Shown here piece after piece: positions 1-64,000 of a stretch of 64,000 nucleotides of DNA. The notes under the pieces were generated by a model. That model saw only the letters and a program-made list of their open reading frames with translations, did no database searches and was not told where the DNA came from. Position 1 is the first letter of the stretch. Every line of letters begins with the position of its first letter. Made by a program: the position numbers and the translations under genes. The DNA is from Pantoea sp. RIT-PI-b. Its GTDB lineage: Bacteria; Pseudomonadota; Gammaproteobacteria; Enterobacterales; Enterobacteriaceae. The stretch is taken from the NCBI RefSeq assembly GCF_001187905.1, contig NZ_LGIS01000017.1, forward strand, positions 186,001 to 250,000. The letters run 5' to 3'.

Positions 1-24
1 TTGATAACACGTTGCCAGCCAAAG

Positions 25-1008
25 CTAGCGCGAAGACTTCACTAATAACACGATAAACAGCGGCGCGCCGAGCGTGGCGGTTACCACACCGATCGGCAGT
101 TCGGCCGAGGTTAAAACCAGCCGAGCAATAATATCTGCGCCGAGCAGTACCGCCGCACCCGCCAACGCTGCCGCCGGAAGCAGATAGCGGTGATCGCTTA
201 AACCACTGAGGCGTAATAGATGCGGAATGACCAGGCCAACAAAGCCAATTGCGCCGGCCATCGCCACGCTAACGCCGACTAACCAACCCATAGCCAGTAC
301 CAGCAAATTGCGCCACAGCAGCAGCGGCAAACCCAGCTGACGCGCTGAGGTTTCACCCAGCGCCAGTAAGTTAAGCGTACGCGCGGTAGCAATTAACAGC
401 AGCGTGACCGGCAACAGCGCCAGCATCATCCAGCCATAGCGCCAGTCAATGCCGCTAAAACCGCCCATCATCCAGTACATGAGCTGGCGCAGATCGAGGC
501 TGGTGCTAAAGTACACCGCCCACGTCATGATCGCGCTACAGATAATGCCCAGCGCTACGCCGGTTAGCAGTAAACGGCTCACCGATAACTGTTGGCGCGC
601 GAAATGCAGCAAAAGAAGCGTAATCAGTAGTGCGCCAGCCATCGCCGCCAGCGCTAAGCTCCATAATGAGCCGTTACCGAGCATCACGCCCATCACCAAA
701 CCAATGCCAGCGCCATTAGACACGCCAAGCAAGCCCGGTTCCGCTAGCGGATTGTTGAACAGTGCCTGCATCACCACACCACATACCGCCAGCGCCGCGC
801 CAACCAGCACCACTGCCAGCGTACGCGGCATGCGCAGTTGCCAGACGAACAGATCGCCATTGGCCGAAAACCATTGGGTGGGGGAAATCCAGCTGTCACC
901 GGCACACAGGCTAAGTCCAATCAACAGCACTAACAGCACGCTGAGTGCGATAAGCCAGCGCTGGCTGCGGCGATTTGCCTGACGGGCAAGCTGATCCAGC
1001 AGAGTCAT
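25..1008 (-). CDS. btuC: Vitamin B12 ABC transporter permease BtuC
   Basis: Inner-membrane permease of the BtuCDF cobalamin importer, which takes vitamin B12 from periplasmic BtuF using the ATPase BtuD. The 327-residue product is as long as E. coli BtuC (326) and is almost wholly hydrophobic, consistent with about ten membrane helices. Recognisable FecCD/BtuC blocks are [16 protein letters not shown] near residue 58, [16 protein letters not shown] near 86 and [15 protein letters not shown] near 253; the last contacts the ATPase. The gene ends in TAG 24 bases from the left edge, so its downstream partner (btuE or btuD in relatives) is outside the window. Lying close to ihfA is the E. coli arrangement, but here a DUF2502 gene comes between them. 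Confidence 0.95.
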
Positions 1009-1098
1009 AGATAAGATTGGCTGAGAAAACAGAGATTTGATTGTAGAGGGATTACAGCAAAAAGAAAGCGGCGCTGTGAAGGCGCCGCTGGACGTGTA

Positions 1099-1467
1099 CT
1101 ACTGATGCGGAGGAATCGGCTGGCCGTGATTATCATGCTTCTGCTGCTTATCACGCTGATCGTGATGCTGCGACTGCTGATGTGGCTGGCGTGGGTTATC
1201 CCGGTGCGCACCATTGCCTGGATGCTGGGCCTGCCAGCCGTTACCATTCCAGTAACCGTGCGGGCCTTTGGTGCCAATACGCTGGTTATGATGCTGCTTC
1301 CACCAGGTTGGTGCACGCCAGTCGTAACCATCCCAATAGTAGCCTCGCTTATCTTGATCGCCAATATGAATGGAAACACCTGGCGTGTTGATGTTGACGG
1401 AAACATTGGCGCTAGCCAACAGCGGCATGCCTAACAGGATGCTTAATAAAAGTGCGGTCTTTTTCAT
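1099..1467 (-). CDS. DUF2502 family small secreted protein (YpeC-like)
   Basis: A 122-residue exported protein. Residues 1-20 form a Sec signal peptide ending LLASA-NVSV. The mature part has the DUF2502 pattern seen in E. coli YpeC: an I-x-I-G-D-x-D core (SIHIGDQDKRG), then YYWDGYDWR and several WW/HH aromatic-histidine clusters, and a C-terminal tail very rich in His and Gln. The function of the family is unknown; the His-rich tail might bind metal, which is inference only. It stands between btuC and the ihfA terminator and probably has its own promoter in the 150 bases upstream. The two other reading frames over this stretch are open by chance because of base composition. Confidence 0.8.
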   Translation of the reverse strand: MKKTALLLSILLGMPLLASANVSVNINTPGVSIHIGDQDKRGYYWDGYDWRAPTWWKQHHNQRIGTKGPHGYWNGNGWQAQHPGNGAHRDNPRQPHQQSQHHDQRDKQQKHDNHGQPIPPHQ

Positions 1468-1617
1468 TATTCAAACCAGTTGCTGTGTGATGGCGCTGTT
1501 ATAACAAAAGCGTTGCCGCAGTCACTATCGGCGCGGACCGATTTTCACCCTATTTTCCGGATGATTACGCAATCCTTACATCGTGAATACATCGTGCAGA
1601 ACGGCCAGTTTTCAGGC

Positions 1618-1645
1618 AAAAAAAAGGCCGCTAAGCGGCCTTTTT
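1618..1645 (-). terminator. Rho-independent terminator after ihfA
   Basis: Six-base-pair GC stem GGCCGC/GCGGCC (1626-1631 with 1635-1640) with a three-base loop, followed on the minus strand by a run of eight T. A T-run also follows on the plus strand, so it could work in both directions. It closes the thrS-to-ihfA operon. Confidence 0.9.
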
Positions 1646-1657
1646 GTCGTACTGAAA

Positions 1658-1960
1658 TTAGTCAGCATCCTTGGGTGTCGCGTTCTCAACGCGACTTTTC
1701 AACTTCTGTCCCGGACGGAATGTCACCACTCGGCGCGCGGTGATAGGAATATCTTCCCCCGTCTTCGGGTTACGGCCCGGACGCTGGTTTTTGTCACGCA
1801 GATCAAAATTACCAAATCCGGACAGTTTTACCTGTTCTCCGTTTTCCAACGCGCGGCGAACCTCTTCAAAAAAAAGTTCAACCAACTCTTTGGCATCACG
1901 TTTGCTCAACCCGAGTTTTTCAAACAGGTACTCTGACATTTCAGCTTTTGTAAGCGCCAT
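1658..1960 (-). CDS. ihfA: Integration host factor subunit alpha
   Basis: DNA-bending nucleoid protein, half of the IHF heterodimer that bends DNA sharply at specific sites and takes part in replication, recombination and sigma-54 transcription. The 100-residue product is one residue longer than E. coli IhfA and nearly identical: [21 protein letters not shown] at the start, [22 protein letters not shown] in the beta-arm region with the intercalating proline of the GRNPKTG motif, and [13 protein letters not shown] at the end. It follows pheT with four bases between, so it is the last cistron of the pheST operon as in E. coli. Confidence 0.98.
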
Positions 1961-1964
1961 AGGT

Positions 1965-4352
1965 TCAATCCCTCAAGGTTGCCTGGAATCGCTCTTTTAA
2001 TGCCGCAACGCATTTAGCAACGGTCGCGGCAATCTCCTCTTCTTCGAGTGTCCGGCTGGTATCCTGCAAAATCAGGCTAATCGCAAGGCTCTTTTCACCT
2101 TCGTTTACGCCCTTACCACGGTACACGTCAAACAAGTTTACGCCAACTACCTGATTTACGCCAACTTTCTTACACTCCGCAATGATATCTGCTGCTGGCA
2201 CGTTTTCAGCCACCACCACAGCGATATCGCGACGGTTTGCCGGGAAGCGTGAAATCTCGCGCGCATCAGGCAGGACGCGGTCTGCGACCTTATTCCAAAG
2301 CAGTTCAAACACTAAGGTGCGACCATTAAGATCCAGCTTACGTTCCAGCTCTGGATGAACCACACCGATAAATCCGATTCGTTCACCGTGTAAATAAATT
2401 GCGGCGCTTTGTCCTGGGTGCAGCGCCGGATTGGCTTCCGCACGGAAGGAAATCTCATCGAGTTTACCGGTCAAATCCAGCAGCGATTCTAAATCGCCTT
2501 TCAAATCATAGAAGTCAACCGTCTGACGCGCCAGATCCCAATGCTCTTCGTAGCGATTACCGCTTAAAACACCGGCCAGCATAAGATCCTGGCGAATGCC
2601 CAGATCGGCCTGTGTATCAGGTACAAAGCGCAAACCACTCTCAAACAGGCGCACGCGGCCCTGCTGACGGTTTTGGTTGTACACCACCGCCCCCAGCAAA
2701 CCGTTCCACAACGATAGGCGCATCGCCGACATATCGCTTGAGATCGGGCTTGGCAGAATCAGGGCTTCTTCACCTGGATGCAGCAGCTGCTGCAGTTTTG
2801 GATCAACGAAGCTATAAGTAATCGCTTCCTGATAGCCTTTATCAACCAACAGATTTTTCGCGCGTTTCAGCGACAGATCGGCTTCGCGATGCTGCGTCAT
2901 GATCAGGCTGGCTTTTACCGGCACATCGGGGATGTTGTTGTAGCCGTACACGCGAGCCACTTCTTCCACCAGGTCTTCTTCGATAGCCATATCGAAGCGC
3001 CAGCTTGGCGCTACGGCTTGCCATTCACCGCTACCCACCGTCACTTCGCAACCGAGACGCGTCAGGATATCGGTCACCTGATCGTCGGCAATGACGTGGC
3101 CAATTAAACGGTCAAGCTTTTCACGACGCAGCGTGATGGTGGCGCGCGGCGGCAACGCATTCGCGTCAGTTTGATCGATAACCGGGCCGGCTTCGCCGCC
3201 ACAGATATCCAGCAGCAGCTGTGTGGCACGCTCAATCGCCTTGTGCTGCAGCGCGGGATCGACACCACGCTCGTAGCGATGCGATGCGTCGGTATGCAGG
3301 CCCTGACGACGTGCACGGCCGGTAATCGCCAGAGGATCAAAGTAGGCACACTCAAACAGGACGTTTTGTGTCTCTTCATTCACGCCAGAATGCTCGCCAC
3401 CAAAGATGCCGCCCATCGCCAGCGCTTTGTGGTGATCGGCGATCACCAGCGTATCACTGCTCAGTTTGGCTTCGGTACCATCCAGCAGCGTGAGCACTTC
3501 GCCCTCTTTCGCCATGCGCACCACAATGCCACCGTCGATGCGGTCGAGATCAAAGGCGTGCATCGGCTGGCCAAGCTCCAGCAGCACAAAGTTGGTGATA
3601 TCGACGACCGGATCGATTGAGCGAATACCGCAGCGACGCAATTTTTCACGCATCCACAACGGCGTGGCTGCTTTCACATTCACCCCTTTTACTACGCGGC
3701 CAAGGTAGCGCGGACACGCTGCGGTGGCATCGACGCGAATCGGGAACGTATCGCTAATCGTCGCGTTGACCGGCTGAATGGCAGGCGCGGTCAGCGGTAA
3801 ACCGTTTAGTACCGCCACATCACGCGCAATACCGATGATGCCGAGGCAATCGGCGCGGTTTGGCGTGACGCTGATTTCAATGGTGTTATCGTCCAGCTGC
3901 AGATAGCTGCGGATATCGGTACCCATCGGCGCATCAGCAGGAAGCTCAATGATGCCGCTGTGATCGTCGGAAATGCCCAGTTCTGAGAATGAGCACAGCA
4001 TGCCTTCAGACGGCTCGCCGCGCAGTTTTGCCGCTTTGATTTTGAAATCGCCCGGCAATACCGCACCCACGGTGGCCACCGCCACTTTCAGGCCCTGACG
4101 GCAGTTTGGCGCGCCGCAAACGATATCCAGCAGGCGATCGCCGCCAACGTTGATTTTGGTAACGCGCAGTTTGTCGGCATTCGGATGCTGGCCGCACTCA
4201 ACCACTTCACCCACGACAACACCGGTGAAAGCACCGGCAACCGGATCGACGCCATCCACTTCGAGGCCGGCCATGGTGATTTGCTCAGACAGCGCAGCGC
4301 TGTCCAGGGCTGGATTTACCCATTCGCGTAACCAGAGTTCACTGAATTTCAT
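1965..4352 (-). CDS. pheT: Phenylalanyl-tRNA synthetase beta subunit
   Basis: Beta chain of the alpha2-beta2 enzyme that charges tRNA-Phe; it carries tRNA recognition and the editing site that hydrolyses mischarged Tyr-tRNA. The 795 residues match E. coli PheT in length. Domains in order: N-terminal module starting [18 protein letters not shown]/tRNA-binding fold about 40-150 ([15 protein letters not shown]), B3/B4 editing domain about 210-400, B5 domain about 400-480, a class II-like core, and the C-terminal anticodon-binding FDX-ACB domain from about 700 ([14 protein letters not shown]). It follows pheS after 14 bases and is co-transcribed with it under pheM attenuation. Confidence 0.98.
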
Positions 4353-4366
4353 TGGATAACCTGCCC

Positions 4367-5377
<1,011 letters not shown>

Positions 5378-5420
5378 TCAGTTCTCGTTGGGATCGTGTG
5401 ATCCGATTAAGTGTCGCCAG

Positions 5421-5450
5421 AAATAAAAAAGCCTCCACGAGGGAGGCTTT
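5421..5450 (-). terminator. Attenuator terminator of the pheST operon
   Basis: Stem GCCTCC/GGAGGC (5431-5436 with 5442-5447) followed on the minus strand by a run of six T and an AT-rich tail. It lies between the pheM leader peptide and pheS. In E. coli, ribosome stalling at the Phe codons of pheM when Phe-tRNA is scarce prevents this hairpin; the same layout is visible here. Confidence 0.88.
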
Positions 5451-5497
5451 CAGCGCGATTTTTCGTTTCTTTTCTTATGCGCAAAAGCCCCTGATGT

Positions 5498-5542
5498 TCA
5501 GGCGCTAAAGTAAAAAAAGAAACGGAAAATAGCAGCATTCAT
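5498..5542 (-). CDS. pheM: pheST leader peptide
   Basis: A 14-codon reading frame, [14 protein letters not shown] then TGA, matching the E. coli leader [14 protein letters not shown] except for the last residue. Five of its 14 codons are Phe, four of them (three consecutive) in FRFFFYF, so its translation senses charged tRNA-Phe. It is followed 47 bases later by the attenuator hairpin at 5421-5450. Far below any usual size cut-off, but the sequence match and position make it secure. Confidence 0.95.
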   Translation of the reverse strand: [14 protein letters not shown]

Positions 5543-5629
5543 GCTTGCGTTACCTTGTCATGTTAGAAACCGCACTATTGAAATGCGCAGCGGCCAAAAT
5601 GTCAATCTTTTGCGTGAGTTGCGGGTAAT

Positions 5630-5655
5630 AAAAAAGGGAGCAAGCTCCCTTTTTC
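5630..5655 (-). terminator. Terminator after rplT
   Basis: Stem AGGGAGC/GCTCCCT (5635-5641 with 5644-5650) with A-run before and T-run after, so symmetrical. It separates the infC-rpmI-rplT messages from the pheM promoter, as in E. coli. Confidence 0.85.
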
Positions 5656-5662
5656 AACTGAC

Positions 5663-6031
<369 letters not shown>

Positions 6032-6113
6032 TTATCATATTCTGTGACGCCTTATACCCTGCAAGCCAATGGCCGTTACGCAACGTGTTCAGGCAAATTT
6101 ATAAAAAGTTTAC

Positions 6114-6395
<282 letters not shown>

Positions 6396-6410
6396 TTATT
6401 ACTTGAAGGC

Positions 6411-8895
<2,485 letters not shown>

Positions 8896-8916
8896 TTCAT
8901 ATCCTTAAATGCAGTG

Positions 8917-8937
8917 GTAAGCCACACGAAAGCCTAC
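8917..8937 (-). promoter_or_regulatory. Candidate thrS translational operator hairpin
   Basis: On the minus strand, GTAGGC and GCTTAC pair around the loop TTTCGTGTG, about 20 bases before the thrS start codon. The loop contains CGT, matching the tRNA-Thr anticodon. E. coli thrS is repressed by its own product binding a tRNA-like leader arm with this feature. I see the hairpin; the regulatory role is carried over from E. coli. Confidence 0.5.
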
Positions 8938-9083
8938 ATGCAAAACTGAGTTTCGTAGTGTGTAACCCGGCGTGATGTCAGACCCACGTTGTCGGAATGA
9001 CGCCAGGAATGTAAAGCGGCGATGATAATAGCAGCTTTCGCCGCCGATCAAAACCCGTGCGGAGATTCGCTAAGCTAAAGAGA

Positions 9084-9124
9084 AATAAAAAAAACCGCCG
9101 CGAGGCGCAGGCCTGGCAGCGGTG
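9084..9124 (-). terminator. Probable terminator after ydiY
   Basis: On the minus strand ACCGC and GCGGT arms with a GC-rich interior run into a stretch of eight T ending near 9085. Located between the ydiY stop and the thrS leader. Confidence 0.6.
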
Positions 9125-9141
9125 ATTCACACACGGCTCGC

Positions 9142-9903
9142 TTACATCGCGTATGAGAGCTGGATCGTGGTTTTAGTGTCGGTACGATCGGGCGCAGATT
9201 CTGGTGGGTTGTTATTCCAGGTCACGTTATAACCCAGTTTCAGTGCGAAGTGATCATTGATAGCCACCTGTAACGCGGTTTCTGAGTTCAGCGTGGTGTC
9301 TTCACCGAAGCTGCTCAACACAGATACACCCTGAATAAACTTGGTGGTATCCGTCAGCTGCCACTGGTAGCTCACTGCGCCATAACCCAGCGCTTTGGTT
9401 TCATGACCGCCTTCGCGGAAATCATCGTAACGTACACCCGGACCGAATTCAGCACGCAGTGAGTGAACCGGACCGTTGAGGATCTGACGACCGTAACCGG
9501 CTGTCAGCACGTCGCGTGAATCATAACCGTTGAAACGATCGCTTAACCAGCTCGCCTGTCCAAACAGGTAATCAGCGCTATTAAGGTTGTAACGGCTACG
9601 ACCACCGATGTTATAGGTCTCAGATGAACGCTCATCGTTAGATGAGTTGTTTGAAGCATTGCCCCAGAGACTCAATGCGGTGTTGGTTTGGTACCACGTC
9701 ATATTGGTAGCAGCACTCAGCGAAGAGCTGGTGGTGTTACCGGTTTGAGCCAGATAACCCGCTGACGCAGTGCCTTCAAACGGTTTTTTCGCCGTGGAAG
9801 GGTCATCCATTGAGGTGAAAACGGCGTTATCTGCCAATGCCTGGTGACAAAATGCTCCAGCAGAGAGCAATAAAATAGCGGACAGCTTGTTGAAGGCTTT
9901 CAT
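9142..9903 (-). CDS. ydiY: YdiY-like DUF481 outer-membrane-type protein
   Basis: A 253-residue exported protein of the DUF481 family, same length as E. coli YdiY and like it next to the thrS operon. Starting at ATG 9903 gives a normal signal peptide, MKAFNKLSAILLLSAGAFC..ALA-DNAVF; a longer frame would add 21 residues without improving it. The mature protein shows alternating aromatic and small residues typical of beta strands, with blocks such as KPFEGTASAGYLAQTGNT, TAGYGRQILNGPVHSLRAEFGPGVRYD and a final strand TTIQLSYAM. A beta-barrel in the outer membrane is predicted by family; the molecular function is unknown. Confidence 0.88.
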   Translation of the reverse strand: MKAFNKLSAILLLSAGAFCHQALADNAVFTSMDDPSTAKKPFEGTASAGYLAQTGNTTSSSLSAATNMTWYQTNTALSLWGNASNNSSNDERSSETYNIGGRSRYNLNSADYLFGQASWLSDRFNGYDSRDVLTAGYGRQILNGPVHSLRAEFGPGVRYDDFREGGHETKALGYGAVSYQWQLTDTTKFIQGVSVLSSFGEDTTLNSETALQVAINDHFALKLGYNVTWNNNPPESAPDRTDTKTTIQLSYAM

Positions 9904-10234
9904 TAAAAGTAATCCGTACGACAGTTTAAAAAACGAAGAGTTTGAAGCGTTTCTCCGGCCAAGCAATGCAATTTAGCGTAAGTTTTGTAAAAAAGCATGT
10001 ACTCACAAAAAAAGCCAGAAAAGCCGCTGGAGCGCTCATTTAATGGGATTTCTCCCATTTTCGTTGCGCATTATAGGGGGCAAATAACCAAATAGCAGCC
10101 CAAAAACAACAAGAATTCTCTTAACTCTCTTGACGCAGATTTACGTCTCACGCAAAGCAATAAATTGCTCGAAATTCGCTCTATTCAGCCTGCTGGTCTA
10201 CGCTGAAATCTGTTCGATAACAATGAGGTGAATA

Positions 10235-10519
10235 ATGAGTGACCTAAAACGTTACATTGTCACGTTGAAATACCAGGAAAATGGCTTGGGTGACTTGCAG
10301 TCCGTTAACAGCGCCATGATTAATGGCGGATATAGCACCTCATTAAACGATAATGACGGCCATCCGCATGAACTTGGCACCAACAGTTTTGGTATCGTCA
10401 GCGCCTTAGAGGAACATGACGTTGCTGAGCAAGCGGCGGGATATGCCCAAATTGCGCTGGACCATAAACCCGAGGTTGAAGTCACTACGCTGGAAGCATT
10501 TCTGAAAAACCAATCCTGA
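10235..10519 (+). CDS. GhoS-like endoribonuclease/antitoxin family protein
   Basis: A 94-residue soluble protein with SD GAGGTG five bases before ATG. It resembles GhoS of E. coli, the type V antitoxin that cleaves ghoT mRNA: the stretch DNDGHPHELGTNSFGIVSAL here aligns with DEYGIPRQLNENSFAITTSL there, in proteins of nearly equal length and with a similar N-terminal strand (YIVTLKYQ versus YVVSFDYP). GhoS has a CAS2-like ferredoxin fold. No short hydrophobic GhoT-like frame was seen on either side, so if it is a true GhoS relative it is an orphan and may act on other RNAs. The gene sits alone between ydiY and yniA. Confidence 0.6.
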   Translation: MSDLKRYIVTLKYQENGLGDLQSVNSAMINGGYSTSLNDNDGHPHELGTNSFGIVSALEEHDVAEQAAGYAQIALDHKPEVEVTTLEAFLKNQS

Positions 10520-10608
10520 CGCATTGCAAAAAACCGCATCGACGTCAGGTTTGCTGAAGTTTTGCGCGTTACAATCGAACTTACGCAGCGAATAAAGAGG
10601 ATTACCCG

Positions 10609-11502
10609 ATGTGGTCAACCATTAGTCGTCTGTTAAGCGAATACGCCGGCGATGCCGAAATTACTGAACGCCAGGAACTTCCCGGCGGCGACGTTCACCC
10701 TGCGTGGCGTATCCGTTACGGGGAATTGGAGGTGTTCGTCAAATGTAATACTCGCGACATGCTCACGCTGTTTAGTTGGGAAGCGGATCAACTTGATTTG
10801 CTGGCACGCACGCAAACTGTGCGCGTGCCAAAAGTGTATGGCGTCGGCAACGATCGCGATACCAGCTTCCTGCTCCTGGAATATATTGCGCCCGAACCCT
10901 TAAACGACAAGAGCGCCTTCCAGCTCGGTCAGCAACTCGCGAATCTGCATCAATGGAGCGAGCAACCGCAATTTGGTCTCGATTACGACAACAACATCAC
11001 CACCTCGCCGCAGCCGAATAGCTGGTTACGTCGCTGGTCGGTGTTCTTTGCTGAGCAACGCATCGGCTGGCAGCTCCAGCTGGCCGCTGAGAAGGGCGTG
11101 CATTATGGCAATACCGAGCTGATTGTCGATTGCGTACAGCGCGCTTTAGCCAACCATCATCCGCAGCCCTCTTTACTACACGGCGATCTATGGCCAGCCA
11201 ACTGTGCAGGTAGCGTCAACGGCCCGTGGCTGTTCGATCCCGCCTGTTACTGGGGCGATCGTGAATGCGATCTGGCCATGCTGAGTTATTACGCTGACCT
11301 ACCACGCCAGATATATGATGGCTACCATGCTGTTTGGCCGCTGGCAGAGGGTTTCTCACAGCGTCAGCCGGTTTATCAGCTCTATTACTTGCTCAATCGC
11401 GCTAACGTGTTCGGCGGCAACTGGACGGGCGAAGCCCAGTTCGCCATCGGCCAGTTATTAGATGAAGATGTATTGGGAGCTCGTCAGGCCAAACCGGCCT
11501 GA
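10609..11502 (+). CDS. yniA: Fructosamine kinase family protein YniA
   Basis: Cytoplasmic kinase of the fructosamine-3-kinase / aminoglycoside phosphotransferase-like fold, thought to phosphorylate ketosamines on glycated proteins. The 297 residues share the E. coli YniA blocks ELPGGDVHPAWRIRY (nucleotide loop), VFVKCN (ATP-site Lys), GQQLANLHQWS, LRRWSVFFAEQRIGWQLQLAAEKG, the catalytic Brenner motif LLHGDLWPANC (His-Gly-Asp) and the metal-binding FDPACYWGDRECDLAML. SD AGAGG precedes ATG by six bases. Its last codons form one arm of the terminator at 11482-11504. Confidence 0.93.
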   Translation: MWSTISRLLSEYAGDAEITERQELPGGDVHPAWRIRYGELEVFVKCNTRDMLTLFSWEADQLDLLARTQTVRVPKVYGVGNDRDTSFLLLEYIAPEPLNDKSAFQLGQQLANLHQWSEQPQFGLDYDNNITTSPQPNSWLRRWSVFFAEQRIGWQLQLAAEKGVHYGNTELIVDCVQRALANHHPQPSLLHGDLWPANCAGSVNGPWLFDPACYWGDRECDLAMLSYYADLPRQIYDGYHAVWPLAEGFSQRQPVYQLYYLLNRANVFGGNWTGEAQFAIGQLLDEDVLGARQAKPA

Positions 11503-11510
11503 CGTTTTAC
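11482..11510 (+). terminator. Terminator embedded in the end of yniA
   Basis: Perfect nine-base-pair stem CGTCAGGCC/GGCCTGACG (11482-11490 with 11496-11504) followed by TTTTA. The left arm and loop are the last codons of yniA (RQAKPA-stop), so the coding end and terminator are the same DNA. It lies against the 3' end of convergent yniB. Confidence 0.85.
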
Positions 11511-12043
11511 AGCATACCGAGCAGCTTAAGCACGAAATACCCGGCGATAGCGATAACGATAGGCAAGATATAAAGCGGGAAAATCTGCAAAAAAATGGTG
11601 TGGCGTGGAATGTGAATTTTCTCTTCCAGTTGCGTGCGCGTGCGCCCTTCACTGCCTTTAGCCTGTTCCAGGATCAGCTGATCCTCAATTCCCTCTTTAA
11701 TATGGCGCGACTGACGCCACATCCGAGCACCTGATGCCTGTAAGGCGATGCCGACAAAAATCAGGATGTAGATCAGCCAGAATCCGATATTCGCGCCGCC
11801 ATTAAATTCCGGCACCGGTGAGTTTTGCCAGAATACATTGAGAAACGGTGTATTGAACTTCACCATATCGACCATGACATGGACAAAATCGAGCATCACC
11901 GCATCAATGCCTGGTTGCTTTTCACTGTGCTTAAACATATAGCCCAGCAGCGAAATGATGGTGGATAGCAGTGCCGGTATGAAAATCACCCAGCCAGCCA
12001 CACGCTTAAGGATGGCGATGCGGCCAGCCTGTTGGTAAGTCAT
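11507..12043 (-). CDS. yniB: YniB family inner-membrane protein
   Basis: A 178-residue integral membrane protein identical in length to E. coli YniB when started at ATG 12043 (MTYQQAGRIAILKRVAGWVIF); the frame is open 54 bases further up but that extension has no family support. Four hydrophobic segments are seen near 14-36, 80-105 (GFWLIYILIFVGIAL) and 150-176. Function unknown. It is convergent with yniA, four bases separating the stops, and divergent from hxpB, the standard yniABC neighbourhood. Confidence 0.9.
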   Translation of the reverse strand: MTYQQAGRIAILKRVAGWVIFIPALLSTIISLLGYMFKHSEKQPGIDAVMLDFVHVMVDMVKFNTPFLNVFWQNSPVPEFNGGANIGFWLIYILIFVGIALQASGARMWRQSRHIKEGIEDQLILEQAKGSEGRTRTQLEEKIHIPRHTIFLQIFPLYILPIVIAIAGYFVLKLLGML

Positions 12044-12184
12044 GGTGTCTCCCTGAACCAAAAATAGTTTGCCTAAGTCTACCTGCACTAACGCCATTTT
12101 TCCTGAAAAATGCGTGGCCTGCCGTCAGTCGGCTTTCTGCAGGTCTCATGCTAAGGTAAACCAAATTTCAAAGGGAGCTGTTGT

Positions 12185-12853
12185 ATGTCATATCGTCGTC
12201 CTGTATTGGCCGCCATTTTTGATATGGACGGATTGCTAATCGACTCCGAACCGCTATGGGATCGGGCAGAGTTGGATATTTTCGCCAGCCTCGGTGTGGA
12301 TATCACCCGCCGCCACGAATTGCCGGATACGTTAGGCCTGCGCATCGATCAAACCGTACGTATGTGGTTCGAAGCGTTGCCGTGGCAGGGGCCGGATCAG
12401 CAGGAAGTGACCAATCGCATTATCGCCCGCGCACTGGCGCTGGTGGAAGAGACGCGGCCACTGCTGCCCGGCGTGGAACAGGCGCTGCAATTGTGCCAGC
12501 AGCAAGGTTTGAAAATTGGCCTTGCCTCCGCCTCACCGTTGCACATGCTGGAACGCGTGTTGGCGATGTTCGACTTGCGGAAATACTTTGATGTGCTGGC
12601 CTCCGCCGAAGCGTTGCCCTACAGCAAGCCGCATCCGCAGGTCTATCTCGACGCCGCAGCCAAATTAGGTATTGATCCGCTCAACTGCGTCACGCTGGAA
12701 GACTCTTTCAACGGCATGATTGCGACCAAAGCCGCACGGATGCGTTCGATTGTGGTGCCCGCGCCCGACCATCGTGACGATGCGCGCTGGTCATTGGCCA
12801 ACGTCATTCTTACGGATCTTACCCAACTCAGACCTGAACATCTGCACGGTTAA
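12185..12853 (+). CDS. hxpB: Hexitol phosphatase HxpB (HAD superfamily)
   Basis: Haloacid-dehalogenase phosphatase formerly called YniC; the E. coli enzyme hydrolyses sugar and hexitol phosphates such as 2-deoxyglucose-6-phosphate, sorbitol-6-phosphate and mannitol-1-phosphate. The 222 residues equal E. coli. HAD motifs: I FDMDGLLIDSEPLWDRAE (nucleophile Asp 14), II LASASP, III Lys in PYSKPHPQVYLDAA, IV LEDSFNGMIATKAA. The helical cap lies between motifs I and II. Monocistronic, with its own terminator directly downstream. Confidence 0.94.
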   Translation: MSYRRPVLAAIFDMDGLLIDSEPLWDRAELDIFASLGVDITRRHELPDTLGLRIDQTVRMWFEALPWQGPDQQEVTNRIIARALALVEETRPLLPGVEQALQLCQQQGLKIGLASASPLHMLERVLAMFDLRKYFDVLASAEALPYSKPHPQVYLDAAAKLGIDPLNCVTLEDSFNGMIATKAARMRSIVVPAPDHRDDARWSLANVILTDLTQLRPEHLHG

Positions 12854-12857
12854 TCGC

Positions 12858-12882
12858 AGCCCGCTCAACGCGGGCTTTTTTA
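12858..12882 (+). terminator. Terminator after hxpB
   Basis: Seven-base-pair stem AGCCCGC/GCGGGCT (12858-12864 with 12870-12876) followed by six T. Confidence 0.9.
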
Positions 12883-12907
12883 TGCAAGTTGATCGATCAC
12901 GCAAATA

Positions 12908-12926
12908 AATAAAACATCGTTTCATT
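12908..12926 (+). promoter_or_regulatory. KdgR-type operator upstream of kduI
   Basis: AATAAAACATCGTTTCATT, a near-palindrome of the KdgR box form (AAAAC..GTTTCATT), 84 bases before the kduI start. KdgR represses pectin and hexuronate catabolism genes in Dickeya, Pectobacterium and E. coli and is released by 2-keto-3-deoxygluconate. Position in front of kduI fits. Confidence 0.7.
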
Positions 12927-13009
12927 TTTATTGAATTCATGTCTCATCCTGCCTAAGATGCCCGAAGACCCGCATCGGGACCATTCCTTTGACTCTTGAG
13001 AGGCCTGAG

Positions 13010-13846
13010 ATGGACGTACGTCAAAGCATTCACAGCGATCATGCCAAATCCCTGGATACCACCGGTTTACGCCGCGAGTTTCTTATCGAAAAAATTTTCG
13101 ACGCCGATAACTACACCCTGACTTACAGCCATATCGATCGCATCATCATCGGCGGCGTAATGCCGGTGCATAAAGCGGTGACCATCGGTCATGAAGTGGG
13201 TAAACAGTTGGGCGTCAGCTACTTCCTTGAGCGCCGCGAACTGGGTGTCATCAATATTGGTGGGCCAGGTGTCATTGAGGTAGACGGCAAAACCTGGGAG
13301 ATTGGCCAACAGGAAGCGCTGTACGTGGGACAAGGTGCACAGAGCGTCATTTTTCGCAGTAGCGATGCTCATCAGCCTGCGAAGTTTTACTACAACAGCG
13401 CGCCAGCACATACTCACTTTCCAGACAAGAAAATCACCCTCGACGAGGCCGTAAAAGCCACCTTAGGCGATGCCGCCACCTCCAATCGTCGCACCATCAA
13501 TAAATTCATCGTGCCGGACGTGCTGCCGACTTGCCAACTGACAATGGGACTAACGCGTCTCGATGACGGCAATCTGTGGAATACCATGCCGTGCCACACC
13601 CACGAGCGGCGTATGGAGGTCTATTTCTACTTTGATATGGCCGATGACAGCGCCGTGTTTCATATGATGGGCCAGCCGCAGGAGACGCGTCATTTATTAG
13701 TACACAACGAACAGGCGGTGATTTCACCCAGCTGGTCAATTCATGCTGGCGTTGGAACGCAACGCTATACCTTTATCTGGGGCATGGTGGGTGAAAACCA
13801 GGTGTTCGATGACATGGATCACGTCAACATCAGCGCGCTGCGCTAA
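13010..13846 (+). CDS. kduI: 4-deoxy-L-threo-5-hexosulose-uronate ketol-isomerase
   Basis: Isomerises 5-keto-4-deoxyuronate, a product of unsaturated galacturonide breakdown, to 2,5-diketo-3-deoxygluconate. From ATG 13010 ([13 protein letters not shown]) the product has 278 residues, the family length; the frame runs seven codons further up without support. It is a cupin-fold metalloenzyme: the metal ligands are in [16 protein letters not shown] (H-x-H and Glu) and [19 protein letters not shown] (His). kduD follows 13 bases later, so the two consecutive pathway steps are co-transcribed. Confidence 0.96.
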
Positions 13847-13859
13847 CAAGGAGCGAAGC

Positions 13860-14621
13860 ATGATACTCAACGCATTTAATCTTGAAGGCAAAATCGCGCT
13901 GGTGACCGGCTGTAACACCGGATTAGGCCAGGGCATGGCACTCGGGCTGGCGCAAGCGGGCTGTGACATTATTGGCGTCAATCGCGCGGGGCCAGATGAT
14001 ACCCAGGCCAAAGTCGAGGCGTTAGGCCGTCGCTTCTGGTCAATTCAGGCCGATCTCACTAAACCCGCCGTCGTGCCACAGATTGTGCAACAGGCTGTCG
14101 CACAGGCCGGGCGTATCGACATTCTGGTTAATAATGCCGGCATTATTCGCCGCGAAGACGCACTTAACTTCAGTGAGCAGGATTGGGACGATGTGATGAA
14201 CATCAACAGTAAAAGCCTGTTCTTCTTGTCGCAGCAGGTGGCGCGGCAGTTTATCGCGCAAGGCAACGGCGGCAAGATCATCAACATCGCCTCCATGCTC
14301 TCGTTCCAGGGCGGGATTCGCGTACCGTCTTATACCGCCTCGAAAAGTGCGGTCATGGGATTAACCCGCCTGATGGCCAACGAGTGGGCGAAACACGGCA
14401 TTAACGTCAATGCCATCGCGCCGGGCTACATGGCAACCAACAACACCGAACAGCTGCGCAGTGACGAATCGCGCAACGAGGAGATTCTCGGCCGCATTCC
14501 ATCAGGTCGCTGGGGCATGCCGGACGATATGATGGGTCCCATCGTGTTCCTCGCCTCCAGCGCCTCGGATTATGTCCAGGGTTACACTTTAGCCGTCGAT
14601 GGCGGATGGTTAGCACGCTAA
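13860..14621 (+). CDS. kduD: 2-dehydro-3-deoxy-D-gluconate 5-dehydrogenase
   Basis: Short-chain dehydrogenase that reduces 2,5-diketo-3-deoxygluconate to 2-keto-3-deoxygluconate with NADH, the step after KduI. The 253 residues equal E. coli KduD. Cofactor motif TGCNTGLGQG near 17, NNAGIIRREDAL near 90, catalytic Ser in IINIASMLSFQGG, YTASK (Tyr-Lys) and C-terminal GYTLAVDGGWLAR. SD AAGGAG lies eight bases before ATG. No pectate lyase or kdg gene is adjacent, so this is a two-gene uronate module. Confidence 0.95.
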   Translation: MILNAFNLEGKIALVTGCNTGLGQGMALGLAQAGCDIIGVNRAGPDDTQAKVEALGRRFWSIQADLTKPAVVPQIVQQAVAQAGRIDILVNNAGIIRREDALNFSEQDWDDVMNINSKSLFFLSQQVARQFIAQGNGGKIINIASMLSFQGGIRVPSYTASKSAVMGLTRLMANEWAKHGINVNAIAPGYMATNNTEQLRSDESRNEEILGRIPSGRWGMPDDMMGPIVFLASSASDYVQGYTLAVDGGWLAR

Positions 14622-14704
14622 GCTAACCCGTTCTTTTCCCGCGTCATTGTGGCGCGGGAATGCCAAAATTATTAACGCTTCGTTACAGCGTCACCATTCT
14701 CATT

Positions 14705-14741
14705 CACTGGATAAATCCCTATACTGGATGCATCGACAGTT
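14705..14741 (+). promoter_or_regulatory. Tandem LexA (SOS) boxes upstream of ydjM
   Basis: TACTGGATGCATCGACAGTT (14722-14741) has the CTG-N10-CAG core of the LexA operator. Overlapping its left end is a weaker box, CACTGGATAAATCCCTATAC (14705-14724), matching only in one half. E. coli ydjM carries the same pair of overlapping boxes. The strong box ends 20 bases before the ydjM start. Confidence 0.85.
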
Positions 14742-14761
14742 TTATGCAGCCAGGTTTTATC

Positions 14762-15352
14762 ATGACGGCCGAAGGCCATATTATCTTTGCCATTGCCAGC
14801 GCCATTTTTGCCAAGCGCGCGGAACTGACGCCAGTGATGGCCAGTGCCGATTGGTGGCATTTAGTGCCTGCTGCGCTTCTCACCTGCCTGCTGCCCGATA
14901 TCGATCACCCGAAATCCGTATTAGGCCAGCGGCTGAGGTGGCTATCGCATCCGATTGCCCGCGCTTTTGGCCATCGCGGTTTTACCCACAGTTTGCTGGC
15001 CGTGGCGCTCAGCTTATGGCTATTTCAGATCAATGTGCCCGCCGACTGGTTTCTCCCCGCCGATGTGCTGCAGGGGATGACGCTGGGTTATCTCAGCCAT
15101 ATCGTCGCCGACATGCTAACGCCAGCGGGCGTACCCTTGTTATGGCCCTGCCGCTGGCGCTTCCGTTTACCGATACTGAATAGCCAGAAAGGTAACCAAT
15201 TTGAGCGTGCGCTTTGCCTGGCATTAGTCGGTTATGCTCTGTGGTTCCCACCCGGGCTGCCCTCTTTTGGTGCTAATGGTTGGCCGGAACAGCTGTTTAA
15301 TACGCTACAAAATGGCGTCGGTCGGCTGGTTAATGGTCAAAACGGTCAATAA
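14762..15352 (+). CDS. ydjM: YdjM family SOS-induced membrane protein
   Basis: A 196-residue membrane-bound metal-dependent hydrolase-like protein (YdjM/LexA-binding inner-membrane family, DUF457). ATG 14762 gives MTAEGHIIFAIASAIFAKR, the family start and the E. coli length. Conserved histidine/aspartate patches LLPDIDHPKS, FGHRGFTHSLLAV and GYLSHIVADMLTPAGVPLLWP suggest a metal site near the membrane; the reaction is not known. LexA boxes directly upstream put it in the SOS regulon. No clear SD is visible before this ATG. Confidence 0.92.
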   Translation: MTAEGHIIFAIASAIFAKRAELTPVMASADWWHLVPAALLTCLLPDIDHPKSVLGQRLRWLSHPIARAFGHRGFTHSLLAVALSLWLFQINVPADWFLPADVLQGMTLGYLSHIVADMLTPAGVPLLWPCRWRFRLPILNSQKGNQFERALCLALVGYALWFPPGLPSFGANGWPEQLFNTLQNGVGRLVNGQNGQ

Positions 15353-15505
15353 CCCGACAATTCAAGCGATAAAGTTATAAAACATTCTTTTTGGGTATAA
15401 GCCCGCTCCGCACTGAACTGATAACATTCCCAATATTCCCTAACGGGGACTTACTGTTTTCTGCGCCATCATAATCTGATGGCGCAGCACCTTCTGGAGT
15501 TGAGC

Positions 15506-16897
15506 ATGGATATTCCCCTAATTATTAACATCGTGGCGTTTGTCGCGCTGCTGATTCTGCTGAATCGCATTGGTAATCAAAGCTGGAGCCTGTCAAAGCG
15601 CGTATTGACCGGTTTGGTATTGGGCGTGGCCTTCGGTCTGGCGCTGCAAACCATTTACGGCGAAAACAGCGCCACGGTAAAAGCATCGATTGGCTGGTTC
15701 AACATCGTCGGTAACGGCTACGTTCAACTGCTGCAAATGATTGTGATGCCGCTGGTGTTCGCCTCTATCCTGAGTGCGGTAGCGCGTCTGCATAATGCGT
15801 CGTCGTTGGGCAAAATCAGCGTACTGACCATTGGCGTGCTGTTGTTCACCACAGCGATTTCTGCGCTGGTCGGCGTGATGGTGACCGGCTTGTTTGGCCT
15901 GAGTGCTGAAGGTTTGGTACAAGGCGCGCAGGAAACTGCGCGTCTGAGTGCGATTCAAAGCAACTATGTGGGCAAAGTGGCCGACCTCAGCACGCCACAG
16001 TTGCTGCTGTCATTCATCCCGAAAAACCCGTTTGCCGATATGGCCGGTGCCAATCCAACCTCGATCATTAGCGTGGTCATTTTTGCTGCCTTCCTCGGTG
16101 TGGCAGCGCTGCAACTGCTGAAAGATGACAAGGCTAAGGGCGAGCGCGTACTGGTGGCGATCGATACCCTGCAATCGTGGGTGATGAAGCTGGTGCGCTT
16201 GATCATGAAGTTGACGCCGTACGGTGTGCTGGCGCTGATGACCAAAGTCGTGGCGGGTTCTAACCTGCAGGACATCATCAAGTTAGGTGGTTTCGTGGTG
16301 GCGTCTTACCTCGGCCTGGCGATCATGTTTGCTGTGCACGCGCTGCTGCTGTCGGTCAACGGCATCAACCCAATGCGCTTCTTCCGTAAAGTGTGGCCGG
16401 TGATTACCTTCGCTTTCACCAGCCGCTCCAGCGCCGCGAGTATTCCACTGAACGTGGAAACGCAAACGCGTCGTCTTGGTGTGCCGGAATCTATCGCCAG
16501 CTTCTCAGCCTCGTTCGGTGCCACTATTGGTCAGAACGGTTGCGCGGGTCTCTATCCCACCATGCTGGCGGTGATGGTTGCGCCTACGGTGGGTATCAAC
16601 CCGTTTGATCCGATGTGGATTGCCACGCTGGTGGGGATTGTCACGCTGAGCTCTGCGGGTGTTGCGGGCGTCGGTGGCGGTGCAACTTTCGCCGCGCTGA
16701 TTGTGCTGCCCGCGATGGGCCTGCCAGTGACGCTGGTCGCACTGCTGATCTCCATCGAGCCGCTGATCGATATGGGCCGTACCGCGCTTAACGTTAACGG
16801 CTCAATGACCGCCGGGTCACTGACCAGTCGCTGGCTCGGTTTGACCGACAAGCAAGTGCTGGAGAGCGACGAGCACGCCGAACTGGCGCATCGCTAA
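15506..16897 (+). CDS. tcyP: L-cystine:proton symporter TcyP
   Basis: Inner-membrane cystine importer of the dicarboxylate/amino acid:cation symporter family (E. coli YdjN). From ATG 15506, six bases after SD GGAG, the product has 463 residues, exactly the E. coli length; the frame opens nine codons earlier. Family blocks: [21 protein letters not shown], the serine-rich re-entrant loop [13 protein letters not shown] (hairpin 1), the unwound [13 protein letters not shown] and [23 protein letters not shown] (hairpin 2). The C-terminus DEHAELAHR matches E. coli. In E. coli it is CysB-controlled; no such site was identified here. Confidence 0.96.
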
Positions 16898-16914
16898 CGT
16901 CTTATGATTCCGAT

Positions 16915-16948
16915 AACGGCAGGTCGCGAGGTCTGCCGTTTTTTTTTG
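16915..16948 (+). terminator. Terminator after tcyP
   Basis: Stem ACGGCAG/CTGCCGT (16916-16922 with 16933-16939) followed by nine T. Confidence 0.92.
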
Positions 16949-17095
16949 CCTTTTTCTGTCGAATTCGCCCCAATCATGGTGCCAGCGTCAGGAAAGCGTT
17001 AAGCGTGGTAAACAGAGGAAAAATCGACGGCTTTTCGCTTGAGTTTTCCCTCAGGAAGGCCAATTCTGCTGCTCATCACAGCAGGAGAATCACCG

Positions 17096-17479
17096 ATGAA
17101 AAAAGTTATCGCCTCGCTGCTGGCGTTAACCTTATTAACGCCAGCTATCAGTTTCGCTCATCCCGGCGGTTGGGGTCCCGGCCCAGGTCCACATTGGGGT
17201 GGAGGCCCGCATTGGGGCGGCCCGGGCCCGTTGCGCTTCTTACCGGAAGCGGCAACCGCCGTGCTACTGGGGGGACTCACCTATTACGTGCTAAACGGCA
17301 ACTACTATCAGCGTCAGGGCGACACCTACGTGGTGGTCCAGCCGCCTGAAGCGCCGCCCGGCGGCGGGATGCGCGTGCTGGATTTCAACGGCAAGCGCTA
17401 CTACGTGCAGGAAGGTCATTACTACCAGCGCGAGATTGGCGGCGATTATGTCGAAGTGCCACGCCCTTACGGTTTATAA
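17096..17479 (+). CDS. DUF6515 family small exported protein
   Basis: A 127-residue protein with a signal peptide (MKKVIASLLALTLLTPAISFA-HPGG). The mature protein begins with a Gly/Pro/Trp/His-rich stretch, repeated GPHWGG units to about residue 47, a short hydrophobic segment AATAVLLGGLTYYVLNG, and two related units YYQRQGDTYVVVQPPEAPPGG and YYVQEGHYYQREIGGDYVEVP, the pattern of DUF6515 periplasmic proteins. The role of the family is unknown. The frame opens 57 bases earlier but only ATG 17096, six bases after SD GGAG, gives the signal peptide. It faces osmE across a shared terminator. Confidence 0.78.
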   Translation: MKKVIASLLALTLLTPAISFAHPGGWGPGPGPHWGGGPHWGGPGPLRFLPEAATAVLLGGLTYYVLNGNYYQRQGDTYVVVQPPEAPPGGGMRVLDFNGKRYYVQEGHYYQREIGGDYVEVPRPYGL

Positions 17480-17492
17480 GCGCGACAACGAA

Positions 17493-17519
17493 AAACGGCC
17501 CGTCAATGACGGGCCGTTT
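17493..17519. terminator. Bidirectional terminator between the DUF6515 gene and osmE
   Basis: Perfect 12-base-pair inverted repeat AAACGGCCCGTC/GACGGGCCGTTT (17493-17504 with 17508-17519) between two convergent genes, with A/T runs on both flanks. Confidence 0.9.
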
Positions 17520-17537
17520 ATAATTCTACTGCTGCGC

Positions 17538-17873
17538 TTACTGAGCCGCTTGCGGATCGGTATCGTAATCTTTACAGCTCTGGAAGCCATAATTCATCAC
17601 GCGACCGGTATCGTTATAGCTAACGAAGTAGGTCTGAGGTTTGCCGTCGCGCTCGCCAATGACATAAGTCTGGCAAGTACCACGCGCGTGAACCATGGTG
17701 ATCTCCGTGGAGGCTGGACCGGCAATCTGGCGCACCTGATCACGCGTCATCCCTTTCTTCACATCTTTCACTACTGGCTTGGTCACGTAGCTTTCAGCTT
17801 TGTCATAAGTCGTACAACCCGACAGGGCTGCCAGCGTCATAGCGGCAGCGATACATCCCATCACTTTATTCAT
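17538..17873 (-). CDS. osmE: Osmotically inducible lipoprotein OsmE
   Basis: Small outer-membrane lipoprotein of the SmpA/OmlA (BamE-like) fold. From ATG 17873 the product has 111 residues (E. coli 112): signal peptide [20 protein letters not shown] with lipobox LSGC, then [44 protein letters not shown] and the conserved end [10 protein letters not shown] nine-codon longer frame lacks family support. In E. coli it is induced by high osmolarity and in stationary phase. The exact molecular role is not established. Confidence 0.94.
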
Positions 17874-18065
17874 GTTGTTGTTCCTCGTTTTTTTGTCCAT
17901 GTGAGATAAGCCTGGAACATAAATCCAGATTTATCAACTTTATGGGATAAATTTCACCAAAATCCGAAGCGTTAGGTTTTCGTAAAAATGCTGTGTTGGC
18001 GCGCTACGCTTCGTATAATCCCCCGCGAAAAAATACCGATAGTGATGAATTAAGACAGAGGATAA

Positions 18066-19256
18066 ATGACACCTGCACCTTCTAACCGCCTGGCTTATGC
18101 CATTACGCTTGGCCTGCTCGCTGCGCTCGGGCCACTTTGTATCGATCTTTACCTGCCTGCCCTGCCGGAACTGGCGCGTGATTTGCAAACGGAAACCGCC
18201 ACCGCGCAACTGAGTTTGACCGCCGGCCTGCTCGGTCTTGGCGCGGGCCAGCTGCTGTTTGGGCCGATGAGTGACAAATTTGGCCGCATCCGGCCGCTGC
18301 TGTTATCGCTGGTGCTGCTGTTTATTGCCTCAATTGGCTGTGCGCTGGCCAAAGACATCAACGCGTTGCTGATAGCGCGTCTGTTTGAAGGATTGGCGGG
18401 CGCAGGCGGCGCGGTACTGTCGCGCGCGATTGCTCGTGACATGTACAGCGGCCATGAATTAACGCGTTTCTTTGCGCTACTGATGCTGGTCAACGGATTG
18501 GCACCGATTGGTGCACCGGTACTGGGCGGCGCGTTAATGACAGTACTAAACTGGCGCGGCATCTTTGTGGTGCTGGGCTGTATCGCTGTGGTGTTGATTT
18601 TCCTCGCGCGCTGGAAATTGCATGAAACCTTACCCGCCGAACGCCGCAGCCAGGGCTCGATCTTTTCCGCCTGGGCAGCGCTGGGCCAGGTGGTGACGCA
18701 CCGTCAGTTTATGGGCTTCTGCCTGACGCAGGGTTTTATGATGTCCGGCATGTTCGCTTACATCGGCGCTTCGCCGTTTGTGCTGCAACAACTGTATGGT
18801 CTGACACCGCAGGCCTTCAGCTTCTGTTTTGCTGCCAACGGCCTCGGCCTGATTATTGCATCACAAACCAGTGCGCGCCTGTGTCCGCTGTGGGGCGAAT
18901 ATCGCGTATTGAAAGGCGGTCTGACGCTGGCCTTCGTCGCATCCAGCTGCTTGCTGCTGGCGGGACTAACGGGAGCGACGCTGCCGATTCTGTTGGTCGC
19001 CCTGTTCTTCACCATTGCCAGTAATGGTGTTATTGCCACTACCGCCTCATCGTTGGCGATGCAGAGCCAGGGACAACGCGCGGGCAGTGCTTCCGCCGTA
19101 ATTGGCGTGGGCATGTTCACCTTTGGCGCCATCAGCGTACCGATCACTGGCCTTGGTGGCACGTCGGTGGTGAGCATGACGGGCACTATTTTTGGCTGCT
19201 TTATGCTAGCGATTGTGTCGTTCAATTTGTTAGTACAGAAGTCAAAAAACGTCTGA
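18066..19256 (+). CDS. Bcr/CflA family drug:proton antiporter
   Basis: Inner-membrane major facilitator protein of 396 residues with 12 predicted helices. Family signatures: LCIDLYLPALPELARDL in helix 1 (the D-x-Y-L-P motif of Bcr/CflA), GAGQLLFGPMSDKFGRIRP (MFS motif A between helices 2 and 3), RLFEGLAGAGGAVLSRAIARDMY (helix 4) and MLVNGLAPIGAPVLGGAL (antiporter motif C, helix 5). Members export chloramphenicol, sulfonamides, bicyclomycin or small metabolites; the substrate cannot be read from sequence. Clearly not orthologous to PunC, and not close enough to E. coli Bcr to use its name. It starts at ATG 18066 between osmE and nadE on opposite and same strand. Confidence 0.85.
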   Translation: MTPAPSNRLAYAITLGLLAALGPLCIDLYLPALPELARDLQTETATAQLSLTAGLLGLGAGQLLFGPMSDKFGRIRPLLLSLVLLFIASIGCALAKDINALLIARLFEGLAGAGGAVLSRAIARDMYSGHELTRFFALLMLVNGLAPIGAPVLGGALMTVLNWRGIFVVLGCIAVVLIFLARWKLHETLPAERRSQGSIFSAWAALGQVVTHRQFMGFCLTQGFMMSGMFAYIGASPFVLQQLYGLTPQAFSFCFAANGLGLIIASQTSARLCPLWGEYRVLKGGLTLAFVASSCLLLAGLTGATLPILLVALFFTIASNGVIATTASSLAMQSQGQRAGSASAVIGVGMFTFGAISVPITGLGGTSVVSMTGTIFGCFMLAIVSFNLLVQKSKNV

Positions 19257-19270
19257 TTTGCCAGCAAATA

Positions 19271-19305
19271 ATCCGCACAACAAACCGTGCGGCTTGTTGT
19301 TTGCC
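19271..19305 (+). terminator. Weak hairpin after the Bcr-type gene
   Basis: CCGCAC pairs with GTGCGG (loop of about eight bases), followed by a T-rich but interrupted tail CTTGTTGTTTG. Candidate terminator 15 bases after the stop. Confidence 0.45.
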
Positions 19306-19373
19306 GACAGAGGCGTTAGCTTTAGCAGATGATTCGCATTGTGCCGTCAGGCTACTGACTTGAGGAGAGATTC

Positions 19374-20201
19374 ATGTCTTTGCAACAGGAAATCATTGAA
19401 GCCCTTGGGGTTAAGCCCGTTATCGACCCGCAGCAGGAGATCCGCGTCAGCGTTGATTTTCTGAAGTCTTACCTGAAAGCCCATCCCTTTTTGAAAACGC
19501 TGGTGCTCGGTATCAGCGGCGGACAGGATTCCACTCTCACCGGCATCCTGTCGCAAACCGCGATTCGTGAGCTGCGTGAAGAGAGCGGCGATAACGATTA
19601 CACCTTTATCGCTGTCCGCTTGCCCTATGGCGTGCAGGCCGATGAGCAGGATTGTCAGGACGCATTGGCCTTTATTCAGCCGGACCGTACGCTGGTGGTA
19701 AATATCAAAGAAGCGATTCTGGCCAGCGAGCGCGCACTGAAAGAGGCCGGTATTAGCGTGTCGGATTTCGTACGTGGTAATGAAAAAGCCCGTGAACGTA
19801 TGAAAGCGCAGTACAGCATCGCCGGCATGACCAAAGGCGTGGTGGTCGGCACTGACCATGCGGCGGAAGCCATCACCGGTTTCTTCACCAAATACGGTGA
19901 CGGCGGCAGCGATATCAACCCCATTTTCCGCTTGCACAAAGGCCAGGGCAAACAGCTGCTAAAAACGCTGGGTTGCCCGGAGCACCTTTATCTCAAGCAT
20001 CCTACCGCCGATCTGGAAGACGATCGCCCAGGCTTGCAGGATGAAGTGGCGCTTGGCGTCACCTATCAGCAAATTGATGCTTATCTGGAAGGCAAAACCA
20101 TTGATGCCGCAGCGGCCAAAACCATTGAAGGCTGGTATCTGAAAACCGAGCATAAACGTCGCCCGCCGATCACCGTGTTCGACGACTTCTGGAAGAAGTA
20201 A
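19374..20201 (+). CDS. nadE: Ammonia-dependent NAD(+) synthetase
   Basis: Last step of NAD synthesis: adenylates nicotinic acid adenine dinucleotide and amidates it with ammonia. The 275 residues equal E. coli NadE. The ATP pyrophosphatase P-loop SGGQDS is at residues 48-53; [20 protein letters not shown] and the substrate lid segment [17 protein letters not shown] follow; the C-terminus is [10 protein letters not shown]. No glutaminase domain, so it uses free ammonia. SD GAGGAGAG is a few bases before ATG. Confidence 0.97.
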
Positions 20202-20210
20202 GCGCGCCCC

Positions 20211-20240
20211 GTTTCCCGCCGTCGGTGCGGGAAACTTTCT
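20211..20240 (+). terminator. Terminator after nadE
   Basis: Nine-base-pair stem GTTTCCCGC/GCGGGAAAC (20211-20219 with 20227-20235), then TTTCT. Lies nine bases past the nadE stop and before the cho promoter. Confidence 0.8.
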
Positions 20241-20278
20241 CCTAACCGCTGACTGGCGAGAAAAAGCACAGTTTGATA

Positions 20279-20298
20279 CACTGGATGGACAACCAGTA
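20279..20298 (+). promoter_or_regulatory. LexA (SOS) box upstream of cho
   Basis: CACTGGATGGACAACCAGTA has CTG-N10-CAG (20281-20283 and 20294-20296) with TA at the right end, 13 bases before the cho start codon. cho is a known LexA target in E. coli. Confidence 0.85.
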
Positions 20299-20311
20299 AT
20301 CGGAGTGTGCT

Positions 20312-21172
20312 TTGGTCAGACGTGCAGCCAGCCACCGCCTCGATTTCGATGCGGCAGCAATCTATCAATATCCTGAACATCTACGTCAGTGGCTGGAAGG
20401 CTTACCCAATCAGCCGGGCGTGTATACCTTTCACGGTGAAAGCGAAAATCTGCCGCTGTATATCGGCAAAAGCGTCAACCTGCGTAGTCGGGTAATGGCG
20501 CATTTTCGCACGCCAGATGAAGCCAGCATGCTGCGTCAGGCGCGGCGCGTTAGCTGGATCCCCACCGCCGGCGATGTGGGCGCGCAGTTGCTGGAAGCGC
20601 AGATGATCAAAACCCAGCAGCCGCTGTTCAACAAGCGTCTGCGCAAAAATCGTCAGCTCTGCTCGCTGCAGTTAGGCGAAGGTGCACCGCGGGTGGTGTA
20701 TGCCAAAGATCTCGACTTCTCGCGTTCACCCAATCTATACGGCCTGTTTCGCAGCCGGTTTGCCGCGCTGGAGAAGCTGAAAACCATCGCCGATGAGCAA
20801 CGCCTGTGTCACGGTTTGCTGGGGCTGGAGTCTTTGCGTCCAGGGCGCGGCTGTTTTCGTGCCGCCCTTAAGCGCTGCGCGGGTGCTTGCTGTGGCAAGG
20901 AGTCGGTCGCTGAGCATCAGCAGCGTTTGCATGCCGCGTTAGAGCAGATGCGCATCATGTGTTGGCCATGGCAAGGCCCGGTAGGCATGGTTGAACGTGG
21001 TGCAGATATCACGCAGATCCATGTGATCGATCACTGGTTTTGGCTGGGGTCGGTGAGCAGCGAAGCCGAAGCACGCCAGCTGCAGCGCGCCTCACACGGC
21101 TTCGATCATGACGGCTATAAAATCCTTTGTCGCCCGCTGCTATCGGGCGTGTTCCCGCTGATTGAGTTGTAA
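20312..21172 (+). CDS. cho: Excinuclease Cho (UvrC-like GIY-YIG endonuclease)
   Basis: Homologue of the N-terminal half of UvrC; in E. coli it makes the 3' incision at UvrB-bound lesions, especially bulky ones. Starts at TTG 20312 (MVRRAASHRLDFDAAAIYQYPEHL) after SD CGGAG, the same N-terminus as E. coli Cho. The GIY-YIG nuclease domain occupies about residues 30-115: GVYTFHGESENLPLYIGKS, with the catalytic Arg in NLRSRVMAH. A C-terminal region keeps the UvrC-like cysteine cluster CFRAALKRCAGACCGKES. 286 residues against 295 in E. coli, short at the C-terminus. SOS-controlled through the LexA box just upstream. Confidence 0.94.
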   Translation: MVRRAASHRLDFDAAAIYQYPEHLRQWLEGLPNQPGVYTFHGESENLPLYIGKSVNLRSRVMAHFRTPDEASMLRQARRVSWIPTAGDVGAQLLEAQMIKTQQPLFNKRLRKNRQLCSLQLGEGAPRVVYAKDLDFSRSPNLYGLFRSRFAALEKLKTIADEQRLCHGLLGLESLRPGRGCFRAALKRCAGACCGKESVAEHQQRLHAALEQMRIMCWPWQGPVGMVERGADITQIHVIDHWFWLGSVSSEAEARQLQRASHGFDHDGYKILCRPLLSGVFPLIEL

Positions 21173-21178
21173 AACAAA

Positions 21179-21238
21179 ACCGCCGACGTTGCCCAAAGTA
21201 TCGATGCAAGTTCGAAAGCAGTGGACAACGTCGGCGGT
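21179..21238. terminator. Long-stem hairpin between cho and spy
   Basis: Perfect 13-base-pair inverted repeat ACCGCCGACGTTG/CAACGTCGGCGGT (21179-21191 with 21226-21238) around a 34-base loop. On the minus strand it is followed by TTTTGTTTT, so it is a terminator for spy; on the plus strand no T-run follows. Confidence 0.7.
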
Positions 21239-21261
21239 CTCTATTCAGTTAGCGAAAGAAC

Positions 21262-21759
21262 TTATTCAGCATCAGCCGGCGGTGGCGGCGTTTTGCCATC
21301 GTGCGGACCTTTCTCGGTTAAGCGCTTCTCAAAGTTCGCGTTGTATTGTTTCTTCTGTTCAGGTGTCAGCACGTTATAAATTTTGTTCTGAGTCTCCATC
21401 ATCTGCAGAGCGCGATCTTTCGCATTCGCGGTCATCTTCTCGGCCTGCGCCTCAGCTTTGGCCCGGTCAAAGGTATCTGAAGCGATGATGCTGTGGTCAG
21501 CGCGACGCTCTTCCAGCGACGGACGCTTCATATCTTTATGGCCATCACGCAGGATGGTTTTGATCTGCGCTTTCTGCGCATCAGTCAGGTTAAGGCCTTT
21601 GAACATCATCTCCATGCCGTGATGGCGCATCGGCGGCTTATGCATCGGTTTTTCACTGCCCGCGGGTGGCGGAGTCAGGTTGTCTGCCGCTGCATGGACG
21701 ATATTGGCGGCACCCAGTGCCATTGCGGTAGCCAGGAACACAGAAGTTAATTTACGCAT
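21262..21759 (-). CDS. spy: ATP-independent periplasmic chaperone Spy
   Basis: Cradle-shaped periplasmic chaperone that prevents aggregation and lets clients fold while bound; induced through Cpx and Bae envelope stress systems in E. coli. From ATG 21759 (MRKLTSVFLATAMALGAANIVHA) the product has 165 residues; a 21-codon upstream extension is out of family. Two LTxxQ motifs mark the CpxP/Spy family: LNLTDAQKAQI and LTPEQKKQYNANFEKRLTE. The block RPSLEERRADHSIIASDTFDRAKAEAQ is Spy rather than CpxP. The C-terminus is a short proline-rich tail PPPPADAE. No paired GTAAA CpxR site was obvious upstream. Confidence 0.95.
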   Translation of the reverse strand: MRKLTSVFLATAMALGAANIVHAAADNLTPPPAGSEKPMHKPPMRHHGMEMMFKGLNLTDAQKAQIKTILRDGHKDMKRPSLEERRADHSIIASDTFDRAKAEAQAEKMTANAKDRALQMMETQNKIYNVLTPEQKKQYNANFEKRLTEKGPHDGKTPPPPADAE

Positions 21760-22231
21760 AATATTGTCCTTATTTATCAGTTTAATGACGACAGCCTGTG
21801 TCGCGTCTTCGGAAACAAGCATACGACGCTGAACGTCAACTACTCAGAGGCTGAGTAAAGCCCTGAAAGCATAAAAGACAGAGTTCAGGCAATCATGGAG
21901 GGAAAGAGAAGAAATGCGTGAGGAATTGAAAAAGTTTATGACAATCAAAGGAAAAACGCAGGAATTAAGGAGGAGTGTAACGGTATTGTCGGTTTTCAGA
22001 TAGCGGAATATGCACAGGATCGTTAGTACTACTTTCCCTCAACCTAACCCTCTCCCGCAAGCGGGAGAGGGAATGATTAGGTGGAGCGACGGATGGATCT
22101 TCAGACCGCACGTTCGGCTCCCTCTCCCGCAAGCGGGAGAGGGTATGATTAGGTGGAGCGACGGATGGATTTTCAGACCGCACGTTCGGCTCCCTCGCCC
22201 GCTTGCGGGAGAGGGCTGGGGTGAGGGCAAA
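21760..22231. other. spy-astE intergenic region with REP-like array
   Basis: 472 bases without a convincing gene. The right part (22035-22230) is the repeat array described separately; the left part holds the spy promoter region and a 29-codon frame at 21914 that I do not accept as a gene. GGAATTAAGGAGGAGT at 21961-21976 recurs exactly at 43997-44012, also shortly before a REP-like element. Confidence 0.7.
22035..22230. repeat. REP-like palindromic array with 72-bp tandem period
   Basis: Three hairpins of the form CCCTCTCCCGC-AAGC-GGGAGAGGG begin at 22048, 22120 and 22192, exactly 72 bases apart. The 48-base spacers between them are nearly identical (ATGATTAGGTGGAGCGACGG...CACGTTCGGCT). The array opens with CCCTCAACCTAACCC and closes with GGGCTGGGGTGAGGG, the ends of the enterobacterial REP-like element that also occurs at 44041 and 46015. 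The third hairpin core is inverted (GCTTGC instead of GCAAGC). It ends at the 3' end of astE. Confidence 0.9.
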
Positions 22232-23227
22232 TCAGAGCGCCAGCGCCTGCGTCTGTTCATTCTCTTCCACCAGCATCAATCCGGCGCGTAATCCCGGCGC
22301 CACGTTGGGATTGGGAAACAATACATACTCCCGCGCTTGCTGCACGAAGTAACGCCGCTCCCCCTCTTCCGCCAGTAACGTTCCCTGCGGGAAAGCGGTG
22401 AAGTTCAAGGTTTCCGGTCCCATATGCAGGACAAACTTATCACCGTGCCGGGTGAGTTGCTGCGACACGCGATAATGGCGCGGTTGTTCGCGGACCTCCG
22501 GCAAGACATCGCCATACAGCAAGGCTGCCAGCGCCTGCTGCACCCCGCTAAACTGGCTAAGATCGTTTTCACCAAACGGCAGCGCTTTGCCAAGTTCCAG
22601 CGTGCAGCTCGCCGCATCGTGGTGTTCGCAGCTGTAATGGGTAAAGGTCCCACCCGATGAACGATGGAACACCAGCGCTTCCATTTCTGCCGCCGCCAGC
22701 CAGTGCATAAAGTCCTCAGGCCACGGATTGGGATTCAGGGGCATCACGCCAAATCGCGCATGATACGAACCACGAATCGCGGTATGCAGATCGAGATGCC
22801 AGCGCACTTCATGGTCGAGACAGGCGCGCCAGAAACTCTCCAGCTCTTGCTCCAGCTGCAGCACGCGCTGCGCTTCGGGGACATCGGCCACCTGCTGCCA
22901 GCGGCCGCCAAACAGACGATTGATATCGTGCTGCTGATAGCGCTTGCCGCTGCGTAACGCTGCGGGATTGCCCAAAATAACCAGCAAGCGCACTGCCAGC
23001 GGCTTTTCGCCCTTGAGCAGCGGCGTCAGTAACAGATTGAGAATTTCGACTGGCGCAGTTTCATTACCGTGAATCCCCGCAGAAAGCACCAGCGCCTGCT
23101 GCGTTGGAGTATGCGGCGTGAGGGACATCAGCCCCTCGTTGTGCCATTGCCAACTGAGATGGTCATTGCTCCCTTCTCGCTGCTGTGGCGGTTCACCAGA
23201 CAAGGTCTGCTGTAAAAAATCCTGCAT
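22232..23227 (-). CDS. astE: Succinylglutamate desuccinylase
   Basis: Last step of the AST pathway: hydrolyses N-succinylglutamate to glutamate and succinate. Zinc carboxypeptidase-like (AstE/AspA family): zinc ligands in SAGIHGNETAPVEI (His, Glu) and WHLDLHTAIRGSYH (His), catalytic Glu in ASCTLELGKALPFG. ATG 23227 is chosen because SD GGAG lies five bases upstream; a GTG two codons earlier would leave no spacing. 331 residues, slightly longer than E. coli (322). Final gene of astCADBE, 45 bases after astB, ending directly against the REP-like array. Confidence 0.95.
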   Translation of the reverse strand: MQDFLQQTLSGEPPQQREGSNDHLSWQWHNEGLMSLTPHTPTQQALVLSAGIHGNETAPVEILNLLLTPLLKGEKPLAVRLLVILGNPAALRSGKRYQQHDINRLFGGRWQQVADVPEAQRVLQLEQELESFWRACLDHEVRWHLDLHTAIRGSYHARFGVMPLNPNPWPEDFMHWLAAAEMEALVFHRSSGGTFTHYSCEHHDAASCTLELGKALPFGENDLSQFSGVQQALAALLYGDVLPEVREQPRHYRVSQQLTRHGDKFVLHMGPETLNFTAFPQGTLLAEEGERRYFVQQAREYVLFPNPNVAPGLRAGLMLVEENEQTQALAL

Positions 23228-23272
23228 GTTCACTCCTTTTTAACGACGTGGGGCGAACCTCTCGCCCCGGCG

Positions 23273-24600
23273 TTAACGCTGAAACGCGTAGACACTGCCT
23301 AAGTCTAGCAACTGCGTCAGCTCATCCAGCGCGGTGCGCCCTTCACGCAGCAGTTGCGGATCGGCTAAATCGGCCTGGGTTAAGCGATCGCGATAGTGCC
23401 GATCAACCCAATGGTTAAGGGTAGCAAACAGGCGATCGTTCATCAGCACCGCCGGATTCAGCGCCTGACGCTCGGTTTCGGTCAATACCACGCGCAAACG
23501 TAAACAGGCCGGTCCGCCGCCGTTGAACATGCTTTCACGCAGGTCAAATACCTTAAGTTCCCGAATCGGTCCGCCGCTCTCTACCAGCTCCGTTAGGTAG
23601 CGCCACACGCCCGCATGCTGACGCGACTCCTCCGGCAACACCAGCAGCATGCCGCCCTCTGCACGTTGCAATAACTGGCTGTTAAACAGATAAGTGTTCA
23701 CTGCATCGGTGACCGACACTTTATCACGTGGCACCTCAATCGGCTGAAAACCGCTGACGCGCGCGGCGAGATCGTTCAGCAGCTGCGGTTGATTAACAAA
23801 CGCATCCTGATGGCAGAACAGCACCTGCTGATTGCTCACCGCAATCACGTCGTTATGAAACACACCCTGATCGATCACCGCAGGATTCTGCTGAGCGAAC
23901 AGCGTGCGATCGCCGTGAAGCTGATGTAAACGCGCCACCGCTTCGCTGGCTTCACGCGTTTGTCGCGCCGGATAACGTGCCGGTGTCGCACCCTGCTGCT
24001 GGCCGTCGCGACCATAAATAAACAGCTGTACCCCGGCATCGCCGTAATCGCTGCCGAAGCGATTGTGATTTGCCGCGCCCTCATCGCCAAACTGCGCCAC
24101 CTGCGGCAGCGCGTCGTGCACGCTAAAGTGCTGAGGATTGCGGAAGATGGCGCGCAGCAGATCGGCGGTTTCTGGCGCTTCAATCGCCCGGTGGAATTTG
24201 TTATTAAGGTTAGCGACGGTAAAATGCACGCGCCCATCGGCGCTGTCGGCCGACGGAGAAACCGTCGCCGCATTCGCGACCCACATGGCCGAGGCCGAAC
24301 TGGCCGCCGATAACAGCTGCGGCGCGTGTTGCGCCGCTTGCGCCAACACCTGCTCATCGCTGCCGCTGAAGCCCAGCTGGCGCAGCAGCGGCAGATTGGG
24401 CCGTTCATGCGGTGGAATCACGCCCTGCACGTAGCCCATATCCGCCAGCGCTTTCATCTTCAACAAGCCCTGTTTCGCCGCCAGGCGCGGGTTGGAAGGC
24501 TGCAGCTGATTGCGCGTCGAAGCTTCATTGCCAAACGACAACCCAGCGTAATGGTGCGTCAGGCCGACCAGCCCATCAAAATTGGCTTCAAAGGCTTTCA

Positions 24601-24601
<1 letters not shown>
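23273..24601 (-). CDS. astB: N-succinylarginine dihydrolase
   Basis: Second AST step: converts N2-succinylarginine to N2-succinylornithine, CO2 and two NH3. 442 residues of the amidinotransferase-like fold. N-terminal [22 protein letters not shown] and the nucleophilic Cys within [17 protein letters not shown] are typical; catalytic His in the [16 protein letters not shown] block. The start ATG overlaps the astD stop by one base (TAATG), indicating translational coupling. Confidence 0.96.
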
Positions 24602-27091
<2,490 letters not shown>

Positions 27092-27095
<4 letters not shown>

Positions 27096-28312
27096 GATGT
27101 GGCTCCTTTGAGCACGCGTTCACAGGCACGTTCGAAGCGCGCCAGACCCTCTTTCACTTCGCGTTCGCTGATGTTGAGCGCCGGCGCAAATCGCACCACG
27201 TTCGCGCCGGCGATCAGCACCATCACGCCCTCTTCAGCGGCGGTGAGGTTGAACTGTTTGGCTTTACCGGCGAAGTCGTCGTTCAGTACTGCCCCAATCA
27301 GCAGCCCGAGTCCGCGCACTTCTTTAAACACCGGCAGACGCTGGTTCAGCTCTTGCAACGCGGCAACAAACCACTGATGACGCTCGGCAACGCCCGCCAT
27401 GAAGTCCGGCTGGTTAATCAGCTCCATCACTTTGCCCGCCACGGCGCCCGCCAGCGGATTGCCGCCGTAGGTGGTGCCGTGGGTGCCCACGCCCATAATC
27501 TGGGCTAAATCTTCCCGCGTTAGCATCGCGCCAATGGGGAAGCCGCCGCCCAGCGCTTTTGCCGTAGTCAGCACATCGGGCGTCACGCCGTAATGCATGT
27601 AGGCATACAGCGAACCGGTACGACCCACGCCGCTCTGCACTTCATCAAAAATCAGCACGGCATGATGTTTATCGCAAAGTTCACGCAGGCCGCGCAGGAA
27701 AGAGGGATCGGCAGGCAGCACGCCGCCTTCACCTTGAATCGGCTCAACGATCACCGCGCAGGTTTGGTCATTAATCAGCGCCGCGGCCGAGGCCAGATCG
27801 TTGAACACCGCATGGTCAATGGCCGGAGGCAGTGGGGAAAAATCACGTGAATAGGCCGGCTGCCCGCCCGCTGTCACAGTAAACAGCGTGCGGCCGTGGA
27901 ACGCATTTTTAAACGCCACGATGCCATTTTTCTCCGCACCGAAACGATCGTGTGCGGTTTTACGCGCCAGCTTCAACGCCGCTTCATTCGCTTCGGCGCC
28001 GGAGTTACAGAAGAACACGCGATCGGCAAACGTGGCATCAATCAGCTGTTTGGCAAGGCGTAGAATCGGCTCATTGGTGTAGCCATTACCGGTATGCCAC
28101 AATTTGCCCGCTTGTTCAGTCAGGGCCTGCTGTAAAGCGGGATGGGCATGACCTAAGGCGTTAACCGCAATGCCACCGGCGAAGTCGATATACTCTTTCC
28201 CCTGCTGATCCCAGAGCGTTGAACCTTCGGCACGCACCGGAACAAACGCTGCGGGTGCATAAACTGGCATAATCCATTGATCAAAATTTTGACGTGAAAC
28301 CTGCAGTGACAT
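27092..28312 (-). CDS. astC: Succinylornithine transaminase
   Basis: Third AST step: PLP enzyme that moves the delta-amino group of N-succinylornithine to 2-oxoglutarate; family members also act on acetylornithine. 406 residues, equal to E. coli AstC. PLP-binding lysine is K252 in [30 protein letters not shown] supplies the pyridine-binding Asp; [16 protein letters not shown] binds phosphate. First gene of the operon, with a sigma-54 promoter about 70 bases before its likely transcript start region. Its role in the AST operon rather than arginine synthesis (argD) is set by context. Confidence 0.96.
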
Positions 28313-29190
28313 AGCCCTTTCTCCTGCTTCACAACCCGCGAAGCCTTTGTTTTAAATTTGTTAAAAATGTTAAGTGACCGCTCTAATGTATATTGCAGTT
28401 AGCGTGCCAGCCAGCGGTTAAAATGCATAAACGTCTTACCACAACGGAATATCAACAACTTAACCGCTATCACTATTCACACTTAATGCATAAAAAGTGA
28501 ATAAATGTCTGATGCCGACGCTGTCGCAGCAATTTATTTAGCGGATTTATGCATCTACAAAATGAAATATTGCTTTTGTGATCGCGCAGGAAATAATTCG
28601 CCAAAATAGCGCTTTGAAAGCCCTTTTTTGGGGCGTTATGAACCGGATTGGTGCAGTGAAGTGCCCAAAGTGTGCAGCTTTGTGCGGGGGCGTTTTACAT
28701 TCGTTTTAACATCTCAATAACGCCACTGGATATTATTTAACCAGGAACAAATCTTAAATTAAGGCTAAATAACATTTCGTGACCAAGGTTATTATCAGAA
28801 TGGAAATAACCAGACACAAAGCCATGTACCAAGTAATTACCCTGCTAATGATTAGCGGGATTCAGATATTTGCTATTGAACAATAATGCATAGGCTTGTG
28901 CTATTTCAGGAACATGATAGCCACAATGTTTACGCTTCTTTTAATTTCATAAAACGCTTATTAATCAACTCAATGCATATTAAATTCATCGATTACCTCA
29001 ACCATTAATAGATAAGTTTAACCAATATAAGATTCCACATAATGGAATTAAAGATTAAAAATCACACAAAAAGCCAACTAGAAATATTTAGTTACATATA
29101 TTGCACTATAGATCTTGAACCTTTTGTGTCATTTTCTTTTCACCCCAACCTTGGGGATAAAATTAAAAAATATCACAGGGTAAAAATTAA
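28313..29190. other. Long AT-rich intergenic region between astC and the porin
   Basis: 878 bases with no convincing gene. The left end holds the ast promoter. Around 28476-28504 an inverted pair TATTCAC...GTGAATA with TGCATAAAAA between resembles an ArgR-type site but was not proven. A palindrome-like hairpin CCCTGCTAA/TTAGCGGG lies at 28840-28859. A 28-codon hydrophobic frame starts at 28800. The right 300 bases are very AT-rich and must carry the porin promoter; a MicF-like or MicC-like antisense RNA could sit here, but I recognise none. Confidence 0.7.
28394..28409 (-). promoter_or_regulatory. Sigma-54 promoter of astCADBE
   Basis: On the minus strand TGGCACGCTAACTGCA matches the -24/-12 form TGGCAC-N5-TTGCA with one change. 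It reads toward astC, whose start is 82 bases downstream. E. coli ast is sigma-54 and NtrC dependent under nitrogen limitation, which supports the call. Confidence 0.85.
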
Positions 29191-30264
29191 ATGATGAAGC
29201 GCTCCTTACTGGCAGCAGTGATGCCTTTACTGCTGGGAATTTCTTCGGCTCAGGCCGCCGAAATCTACAATAAAGATGGTAACAAGCTGGATCTGACCGG
29301 CAAAATCAACGTCTCGCATTTGTTCTCTGATAACGATGCGGCAAATGGCGACAACTCGTCTTACACCCGTCTGGGCTTTAAAGGCGAAACCAAAATCAGT
29401 GACCAACTGACTGGCTATGGTCAATGGCAGTATCAGTACAGCCTGAGCAACTCAGAAGGCAGCGATGCTAACACCGGTAACAAAACCCGTCTGGGCTTTG
29501 CAGGCTTGAAGTTTGGTCAATTTGGCTCGATTGATTACGGTCGTAACTACGGCCTGATTTATGACGTGCTGGGTGTTACCGATATGCTGCCATTCTTCGG
29601 CGGTGATTCCGGTTATACCGATGCGTTCCTGTCTGGCCGCTCAGGTGGCGTGCTGACATGGCGCAACAAAGATTTCTTCGGTCTGGTGAAAGGCTGGAAC
29701 GTTGCGGCGCAGTATGAAGGTAAAAACGATCGTAGCGATGCGAGTGTTGCAGTACGTCGTTCAAATGGCGATGGTTACGCGCTCTCTACTTCCTATGATT
29801 TCGATTTCGGTCTGAGCCTGCTGGGTGCATACGCCAGCCTGGATCGTACCAATGCGCAGAACCTGGCCGCGCGCGGCGACGGCGAGAAAGCGCAGCACTG
29901 GACTGCCGGTGTGAAATATGACGCCAACCAGATTTATCTGGCAACCATCTACGGTGAAACGCAGAACGCCACGCCAATCACCGGTGGTTTTGCTAACAAA
30001 GCCGTCAACTTTGAAGCGGTTGCACAGTATCAGTTCCTGAACGGCCTGCGCCCTTCTATCGGCTACGTATCCTCTAAAGCCAAAGACGTGGAAGGTATTG
30101 GCGATGTTGATATCGTTAAATACATTGGTGTCGGCGGAACCTACTACTTCAACAAAAACATGTCGGTCTACAGCGAATACAAAATCAACCTGCTGAAAGA
30201 TGACAATGCTTTAGCCATTCCGAAAGATGATGTTGTGGCCGTCGGTCTGGTGTACCAGTTCTAA
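29191..30264 (+). CDS. General diffusion porin (OmpC/OmpF/PhoE family)
   Basis: Trimeric 16-strand outer-membrane porin. 357 residues: signal peptide [22 protein letters not shown], then [17 protein letters not shown], the standard mature start. The constriction loop L3 carries [25 protein letters not shown], where E. coli porins have PEFGGD; the last strand ends VAVGLVYQF with the terminal Phe needed for Bam assembly. External loops are shorter or different from E. coli OmpC and OmpF, so I do not assign either name. Preceded by nearly 900 bases of AT-rich DNA and followed by a strong terminator; monocistronic. OmpR control is likely by family but no site was proven. Confidence 0.93.
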
Positions 30265-30313
30265 GTTGCAGTTCCCTCATTGCATCTTCGGCTAGTGTCG
30301 GCTGAAGATGAGC

Positions 30314-30339
30314 AAAGGGCAGCGTAAGCTGCCCTTTTT
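30314..30339. terminator. Terminator between porin and ychO-like gene
   Basis: Ten-base-pair stem AAAGGGCAGC/GCTGCCCTTT (30314-30323 with 30328-30337) followed by TTTTTA on the plus strand; it separates two convergent genes and may serve both. Confidence 0.88.
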
Positions 30340-30346
30340 ATTGCGC

Positions 30347-31837
30347 TTACGGCGCCATCAAATTGAAACGCTCGTCATCACCCTGATCCAGCGAGAACGG
30401 CGGTTGCAGCTGCAGAACAATCTCATTCGAAGTCACATGATTCTGCTTACTGTCCTCTAATTGCACCGACAAGCGATAACTGTTGCGAGCACCGGGGGAA
30501 CTGTCCCAGGCCGGCAAGATAACACTCCAGCCTTGTGGATCGTTCGGGTTGGCACCTGGCGTCAGGCTCAGCGCCTGGGTATCACCCTGCCACATCACTT
30601 TGGCGATCGGATTAGTACTGCGAATCTGCAGTTTCAGCGGCAAGCTTTCCCCACCCTTCAACTGCCACGGCGGCGTAGCGAGGAATACCGACAGCGTCTT
30701 ACGCTGGCGGAATTCCAGCACCGGCGTATTGGTGCGCGTCACGTTATCGTAGCGACTGCCGCGCAGCGAGTGCGCCGCCGCCACGTTGTCCGGACTTAAC
30801 TGCTGGCTGAGCGCTACGCCGAAGCGATAGTTGAGGCGCAGACCCAGCTGATCCTGGCTCTCTCCGCTATCGCTGGTTTTATGACTGGCCGACAGCGTCA
30901 CCAGCGGCACTGGCGTATAGGTCACGCCGAAGGTCAGCGCCGACGGATTGTGGTAGCGATTGCCGGAGCTAAACAGATCAACGTTATCGCCGAGATATTG
31001 CTGCCAGCTTACCGAAGCGCCCAGTTGACGATACTGCGGCAGATAGCCTTGCGTAGTGAAATCGTAGCCGCGCGCCAGGCGTTGCTGCTGGAACGGATCG
31101 CGATCCTGCCAGCCAGATAACGGCGTGTAATAATTGGCGGAAAAACGCAGGTAATCGCCCCAGGCTTCGGTACCGAGCGAAGCGCGTTGCTGTCCGCTAC
31201 TGAACATACGATCAACAAAGCCGTTATAGCCCAGCAGCCATTTACCCGTCACCCAGCGCTGACCAAGGCCAAAATTGCCCACCAGCCCATCATCGGTTTG
31301 ATGAAATCCCACCTGACTAAAGGTCAGATAGCGGTAGTTATCCGCCCACGGCGTCAACAGCGAGGCACCGCTGCCGTTAAAGTTACCGTCGATATCCACG
31401 TTGAAGTCGATCTGTGCGTTGCCGTACGGCGAAAGCAGCGACTGTCCTTCATTAACCAGCCGATTTCCCACTTCATCGCGGAAATGATTGAAGGCCCAAA
31501 GACCCGCCTGCTGACCTAACGAATTTTCGTCGGTGCTATTCTGACTGGCTTCACCGATGCTTTTCGCAATGGTCGCCAGCTTTTTGTTAAACGTCTCGGT
31601 CTCGTCCTGATAACCCAATGCCGGTAACTGATCGGCCATTTTCTGGAAACGTGCGGGATCGCTAAACGGCGCATCGGAGAGTTTAGTATCAGAGATCAAC
31701 GCCAGCGCTGGCGCAGCGACGGCGAGTGCGGAAATACCGGAGACATACCGCAAGGATTTAGGTGAAAACAAAGTAGGCAACATAGCAAAAAAGGGATCAA
31801 CCCGACTCAGAATTAGAGGTAGCTCACAAAACTGCAT
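30347..31837 (-). CDS. ychO: YchO-like inverse autotransporter (invasin/intimin beta-domain protein)
   Basis: 496-residue outer-membrane protein resembling E. coli YchO over most of its length. It lacks the long passenger of true invasins. Signal region about 1-47 (GISALAVAAPALA); inverse-autotransporter barrel about 130-350 with NAQIDFNVDIDGNFNGSGAS, FGLGQRWVTGKWLLGYNGFVDRMF, LGTEAWGDYLRFSANYYTPLSGW and SLRGSRYDNVTRTN; then one Ig-like extracellular domain, FRQRKTLSVFLATPPWQLKGGE. ATG 31837 has a weak SD AGGG; ATG 31783 is an alternative giving a shorter signal peptide. Function in adhesion or motility is unproven. Confidence 0.85.
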   Translation of the reverse strand: MQFCELPLILSRVDPFFAMLPTLFSPKSLRYVSGISALAVAAPALALISDTKLSDAPFSDPARFQKMADQLPALGYQDETETFNKKLATIAKSIGEASQNSTDENSLGQQAGLWAFNHFRDEVGNRLVNEGQSLLSPYGNAQIDFNVDIDGNFNGSGASLLTPWADNYRYLTFSQVGFHQTDDGLVGNFGLGQRWVTGKWLLGYNGFVDRMFSSGQQRASLGTEAWGDYLRFSANYYTPLSGWQDRDPFQQQRLARGYDFTTQGYLPQYRQLGASVSWQQYLGDNVDLFSSGNRYHNPSALTFGVTYTPVPLVTLSASHKTSDSGESQDQLGLRLNYRFGVALSQQLSPDNVAAAHSLRGSRYDNVTRTNTPVLEFRQRKTLSVFLATPPWQLKGGESLPLKLQIRSTNPIAKVMWQGDTQALSLTPGANPNDPQGWSVILPAWDSSPGARNSYRLSVQLEDSKQNHVTSNEIVLQLQPPFSLDQGDDERFNLMAP

Positions 31838-31922
31838 AAGTTTACCCTAGCACATTCTGACCTGTGTGCAGGCAATGTCTTGTTTTGTTTAAGACAATAC
31901 CGAATCGACCGCGGTTTAGTAG

Positions 31923-31942
31923 GGTGCGCATTCATGCGCACC
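31923..31942. repeat. Short intergenic palindrome, copy 1
   Basis: GGTGCGCATTCATGCGCACC, a perfect 9+9 palindrome around two bases, preceded by GTAG. Member of the GCAT-N2-ATGC family listed in the findings. Confidence 0.85.
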
Positions 31943-31953
31943 TGTGGAAAACA

Positions 31954-32751
31954 TCAGGAAAAGATCAACCCGCCGTCCACGTTAATGGTCTGCCCGGTGA
32001 TGTATCGCGCATCATCCGAGGCGAGAAACGCCACTAAACCGGCAACATCTTCCGGCTGACCCGCGCGCTTCAGCGGGATATTCTCCACCCACTCCGCCAT
32101 CAACTCGCCTTTGCCATACTGCTTTTTATCGCTACTGAGAATCTCACCCCATACGCGATCGTTATAGTCCCACATTTCACTCTCTATAATGCCGGGACAG
32201 AAGGCATTCACCGTGATGTGCCACGGCGCCAACTCCAGCGCCAGGCTCTGCGTGATACCAATCACCCCCATCTTGCTGGCGGCGTAGTGAGGCGTATAGA
32301 TAAAGCCCTGACGTCCCTGACCCGAAGAGGTGTTAATCAGGCTGCCGCTGCCCTGCTTCACCATATATTTTGCCGCTTCGCGACAGCACAGCCAGACGCC
32401 GGTGGTATTCACCGCCAGGATCTTATCGAAATCGCTTTTCGGCATCGAATCAAAGCGATCGATGGTGATCACGCCTGCATTTTGAATCGACACATCAATG
32501 CTGCCAAAGCGCTCCGCAGCCTGCTGATAGAGCTGCTGTACCTCAGTCTCATTGGTGACATCCACCTGCAGCGCCAGAATCTCACTGCCAAACTGCTGTT
32601 CGATGGCCTGCGCGGTAGTAAAGACGCGTTCAGCATTTGACACCATCACCAACCTCGCACCGTCGCGGGCGAAGCGAGCCGCAATGCCCGCCCCAATGCC
32701 GCGGCATGCTCCGGTAATCACCACCGTCTTACCACTAAAATCGCGTGTCAT
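31954..32751 (-). CDS. Short-chain dehydrogenase of the polyol/sugar ABC unit
   Basis: Classical SDR of 265 residues, NAD(P)-dependent: cofactor loop [10 protein letters not shown] near residue 14, NAG at 90-93 ([11 protein letters not shown]), catalytic Ser in [17 protein letters not shown] (Tyr-Lys) and C-terminal [15 protein letters not shown]. It is the last gene of the ABC-transporter operon, 11 bases after the permease. Likely oxidises the imported compound, perhaps a polyol or sugar; the substrate is unknown. The tail after the catalytic motif ([27 protein letters not shown]) is typical of sorbitol/galactitol-type SDRs, which is weak evidence. Confidence 0.85.
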
Positions 32752-32762
32752 ATTGCCTCCTG

Positions 32763-33830
32763 TTATCCATGTGTCGCTTCAGGCAGGGCGGCCGATTGCT
32801 GCTTTTTTTCATGTCTGCGCAGCAGCACCACCTTACTTTGTAATTTTTGCTGGAACTGGTCGATCACCACCGCAGTAACTATCACCAGGCCTTTAATCAC
32901 CATCTGCCAGAAATCACTGACGCCCATCATCACCATGCCATCGGCGAGGAACACGATGACGAAAGCGCCGATAATAGAGCCGGACACCCGACCACGGCCG
33001 CCCGCCAGCGCCGTGCCGCCTAATACCGTGGCACCGATAGCGTCCATCTCGAACATGTTGCCGGTCATCGGGTGGGCGGTTTGCAGCTGCGACGCCACGA
33101 TCAAGCCAACCAGCGCGGCACACAAGCCGGAAAAGGCATAGACAAACACTTTAACTTTGATGATTGGCACGCCGGCCAGCCGCGCCGCCGATTCGTTTCC
33201 GCCGGTGGCGTAGATATAACGGCCGAGCGGCGTTTTACGCGTCAGGTATAAGCCCAGCAGCAGAAAACCCAGCATCAGCCAAATCGGGATATACACGCCC
33301 AACACCGAACCCGAACCAAGCAAGGCAAAGCCGGTATTGCCCAACGCCGGGGTGCCGACGAGGTTGGCGTAAGTGCTGCCGTCGTTGAACAGCAGCGCCG
33401 CACCGCGCGCGATGTACATCATGCCGAGCGTACAGATAAAGGGCGCCACGCCAAGTCGTGTCACCACCGCACCATTAATCAGTCCCAGCGCAACGCCGAA
33501 CAGCGCCACCACCAGAATCACTTCGGGCACATTAAAAAACAGCACATTGCCGCCCCATAGCGGTACGCCATTGGTGAGCAGTGCACCCGCCACCATGCCG
33601 CAAATACCCGCTACCGCGCCCACCGAAAGATCAATGCCGCCGGTAAGAATCACCAGCGTCATACCAATCGCCAGCAACCCGGTGATCGCCACATGCTGCG
33701 TCATGATCAGCAGGTTTGAGGTCGTGAGAAAGTTAGGCACCATCAAGCTGAAGAAGCTCACCACGATTAATAACGCAATAAAGGTGCGCGCCTTCAACAG
33801 GTACATGTAGATCAGGTATTTTTGATTCAT
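32763..33830 (-). CDS. RbsC-type sugar ABC transporter permease
   Basis: Inner-membrane permease of 355 residues in the branched-chain/ribose BPD_transp_2 family, with eight to ten helices. Family motifs: [33 protein letters not shown] and [41 protein letters not shown], where the EAA-like GG-R segment contacts the ATPase. The C-terminus is extended by a basic stretch ([18 protein letters not shown]). Lies 20 bases after the ATPase gene and is co-transcribed. The substrate cannot be read from the permease. Confidence 0.93.
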
Positions 33831-33850
33831 CGTTTCACTCTCCTGCGGGC

Positions 33851-35383
33851 TCAGTCATGTGGCGTTGAGGCGCTAATCAAGGCTTCACGCGTGGCCGCCG
33901 CGCGCGGTAAATCAGCGGTAATGCGGCCATCGGCCATCACCAGAATGCGGTCCGCCAGCGCCATCACTTCATCCAGTTCCGAAGATGAGAACATCACGGC
34001 CAGCCCCTGCTGTGCCAGATGACCAATCAGGTGATAGACATCCGTTTTTGCCCCAACGTCGATGCCGCGCGTAGGCTCATCGAGCAGCACCACTTGTGGA
34101 CCGGTCATCAGCGCTTTTCCCAATACCACTTTTTGCTGATTACCGCCGCTGAGTGACGTGATCGGCAGCTCCGGATCGCTGACTTTGATCGCCAGATGAC
34201 CAATCATTTCATCCACGCGACGCTGCTCTTTATGCGGATTGAGCCTCTGCCACGCGCGGCGGAATCCGCGCAGGCTGAGATCGCTGAGCGTCATGTTGGC
34301 GGTGATCGACATCAGCTGCACCACGCCTTCGGTTTGGCGATCTTCCGGCACCAGCGCAATCCCTTTTTTCAATCGCTGTTGAAAGCTACGCTTCTCCAGC
34401 GCTTCCCCGTTGAGGCTGACGCTGCCCGATTGACAGTGCATCATGCCAATCAGCCCTTTAAACAACTCGGTGCGCCCGGCGCCCAGCAAACCGTAGATGC
34501 CAATCACCTCACCTTTGCGCAGGGAAAATGAGACATCATTAAGCTTGTAGCCACCGTTTTGATGCAGCGCGGTCAGCCCATTTACCTTGAGGACGGTGGC
34601 ACCCTGCGCCGCCGGTTGGTAGTCGAAATGCTTTTTCTTATCGCCCACCATCTGCTCGATGATCCAGGGAATTGAAGCATCACGCACCTCACGCTCGCTG
34701 ATAAAGCGTCCGTCGCGGAAGATGGTGATGTGATCGCCAATCTCCATCAGCTCTTCCAGCCGATGCGAGATATAGATGATGGTGACGCCGCGCCGCTTGA
34801 GCTGCTCAATCACGTTAAACAGCACTTTCACCTCAGACTGGCTGAGTGCGCTGGTCGGTTCATCCATAATCAGGACGCGCGTGTCTTTGGACAGCGCCCG
34901 CGCGATCTCCACCAGCTGCTGATGGCCGATACCCAGCTCAGCCAGTGGCGCATAGGGATCGACATCCAGCTCCAGCCGCTGCAGCAGCGCTTTGGCCAGC
35001 TCATACTGGTACTTTTCATTGATGACGCCACGCTGGAAAAACTCATTGGCCATGAAAATGTTGTCCATCACATTCATATTGGGAAACAGGTTTAGCTCCT
35101 GAAAGATAATGCTGATGCCCTGTTTCTCTGCCTGATGCGTGGAGTTGAGCGATACCACCTCGCCATCCAGCAGAATGTCGCCGGAGGACGGGATCTCTAC
35201 GCCCGCCAGCATTTTCATCATGGTGGATTTACCCGCACCGTTTTCGCCAATCAGCACGTTGACTTTGTTGCGATAGACGCGGTAATTGACCTGGTCCAGC
35301 GCGGTGACGCCGGGATAGAGTCGCGACACATTACGCGTCTCGATAATCACATCCAGCGGCCCGTCGGGCGGAATTTGCGACAT
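33851..35383 (-). CDS. RbsA-type sugar ABC transporter ATP-binding protein
   Basis: 510 residues with two fused nucleotide-binding domains. N-terminal domain: Walker A GENGAGKST, degenerate signature LGIGHQQLVEIARAL, Walker B VLIMDEPTSAL, switch His in ISHRLEE. C-terminal domain: Walker A replaced by GLLGAGRTE without Lys, true signature LSGGNQQKV, Walker B VVLLDEPTRGID. This asymmetry, one hydrolytic site partly lost, is normal for RbsA, MglA and XylG. It starts at ATG 35383, nine bases after the DUF2291 gene. Confidence 0.95.
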   Translation of the reverse strand: MSQIPPDGPLDVIIETRNVSRLYPGVTALDQVNYRVYRNKVNVLIGENGAGKSTMMKMLAGVEIPSSGDILLDGEVVSLNSTHQAEKQGISIIFQELNLFPNMNVMDNIFMANEFFQRGVINEKYQYELAKALLQRLELDVDPYAPLAELGIGHQQLVEIARALSKDTRVLIMDEPTSALSQSEVKVLFNVIEQLKRRGVTIIYISHRLEELMEIGDHITIFRDGRFISEREVRDASIPWIIEQMVGDKKKHFDYQPAAQGATVLKVNGLTALHQNGGYKLNDVSFSLRKGEVIGIYGLLGAGRTELFKGLIGMMHCQSGSVSLNGEALEKRSFQQRLKKGIALVPEDRQTEGVVQLMSITANMTLSDLSLRGFRRAWQRLNPHKEQRRVDEMIGHLAIKVSDPELPITSLSGGNQQKVVLGKALMTGPQVVLLDEPTRGIDVGAKTDVYHLIGHLAQQGLAVMFSSSELDEVMALADRILVMADGRITADLPRAAATREALISASTPHD

Positions 35384-35392
35384 AGCCCCTCC

Positions 35393-36004
35393 TTATTGCC
35401 GGGTGATTTGCGCCGGTGTAATGTCAGGCGCCTGCTGTGGAATATCCCAGCTGCTGAACACTCCGACGATCGCCACTTTGTCGCCCACTTTCGGCTTAAA
35501 CGTTTGCATCATGTCGGATGCCTGCTGATTGATAGCGCGATTGAAATCGCCAAACAGCACCTGATCGTTGAAATCCTGATAGCTGGCGCCTTTATAAACG
35601 TCACGCAGCGCGGTGCCGCGAATAATCGGCCCGGTTTGCACCGTGACGCTGGCACCTGAGACCTCTTTCACCGTCATTTTGCCGCTGCGCGAGGTGGTAT
35701 TCAGCGCCGTCACTTCTCCGCTCAGGCTGACGCTAAATACACAGGGATTCTCATCCTGGCTGCGATAGCCGTAGCTTTTACAGGCACTGTCGAAATCTTT
35801 GGCCGACTGCAGCGACTTCATCAGTTCTGCCAGCGGCCTGGCTTCATGAGCGACCTGCGGCACCAGCTTCTGCTGCCACATCTGCGCGATGTTGGCCATG
35901 TTGGCATTAGGGGGATTTTTCAGGTCGGCCAGCTCCTGCTGCGACACAATGCGGCAACCGCTAAGGATCACGACGGGTAGCAGTAACCAGAGTCGTCTGT
36001 GCAT
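35393..36004 (-). CDS. DUF2291 family lipoprotein
   Basis: 203-residue predicted lipoprotein: MHRRLWLLLPVVILSGC has the lipobox LSGC at about 14-17, then RIVSQQELADLKN. The body matches the DUF2291 family, often found inside ribose-type ABC operons; its job is unknown. ATG 36004 is preferred over GTG 36007 because SD GGAG then has a six-base gap. Two cysteines (CKSYGYRSQDENPC) may form a disulfide. It sits between the binding protein and the ATPase, in the same transcript, so it may help the periplasmic part of this importer. Confidence 0.8.
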   Translation of the reverse strand: MHRRLWLLLPVVILSGCRIVSQQELADLKNPPNANMANIAQMWQQKLVPQVAHEARPLAELMKSLQSAKDFDSACKSYGYRSQDENPCVFSVSLSGEVTALNTTSRSGKMTVKEVSGASVTVQTGPIIRGTALRDVYKGASYQDFNDQVLFGDFNRAINQQASDMMQTFKPKVGDKVAIVGVFSSWDIPQQAPDITPAQITRQ

Positions 36005-36046
36005 CACATTCTCCTGAGCGCCCGATGAACGGGCGCACCGCGTTGA

Positions 36047-36982
36047 TTACGACTTGAAGTTAAAGTCCTGCACGCCTTTCGCGTTATCTGGGGTGATGAG
36101 AATGCCGCGGAACATCACGCGCTGCTTCTCAGGTTTAGTGCCTTTCTGAATAAAGTTGTCGAGGTCGGTTACGCCCTGTGCGGCAATAGCTTGCGCCTGC
36201 AACATCACCGTGGCTTTCAGATCGCCTTTCTCGACCGCATCGCGCTCATCATTACTGCCGTCAATACCGACCACGATGACATCGTTACGACCCGCCGCTT
36301 TCAGCGCGGCAATTGCCCCCAGCGCTACCGGGCCGTTGCCGCAGATCACCCCTTTCACATCCGGATGCGCCTGCAGGATGCTGTCCATGATGCGCTTGCC
36401 ATCAATCAGCGTGCCTTTGGCATCCTGACGCGCGACGCTTTTCATGTCGGAGTATTGATCGAGCACCTGGTGGAAAGATTTGGAACGCGTGACGCAGTTG
36501 TTATCGGCGAGATTACAGGTGAGTTCGGCGTAGCTGCCCTTTTCGCCCATCTTCTCAACAAACACGTTGGCCACATCGGAACCGGCCTGGAAGTTGTTGT
36601 GGGTGATTTGCGCCAGCGCCACGTCATCCACCGGGATCTCGCGGTTGATCAGTACCACCGGAATGCCGGCATCTTTGGCTTTTTTGATGGCCGCCACGCT
36701 GGCGGTGGAGTCCGCGTTATCCAGCACGATGCCCTGTACTTTCTTGCCAATCGCGGCATCAATCAGTTCACTTTGCTTCTTCACATCTTCGCCATGCGAC
36801 AGCACGCTGGTTTTGTAGCCGAGTTCCTGCGCTTTGAGGTTGGCGCCTTTGGCTTCGGAGGCGTAATACGGGTTATCCAGTGAGTTCACCAGAATCATGA
36901 TGGTGCCTTTTTCGGCAGCCAAACTGGCGTGCGCGATCAGACAACTGGCAATAGCAGTCAACAGCAGGATGGGTTTTTTCAT
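36047..36982 (-). CDS. Periplasmic sugar-binding protein of ribose-type ABC importer
   Basis: Type I periplasmic binding protein of 311 residues. Signal peptide MKKPILLLTAIASCLIAHASLA. Two-lobe family blocks: MILVNSLDNPYYASEAKGANLKAQELG, VQGIVLDNADSTASVAAIKKAKDAGIPVVLINREIP and CGNGPVALGAIAALKAAGRNDVIVVGIDGSNDERDAVEKG. It resembles RbsB and related binders. Hinge/ligand residues differ enough that ribose cannot be assumed. A cysteine pair, TCNLADNNC, lies in the middle. First structural gene after the SDR at 37039. Confidence 0.92.
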   Translation of the reverse strand: MKKPILLLTAIASCLIAHASLAAEKGTIMILVNSLDNPYYASEAKGANLKAQELGYKTSVLSHGEDVKKQSELIDAAIGKKVQGIVLDNADSTASVAAIKKAKDAGIPVVLINREIPVDDVALAQITHNNFQAGSDVANVFVEKMGEKGSYAELTCNLADNNCVTRSKSFHQVLDQYSDMKSVARQDAKGTLIDGKRIMDSILQAHPDVKGVICGNGPVALGAIAALKAAGRNDVIVVGIDGSNDERDAVEKGDLKATVMLQAQAIAAQGVTDLDNFIQKGTKPEKQRVMFRGILITPDNAKGVQDFNFKS

Positions 36983-37038
36983 GGTGATTTTCTCTTTGTT
37001 GTAGGTGCAGGGTCAGCCGTTCTGGTGTTGGCGTGGCC

Positions 37039-37836
37039 TTACCAGATGGTAAAGCCACCGTCGATCATCAAATCTGCGCCGGTGATCATGTCGCTGCCGT
37101 TACTGGCGAAGAACAGCACCGCGGCGGCGATTTCGTCGGTATAGGCAAAGCGCCCGAGTGGGATCAGTTTTTTCATCGCTTCACCCTTCTCTCCGCGCCA
37201 GGCTTTTTCCCCCATCGGCGTCAGCACTACGGTGGGCGACAGGGTATTTACGTTGATGCGATGCGGCGCAAACTCTTTGGCCATCACCTTGGTCATGCCC
37301 AGCAGACCCGCTTTGGCCGAGGTGTAAGCCACGTGGTTATCGATGGCGATAGAGGCGGCCTGCGAGGCGATATTGATAATTTTGCCGCCGTTACCGGCAC
37401 GCACCATGCGTTTACCGGCAGCCTGCGAGCAGAGAAAGGGGCCGGTAAGATTCACGGCGATCTGTTTCTGCCACTCGGCGAAATCGGTCTCCAGTACCGC
37501 TTGTAACATCACGTAGCCGGCGCAGTTCACCAGGATATCAATCTGGCCATAATGCTGTTCGACCTGATTGAAGGCAGCATCCACCGAGCCGGGATCGGTG
37601 ACATCGCAGCACACCAGCAGCACGCGATCGGCGGCAAACTGCGTCTGCACATCAGCCACTTTGTCACGTTCGAATGGAGGATAGAGCAGCGCCAGCCGCG
37701 CCCCTTTCTCCAGCAGCATGGCGTTACTGGCCATGGCAATACCGCCCAGCCCGCCGGTCACCACCGCCACTTTGCCGCTTAAGTCCTGCTCAATGTTCAC
37801 GCCGTAGCGCAGGTTGACGTCATATTCCCCACTCAT
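37039..37836 (-). CDS. Short-chain dehydrogenase with atypical cofactor loop
   Basis: 265-residue SDR and first gene of the operon, with SD AAGGAG and a start at ATG 37836. The cofactor loop is TGGLGGIAMAS: the third glycine of TGxxxGxG is Ala, unlike the other SDR here. NCAGYVM (variant NNAG), catalytic Ser in INIASQAAS, YTSAK and the C-terminal MITGADLMIDGGFTIW keep the family outline. A 20-residue N-terminal extension precedes the Rossmann fold. Likely oxidises the imported sugar or polyol together with the SDR at 31954; substrate unknown. Confidence 0.85.
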   Translation of the reverse strand: MSGEYDVNLRYGVNIEQDLSGKVAVVTGGLGGIAMASNAMLLEKGARLALLYPPFERDKVADVQTQFAADRVLLVCCDVTDPGSVDAAFNQVEQHYGQIDILVNCAGYVMLQAVLETDFAEWQKQIAVNLTGPFLCSQAAGKRMVRAGNGGKIINIASQAASIAIDNHVAYTSAKAGLLGMTKVMAKEFAPHRINVNTLSPTVVLTPMGEKAWRGEKGEAMKKLIPLGRFAYTDEIAAAVLFFASNGSDMITGADLMIDGGFTIW

Positions 37837-38215
37837 CCACTTACTCCTTTCATCATTACGCTGCGGCGATGATTATCGCTGGCCGGGTTATCGTTTTTGG
37901 CAACATTGGTTTTCGAACAAAAATATAAGCTATCGATTAATAATGGTTTGTGGGGCAGATCAAATTTCATACAAATCGCAGCAATAAAATACATCACTAT
38001 GATTTAATTGATAATGCTTACATTTCATATTTCCAGGCATGGAGAGAGCTGCTAGGGGCTTTGTGCAAAATCAATCGCATAGCAAACATTCATTTTCGTT
38101 CGAAAACGAATGAGCTTGCGAGCTGCCTCGCAAATACCAAAAACGCAGAGTAAAATCAGCTCGGGTTTCCTTATTGGCGAGACCAGACCGTGATTGGAAA
38201 GAGGGAGCGTTTCGA
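37837..38215. other. Divergent promoter region of the ABC/SDR operon and DeoR gene
   Basis: 379 bases between two divergently read genes. It holds the candidate operator at 38087-38112 and a half-like site TTTTCGAACAAAA at 37910-37922. AT-rich blocks between 37940 and 38060 could hold both promoters. No gene seen. Confidence 0.7.
38087..38112. promoter_or_regulatory. Candidate DeoR-family operator
   Basis: Inverted repeat whose arms ATTCATTTTCG and CGAAAACGAAT match at ten of eleven positions around a two-base centre. TTCG/CGAA arms are typical of DeoR-family sites such as those of GlpR. It lies about 105 bases before the DeoR-family start and about 250 bases before the SDR start, suiting control of both. 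Confidence 0.55.
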
Positions 38216-39037
38216 TTGAAAAGCAAAACTGAGCAGCTGGCTGATATGCAGCTTCGCCGTGAGAAGATTCTGGAGATGATCCGCGAAGACGGCACCGTCA
38301 CGGTAAAAGCGTTAACCGATACCTTTGGCCTGACCGAAGCCACCATCCGCACCGACCTGCGCATGTTGCAGCAAGAGGGTCATGTGCAGCGTTATCACGG
38401 CGGCGCCACGCTGATGACCGGTAAGCAAAATAGCGGTGCAATGCTGCTGGAGCGCCAGACGCATCTCGACGAAAAACAGGCGATTGGACGCCTTGCCGCG
38501 CAGCATGTGGAGAATGGCGATACGGTGATTTTCGATTCCGGCACTACTACCACGGCAATCGCCGAGGCGATTAGTCATATTCGGCGTCTGTCAGTGATTA
38601 CCACTGCCGTTAATATTGCGCTAAAGCTGGGCGGCGAACCGGGGATTAATATTTTGCTGACCGGCGGCACCTTCAAGTTCCCGACGCTATCGACCTCGGG
38701 TGAGAAAGCGGCCTCTTTTTTCGAAAACGTATTGGCGGAGAAGCTGTTTCTCGCCACCGCCTGTATTTCGCCGCGTTTGGGGCTGAGCTTTCCCAGCGAG
38801 ACCGATATCAAAGTGAAGATGGCGATGATCAAATCGGCCAGCACCGTTTACGTGGTAGCGGATTCCAGCAAGATTGATAAGGTGTCGATGTTCGCCCTGC
38901 CGTGCGACTGGAGCCATATTCACTATCTGATTACCGATAGCGGGATTTCACCGGCGCAGGTCGCGGCGTTTGAGGCGTTGGGGGTGCAGGTGTTGGTGGC
39001 GGGAGTGGAAGGGTTAAAAAAACGTGCGGCATCCTGA
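38216..39037 (+). CDS. DeoR-family transcriptional regulator
   Basis: 273-residue repressor-type regulator. N-terminal winged helix about 12-65 with RREKILEMIREDGTVTVKALTDTFGLTEATIRTDLRMLQQEGHVQRYHGGA; C-terminal DeoRC sugar-phosphate-sensing domain with DSGTTTTAIAEAI (phosphate-binding) and VVADSSKIDKVSMFAL. TTG 38216 is favoured because SD GAGGGAG lies eight bases before it; an earlier TTG at 38174 has none. The adjacent divergent ABC/SDR operon is the likely target and its phosphorylated substrate the likely inducer, by family analogy. Confidence 0.88.
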   Translation: MKSKTEQLADMQLRREKILEMIREDGTVTVKALTDTFGLTEATIRTDLRMLQQEGHVQRYHGGATLMTGKQNSGAMLLERQTHLDEKQAIGRLAAQHVENGDTVIFDSGTTTTAIAEAISHIRRLSVITTAVNIALKLGGEPGINILLTGGTFKFPTLSTSGEKAASFFENVLAEKLFLATACISPRLGLSFPSETDIKVKMAMIKSASTVYVVADSSKIDKVSMFALPCDWSHIHYLITDSGISPAQVAAFEALGVQVLVAGVEGLKKRAAS

Positions 39038-39056
39038 TTGGTGCACTCTTTGACCA

Positions 39057-39113
39057 GGTGGGCATAAATGCCCACCCTACAAAAACCCCGTAGGGTCGGC
39101 ATTCATGCCGACC
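39057..39113. repeat. Back-to-back pair of short intergenic palindromes, copies 2 and 3
   Basis: GGTGGGCATAAATGCCCACC (39057-39076) and GGTCGGCATTCATGCCGACC (39094-39113), both with a CAT-N2-ATG centre; between them CCCTAC and GTAGGG face each other. Located between the convergent DeoR gene and cheZ, where they may also act as terminators. Confidence 0.85.
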
Positions 39114-39126
39114 ACGAGTTAAAGCA

Positions 39127-39771
39127 TTAAAACCCTAAACTATCCAGCAGGTCATCAACCTGATCCTGGTTCGCCACCACGCCCGGTGCATTGGCATGGA
39201 TCTGCGGACCATTCAATAGGCTGGTCGCATCCTTACGGGCTGCCGCGTTCGCTTCTGGCATATTCTCCAGCAGCACCATCAGCAACTGACGCTCGATCTC
39301 CTGGATCACATCCATCATGCGCTTGATCACCTGACCGGTAAGGTCCTGGAAATCCTGCGCCATCATGATTTCGAGCAACTGCTTATTGGTGTACGACGTG
39401 TGTCCCGGAACGTCAGTCAGGAACTGGCGCGTATCCGAAACCAACTCGCGCGCATCTGTCAGTTCAATCGGATTTTCAAACCATGCGTCCCAGCGGCCTT
39501 TCAGCTGGTTGGCGTTGGCTTCCATTTGGTCCTGGTGTGGCTGCGCTGCTTCAACGCAGTTCAACGCACGTTCAGCCGCTTGCGCCGTCATTTGCACAAC
39601 ATAATCCAAACGATCGCGCGCGTCAGGAATCGCTTCCGCCGCTTCAGCAATCGCCTGGTCTAACCCCAGCTCACGCAAACTGTCACGCAGCATGCGCGTC
39701 AGTGAGCCGATACGGGTAATAATGTCGTGTGCCGAGGCTTCTTCGGTTGATTTCGGAAGGTCGCTCATCAC
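39127..39771 (-). CDS. cheZ: CheY-P phosphatase CheZ
   Basis: Dephosphorylates CheY-P, so resets the motor signal. 214 residues, E. coli-sized. The four-helix core contains the catalytic patch [19 protein letters not shown] with the Gln inserted into the CheY site, and the C-terminal helix [12 protein letters not shown] that grips CheY-P. It follows cheY after six bases and ends the chemotaxis operon. In E. coli flhB follows; here the next gene is a convergent regulator. Confidence 0.96.
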
Positions 39772-39777
39772 ATCTCC

Positions 39778-40167
39778 TTACATACCCAGTTTTTCGAATA
39801 TTTTGCCTAACTTCTCTTCCAGCGTGGCAGCAGTGAACGGTTTCACTACGTAGCCGCTGGCACCCGCCTGCGCGGCCGCGATGATGTTCTCTTTCTTCGC
39901 TTCCGCCGTGACCATCAGCACCGGCAGTTTACTCAGCGCCGCATCGGCACGAATGGTCTGCAGCAGTTCCAGACCGTCCATGTTGGGCATGTTCCAGTCC
40001 GACACCACGAAATCAAAGCCGCCCGCACGCAGTTTAGTTAGCGCATCAACGCCGTCTTCTGCCTCTTCGACGTTATTGAATCCCAGCTCTTTCAGCAGGT
40101 TACGGACGATACGACGCATCGTATTGAAGTCATCCACCACCAAAAAGCGCATATTTTTATCAGCCAT
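39778..40167 (-). CDS. cheY: Chemotaxis response regulator CheY
   Basis: Single receiver domain of 129 residues that carries the signal to FliM at the motor. Phosphorylation site D57 in [14 protein letters not shown]; acidic pocket D12-D13; conserved Thr in [13 protein letters not shown] and Lys in [13 protein letters not shown]. Very close to E. coli CheY. Lies between cheB (39 bases upstream) and cheZ. Confidence 0.98.
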
Positions 40168-40206
40168 ATCTACTCCTGTGTTGTCTCGTCCAGCAGGACG
40201 GGCTCG

Positions 40207-41256
40207 TTAAATTCGCAATGCCTGTCCGGCGCTAATTTTCGCCAGCATGTGCTGACTGATGTGGCCCAAATCGACCACTTCACTGGTGCCGCCCATCGCA
40301 ATCGCTTCGCGCGGCATGCCAAATACCACACAGCTGGCTTCATCCTGCGCGATGGTCCAGGCGCCCGCGCGATGCATTTCCAGCATCCCGGCGGCGCCGT
40401 CGTTCCCCATCCCGGTCAGGATCACACCCACCGCATTTCGTCCTGCATGGACCGCCACCGAACGGAACAGCACATCAACCGATGGCTTGTGTCGATTCAC
40501 CGGCGGACCGTCATTCAGTTTCACTACGTAGTTCGCCCCGCTACGCGCCAGCTCCATGTGCATCGCGCCCGGCGCGATATAGGCATGGCCCGGCAGAATA
40601 CGCTCGCCGTCTTCCGCCTCTTTCACGGTGATCTGGCACAGCTTGTTCAGTCGCTCGGCAAACGAGCGGGTAAAGCCTGGCGGCATATGTTGCGTAATTA
40701 GCAGCGCCGGACTGGTGGCCGGCAGCGGCTGCAGCACATGGCGAATCGCCTCGGTGCCGCCGGTGGATGAGCCAATGGCTATCAGCTTTTCACTACTCAA
40801 CAGCGGACCGGCTTTCAAGGTTACCGGCATCGGCATGGCCGCACGCGCATGCAGTTTGGCGCGCGCTGCGGCGCGAATCTTGTCGGCAATCATCTGGCTG
40901 TAGGCCAGCATGCCTTCACGAATGCCGAGCTGCGGCTTGGTGACAAAATCCACCGCGCCCAGCTCCAGCGCGCGCAGCGTCACTTCGGATCCTTTACCGG
41001 TCAGCGATGACACCATCACCACCGGCATTGGACGCAGGCGCATCAGTTTCTCGAGGAAATCGAGGCCATCCATGCGCGGCATTTCTACATCCAGCGTCAA
41101 CACCTGCGGGTTGTACTGTTTGATTAAATCCCGCGCCACCAGCGGATCTGGCGCACTCGCGACCATCTCCATATCGGGATGGCTGTTGATGATTTCCGTC
41201 ATCAACTGTCGCATTAGCGCAGAGTCATCCACGCACATCACGGTGATTTTGCTCAT
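40207..41256 (-). CDS. cheB: Chemotaxis methylesterase/glutamine deamidase CheB
   Basis: Removes methyl groups from receptors and deamidates Gln, resetting sensitivity when phosphorylated by CheA. 349 residues: receiver domain 1-125 with D56 as the phosphorylation site, linker, and catalytic domain from about 155 with the triad S164 (GSSTGG), H190 (TQHMPP) and D286 ([10 protein letters not shown]). The start overlaps the cheR stop by four bases, as in E. coli. Confidence 0.97.
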
Positions 41257-42128
41257 CGTCTTTCCTTGCTCAGTCCATAGACTGTCTGTCCACGCAGCCA
41301 GAACTCTTTGCTGATCTGACTAAAGTTCTCTGAGTGTCCGGCAAACAGCAGGCCGCCGGGCTTCAGCAGGGGCACGAAACGGCGCAGAATCTGTTCCTGC
41401 GTCTCTTTATCGAAATAGATCATCACGTTGCGACAAAAAATCGCGTCGAACGGACCCGGCAACGCCCAGTCGTTGGCCAGTAAATTCAGTTGCGAATAGT
41501 TCACCATGTTGGCGAGGTCAGAACGCACCCGCACCATGCCTTCGTGCGGGCCAGTGCCGCGCAGGAAAAAGCGCTGCAGCTGTGACTGCGACAAGGTGCG
41601 CAGCTCTTCCTGGCGATAGACGCCTGCCACGGCTTTCTCAAGCACCTGCGTATCAATATCGCTGGCGTGCACCTGGAACTTACCCGGACCGGTGCCCAGC
41701 GTTTCTGCCAGCGTCATGGCGATGGAGTACGGCTCTTCGCCGGTTGAGGCGGCGGTGCTCCAGACGCTGTAATTACCCGTGCGCTTACGCGCATGATCCG
41801 CGAGGATCGGAAAGTGATGCGCCTCGCGGAAGAAAGAGGTCAGGTTGGTGGTCAACGCGTTAATAAACGCCTGCCACTCGGCACTGTTCTGGTCCTGCTC
41901 CAGCAGCGCCAGATAGCGGCCAAAGTCATCAATATTCAGCATGCGCAGACGACGCACTAAACGGTTGTAAACCATCTCGCGCTTATGGTCGGCCAGCACA
42001 ATGCCCGCTCGCTGATAAATCAGCTGGCTGATACGACGAAAATGAGTATCTGAGAGCGGCAAGCGCTGCACCATTTGCGAGAGCAGCGTGGTCGCTTCAC
42101 TTTGATCTAATAACGTCGATTTCTTCAT
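41253..42128 (-). CDS. cheR: Chemotaxis methyltransferase CheR
   Basis: SAM-dependent methyltransferase that methylates receptor glutamates. 291 residues: N-terminal helical domain binding receptor helices, then SAM-binding core with [17 protein letters not shown] and [34 protein letters not shown]. The beta-subdomain that binds the receptor tail NWETF is present near residues 190-205. All three receptors just upstream end in NWETF. Confidence 0.97.
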
Positions 42129-42207
42129 TTCAGGTCACCCGGCAACAAACTGTTTAAATTGTGATACTGCGGTTGCTACTGTGCTGCCAGTCGCGCCATG
42201 CTTATGG

Positions 42208-42225
42208 GCCGCCTTGCGGCGGCCA
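42208..42225. terminator. Weak GC hairpin between tsr and cheR
   Basis: GGCCGC and GCGGCC pair across CTTGCG in the 103-base gap; no T-run follows, so it may only stabilise the message or attenuate weakly. Confidence 0.35.
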
Positions 42226-42231
42226 CAAGGA

Positions 42232-43911
42232 TTAAAAGGTTTCCCAGTTATCGTCTGTGCTACGTGCGCCTGCCGGTTGTGCCAAGGCTTTTGGCGCTCC
42301 CGAACGCAAATTTTTTGCCGCTGTAGATACGTTAACGGCCTGAACGACAAATTCTTTACCAATATTGAACACCGCAACCGACTGTTTCAGTCGGCTGGCC
42401 TGATCTTCCAGCGCCGCCGCTGCAGTCGCCGACTCTTCAACCAGCGCGGCGTTCTGCTGAGTCACGCGATCCATCTCGTTGACCGCCAGACCGACCTGAT
42501 CGATACCTCGGCTCTGCTCGTCCGACGCCGAGGCGATTTCGCCCATGATGTCGGTAACGCGCGTCACCGCATTGACGATGTTGGTCATGGTTTCCCCGGC
42601 GCTCTCCACCAGCACGGAACCGGTGTTGACGCGGCTGACCGAATCTTCGATCAATCCTTTAATCTCTTTCGCCGCCTGAGCACTGCGCTGTGCCAGACTG
42701 CGCACCTCACCGGCTACCACGGCAAAACCACGGCCCTGCTCACCGGCGCGCGCGGCTTCTACTGCAGCGTTCAGTGCGAGGATATTGGTCTGGAAGGCGA
42801 TACCATCGATCACGCTGATGATGTCAGCGATTTTCTTCGAGCTACCGGTAATCTCTTTCATGGTGGTGACTACGCCATCCACCACTTTGCCACCCTGCTG
42901 CGCGGTTTCAGACGCCGTCAACGCCAGCTGTGAGGCCTGGCGGGCATTCTCGGCGTTCTGCTTCACGGTGGCGGTGAGCTGCTCCATGCTGGCGGCGGTC
43001 TCTTCCAGCGAAGCCGCTTGCTGCTCGGTACGCGAAGAGAGATCGTTGTTGCCCATAGCGATTTCGCTGGCACCGGTGTAGATGGCATCAGAACCATCAC
43101 GCACGGTACGCACCGTCCGCGCCAGCGCTTGCTGCATCTCCTGCAGTGACGTGAGCAGTTCGCCCATCTCATTGCGCACGTTGATCTCCACCTGCTGGGT
43201 TAAGTCACCCCGCGCGATGTGGCGGATATGCTCAATGCTCTGCTTCAGCGGACGGATCAGCACCGAACGCATGCCGCTCCACACCAATGCAATCACCAGC
43301 AAGGTCACCAGCAGCGTGCCGACCACCAGCATGATTGATTGGGTATAGGCCGCGTTATTGGCTTCGACGCCCTTATTAGCCAGCTCGATGTTGTAGCCCA
43401 GCCAGGCGTTGTAATCTTTGGCAAACTTATCCTGGAATCCCTGCGTCGGTTGATCGACAAATCCTTTGAAATTTCCGCTACCGAGGAAATCAATCAACTC
43501 ACCCAATGCCCCCCGATAGGCGTTGTAGTTGGCCTGCAGCGTCAGCACGTTTTCCGCCGTTTTGCCCTTTTCAGACAGATTGGCGTTAAATTCGGCGAAA
43601 CCTGCATCTGCGTTCTTCAACTCCTCACTCGCCAGCGCCACCAGATCTTTCACGGTCGCACCCGAGCCCGCCTGCTGACTATCCAGCAGGTAACGGATCC
43701 CCGCACGGTTCAGCGTGTTACGCGCCTGAACCAGCGATACCCATGAGGTGCCCATCGCCCGTTGCAGCGTGCTGAGACGCTGGTTGTAGGCAAAATTATC
43801 TTTATCGGCTTTCACCGTGGAATAGAACACTCCCCCGGAAAACAGCTGCAGTAAGGCAAACAGCGCCAGCACGCACAGCAAGCCGGAAACAACACGAATA
43901 CGACTAAACAT
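42232..43911 (-). CDS. tsr: Serine-type methyl-accepting chemotaxis receptor (Tsr)
   Basis: 559-residue transmembrane receptor. From ATG 43911 ([17 protein letters not shown]); an upstream frame running another 89 codons is the repeat read through and is rejected. TM1 about 8-30, periplasmic four-helix domain 31-190, TM2 about 191-212, HAMP, and a long cytoplasmic coiled coil with hairpin tip near [21 protein letters not shown]. Serine-binding residues of Tsr are all kept at the same positions: R64 and N68 in ARNTLNR, T156 in DQPTQG. The tail NWETF tethers CheR and CheB. Driven by its own sigma-28 promoter. Confidence 0.92.
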
Positions 43912-43942
43912 AAACACCTCATTGGTTGGCGGATCGCTCCTG

Positions 43943-43969
43943 TTATCGGCGTGCGCGAGGGGATCTTTA
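43943..43969 (-). promoter_or_regulatory. Sigma-28 (FliA) promoter of tsr
   Basis: On the minus strand TAAAGATC-N11-GCCGATAA: five of eight consensus bases at -35 (the TAAAG core is exact) and a perfect -10. It lies 32 bases before the start codon. Confidence 0.9.
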
Positions 43970-44040
43970 TGTGTGTTCGCAGGGGTTGGACCAGCGGGAA
44001 TTAAGGAGGAGTAAGGATAAATAGGGGATGTGCTCGCTGT

Positions 44041-44137
44041 CCCTAACCCTCTCCCACAAGTGGGAGAGGGAACCGATCGCGCTAACATATGGCAGCGTCT
44101 CCCTCTCCCGCTTGCGGGAGAGGGCCGGGGTGAGGGG
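44041..44137. repeat. REP-like element after the second receptor gene
   Basis: Two hairpins, CCCTCTCCCAC-AAGT-GGGAGAGGG type and CCCTCTCCCGC-TTGC-GGGAGAGGG type, joined by 36 bases and ending GGCCGGGGTGAGGG. Nearly identical in sequence and length to the element at 46015-46117. Confidence 0.88.
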
Positions 44138-44152
44138 CAGCGACGCCGAAAC

Positions 44153-45814
44153 TTAAAACGTCTCCCAGTTACCCTCACTCACCGCCGCCGCTGCTTTGCG
44201 CGGTGCGCTGGCGATCTGACGGGCGAGAGTGGCTTTAGCGGGTGGCACCTGAGCGGCACGCGGAATGCGGAATACCGATACCGACTGGCTCAGGCGACTG
44301 GCCTGCTCTTCCAGTGACGCGGCGGCAGCGGCGGACTCCTCCACCAGCGAGGCGTTCTGCTGCGTGACGCGATCCATCTCGGTCACCGCTTGTCCCACCT
44401 GATCGATACCGCGGCTCTGTTCATCGGATGCCGACGCGATCTCGCCCATGATATCGGTGACGCGTGTGACGGCGCCGACGATATCATTCATGGTTTCACC
44501 GGCGGTCCCCACCAGCTGCGAGCCGTTGTTGACGCGATTCACCGAGTCTTCAATCAAGCCTTTGATCTCTTTCGCCGCCTGCGCACTACGCTGTGCCAGA
44601 TTGCGCACCTCGCCTGCCACTACGGCAAAACCACGCCCCTGCTCACCGGCACGAGCCGCTTCCACCGCAGCGTTGAGTGCCAGGATGTTGGTCTGGAAGG
44701 CAATTCCATCAATGACGCTGATAATGTCGGCGATCTTCTTCGAGCTACCGGCAATATCCTGCATGGTACGCACCACGCCATCGACCACTTCACCGCCTTT
44801 GCGCGCGGTATCGGATGCACTGAGCGCCAGTTGCGAGGCCTGACGGGCGTTTTCGGCGTTCTGTTTCACGGTAGCGGTTAACTGCTCCATGCTGGCTGCG
44901 GTCTGTTCCAGTGACGCGGCTTGCTCTTCGGTACGCGCCGAAAGATCGTTATTACCGGCGGCGATTTCACTGGCACCGGTGAAAATGGCATCGGAACCGT
45001 CGCGCACATTGCCCACGGTGCTGACCAGCGACTGCTGCATTTCATGCAGGCTGCCCGCCAGCTGGCTCATCTCATTTCGCCCCTCAACCACGATGGTTTG
45101 GGTGAGATCGCCCGCGGCGATGTGACGAATATGGCCCAGCAACTGATGCAGTGGCTGAATCAGCACGCTGCGTAAACCAAACCAGCAGCCGATAATCACC
45201 GCAACCACCACGAGCATCACTGATGCCAGCAGCCACATCATGGTATGGAAGGCACGCTGATTCTGCGCCACACCTTCTGCTGCCAGTTCGCTTTGCGCAG
45301 TACGCCACTCTTCGTAGGTGGCTTTCATCGCCACCTGTTTCGCTTCGATATTCTGCGCAAACATGCCTTGCAGATCGTTGGCTTTCAGGCGCTCCAGCAT
45401 CGCTTTCAGCCCGTTGTTGAAAGCGGCATAGTTCGCTTCCAGCTTATCGCGCAGCGCTTCCGGCAAGCCCGGCGTGGCGGGCAAGTCGTAGTAGCGTTGA
45501 TAGTGGCCGGCAGCGACATCGAGCTGTTTTTCCGTTTGCGCAATTAACGCTCCCAGCTGGCCGCCGTTGGCCTGCGCGGCCATGCTGCCCTGCATGCGCA
45601 ACATCGCGCGATTGAGTACCGTGCGGGTTTGGTTTAATTCAATCCAGGCGTCGGACATCGCCCCTACGTTGTTGGTTGAGATCTGCGCAACGGCAAACGC
45701 CTCTTTATCTTTTTGCAAGGCGGACCAGAACAGGCCACCCGAAAGTAACTGTAAAGCACCAAATACCAGCAATACGGCGATTAAACTGGTCACTACATTG
45801 ATTCGTTTTAACAT
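44153..45814 (-). CDS. Methyl-accepting chemotaxis receptor, ligand unknown
   Basis: 553-residue receptor with TM1 about 8-30, periplasmic domain to about 188, TM2 about 189-212, HAMP and a signalling domain almost identical to tsr next door, ending NWETF. The ligand pocket keeps R64 and N68 (QTRTVLNR) but position 156 is Ile (FAQNIEAK) where Tsr has Thr. Hence it probably binds an amino acid or a related molecule but not as Tsr does. Neither a clear Tar nor a Tap by sequence. Has its own sigma-28-like promoter. Confidence 0.9.
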
Positions 45815-45847
45815 GGGATCTCCAGAAATGCGTTTCGGCTCCCCCCG

Positions 45848-45874
45848 TTATCGACCAATATTCTGAATTTTTCA
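45848..45874 (-). promoter_or_regulatory. Sigma-28-like promoter of the second receptor
   Basis: On the minus strand TGAAAAAT-N11-GTCGATAA: a good -10 but a -35 matching consensus at only about half its positions. It lies 34 bases before the start codon. Confidence 0.65.
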
Positions 45875-45952
45875 GGGCGCTGAAGGGACTTTACAAATTA
45901 AAACTCTGCGTTTTAGCATGATTGCAGTGTTTTATAAGTAAAAAAATTAACA

Positions 45953-45996
45953 GTAAAAAAAATGCGCCTTTATCGGGTGAGCGATAAAGGCGCATT
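45953..45996 (-). terminator. Terminator after the third receptor
   Basis: Perfect 15-base-pair stem AATGCGCCTTTATCG/CGATAAAGGCGCATT (45961-45975 with 45982-45996) followed on the minus strand by eight T. It isolates the transcript of the third receptor from the second. Confidence 0.9.
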
Positions 45997-46014
45997 GGGT
46001 GAGGTGCGGTTTGT

Positions 46015-46117
46015 CCCTCACCCTAACCCTCTCCCACAAATGGGAGAGGGAACCGATCGAGCTTACATGTGGCAGCGTCTCCCTCTCCCGCTCGCGGGAG
46101 AGGGCCGGGGTGAGGGA
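46015..46117. repeat. REP-like element after the third receptor gene
   Basis: CCCTCACCCTAACCC opening, two hairpins and GGCCGGGGTGAGGG closing. Differs from the 44041-44137 element by only a few bases over 97; both stand 16 bases before the receptor stop codon (minus-strand sense, just downstream). Confidence 0.88.
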
Positions 46118-46133
46118 CCGACGACGCCGAAAC

Positions 46134-47807
46134 TTAAAACGTTTCCCAATTACTGTCGCCTGCAGCGGCGATCACCGCTTTACGCGGTGCGCTCAAGGTG
46201 GGCGGTGCAATCTGCGGATGACGCACGCCGGCTTTCGGCTGTGCTTGTGCCGCGCGCGGTACGCGGAACACCGCCACCGACTGGCTCAAGCGGCTGGCCT
46301 GCTCTTCCAGTGAGGCCGCCGCTGCGGCAGACTCTTCTACCAGCGAGGCGTTCTGCTGCGTCACACGATCCATCTCCGTCACCGCCTGACCCACCTGGTC
46401 GATACCACGACTCTGCTCATCCGATGCCGAGGCAATTTCGCCCATAATATCCGTCACGCGGGTGACCGCATTGACGATATCGCTCATGGTTTCACCGGCG
46501 GTACCCACCAGCGCCGAGCCGCTGTTAACGCGGCTGACGGAGTCTTCAATCAGCCCTTTGATCTCTTTGGCCGCCTGTGCGCTGCGCTGCGCCAGATTTC
46601 GCACTTCGCCTGCTACCACCGCAAATCCACGGCCTTGTTCACCGGCACGCGCCGCTTCTACCGCCGCATTGAGTGCCAGAATGTTGGTCTGGAAGGCGAT
46701 GCCGTCGATGACGCTGGTGATGTCAGCAATCTTCTTCGAGCTGCCGGCGATGTCGCTCATGGTACGCACCACGCCTTGCACCACATCGCCGCCCTTCTGC
46801 GCGGTTTCAGAGGCACTCAGCGCCAGCTGCGAAGCCTGACGCGCATTTTCCGCGTTCTGCTTCACGGTGGCGGTCAGCTGTTCCATGCTGGCGGCGGTCT
46901 GCTCCAGCGAGGCCGCCTGCTCTTCGGTACGTGCCGAGAGATCGTTATTGCCCGCCGAAATCTCACTGGCTCCGGTAAAGATGGCATCCGATCCGTCACG
47001 CACATCACTTACCGTGCGTACCAGCGACTGCTGCATATCATGCAGGCTTTGCGCCAGCTGGCTCATTTCATTGCGCCCGACAACCGCAATGTGCTGCGTT
47101 AAATCGCCCTGCGCAATGTGCTGAATATGCTGAATGTTGTGGTTGAGCGGCGTGATCAGAATTTTGCGCATGCCAAACCAGCACAGCACAATCACCGCCA
47201 CCACGATCGCCAACACCGCAGTCAGCAGCCAGATCATATGATCGTAGGCAGAGCTGTTGGCGGCGACGCCGGTCGCCGTCAAACGGTCCTGATCGGCACG
47301 CCACTGGCGGTACTCTTTCAGGAACGCACTCTGGCTTGGCGCCACCGGCACTTTCGCGGCCTGCACCAGATCTTGTGCTACCAGCGCATCCTGCATCTGG
47401 CCCAGCGCGCTGGCATAAGCAGAATAGGTGTCATCCAGACGCTTGTTAAGCGCGGCATCCTGTCCCGGCGTATCCGGCGTGGCTTTAAACAGCTGATAGT
47501 TATCAGCGGCCTCTTTCTGGAAGGCTTTGCTGTCGTTATATAAACCGGCCACATCCGCTTCACTGCCGCTGAGCTTGCTGGTCGCCATGCGCAACTGAAT
47601 GCGGGTTAACACCACACGGCTCTGATTGAGGCTCATGTAAGCGTCGTTGATGGCGGCGGTGTTTTTGCTCGCCAGTTGTGAAACGTTGAAACTGTTTTTG
47701 TCATCACTTAGCGCTTTAAAAAACAGCGAGCCGGATGCCAATTGCAGAAAACCAAATACCAACAACACCAGCAGTAAGCTGGTGACAACGCGGATTCTTG
47801 TAAACAT
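46134..47807 (-). CDS. Methyl-accepting chemotaxis receptor, ligand unknown (second divergent paralogue)
   Basis: 557-residue receptor with the same architecture: TM1 about 8-30, periplasmic domain to about 190, TM2, HAMP, long cytoplasmic domain, end NWETF. R64 is kept but N68 is Thr (SRVVLTR) and T156 is Ala (VPVAPSQ), so two of the three Tsr serine contacts are lost. Its ligand therefore differs from that of tsr; I cannot name it. Nearest of the three receptors to cheW. The cytoplasmic signalling half is nearly identical to the other two receptors. Confidence 0.9.
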
Positions 47808-47846
47808 AGTTTGCCCTGGAAAATGAAGAAAAATCGTGCAGAGCAG

Positions 47847-47873
47847 TTATCGACTTACGGCGGGGAATATTGA
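47847..47873 (-). promoter_or_regulatory. Sigma-28-like promoter of the third receptor
   Basis: On the minus strand TCAATATT-N11-GTCGATAA: five of eight at -35 and seven of eight at -10. Forty bases before the start codon. Confidence 0.7.
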
Positions 47874-47940
47874 GGAGAAAAGCAGGGTTTTTGCAGTTTT
47901 GTTGTTGATTTACAACAAATTAATTAACGTGCGTGATGAT

Positions 47941-47966
47941 AACGGGCCGCAGCAGCGCGGCCCGTT
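47941..47966 (-). terminator. GC hairpin after cheW
   Basis: Nine-base-pair stem ACGGGCCGC/GCGGCCCGT (47942-47950 with 47957-47965) just after the cheW stop. The following minus-strand sequence TTATCATC has only a weak T content, so termination may be partial. Confidence 0.55.
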
Positions 47967-47973
47967 GATGTGA

Positions 47974-48471
47974 TTAGGCGGTACGCAGGTTATCCACCAG
48001 CGCCATCTCTTCACTGCTCAGCAGCTTTTCGATGTCGACCAGAATCAGCATACGTTCACCCAGCGCACCCAGACCGGTCAGGTACTCGGTAGACATGGTG
48101 ACCGCAAATTCCGGAGAAGGACGAATCTGCTCCTGAGTCAGCGACAGCACGTCAGAAACGCCGTCAACCACAATCCCCACCACGCGCTGCTCAAGATTCA
48201 GCACGATCACCACGGTGTTCTCGTTGTAATCCACGTCCGGCTGCGAGAATTTCACGCGCAGGTCGATAATGGGCACAATCACGCCGCGCAGGTTAGTGAC
48301 GCCTTTGATGAACTCTGGCGTGTTCGCGATGCGGGTTACCTGATCGTAGCCGCGGATCTCCTGCACTTTCAGAATGTCGATGCCGTACTCTTCGTCACCC
48401 AGTGTGAAAACTAAGAACTCCTGGCCGACGGTTTCGCCAGCGATTTTGGTCACGGTTGCCATGTCAGTCAT
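47974..48471 (-). CDS. cheW: Chemotaxis coupling protein CheW
   Basis: 165-residue adaptor that links receptors to the CheA kinase. Two SH3-like lobes; conserved [51 protein letters not shown] is diagnostic, including the receptor-binding VTNLRG. It lies 22 bases after cheA and is part of the motA-motB-cheA-cheW operon. No unusual features. Confidence 0.98.
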
Positions 48472-48493
48472 TTTTTTACCCTTTCGTTATCTA

Positions 48494-50470
48494 TTACGCT
48501 GCGGCACCGGCCACACGCTTTTCACGGTTCAACGATTGCAGTGCTGAGACATCCACAATCAGCGCCACGCTACCATCGCCCAGAATGGTGGCGGCTGAAA
48601 TCCCCGGCACTTTGCGATAGTTGCTTTCAAGGTTTTTCACTACCACCTGATGCTGACCAATCAGCTGATCGACCAGCAGCGCATAGCGACGGCCTGCGCT
48701 TTGCAGAATCACCACAATGCCTTGCGTGGCGTCGGTTTTGGCGTTTTGCACCTCAAACACATTCCACAACTCAACCAGCGGCAGATACTCGCCTCGCACT
48801 TCCAGCACGCGCTCGCCACCGGCCAGCGGTTTTAACTCTTCAGCGGTTGGCTGCAATGATTCCATCACCGCGTTGAGCGGCAGAATGAACACTTCGTTGG
48901 CCACGCGCACCGACATGCCGTCGAGGATCGCCAGCGTCAGCGGCAGCAGGATGCGAATAGTGGTGCCTTTGCCCTGCTTCGAGGAGATTTCGACGTGGCC
49001 GCCCATCTCCTGAATGTTACGTTTCACCACGTCCATGCCCACGCCACGGCCCGACACGTCAGTGACCTGTTCGGCGGTGGAGAAGCCCGGCGCGAAGATC
49101 AGCATGCCGACTTCTTCATCGCTCATGCTGTCGCTCACCGGCAGGCCAGACGACAGCGCTTTAGCCAGGATACGTTCACGGTTCAGGCCGGCACCGTCAT
49201 CGATCACTTCGATGCAGATATTGCCGCCCTGATGTTCCGCGGACAGCGTCAGGTTACCGACTGCCGTTTTGCTGGCAGCCAGACGTTTTTCCGGGGTTTC
49301 GATACCGTGATCGAGGCTGTTACGCACCAGGTGCGTTAACGGATCGATGATGCGTTCAATCAGGCTCTTATCCAGTTCGGTCGAGCTGCCAAGCAGCGTC
49401 AGTTCCACCTCTTTGCCCAGCTTGCTGGCCAAATCGCGCACCAGCCGCGGGAAGCGGCTGAAGACATACTCCATTGGCATCATACGAATCGACATCACCG
49501 ACTCTTGCAGATCGCGGGCGTTACGCTCCAGCTGGCCCATGCTGTTCAGCAGGTCGCCGTGCGCCACCGGATCCAGCGCGCCGGAGCGCTGCGCCAGCAT
49601 CGATTGGGTGATCACCAGTTCGCCCACCAGGTTAATCAGCTGGTCCACTTTCTCCACTGCCACGCGGATGCTGCTGGATTCACTGCCCTTGGCCGGTGCC
49701 GCTGCACGCTTAGGTTCACGTTTCGCTGCCGGCGTAATCTCGGTAACGGTGGCGGTTTGCACCGCTTCAGCGACCACGTCCACCACCGGCGCTTCGGCCA
49801 CGGCCGCCGCGCCTGCCGGGAAGTGGATCTGCGCTTCATCGAGCACAAAGCACAGCACGGCGACGATGTCATCTTTGCCGACGCCATCGATGGTCACTTC
49901 GAGCGAGTTAGCGCCTTTTACCACGTTGCTGACCGTGCCGAGATTGCCGAGCTCTTCCAGCATCAGCTCCGGCTCTTTCTCTTTCAGATCAACCAGCTGC
50001 AGGCGTAGACCTGCGGCGGCAACCGGTGCAGCGATGTCAATCACTTCGGCGACTTTTGGCGCTTCAGGCGCGATGCCCTTCGCTTCCAGTGCCAGCTGAC
50101 GCAGCGCTTCGCAGATGTATTTAAAGCTTTCTGCGTTGGGCTCCTGCGCCGTTTTATAGGCATCGAGCTGTTCTTGCATAATATCTTTGGTTTCCAAAAA
50201 CAGGTTGATGATATCGGTGCTGAGCTGCATCTCGCCGCGGCGCGCACCATCCAGAATGTTTTCCAGGATGTGGGTGGTTTCCTGTAAAACCGTAAAGCCA
50301 AACGTACCGGCTCCGCCCTTGATGGAGTGGGCGGCGCGGAAGATGGCATTCAACTGCTCGGAATCGGGCTCCTGGGGATCGAGTCCCAACAGGTGTTGCT
50401 CCATATCCGCTAACAGCTCATCGGCTTCATCGAAAAACGTCTGGTAAAAATCGCTGATGTCCATGCTCAC
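48494..50470 (-). CDS. cheA: Chemotaxis histidine kinase CheA
   Basis: 658-residue kinase. Order: P1 with phospho-His H48 (AAHSIKGGAGTFG), P2 CheY/CheB-binding about 160-230, an Ala/Val-rich linker about 225-265, P3 dimerisation, P4 kinase with N-box HLVRNSLDHGIETPEKR, G1 DDGAGLNRERI and G2 GRGVGMDVVKRNIQEMGG, P5 CheW-like from about 510. Starts at GTG 50470 (MSMDISDF), the same start codon as E. coli. Met in LETKDIMQEQLD is where the short form CheA-S begins in E. coli. Four bases from motB. Confidence 0.97.
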   Translation of the reverse strand: MSMDISDFYQTFFDEADELLADMEQHLLGLDPQEPDSEQLNAIFRAAHSIKGGAGTFGFTVLQETTHILENILDGARRGEMQLSTDIINLFLETKDIMQEQLDAYKTAQEPNAESFKYICEALRQLALEAKGIAPEAPKVAEVIDIAAPVAAAGLRLQLVDLKEKEPELMLEELGNLGTVSNVVKGANSLEVTIDGVGKDDIVAVLCFVLDEAQIHFPAGAAAVAEAPVVDVVAEAVQTATVTEITPAAKREPKRAAAPAKGSESSSIRVAVEKVDQLINLVGELVITQSMLAQRSGALDPVAHGDLLNSMGQLERNARDLQESVMSIRMMPMEYVFSRFPRLVRDLASKLGKEVELTLLGSSTELDKSLIERIIDPLTHLVRNSLDHGIETPEKRLAASKTAVGNLTLSAEHQGGNICIEVIDDGAGLNRERILAKALSSGLPVSDSMSDEEVGMLIFAPGFSTAEQVTDVSGRGVGMDVVKRNIQEMGGHVEISSKQGKGTTIRILLPLTLAILDGMSVRVANEVFILPLNAVMESLQPTAEELKPLAGGERVLEVRGEYLPLVELWNVFEVQNAKTDATQGIVVILQSAGRRYALLVDQLIGQHQVVVKNLESNYRKVPGISAATILGDGSVALIVDVSALQSLNREKRVAGAAA

Positions 50471-50474
50471 GGGA

Positions 50475-51506
50475 TCACCTCGGCTGTGAGGGTTGGTCTG
50501 GTGTCACCACGCTCACCGCGGGCGTCGCCGCTGCCGCAGGTGCCGTCGCAGCCGCCGGCGCAGCCGGTGTCGCAGTGGAACCTGTTGGGGCAGTCGGCGC
50601 AGCCGGTACGGCGGGTGCGGTAATGTCGGGAATAATTTGCGCCGGGTCGCTGACCTGTACGGCATCGCTCTCGGCATTCTCTTTTTCAATCGCCGCTTCG
50701 GTGTCGTGATTCAACACCAGCAGGCTAATGCGGCGGTTGACTGCATCATTAGCACCACGGTTTTTCAGCTTCATGGTGTCGGCCATACCGACCACACGCA
50801 GCATTTTGCTGCCGTCCAGCCCACCGATCATCAGCTCACGGCGTGAGGCGTTGGCACGATCGGCCGACAACTCCCAGTTGCTGTAGCCGCGATCGCCATT
50901 GCCATACTGGATATCGTCGGTGTGGCCTGACAGGCTAATTTTGTTCGGAATATCATTCAGTAGCGGCGCAATGGTGCGCAGAATGTCGCGCATATAGGGC
51001 TCAACGTCTGCGCTACCGGTTTTAAACATCGGGCGGTTCTGGCTATCGATAATCTGAATGCGCAGCCCCTCTTCCACCATGTTGATAATCAGGTGCGGAC
51101 GCAGCGCTTTCAGACGCGGATCGGCTTCAATCAGCTGATCGAGCTTTTCACGCAGGCGATTCAGGCGAATCTCCTCCAGCTTTTTCTTCTGTGCATCCAT
51201 ATCGACAATTTTCTTCACTTCGCCCTTCTGCTGCGTCGGATCATCGCCGCCGCCCGGGATCGGACTTTCACTGTCGCTGCTGCGCTGACCGCCGGTTAAC
51301 GCCACTTTGAGCGGCGTTTTGAAGTATTCGGCAATTTGTACTAACTCTTTCGGGCTGGAGATGGAGAGCAGCCACATCACCATAAAGAACGCCATCATCG
51401 CCGTCATAAAGTCGGCATAGGCAATCTTCCACGAACCGTGGCTGCCATGGTGACCTTTATGTTTGCGCTTTTTAACCAGCACAATGGGGCGATTGCCAGC
51501 TTTCAT
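50475..51506 (-). CDS. motB: Flagellar stator protein MotB with extended tail
   Basis: Stator subunit; its single TM helix (about 29-50) carries the proton-binding D32 in [19 protein letters not shown], and the periplasmic OmpA-like domain (about 150-275) contains [36 protein letters not shown] that holds peptidoglycan. At 343 residues it is about 35 longer than E. coli (308); the extra is a C-terminal Ala/Pro/Thr-rich tail from about 285, low complexity and without a motif. Starts overlapping the motA stop by four bases. Confidence 0.95.
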
Positions 51507-52390
51507 GAATTCTCATCCGAAGTTTGTTTCGCCGGGTTCTTGGCGTTACGAACGTGCTCTTCCAGCTCGGAGAACGACGGACGTTCAGCGGAATAGAGCG
51601 TTTTACGTCCAAACTCCACCGCGATTTGCGGCGCGTAGCCGTTCAGGCTGGAGAGCAATGTCACCTTTACGCACTGCATCATCTTGGTGGTTTCGGCACA
51701 TTTCTGTCGCAGTACCGAGGCCAGCGGCGAAATAAAGCCGTAGGCCAGCAAAATCCCGAGGAAGGTACCGACCATGGCGTGGGCAACCAGCGCACCTAAC
51801 TCTGCGGCCGGACGATCGGCCGACGCCAGTGCATGCACCACGCCCATTACCGCGGCAACGATGCCGAAAGCCGGTAAGCCGTCACCCACGGCCGATATAC
51901 TTTGCGCTGGTACTTCGCACTCGTGCTCGTAGGTTTCAATCTCTTCGTCCATCAGGGCTTCAATTTCGAAGGCGTTCATATTTCCGCTGACCATTAAACG
52001 TAAATAGTCGGTAATAAAATCGACCAACTGTTTATCGGACAAAATACGCGGATAGTTAGCGAAAATTTCACTCTGACTTGGGTCTTCAATATCACGTTCT
52101 AATGACAGCATGCCTTGCTGACGGGATTTCGCCATCAGGCGATAGAGCAGCGCCATTAAATCCATGTATACAGCTTTGTTATATTTCGAGCCGCGCATTA
52201 ACAATGGCAACGCTTTTAATGTCTTCTTGATCGATTTGCCATTATTGCCGACTAAAAAGGCACCGATACCGGCACCGCCGATAATGATCAGCTCCGCCGG
52301 CTGATATAGCGCGCCTAAATGTCCGCCGACCATCGCGTAGCCGCCCAACACGGAGCCGACGACCACGATATAACCCAGAATTATCAGCAC
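51503..52390 (-). CDS. motA: Flagellar stator protein MotA
   Basis: Proton-channel partner of MotB with four TM helices, 295 residues as in E. coli. Starts at GTG 52390 ([23 protein letters not shown]) with SD AAGGA. The cytoplasmic loop that touches FliG bears the charged residues near [28 protein letters not shown]3/TM4 residues [35 protein letters not shown] are conserved with the essential prolines. A TGCGATAA -10-like box lies at 52456-52463 but its -35 is poor, so I do not call a sigma-28 promoter there. Confidence 0.97.
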
Positions 52391-52466
52391 AAAAAATCCT
52401 TACGTCCGTAACGTGTTGATGGAAGTTAAGCCAGAGAGCCGCAGGTGTTATTCGTTTATCGCAGGC

Positions 52467-52496
52467 AAAAAAAAAGCAGCGGTATTAACCGCTGCT
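52467..52496 (-). terminator. Terminator after flhC
   Basis: Nine-base-pair stem AGCAGCGGT/ACCGCTGCT (52475-52483 with 52488-52496) followed on the minus strand by eight T. Confidence 0.92.
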
Positions 52497-52522
52497 GGAT
52501 GTTTTCCACGATGCGAACAAAC

Positions 52523-53101
52523 TTAAACGGCGCGTTTAACCTGTTCATCCAGCAGTTGTGGAAAGGTATCGGCAGAATCTGCAGAAAGTTTACGTCTTTT
52601 TACGGCACGTGATGGCGGCTGGCACAGGCTGCAAACAAAGCTGCCCACTGGCTGATGCGCATGGTTAATAAAGCTGCCACCGCAGCACTTGCAGTCAGAC
52701 AATTCCAGCATGCCACTTTCAACGAATCGCACCAGGGTCCATGCACGCGTTAGCGCCAACAGCGGGCCCTCGTCCGATTGCGGACACTGCTCAAGATACA
52801 AACGGTAAGCTTTGATCACCGCTTCAACGCCATTGCTCAACCCGGTTTTCAGCAGAAACTGCCAGGCGTTACAGAACATTGAGGAGTGAATATTTTGTTC
52901 CCAGGTCATGAACCAATCAGTGGAGAATGGCAGCATGCCTTTCGGTGGTGGTGCACCGCGCAACTCTTTATACAGTTTAATCAGGCGACCACGGCTCAGC
53001 TGGGTTTCACTTTCCAGCATTTGCAGTCGTGCGCCCAAGGTAATCAGCTCCATTGCTAGCTGAATATCGCGCGCTTCCTGAACAATACTTTTTTCGGCCA
53101 T
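52523..53101 (-). CDS. flhC: Flagellar master regulator FlhC
   Basis: DNA-binding subunit of FlhD4C2, activator of class 2 flagellar genes. 192 residues, equal to E. coli. Zinc-binding cysteines C137, C140, C157 and C160 are in [10 protein letters not shown] and FVCSLCQPP. Blocks [43 protein letters not shown] and [19 protein letters not shown] are nearly identical to E. coli. The start shares one base with the flhD stop (TAATG), so the two are translationally coupled. Confidence 0.98.
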
Positions 53102-53451
53102 TAAACAGCCCTCTTCTTCGCAGAGATGTCATCTTTCGACGCATTCCGCAGTAAGCGGCTGGATAATAAAATGCCGGTATGGATTTGTTGCAAGTCATCC
53201 ACACGTGACTCTTGCGTCAGGCGATTAATATGGTTGTGGTCGGTAAAACGAAACTGGCAAACCAGTTGATTGGTTTCCGCTAATTTTACCATCTCCGGTA
53301 AGGTTAATTGCGACAATGCATCGGCCATCGATTCATCGATGCCTAAACGAAACATTGCTGAAGCTTTTTCCTGGTTAATTAAACGCTGAGCAAGAAGCAA
53401 ATATGACAGATTGATGTCATATATATGTTTTAGTAATTCTGATGTACCCAT
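53101..53451 (-). CDS. flhD: Flagellar master regulator FlhD
   Basis: Partner of FlhC that gives specificity and activation. 116 residues from ATG 53451 ([24 protein letters not shown]), matching the E. coli core; a 13-codon longer frame has no family support. Conserved: [40 protein letters not shown] and [20 protein letters not shown] weak SD, TGGA, precedes it. A strong CRP site lies 311 bases upstream. Confidence 0.97.
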
Positions 53452-53761
53452 TTTTTTCCATCCTGATAGACGCGACACATATACGGCCACAGAATTAAAT
53501 TGTTCTATGGTTCGGGCTGCTGGTTGGTAAATCTAAAGATGGCAAAAAATAATCAGGCTTGAGCCAACGCGTACCTAACTGTTTCACTTCCCGTCAGGAC
53601 ACTGATCAGTAGTAATCAAAACTCCAGGCCATTCTTTGCTTGAGTTGTAACCATCTTCCGTGACGTCTGCTTACAGTTTTTAAGACTAATCCGAAAACAA
53701 CGCAAATCTATATCGTCTGATTTCGACATACAACGTGAGTGGCGCGAAATTTTAGATAAAG

Positions 53762-53777
53762 TGTGATCTACATCACA
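53762..53777. promoter_or_regulatory. CRP-cAMP binding site upstream of flhD
   Basis: TGTGATCTACATCACA, a near-perfect CRP palindrome (TGTGA-N6-TCACA). In E. coli CRP also activates flhDC from about -70, and this site has the right position. Confidence 0.9.
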
Positions 53778-54446
53778 CTTTTAAGGCAAATTTTTTTCAC
53801 AAACCTTCAGCATCGCTTTTCTGTTGTGCGTTTTTTGCACTAAATCGGATTATTTCGTTAATATTTTGCTGATTTGCGACGGATTTTAGCCTCTGTGGCA
53901 GATTGCCATTACCACGCGATCAGTTATCTGTTCCGTTGCGATTATCGGGCTATAACGCGCTATATAATGAGATATAAGCAGCATAATACTCTGAATACAG
54001 CTGAAATTATTCGCTTCTAAATTAATCACTTACAGGGAATATTGCTGAGGAGGATTAAAGCGAGACGCTAGCGAAGCGTGAAGACTGGACGCAGAGCGCC
54101 TGGGAACTGTCAGTAGATTGTAGGGAGTGTTTAGCGCACGGCAGGGTATGTAACAGAGCGTTACATTAGAGAAATGAATGAATTGGCCATTTTACGGTTT
54201 GCTACGCGCTAACTATCGGCGTGCCACCGGAAATCTTTAGGGTCAGCGATAAAAAAAGCGTGATTACTGGGTTGTGTGCGCGCTTTTTAACCAAAATGTG
54301 CGATTTTTACTGATGAGTCAGCCGATTAGCGCTTAACGAAATGAAATCGATTTCGTGAAGTTAGGGTGGTGCGTGAAAACGCTGTGCAACGCAGCGGGAG
54401 TGAAGTCGCGAAAGGTGGCGTTAGGTCAGGAAGTTAAGTGCGAGGT

Positions 54447-54503
54447 GGTCGCCATAAATGGCGACCCTACAGTAAGTTTGTAAGGTGCGCATTAATGCGC
54501 ACC
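54447..54503. repeat. Pair of short intergenic palindromes, copies 4 and 5
   Basis: GGTCGCCATAAATGGCGACC (54447-54466) and GGTGCGCATTAATGCGCACC (54484-54503), both with CCTAC/CTA flanks, ending eight bases before the otsA stop. They may act as the otsA terminator. Confidence 0.85.
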
Positions 54504-54510
54504 CTATTAT

Positions 54511-55950
54511 TTAAGCTAATTTCGGAAAGGTAGCGACTTTATTTTCCGTACCGTGATCATCGCTTCGTACCGGCAACGTATTTAAATCTTTCAGGAAACT
54601 TTCACGCCAATGTGAAATATCCTGCTTGCGCAACACCGCCATCATGTCGTTATAACGCGAAATACGTTCCGTGCGCGACATGGTTAAGGCGCGATCCAGC
54701 GCGGCAGCCACTTCATCCCGATCGTAGGGATTGACGATCAGCGCCGAGGTCAGTTCATTCGCGGCACCGGCAAAGCGCGACAGCACCAGTACGCCAGGAT
54801 TATCCGGGTCCTGCGCCGCCACATACTCTTTCGCTACCAGGTTCATGCCATCGCGCAGTGGCGTAATCAGGCCAACGTTGGTGAGGCGGAAGATCTTCAT
54901 TAACAGGCGGCGGTCAAAGTGCTGATTCAGATAGTAGAGCGGTGTCCAGCCCAGCGTGCCGTATTTGCCGTTAATGCGCCCCGCTTCCGTTTCCAGCTGA
55001 TGACGGATGTCCTGATAGGCCTGCACATCGCCACGCGAGGTGGGTGCAATCTGCGAGTAGCGAATTTTGCCGCGATGCTGCGGGAAATTCTCCAGCAGGG
55101 CTTCAAAGGCGAGGAAACGCTCCGGCAAACCTTTCGAGTAATCCAGGCGCTCGCAGGCGATGATATTCTGCAGATCGCCGAGGTCGCGCTTCATCGCGGC
55201 CATTTTCGGCGGCAGCGGCCCTTCTGCCATCTCTTTGATGGTGTCAGGCTCAATACCAATCGGATACACCTCGGTCATAAAGGTGTTGCCAAAGGCGCGA
55301 TGCTTTTTCTCACCTTTATTCTGCAGCTGCGTCAGCTGGCTTAAGCTATCGAGGAAGGCCACGCGATCGGATTCTGTCTGGAAGCCCAGCAGATCATAGT
55401 CGCACAGCATCTCCAGCAGCTCCTGATGAGGCGGTAACGCATTGAAGATTTCTGGCGTCGGGAACGGAATATGCAGGAAGAAGCCGATACGGTTGTTGAT
55501 GCCCAATTTGCGCAACTCGGCAGCAAACGGCAGCAGATGATAATCGTGGATCCACAATACATCATCGGGCTTCAGCAGCGGTTTAAGACGCTGGGCCAAC
55601 AGCGTATTCACGCGGCAATAGCCATCCCACGCTTCGCGCTGGTACTGCACCAGATCGAGACGATAGTGGAAAGCGGGCCAAATCACTGTATTCGAAAACT
55701 GCAGATAATACTGATCGTAATCGTTTTGATTGAGCGGCAGCGAGGCGTAGGTAATTCCGTCTTTTTCCAGCTGAGTGAGCTCTTCATCCTCATCTTCACC
55801 CGAGAATTCGCTGATCTCTCCGTTCCAGCCAAACCATAATCCTCCGGTATCTCGCAGTGCATCCAAAATACCGACAGCAAGTCCGCCTGCGCTGGCCTTG
55901 CTACCATCGGGAATCGCGATACGGTTAGATACGACGACTAAACGACTCAT
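54511..55950 (-). CDS. otsA: Trehalose-6-phosphate synthase
   Basis: Retaining glycosyltransferase (family 20) that makes trehalose-6-phosphate from UDP-glucose and glucose-6-phosphate under osmotic stress. 479 residues. Landmarks: N-terminal [27 protein letters not shown] (phosphate-binding loop with Arg and the GG pair), [29 protein letters not shown] [30 protein letters not shown] (nucleotide-sugar Arg and Lys) and [11 protein letters not shown]. The ATG overlaps the otsB stop by four bases. RpoS control is expected from E. coli; not visible in sequence. Confidence 0.97.
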
Positions 55951-56735
55951 AACCTAAACTCCTTACCAACATTGTCATGTTCTAGTTGTAATAATAGTTG
56001 TTCAAGCCAGTGCCATACGGCCTCAACGCTGTTCAGGCGATAGCGTGCATGGCTGGCACCTTCACCGACTTTGACAGAAATCCCCTGCATGGCGTTGACC
56101 GCCAGAAATCCTTTTTCGTCTGTCAGGTCGTCTCCCACAAATACCGGAATGCGTCCGGCAAAGGGTGCTTCCTGCATAAATTCACGCACGGCGGCACCTT
56201 TATCAATGCCCTGCGGCTTCAGCTCCACCACGCACTTGCCGGGCTGCAGCGCCAGATCAGGGAAACGTGCGACGGCGTCTTCCGCCAGCTGCATGATGGC
56301 CTTCTCATACTGCGGCGCATTGCGATAGTGCAGCGCAAACGCCATGCCTTTCACTTCCAGCAGCGTGTTGGGCCACTGATCCAGCGTCTGCTGCAGTTCA
56401 ATTTGCAGCGTTTGCGCAATATCGCCCGGCAGGCTGTGGCGATGCACGCGACCGGTAGCGTCGCGACGTTCAGCGCCATGCACACCCGCCGCGGGCGCTT
56501 CAAGCGGCGCGACTAAGGCATCGAGTTGCACGATTGGACGGCCAGACACCAGTGCCAGTGCGCCGTGGCTAAGATTAGAAATTTGTTGCAGGAGCTGGCG
56601 TACCGAGGCGGGGATTGAAACCGACTCGGGCTGCGACTGAATCGCTGCCAACGTGCCGTCGACATCAAAAAAGAAGGCATAAAGTCCGCCGCTTAGCGAC
56701 GGCAACGTGCTGTTCTGATTAACCGCGGGGGTCAC
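55947..56735 (-). CDS. otsB: Trehalose-6-phosphate phosphatase
   Basis: HAD phosphatase that dephosphorylates trehalose-6-phosphate. 262 residues: motif I FFDVDGTLA (nucleophile Asp), motif II VSGR with the cap domain starting LDALVAP, motif III Lys in LKPQGIDKGAAV, motif IV VFVGDDLTDEKGF. Upstream gene of otsBA; the order B then A is the enterobacterial one. Confidence 0.96.
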   Translation of the reverse strand: MTPAVNQNSTLPSLSGGLYAFFFDVDGTLAAIQSQPESVSIPASVRQLLQQISNLSHGALALVSGRPIVQLDALVAPLEAPAAGVHGAERRDATGRVHRHSLPGDIAQTLQIELQQTLDQWPNTLLEVKGMAFALHYRNAPQYEKAIMQLAEDAVARFPDLALQPGKCVVELKPQGIDKGAAVREFMQEAPFAGRIPVFVGDDLTDEKGFLAVNAMQGISVKVGEGASHARYRLNSVEAVWHWLEQLLLQLEHDNVGKEFRL

Positions 56736-57287
56736 GACTCTCCTCCTGTGTTGTAGGTTTTAAGATTACAGGATGTTCGGAGGCAGGCTGAATCATGGAA
56801 GCGGAAAAAAACCGCAGAATTGTGTGCGAGGAGATTTTGACGATAACACGGAATTTCGATAGCAAACTCTCCACAAACAAACATGATTTAGACTGACATG
56901 GCAACCTGACAGCGAACATCGTCAGCTTTAAGTGTAGACGTAGATCACGATATTGCCAGATACGCGCGGCTTCGCTATAGGATAAGTGGCCGTTTTAACC
57001 GCTATGCAGCAAAAAGATTGCCTCCGCGCTTTTTCATACGCTTCGCTTATTTTTCCTGCACCAGTGACTGGGAGAAATCAGCCCATGCGGCGCGAAATTT
57101 CCCAGATTAAGCCGACTTGCATCCGCCACGCGGATTATCATATGGTGCGTTTACCGCGCGGCTACAGCGTGGAGATACGGCTCTTGAGAGCATAAATCAG
57201 CGCTTTTAGATCGCTTCAGGCAGGAATCCGCAAGATGGAAAACCGATCGACTTCACATTTTCATACTGTTGTGGTGGGTGAGCGTAG
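56736..57287. other. otsB upstream intergenic region
   Basis: 552 bases. It must hold the otsBA promoter reading left; no clear -35/-10 pair was identified. On the plus strand a 36-codon frame from ATG 57085 with an upstream GGGAG is possible but unsupported. No repeat or palindrome recognised. Confidence 0.6.
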
Positions 57288-57581
57288 ATGATCCCGCAGA
57301 GTTACAGCCAACGCGTGCACTTCTATTACTGCATTCTGATCGCGCTGAAAATCAACGCCAAAAACAAGAAGTCTGGCGGCGTGCGCGGTAAAAACAACTT
57401 TCTGCTCAAATGGCTGCGCAACGCGCAGAACAACACCATTTTCCCGCCAGATATCACCAGCGAGATCGAGTGGCTGCGCGGCAAGATCATCAGTTCCGGG
57501 CCCGATACCGATCTCGAACCGATGCTGCAATATGTCTATGACACCGCTAAACGCGCCGAGAGCATGCGTTTAGGGTCGTGA
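57288..57581 (+). CDS. Small basic protein of unknown function
   Basis: 97 residues from ATG 57288, with a GGTGAG SD six bases before; an in-frame stop lies immediately upstream, so this is the longest possible start. The middle is strongly basic and glycine-containing (ALKINAKNKKSGGVRGKNNFLLKWLRN), flanked by predicted helices, so nucleic-acid or membrane-surface binding is possible but not shown. The frame has no recognised family and no Cys. It stands alone between otsB and the outer-membrane protein; 150 bases separate it from the next gene. Confidence 0.6.
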   Translation: MIPQSYSQRVHFYYCILIALKINAKNKKSGGVRGKNNFLLKWLRNAQNNTIFPPDITSEIEWLRGKIISSGPDTDLEPMLQYVYDTAKRAESMRLGS

Positions 57582-57729
57582 GGGTTGCGCGCCGGTGCGC
57601 CGGCGTGCTCGCTGCGTAGTTCTACCTATTCTCCTGCGTATTCAACCGCATTTTTTCCCCTCAATGTGTTGCATATGATTCGTCACACGGAACAGCCACG
57701 TTCCCCCTTTCCACTGACGAAGAGAATGG

Positions 57730-58419
57730 ATGCAAATGAAACTGAAAATGTTATGCGGTGCACTGCCTTTAATGATGATCGCAGGTGCAGCGGTTGCGGC
57801 AAATGCTGACGAAGGCTATTACGGTTCAGCCAAATATCTGCAAAGCCAGATCAATGCCAAAGAGATGAACACCAGCGCCCGTCCTGGCGTAGGTCAGTTT
57901 GTCGCGGGTAATGAGACCGCACACCAGGCTAACGCCGCTTTGGCACTCGGTTATCAATGGGGTAATGGCTGGCGCACCGAGGGTGAATACACCTTTGGTC
58001 AGGGCGCGGAGTTCACCAGCGGTTCATCCACCTTTGCCACCAGCTATAACCATCTGCAAACCAACGTGCAGCGCCTGATGTTCAACCTGTATCGCGATTA
58101 TGAACTCGGCTACAACTTCTCGCTGTACGGTACCGCTGGCCTTGGCTTCAGCCGTATTCAGGCGGGCGGCTGGCAGGGCGTGGTTACGCGTGAGTATGCT
58201 TCCAGCACGCAAAATAACCTGACTTACAGCATTGGTGCGGGCGTCAGCTATGCGCCGATTGAGCGCGTTAGCGTTGATGTCGGTTATCGCTATGTGGATA
58301 TGGGTAAAATTGAGAGCGGCTATAACAACTTCGTCAATGCCCGTGGCTTGAAAGACGAGCAGATGAAAGCGCATCTGATCGAGAACCAGTTCACGCTGGG
58401 CGTACGCTATCTCTTCTGA
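57730..58419 (+). CDS. Small outer-membrane beta-barrel protein
   Basis: 229 residues with a signal peptide (MKLKMLCGALPLMMIAGAAVAANA) and an eight-strand-barrel pattern of alternating aromatic residues ending FTLGVRYLF, the terminal Phe expected of Bam substrates. Blocks: EGYYGSAKYLQSQINAKEMNT, LALGYQWGNGWRTEGEYTFGQG, LTYSIGAGVSYAPIERVSVDVGYRYVDMG. Resembles the OmpA-like/opacity barrel families (porin-family 13505-like); no OmpA peptidoglycan domain. ATG 57730 and ATG 57736 are both possible. Followed by a perfect 13-base-pair hairpin. Confidence 0.8.
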   Translation: MQMKLKMLCGALPLMMIAGAAVAANADEGYYGSAKYLQSQINAKEMNTSARPGVGQFVAGNETAHQANAALALGYQWGNGWRTEGEYTFGQGAEFTSGSSTFATSYNHLQTNVQRLMFNLYRDYELGYNFSLYGTAGLGFSRIQAGGWQGVVTREYASSTQNNLTYSIGAGVSYAPIERVSVDVGYRYVDMGKIESGYNNFVNARGLKDEQMKAHLIENQFTLGVRYLF

Positions 58420-58429
58420 TGAATGCATT

Positions 58430-58462
58430 GGCAGACTTCCCCGCATGATGGGGAAGTCTGCC
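58430..58462 (+). terminator. Hairpin after the outer-membrane barrel gene
   Basis: Perfect 13-base-pair stem GGCAGACTTCCCC/GGGGAAGTCTGCC (58430-58442 with 58450-58462) with a seven-base loop, then TCCTCAATT. Likely intrinsic terminator with a weak T-run. Confidence 0.75.
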
Positions 58463-58618
58463 TCCTCAATTCCAGCCAGCAGGAAACCACGCTTTACTTG
58501 AGGAAACGCAATATCTGTATGTCTGTTACCCCGTAGATCTAGGTACGGTTAAAACATCTTATCTTGATGAATTTAATCGAAAAAACTTAAATCTGGCATC
58601 TACGTGAAGGTAATTAAC

Positions 58619-59770
58619 ATGATTAACAGAATGATCCTCAACGAAACCGCCTACTTTGGTTCCGGCGCCATCCATTCTCTGGTCGATGAGATTAACAAAC
58701 GCGGTTTCACCAAAGCATTAGTGGTGACGGACAAAGACCTGATCAAGTTTTCTGTCGCCACCCGCATCACCGATCTGCTTACGCAGCACGACCTCAGTTT
58801 CGCCCTCTATGACGACGTTATTCCCAATCCTACGGTAGAGGTGGTGCATGCCGGCGTTGCGGCTTTTCGTCGTGCAGGCGCCGATTATCTGATCGCCGTC
58901 GGCGGGGGTTCCCCGCAGGATACTTGCAAAGCCATCGGCATGATGATTGCCAATCCCGAGTTTAGCGACGTGCGCATGCTGGAGGGCGGTGCTGCCACGC
59001 GCCGCCCCTCTGTACCGATCATTGCGGTGCCTACCACCGCGGGTACGGCTGCCGAAGTGACCATCAATTACGTCATCACCGATGAGGAGAAGAAGCGTAA
59101 GTTCGTCTGCTACGATCCGCATGATATTCCCGTTATCGCCATTATCGATCCTGACATGATGGCCAGCATGCCCGCCAGCCTGAAAGCGGCAACCGGCGTT
59201 GATGCGCTCACCCACGCCATTGAAGGCTATATCACGCGCGGTGCATGGGAGATGACCGACATGTTCCACCTCAAAGCGATAGAGATTATTGGCCGGTCGC
59301 TGCGAGATTCGGTAACAGGTGTACCGGCTGGCGTGGCGGATATGGCGCTGGGTCAATATATCGCCGGCATGGGCTTCTCGAATGTCGGATTGGGCCTGGT
59401 GCACGGCATGGCGCATCCGCTGGGTGCCTTTTATGGCACCGCGCACGGCATTGCCAATGCCGTCTTGCTGCCACACATTATGGCTTTCAATGCTGAACAC
59501 ACCGGTGAGAAATACCGCGATATTGCGCATGCGCTGGGCGTTAGCGGCGCCTATGCCTGTTCATTAACCGAGGCGCGCGCACTCGCCATCGAGGCGGTCA
59601 GCTCGCTGAACCGCGATATTGATATTCCGCTGCGGCTACGTGACATCGGCATGCAGGAGCAGGACGCGCCGGCATTAGCTGCCGCGGCTTATGCTGATGT
59701 GTGTACCGCCGGAAATCCGCGCGAGTGCAGCATTGAGACGATCACGTCACTTTATCGCCAATTATATTAA
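58619..59770 (+). CDS. fucO: Lactaldehyde reductase / 1,2-propanediol oxidoreductase FucO
   Basis: Iron-dependent group III alcohol dehydrogenase that reduces L-lactaldehyde to L-1,2-propanediol in fucose and rhamnose fermentation. 383 residues from ATG 58619, eight bases after SD GAAGG. Nearly the same as E. coli FucO: MILNETAYFGSGAI, VGGGSPQDTCKAIGMM (NAD site), TTAGTAAEVTINYVITDEEKKRKFVCYDPHDIP, Fe ligands in ATGVDALTHAIEGYITRGAW and GLVHGMAHPLGAFYGTAHG. No fucose or rhamnose operon is next to it. A low-identity alternative would be another Fe-ADH, but the blocks are specific. Confidence 0.9.
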   Translation: MINRMILNETAYFGSGAIHSLVDEINKRGFTKALVVTDKDLIKFSVATRITDLLTQHDLSFALYDDVIPNPTVEVVHAGVAAFRRAGADYLIAVGGGSPQDTCKAIGMMIANPEFSDVRMLEGGAATRRPSVPIIAVPTTAGTAAEVTINYVITDEEKKRKFVCYDPHDIPVIAIIDPDMMASMPASLKAATGVDALTHAIEGYITRGAWEMTDMFHLKAIEIIGRSLRDSVTGVPAGVADMALGQYIAGMGFSNVGLGLVHGMAHPLGAFYGTAHGIANAVLLPHIMAFNAEHTGEKYRDIAHALGVSGAYACSLTEARALAIEAVSSLNRDIDIPLRLRDIGMQEQDAPALAAAAYADVCTAGNPRECSIETITSLYRQLY

Positions 59771-60081
59771 TCAGGCATAAATCGGGTCGCCATCCATGGT
59801 GACCCGTCAAATATTGTATTAAAACAACGCCCCTCCCTTTATTTAATTTATACCAGGAGTTCGCCTTGCGGCATATTATTCATTTTAACGGCAGATAGTA
59901 AATTAAGCCCACCCGGTGCGCTTGCAGGAACGGCTGGTCGGAGTAGTATTAATTACGTGACACGCTGTAGATGAGTTAAAGGTCCATTACCCGCCTTCCC
60001 TCCTCCATTTCATATCGTCATTAATTTAAACATTCAAAATCTATTCTCTCTGTTGGTATTTTCCTTTTTTTGAGGTGAGCT
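59771..60081. other. fucO-catalase intergenic region
   Basis: 311 bases. A palindrome of the intergenic family is at 59784-59805; the rest shows no gene. The catalase promoter must lie in its right half; SD GAGGTG is directly before the start. Confidence 0.65.
59784..59805. repeat. Short intergenic palindrome, copy 6
   Basis: GGGTCGCCATCCATGGTGACCC, the same CAT-N2-ATG centre with one arm mismatch; 14 bases after the fucO stop. Confidence 0.7.
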
Positions 60082-60960
60082 ATGTTTCGACACGTAAAAC
60101 AGTTGCAATTTACCGTCCGCGTTAATCAACCCAATCCCGGCCTGGCCAATTTATTACTGGAACAGTTTGGCGGCCCACAGGGTGAACTGGCCGCAGCAAT
60201 GCGTTATTTCACCCAGGGGTTAAGTGATGACGACGCGGGTCGTCGTGAGATGTTGATGGATATCGCTACCGAGGAGTTGAGCCATCTGGAAATTATCGGC
60301 TCGCTGGTTGGCATGTTAAATAAAGGTGCGAAAGGGGCGCTGGCAGAAGGCAGCGAAGAGCAAGGCGATCTCTATCGTTCCATTACCGGCGCGGGTAATG
60401 ACAGCCATCTCACCTCGATTCTGTATGGCGGCGGTCCGGCACTGACCAACTCGGCTGGCGTGCCCTGGACCGCGGCCTATATCGACACCATCGGCGAAGT
60501 GACGGCGGATCTGCGTTCAAACGTTGCCGCTGAAGCGCGCGCCAAGATTCTGTACGAGCGTCTTATCAACCTTACCGATGACGTTGGCGTTAAGGATGCG
60601 CTGGGATTCCTGATGACGCGTGAAGTGGCGCACCAGCTGTCGTTTGAAAAAGCGCTCTACTCCATCCGCAATAATTTCCCGCCGGGCAAACTGCCGCCGA
60701 TCGAGAAGTATGCGCACACTTATTACAATATGTCTGAGGGCGACGATATTCGCGGCAGCTGGAACTCGGATGAAAACTTTGATTACGTTGCCGATCCGCA
60801 ACCGGCCGTTGATGGTGGCGATGGACTCGCCAGCGTTACCTTGCCCGCGCAGCAGCAGAGCGATCTGGCCACGCTGGCGGCGCGCACCGCTTCACACCCC
60901 GACGTCAATCCGATTACCGGCGCGGAACCGGGCAGTAAACATCCGTTGACCAATCAGTAA
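60082..60960 (+). CDS. katN: Manganese catalase (KatN-like)
   Basis: Non-haem catalase that splits hydrogen peroxide with a di-manganese centre in a four-helix bundle. 292 residues. Metal ligands: E35 in GPQGELAAAMRYFTQG, E65 and H68 in ATEELSHLEIIG, E151 in AAEARAKILYERL, H184 in TREVAHQLSFEKAL. The C-terminal extension from about 220, with a low-complexity tail, wraps neighbouring subunits in the family. In Salmonella katN is RpoS-dependent. SD GAGGTG precedes ATG by six bases. The next palindrome lies after the stop. Confidence 0.92.
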   Translation: MFRHVKQLQFTVRVNQPNPGLANLLLEQFGGPQGELAAAMRYFTQGLSDDDAGRREMLMDIATEELSHLEIIGSLVGMLNKGAKGALAEGSEEQGDLYRSITGAGNDSHLTSILYGGGPALTNSAGVPWTAAYIDTIGEVTADLRSNVAAEARAKILYERLINLTDDVGVKDALGFLMTREVAHQLSFEKALYSIRNNFPPGKLPPIEKYAHTYYNMSEGDDIRGSWNSDENFDYVADPQPAVDGGDGLASVTLPAQQQSDLATLAARTASHPDVNPITGAEPGSKHPLTNQ

Positions 60961-60981
60961 TGCGCCACGCTGAAACCTGTG

Positions 60982-61001
60982 GGTCGCCATAAATGGCGCC
61001 C
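60982..61001. repeat. Short intergenic palindrome, copy 7
   Basis: GGTCGCCATAAATGGCGCCC, one mismatch from the family palindrome; 22 bases after the catalase stop. Confidence 0.7.
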
Positions 61002-61161
61002 CGCACCCTCTAAAAATAACGCATGGAAAATATTTCTGCCGCGTGCGCATATTCCTGGCAGATTAATCCGGAAAGTGACTGCCAGCTTCAGTTACGCGGC
61101 TGAATATTGCAGGGATGTGCCATAGTTTACGTTGGTATAAATAAAAAAGGACCCACCCAAT

Positions 61162-61359
61162 ATGTTTGGTTTTTTAGCTTCTCTGTTCGGCAGCCCGGAG
61201 GCATTACTGCAAGTGATGACCCGTCAGGACATTCAGGAGTCGATTCAGGAAGGTGACAGAATTATTATTGACGAAGATGGTAACGCTTCGGTTAATCCAT
61301 TGAGTCCTGAAGTACAGCGCGATTTTGCCCATCATGTCAGCACATTAAAGGATATTTAA
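61162..61359 (+). CDS. Small acidic protein of unknown function
   Basis: 65 residues, MFGFLASLFGSPEALLQVMTRQDIQ then the acidic stretch EGDRIIIDEDGN. N-terminal amphipathic helix with many hydrophobics may associate with a membrane. SD AAAGGA lies nine bases before ATG. Its stop TAA is directly followed by the ATG of the next gene with no gap, so the two form an operon and may be translationally coupled. I do not recognise a family. Confidence 0.6.
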   Translation: MFGFLASLFGSPEALLQVMTRQDIQESIQEGDRIIIDEDGNASVNPLSPEVQRDFAHHVSTLKDI

Positions 61360-62169
61360 ATGGGCACGGCGATATTTATGGTGATGATGGTATGTGGCTA
61401 TTGGTATACCAGCCGCGACATGTCGAGTCGTTTAAAAATCAAACGCTCTTTTGGCTGGGATGTCTATTTTCTTATTGCCTTATATGGCTGTATTTTTGTG
61501 CTGCAAGGCGTGCTAACCACCGCCATCATCTGGTTAATTTTGCTTATTGCATCGGGTGTGAACAATGCGTTTGCGCTGACCTCCGCAGAGAACGTGCACT
61601 GGAACGTCGATTTCATGACCTGGAGTTTTTTAGGTATCCAGGCGCCGGTAGTGATGATGCTGGCCTTTGCCATTCTATTCTGCATGTATCGCTCCAACTG
61701 GGCAGTCAGCGCCCGGCTTAACGCCGGTGGCCGTAAGGAACTTTATCAGCGTCTTTCGCGCTCGAATGGCATTGAGCAGTTGTTACTGCAGTGCATGGAG
61801 GAAGGCGAATTAGCCTGGGTGACGCTGAAATCTAAGCGCATTTATATCGGTATGATCCATGCAGCGACATTTGAATATGCCAACACCGCCAATATCGTGC
61901 TGATTCCGATGTTGAGCGGCTACCGCGATGCGCGCACGCTGAATTTGGCGATTGAGCATAATTACAGCCAGTGGTACCACAATCACAATATTGATTTCTC
62001 CTCCACGCCAAAAAGCGCCCTGGAGTTTCGTAAAGTGATTATGGTGCATCAGATTGAAAGTTTGTCGCTGTTTGATCCCGCCAGCGCCAGCGCATTAGCG
62101 ATGGGTAAGCAAAGCGGGAATAAACGCAAATGGACTCGCAAGTCCGTGGCAAAAAGCGACTATCCCTAA
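61360..62169 (+). CDS. Predicted integral membrane protein of unknown function
   Basis: 269 residues: three predicted TM helices at about 1-17 (GTAIFMVMMVCGYWY), 37-68 (YFLIALYGCIFVLQGVLTTAIIWLILLIASGV) and 90-110 (LGIQAPVVMMLAFAILFCMY), then a soluble C-terminal domain of about 150 residues. That domain contains ELAWVTLKSKRIYIGMIHAATFEYANTANIVLIPMLSGYRDA, a beta-strand-like block recalling the short beta-barrel domains of DUF6338-like proteins; this is a weak impression. Ends with a basic tail NKRKWTRKSVAK. No known operon partner apart from the 65-residue gene before it. Confidence 0.65.
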   Translation: MGTAIFMVMMVCGYWYTSRDMSSRLKIKRSFGWDVYFLIALYGCIFVLQGVLTTAIIWLILLIASGVNNAFALTSAENVHWNVDFMTWSFLGIQAPVVMMLAFAILFCMYRSNWAVSARLNAGGRKELYQRLSRSNGIEQLLLQCMEEGELAWVTLKSKRIYIGMIHAATFEYANTANIVLIPMLSGYRDARTLNLAIEHNYSQWYHNHNIDFSSTPKSALEFRKVIMVHQIESLSLFDPASASALAMGKQSGNKRKWTRKSVAKSDYP

Positions 62170-62176
62170 ATGAATT

Positions 62177-62197
62177 CGCTGTCATGCGCTGACAGCG
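62177..62197 (+). terminator. Hairpin after the membrane protein gene
   Basis: Eight-base-pair stem CGCTGTCA/TGACAGCG with a five-base loop, eight bases past the stop; no T-run follows, so termination is uncertain. Confidence 0.5.
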
Positions 62198-62314
62198 AGC
62201 ATTAAACACTTACCCATCACCACGTCCAAAGATGCTGGCTTAATGCCTTGATGACGGTATGTTGCATTAGGCCAGCAATACGCCATAACACGATAAAATA
62301 ATCAGGACACCTCT

Positions 62315-62572
62315 ATGGACTTTAAAAAGTTCGAAGCCATTCTACATCTGTGGAAAGATCTGCACTTCACGGAAATAACGCTACAACAGCGTGATAATAA
62401 AAGCGAAATCTACGCCACTGGCACAAATAATCACACCCAGAGTCAGCTCTATATTTGCAACGTTGCCGATGATATTTCCCCGCAGGCGCAACTTAAACAG
62501 CTGCGTACGTGGCTCCACAGAATTAATTTAGGCAGGTCGAAACGCATGCTGGTGAGTGCGGAAAAAGAGTAA
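62315..62572 (+). CDS. Small protein of unknown function
   Basis: 85 residues from ATG 62315, SD AGGA seven bases before it. The sequence MDFKKFEAILHLWKDLHFTEITLQQRDNKSEIYATG is rich in charged residues and has no signal or TM segment. The C-terminal part (ISPQAQLKQLRTWLHRINLGRSKRMLVSAEKE) looks helical. No family recognised. It stands between the membrane gene and the ariR group; 160 bases separate it from the next frame. Confidence 0.5.
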   Translation: MDFKKFEAILHLWKDLHFTEITLQQRDNKSEIYATGTNNHTQSQLYICNVADDISPQAQLKQLRTWLHRINLGRSKRMLVSAEKE

Positions 62573-62736
62573 ACGGCTGGCGCTAAATATCGCCGACTCA
62601 CCTTCACCTTTATCAATACCTATCGACACTTTTTCGCTTCGCTTATTTACAGCGGATAAAGCCGACCGCACGAAAAACATATCGTCAGATTATTCGCCAT
62701 GTCACACTGTATATACATACAAGTATCGGAGGTGAC

Positions 62737-62937
62737 GTGAGAGATGAAAGCCGTCCAACATCGGATCTGTATGCGCTAATTGGTATCGCGGTGGCGGAAT
62801 TTATCAGGGAAGAGCGGGTATTTAAGGCGCACGATATTTCGTTGTCATTGCATGTCATGAAGTTGGGAACTAACGATGAGGAGTTTCGACATCTTTGCGA
62901 TGCCGCGATGCGATTACTGGCAGATTTGATGCACTAA
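62737..62937 (+). CDS. Small protein with GTG start, unknown function
   Basis: 66 residues from GTG 62737. SD GGAGGT is only three bases from the GTG, closer than usual. Sequence DLYALIGIAVAEFIREERVFKAHDISLSLHVMKLGTNDEEFRHLCDAAMRLLADLMH is helix-rich and bears a loose resemblance in layout to small fumarase D-like proteins, which I do not press. No signal or TM segment. Convergent with ariR; a GC hairpin at 62939-62965 separates the two. Confidence 0.5.
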   Translation: MRDESRPTSDLYALIGIAVAEFIREERVFKAHDISLSLHVMKLGTNDEEFRHLCDAAMRLLADLMH

Positions 62938-62938
62938 C

Positions 62939-62965
62939 GTGCCCCCCAAATGAGCTGGGGGACAC
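62939..62965. terminator. Hairpin between the GTG gene and ariR
   Basis: GTGCCCCC pairs with GGGGGACAC (one bulge) in the 37-base gap between two convergent genes. No T-run, so at most a weak terminator. Confidence 0.45.
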
Positions 62966-62974
62966 GATGAATTG

Positions 62975-63241
62975 TCAGGCGTCGTCTGGCGTATAGCCCA
63001 CTACAATTTCCAGCGTTCTGCGCAGGATATCTGCCTCAGCACTTCCCTCTGCGGTTTCCAGCGCCATAATCAGGCAGAGAATAATGGCTTTATTACTGAC
63101 GCGTCCTTCCGTTGCCAGCACGTGGCGGATAACCTTGTCCAATACGGCAGCTTCGTTTCTTAACGTGCTGTCTGCATTGCGAAAATGCTCTGCCAACTCG
63201 GTGTCAGGCAGCGCAGAATAGAGGTCGTGATTTTCCGGCAT
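62975..63241 (-). CDS. ariR: AriR/YmgB biofilm and acid-resistance regulator
   Basis: 88 residues from ATG 63241, the E. coli length; a ten-codon upstream extension has no family support. The C-terminal half is diagnostic: AEADILRRTLEIVVGYTPDDA here against [22 protein letters not shown] in E. coli AriR. AriR is a small Hha-like all-helical dimer that alters biofilm formation and acid resistance; in E. coli its operon is repressed by the blue-light-linked repressor BluR. Follows ymgA in the same direction. Confidence 0.88.
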   Translation of the reverse strand: MPENHDLYSALPDTELAEHFRNADSTLRNEAAVLDKVIRHVLATEGRVSNKAIILCLIMALETAEGSAEADILRRTLEIVVGYTPDDA

Positions 63242-63306
63242 GATTCCAGTCCCGTACTGATAGCGATACATTCAAATTATCTTCACTAAACGCGAGCCAC
63301 AATCGG

Positions 63307-63597
63307 TCAATGTTTGCGATTGCTGCCAGACTGTTCTTTATTGCCAAACAACTGCAGAACGTTGTCTCTTTCCGGCTGCTCTTCCCGCCGTTTCTTGCCA
63401 GCCGAAATACTGGCGCGCACATCGGTAATGGCGGCAATAATGGCCTCACGCCGATGGTTATCGCTGCTCTGCTCTTTCATGCGCATGAGTTGGTCGATCA
63501 ACGCCTGAGTATTAACGGGGCCCGCCTGCTGCAACAGCACCAATGCCGCTTCCCCAATAATCTCATCGATTAATTTCTGGTGTTCACTTCTATTCAT
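63307..63597 (-). CDS. ymgA: YmgA-like small biofilm connector protein
   Basis: 96 residues resembling E. coli YmgA: EIIGEAALVLLQQAGPVNTQALIDQLMRMKEQSSDNHRREAIIAAITDV here, with the same helix pattern and a basic tail (LFGNKEQSGSNRKH). In E. coli YmgA and AriR act on the Rcs phosphorelay. A second ATG 14 bases upstream (63611) starts a five-codon frame whose stop overlaps the ymgA ATG. Sits between ycgZ and ariR, as in E. coli. Confidence 0.8.
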   Translation of the reverse strand: MNRSEHQKLIDEIIGEAALVLLQQAGPVNTQALIDQLMRMKEQSSDNHRREAIIAAITDVRASISAGKKRREEQPERDNVLQLFGNKEQSGSNRKH

Positions 63598-63775
63598 AAC
63601 GAATTATTCATAACGAATCTCTGAACGCCGCTTCGCCCCGGACCGGGAACAACGGCAGAATGGATGCGCTACCGGAGAAATGTAGCGCAGTACAGCCCGT
63701 CACAGGTCATGCATGAAGCAGTGCGTTATCAGAGTAAAGTCTTATAGTTGTACAACCTGGACGTTAAACCTGCTC

Positions 63776-64000
63776 TCAGCTTTCGCGTTCGAATAACAAG
63801 CCGATCAGCTGATGATAGTGATGCTCTTCTTCCGCATTGGCGGCCAATTCGAGTCTGCGAAGCAGCTTGGTGCACAGTGATTTACGGTTGAGATTACGTC
63901 CTTCGCGTAAGATTTCAACCACGATCTGGCCCAGTGTTTCCTGCTGCGATGGCAGAGATGCTTTGCTGAAATAGTTGGCAATGGCCTCGACTGAACTCGG
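63776..64000 (-). CDS. ycgZ: YcgZ-like connector protein, cut by window edge
   Basis: Partial: 74 codons plus stop are visible, the N-terminus lying beyond 64000. The translated end EAIANYFSKASLPSQQETLG and RKSLCTKLLRRLE..EEEHHYHQLIGLLFERES matches E. coli YcgZ closely. With ymgA and ariR it forms the ycgZ-ymgA-ariR operon, regulated by BluR in E. coli and acting through RcsCDB on colanic acid and curli. About nine N-terminal residues are missing by comparison. Start codon and promoter are outside the window. Confidence 0.9.
   Translation of the reverse strand, partial: PSSVEAIANYFSKASLPSQQETLGQIVVEILREGRNLNRKSLCTKLLRRLELAANAEEEHHYHQLIGLLFERES

Follow-up and report, generated by a model that had tools for sequence, protein, structure and literature searches.

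Apiose, a rare branched sugar, occurs in the pectin of plant cell walls and in plant glycosides. Its pathway I, reportedly described by Carter et al. in 2018, comprises the D-apiose isomerase ApsI, the kinase AplK and the transketolase AptAB. A cluster reported in 2026 from E. coli STc131/STc14 contains two oxidoreductases that its authors propose to replace apsI (D-apiose isomerase); strains with this cluster, unlike K-12, can grow on D-apiose, and in the accessible part of that report the growth of E. coli/E. fergusonii carriers is a correlation between presence and growth (PMC13001218). Alphaproteobacterial D-apiose/apionate clusters (Gfo/Idh dehydrogenase, ApnL, OiaX) oxidize apiose towards apionate and not to apulose, and the accessible part of a further report describes a Rhodobacteraceae strain with such ApnL/OiaX-type enzymes as growing on D-apiose (PMC11747546).

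Here we analyze an operon within a 64 kb stretch of Pantoea DNA (the window), which likely provides the import and oxidoreductive steps of D-apiose-branch catabolism, for either D-apiose or D-apiitol. The operon appears to be a variant of a known pathway and not wholly new; the term "uncharacterised" used in a preliminary description was too strong, since a close E. coli relative was reported in 2026 with growth on D-apiose (PMC13001218, accessible part).

Gene content and comparison with described systems

A Pfam search of the window recovered all seven open reading frames with the positions and families of the preliminary description (Table 1). Six genes form a minus-strand operon in the order SDR1, binding protein (SBP), DUF2291, ATPase, permease and SDR2, with intergenic gaps of 9 to 56 bases, and face a DeoR-type gene. 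The earlier picture of an operon that combines a sugar or polyol importer with two SDRs and adjoins a DeoR regulator is thus borne out, one SDR being of the GolD/DthD family. Likewise, no kinase, isomerase or aldolase was found among the open reading frames of the operon by Pfam, as had been stated. The Peripla_BP_4 SBP, BPD_transp_2 permease and two-domain ATPase, encoded together, identify the transporter as a CUT2 (ribose-type) ABC importer. Promoter-like and terminator-like matches in the window were at chance level (3 found against 4.4 expected, and 11 against 7.6, respectively).

Table 1. Features of the operon and its regulatory region, by position in the window.
Feature	Position	Strand	Basis
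SDR2, FabG/glucose-ribitol-dehydrogenase-like; proposed D-apiose/apiitol oxidoreductase	31954..32751	-	Pfam
CUT2 permease, BPD_transp_2	32763..33830	-	PF02653
Sugar ABC importer ATPase, two ABC domains	33851..35383	-	PF00005 x2; XylG/AraG/RbsA-like, below curated cut-offs
DUF2291 (PF10054) lipoprotein, lipobox LSGC, OB fold	35393..36007	-	157.1 bits vs gathering cut-off 22.5
Binding protein, ribose-type (CUT2), Peripla_BP_4; first transporter gene of operon	36047..36982	-	Pfam
SDR1, GolD/DthD-family dehydrogenase; proposed polyol (apiitol) dehydrogenase	37039..37836	-	NCBIfam NF005309, 303.7 bits vs cut-off 286
Putative DeoR operator 1, TTTTCGAACNAAA	37910..37922	+	exact match
Putative DeoR operator 2, exact site 38094-38106 inside 11-pair inverted repeat	38087..38112	-	
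DeoR-family regulator, HTH + DeoRC	38216..39037 (ORF listed from TTG 38174)	+	PF08220, PF00455

Based on location and gene content, the published E. coli D-apiose cluster appears to be the one at our locus L082, which stands for E. coli K56-43-un. SBP, DUF2291, ATPase, permease and SDR2 occur there in the same order as in the window, with identities of 84, 61, 85, 87 and 82%, respectively, and both clusters have two oxidoreductases and no isomerase. The likeness of SDR2, SBP, ATPase and permease to this D-apiose-linked cluster supports the substrate reading. A SorC regulator, an internal kinase and transketolase, and a second SDR of the PRK06114 type are found only in the E. coli cluster, whereas the window operon has a DeoR regulator and the GolD/DthD-type SDR1, lacks kinase and transketolase genes, and comes from a genome with an isomerase candidate at another locus.

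Compared with pathway I, the window operon contains neither an AplK kinase nor an AptAB transketolase, and it has two SDRs in place of the isomerase. Homologues of the FGGY kinase and split transketolase are encoded in a second operon of the same genome, on contig C12, so that the downstream enzyme types are the same. A xylose-isomerase-like gene on contig C23, a candidate apiose isomerase, is 85% identical to one inside a type 2 operon; no Fuc-isomerase-like gene was found in this genome. The C12 transporter, kinase and transketolase and the C23 isomerase make up a SorC-type gene set. Its SBP-DUF2291-ATPase-permease cassette is paralogous to that of the window, but the window SBP has a changed pocket and only 43% identity to the C12 SBP, and the operator-like sites differ. 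The alphaproteobacterial clusters share such a paralogous cassette as well (SBP 50 and 44% identical to that of the window), and in Ensifer and Salipiger it adjoins the D-apionate lactonase ApnL and OiaX (Ensifer ApnL, 816 bits against a cut-off of 750).

Orthologous operons and genome-wide linkage

The same gene order was searched for elsewhere, as the preliminary description had suggested, and was found: among the best 80 of 523 named SDR2 loci, 28 carry SDR1, the transporter and DUF2291 without transketolase or kinase, 27 of them with a DeoR gene (the exception is L131). A transketolase and a kinase are added to the operon in 16 of the same best 80, including loci of Erwinia, Dickeya, Serratia, Rouxiella and Brenneria; the operon of Caballeronia is extended in the same way. 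In Erwinia, Dickeya, Serratia and Caballeronia the kinase is a GlpK-like member of the FGGY family and the transketolase is split. The grouping of these genes is not accidental. All operon and site counts refer to loci and not to independent species, since some loci occur twice (as family handles and named genomes, or in overlapping stretches).

Between the Klebsiella/E. coli-type (SDR) clusters and the isomerase-type clusters, the kinase is 70–71% and TktC 72–76% identical, and both routes should therefore end in the same ketose. This argument does not cover the window-type operons, because their transketolase (L024) is only 42–45% identical to the isomerase- and Klebsiella-type enzymes. In genome G146, a Fuc-isomerase-like candidate adjoins an apiosidase-domain protein.

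Across 149 genomes of the family, SDR2 was present in 23 of 34 genomes with a split transketolase and in 1 of 115 without (Fisher 1e-17), at a transketolase E cut-off of 1e-70 that was chosen after the list was seen and with two transketolase-like genomes, G108 and G137 (41 and 35% identity), excluded from the 34 ahead of the tally. These 34 comprised 15 genomes with SDR2 only, 11 with an isomerase only (of either the Fuc-isomerase-like or the xylose-isomerase-like kind), 8 with both and 0 with neither (p 5e-4). In the genus (61 genomes), the split transketolase occurred in 48/48 genomes with SDR2 and in 5/13 without; an isomerase was also present in 39 of those 48, and the SDR/isomerase trade-off within transketolase-positive genomes was not significant (p 0.57). 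All of these linkage counts ignore phylogeny, and the genome lists for both tallies were copied by hand from search outputs. Given the C23 isomerase and the 39 of 48 SDR2 genomes with an isomerase, the SDRs are not needed here merely as an isomerase replacement; the idea that they only stand in for an isomerase missing from this genome was dropped on account of the close C23 copy.

Some individual genomes deviated from these patterns. G130 has SDR2 and gave no transketolase match, the first half of its cluster being lost (L193). An internal stop interrupts the SDR2 of G096, and in G176 and G191, two isomerase-only genomes that lack SDR2, the isomerase copies are all disrupted. In G174, SDR2 and the transketolase are adjacent.

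Regulator and operator-like sites

For the regulator, the start listed at TTG 38174 probably lies 14 codons too far upstream, and TTG 38216, which lies in a conserved block present in 31–34 of 54 regions, is likelier; on that account the shared intergenic region is taken as about 380 bases. Two DeoR operator-like sites were found in the 64 kb, against 0.28 expected at ≤1 mismatch, and 53 of the 54 intergenic regions next to DeoR genes, that of the window among them, held a site with ≤1 mismatch. An exact copy of the TGAATATATATTCA site of the SorC-type apiose gene set is present at C12, and another precedes the C23 isomerase by 29 bp. This site was not found upstream of the window operon: the window holds one match, with 3 mismatches, at 62708, which is the chance level. 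A search for an operator common to the window operon and C12 likewise found none. The preliminary description had named a kinase elsewhere in the regulon among the grounds that would refute it; comparative genomics largely bears this ground out by placing a kinase at C12, but the C12 operator is absent from the window operon.

Binding-protein pocket and SDRs

The pocket was compared at ten positions that we take to be the ribose contacts of RbsB. The signature NYYNRRGNDL was shared by the window SBP and all 88 other SBPs of >55% identity (73 distinct sequences), while all 17 type 2 (isomerase-type) and rhizobial-type SBPs had NFFDRRWNDQ; this departure from the apiose-associated pocket weighs against the reading proposed below. 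The asparagine at the RbsB-89 position is common to the window SBP and the erythritol-locus binding protein (4/4). In Pseudomonas the SDR pair is kept with a transporter whose SBP (L168, one sequence) has the ribose-like F/F/D/R/W/Q, with Ala at 13 and 190 despite this pattern. The ligand of 5ibq is presumably alpha-D-apiose; the one entry in the structure listings was 4ry0, which bears the name of a ribose transporter protein.

SDR2 is the enzyme common to the SDR-type operons examined and, at 183.3 bits, is not a member of the GolD/DthD family, in which SDR1 falls. The Ser-Tyr-Lys residues are kept in 57/57 SDR1 sequences and in 105/105 SDR2 sequences of >55% identity, and all of the latter have a basic residue in the Gly motif. 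From this NADP-type motif, SDR2 is likely a reductase, and the apiitol dehydrogenase is likely SDR1 or, in Klebsiella/E. coli, the PRK06114-type SDR. The family name GolD/DthD refers to polyol dehydrogenases. The SDR families are broad, and a substrate cannot be read from them. A dthD gene was up-regulated in Serratia marcescens colour mutants, the accessible part of that report giving no context (PMC8764370).

Proposed pathway and alternative explanations

In the proposed pathway, D-apiose or the corresponding alditol, D-apiitol, would enter through the CUT2 importer, to which DUF2291, a lipoprotein with an OB fold, would be an anchored accessory. The SDRs would interconvert D-apiose and D-apiitol and oxidize D-apiitol to D-apulose, a ketose, so that a pair of redox steps would yield the product of an isomerase. 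An FGGY kinase of the AplK type would then phosphorylate D-apulose, and a split transketolase of the AptAB type would cleave it; both enzymes are encoded here in the C12 operon and in other genera in the same operon as the SDRs. The order of the SDR reactions and the specificity of the kinase and the transketolase are likewise predicted. If so, at least three exchangeable bacterial solutions lead from apiose to apulose (two unrelated isomerases and one redox pair), and the two putative oxidoreductases of the E. coli apiose cluster would join a larger family in which the division of labour can be tested. The redox pair would then be a bacterial counterpart, by analogy, of the fungal xylose reductase/xylitol dehydrogenase route.

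A narrower version, counted within this reading and offered tentatively, is a separately regulated system dedicated to D-apiitol, an acyclic polyol. A CUT2 importer with a remodelled pocket would bind apiitol, SDR1 would form apulose, SDR2 would be a side or scavenging reductase, and apulose would pass from the SDR pair to the kinase and transketolase of the D-apiose set, D-apiose itself being handled by the SorC-type set. Such a system is possible because the SBP pocket is unlike that of the isomerase-type and rhizobial relatives, and it would fit the asparagine shared with the erythritol-locus protein, the family of SDR1, a regulator and operator-like sites separate from C12, and the presence of both gene systems in one genome; apiose and apiitol would then converge through two regulons in one cell. 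However, one SDR would be enough for apiitol, Pseudomonas keeps the SDR pair with a ribose-like pocket, and D-apiose supports growth of E. coli that has SDR2 and this type of transporter (PMC13001218, accessible part). Another branched or linear polyol (e.g. a methyl-branched tetritol or a pentitol), with the kinase and transketolase of the relatives acting on its ketose and not on apulose, would fit both the divergent window-type TktC and the difference from the apiose-associated pocket. We consider this unlikely, as clusters of the E. coli/Klebsiella type combine this transporter and SDR2 with a transketolase that resembles the isomerase-type one, and as such a cluster goes with growth on apiose (PMC13001218, accessible part).

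The preliminary description had proposed a self-contained oxidation unit without a kinase, its product passing straight to central metabolism. The lack of an operon kinase in the window and in the 28 kinase-less loci agrees with this, but the proposal is very improbable: the split transketolase is in the genome of every SDR2-bearing member of the genus, other genera keep kinase and transketolase inside orthologous operons, and this genome has both at C12. That description had also considered a known ribose or xylose importer, an explanation that we regard as the least probable of all. The nearest curated families are indeed RbsB, RbsC and XylG, but the NCBIfam scores are far below the equivalog cut-offs (RbsB 142.7 against 337, RbsA 504 against 745, ribose permease 271.4 against 398 bits), 5 of the 10 ribose-contact positions differ from E. 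coli RbsB, and no ribokinase or xylose genes were seen in the operons compared.

DUF2291

The window DUF2291 gave a near full-length structural match to 2f4i (Thermotoga maritima TM0957), at 15% identity, and its OB fold was accepted on this match, lower-ranked OB-fold rows being left aside. A profile search reached 2f4i only at E 0.04, and a single-sequence search of the PDB gave no credible match. TM0957 presumably sits in a ribose operon. The word DUF2291 was not found in the literature searched. The earlier view of DUF2291 as a companion of the transporter, here with a lipobox, is supported. Genome contexts covered 33 of the 34 DUF2291 genomes (all but G028). At the erythritol-type locus (L018, on contig C30 of this genome), DUF2291 also lies beside a CUT2 importer, with enzymes that we take to be EryA/B/C/D-like from Pfam domains and gene order; there, in contrast to the window protein, it has no lipobox Cys and a TM-like N-terminus. 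DUF2291 gains a fold and, in this bacterial family, a tight association with the apiose-branch transketolase and a second association with an erythritol-type importer.

Gene content and layout of related operons

An ORF check recovered seven open reading frames where the preliminary description had placed them, and Pfam bore out its family names; the feature is real. On the minus strand the order is SDR1, CUT2 substrate-binding protein (SBP), DUF2291, ATPase, permease and SDR2 (SDR, short-chain dehydrogenase), and a DeoR-type gene faces them. SDR1 scored above the curated GolD/DthD cut-off; among the matches listed, the only cut-off passed by SDR2 was that of the broad PRK07231 subfamily (217.5 vs 215). 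None of the transporter proteins came near the curated sugar-transporter equivalogs in score. For DUF2291 the closest named proteins were in records named Enterobacter and Pantoea, and for SDR2 the nearest named loci, among the best 80 of 523 relatives, were in Pantoea endophytica (98%) and Pantoea sp. SOD02 (97%), as suits a Pantoea-like host.

DUF2291 was present in 34 of 149 family genomes, and layouts were determined by ORF calling and BLASTP for 40 stretches from 33 of these. Operons of the same kind, which the preliminary description had proposed to seek in other genomes, were found as type W (DeoR, GolD/DthD SDR1, SDR2) in family loci and Caballeronia. Type W includes an FGGY kinase and a split transketolase at eight family loci (L021, L023, L024, L029, L030, L034, L041 and L047) and in Caballeronia (L080). 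The operons of the window, L026, L028 and L043 contain neither, and their four genomes carry transketolase and kinase elsewhere (L019, L027, L098 and L084). The earlier statement that there is no kinase stands for the operon, but a pathway without kinase is not supported. Type K, present in Klebsiella and E. coli (L078, L079 and L082), combines a SorC regulator, SDR2, a PRK06114-type SDR, kinase and transketolase with the same transporter. Type 2 lacks SDRs and combines a paralogous transporter with transketolase, kinase and, in most cases, an isomerase. The kinase gave GlpK-like scores under the cut-offs. The annotation of L079 (K. aerogenes NCTC10006 record) splits kinase, DUF2291, ATPase and SDR2 into fragments, for which decay and sequencing error are both possible.

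The best 80 of 523 relatives in an SDR2 alignment search of named genomes were sorted by layout. SDR1 and DUF2291 occurred without transketolase or kinase at 28 loci (19 named Pantoea) and with both at 16 (Erwinia, Dickeya, Serratia, others and one named Pantoea). The PRK06114-type SDR accompanied DUF2291, transketolase and kinase at 20 loci; at 12, all Pseudomonas, it occurred with transketolase, kinase and another CUT2 transporter, with no recognised DUF2291. The remaining layouts comprised 4 loci, some cut by contig ends. Therefore, the enzyme core consists of two SDRs (SDR2 and another), kinase and split transketolase, around which transporter and regulator are exchangeable. In the Pseudomonas loci (L167-L184) the two SDRs are encoded with kinase, split transketolase and a CUT2 transporter of another kind, and DUF2291 was not recognised.

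Linkage to transketolase and isomerases

The 34 family genomes with DUF2291 were the same 34 of 149 that encode the split transketolase C subunit (E <=1e-70; two weaker genomes dropped). SDR2 was detected in 23 of these 34 vs 1 of the 115 others, the lone exception being G130, where the cluster is truncated. Within the 34, 15 had SDR2 only, 8 (own genome included) SDR2 and isomerase, 11 isomerase only, and 0 neither (Fisher p 5e-4, a test that, like that for the genus, ignores phylogeny). Among 61 genus genomes, SDR2 was present in 48 and transketolase in 53, with an overlap of 48; isomerases were found in 44, two of them disrupted, and never both kinds together. The 53 transketolase-positive genus genomes comprised 9 with SDR2 only, 39 with both, 5 with isomerase only (two disrupted) and 0 with neither, and the trade-off was not significant (p 0.57).

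The G064 xylose-isomerase-like gene adjoins the type 2 kinase and closely matches 3ktc (E 3e-199), from Pectobacterium; this relative of 3ktc is probably ApsI. The Fuc-isomerase-like gene of G146 lies next to genes for an MFS sugar transporter and a protein with an apiosidase domain (PF13204). Its curated match was weak (sulfoquinovose isomerase, 111 bits vs cut-off 700), and its function is therefore putative.

Probable relation to D-apiose catabolism

The E. coli type K cluster L082 is flanked by entD and hokE and, judged by location and gene content, is the D-apiose cluster of Royer et al. (PMC13001218). As that study describes it, the cluster has aplK, aptA and aptB without apsI, two oxidoreductases are hypothesised to replace apsI, and D-apiose supported growth of all carriers tested (three E. 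coli, one E. fergusonii) but not of K-12. The operon is probably one version of a pathway described only recently, and not a new kind. A paralogous SBP-DUF2291-ATPase-permease cassette precedes a Gfo/Idh enzyme gene in both Ensifer and Salipiger; OiaX is annotated at both loci, and the Ensifer locus encodes the D-apionate lactonase ApnL (816 bits vs cut-off 750). Growth on D-apiose is described for a Rhodobacteraceae strain with a Gfo/Idh-ApnL-OiaX-type enzyme set (PMC11747546).

The catalytic Ser-Tyr-Lys was kept in all sequences compared (SDR1 57/57, SDR2 105/105, PRK06114-type SDR 48/48). SDR2 has a basic residue in its glycine motif (105/105), NADP-type by the usual rules. In the PRK06114-type SDR, strand 2 ends in Asp (48/48), the NAD-type pattern; SDR1 has neither, but Tyr (57/57). 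The cofactor region of SDR1 is unusual, with Tyr-Pro after strand 2 in 57/57 relatives where Asp or a basic residue would be expected, and its glycine motif reads GGIA where GGIG is usual. Judged by sequence, the pair would fit reductase and dehydrogenase roles. Aerobacter aerogenes has an NAD-dependent D-apiose reductase (EC 1.1.1.114), which supports the apiose-apiitol step; its use of NAD, however, does not fit the SDR2 motif.

A distinct importer and its putative regulation

The SBPs were aligned with E. coli RbsB (L198), and the pocket was read at the ten ribose-contact positions 13, 15, 16, 89, 90, 141, 164, 190, 215 and 235. NYYNRRGNDL was found in the window SBP and 88/88 others >55% identical to it (73 distinct), NFFDRRWNDQ in 17/17 type 2 and alphaproteobacterial SBPs, NYWNARWNDQ in 4/4 erythritol-locus SBPs and NFFDRRFNDQ in RbsB. 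The R. etli protein 5ibq was much closer to the SBP of the own-genome apiose-type operon on contig C12 (453 bits) than to the window SBP (279 bits). The window transporter is thus a conserved class of its own. With Asn at 89, which the window and erythritol-locus classes have in common, and without the stacking aromatic at 164, the pocket would suit an open-chain ligand.

Exact TGAATATATATTCA was present in 45 of the 69 SorC-bearing loci that were fetched, in most cases in the stretch that separates SorC from the transketolase or SBP gene; Pseudomonas loci and partial stretches are among the 24 without it. It occurred in 0/53 loci with a DeoR and no SorC gene, and in 6/27 with neither, among them the isomerases of G105 and of own-genome contig C23, where it lies 29 bp before the start. 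The window held one 3-mismatch match only, at chance level. Its intergenic region has two exact TTTTCGAACNAAA sites, and this motif was found within two mismatches in 54/54 DeoR intergenic regions, window included (29 exact, 24 with one, 1 with two); in mononucleotide shuffles the best match mostly had three to four mismatches. So two regulons seem to exist in the own genome, and both are expected to lead to one ketose. The remaining surprise is a second importer, regulated and shaped differently, that would feed the same branch.

The own genome also has, on contig C30, an erythritol-type locus (L018) in whose DUF2291 the lipobox Cys is absent and the N-terminus is TM-like; the same holds for L020, L022 and L025.

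Coordinates of features in the window and in fetched loci
Feature	Location	Remark
Phe leader RNA	window 5422-5547	
ORF resembling intimin/invasin-type (inverse autotransporter) beta domain	window 30347-31837	candidate, judged by eye
SDR1	window 37039-37836	minus strand
Xylose-isomerase-like gene, own genome C23	L188 8060-9094	preceded by TGAATATATATTCA site of C12 apiose-type operon, different contig
Fuc-isomerase-like gene and neighbours, G146	L192 6838-11434	
Erythritol-type locus, own genome C30	L018 3672-13533	EryA/B/C/D-like, with own DUF2291 and CUT2 importer
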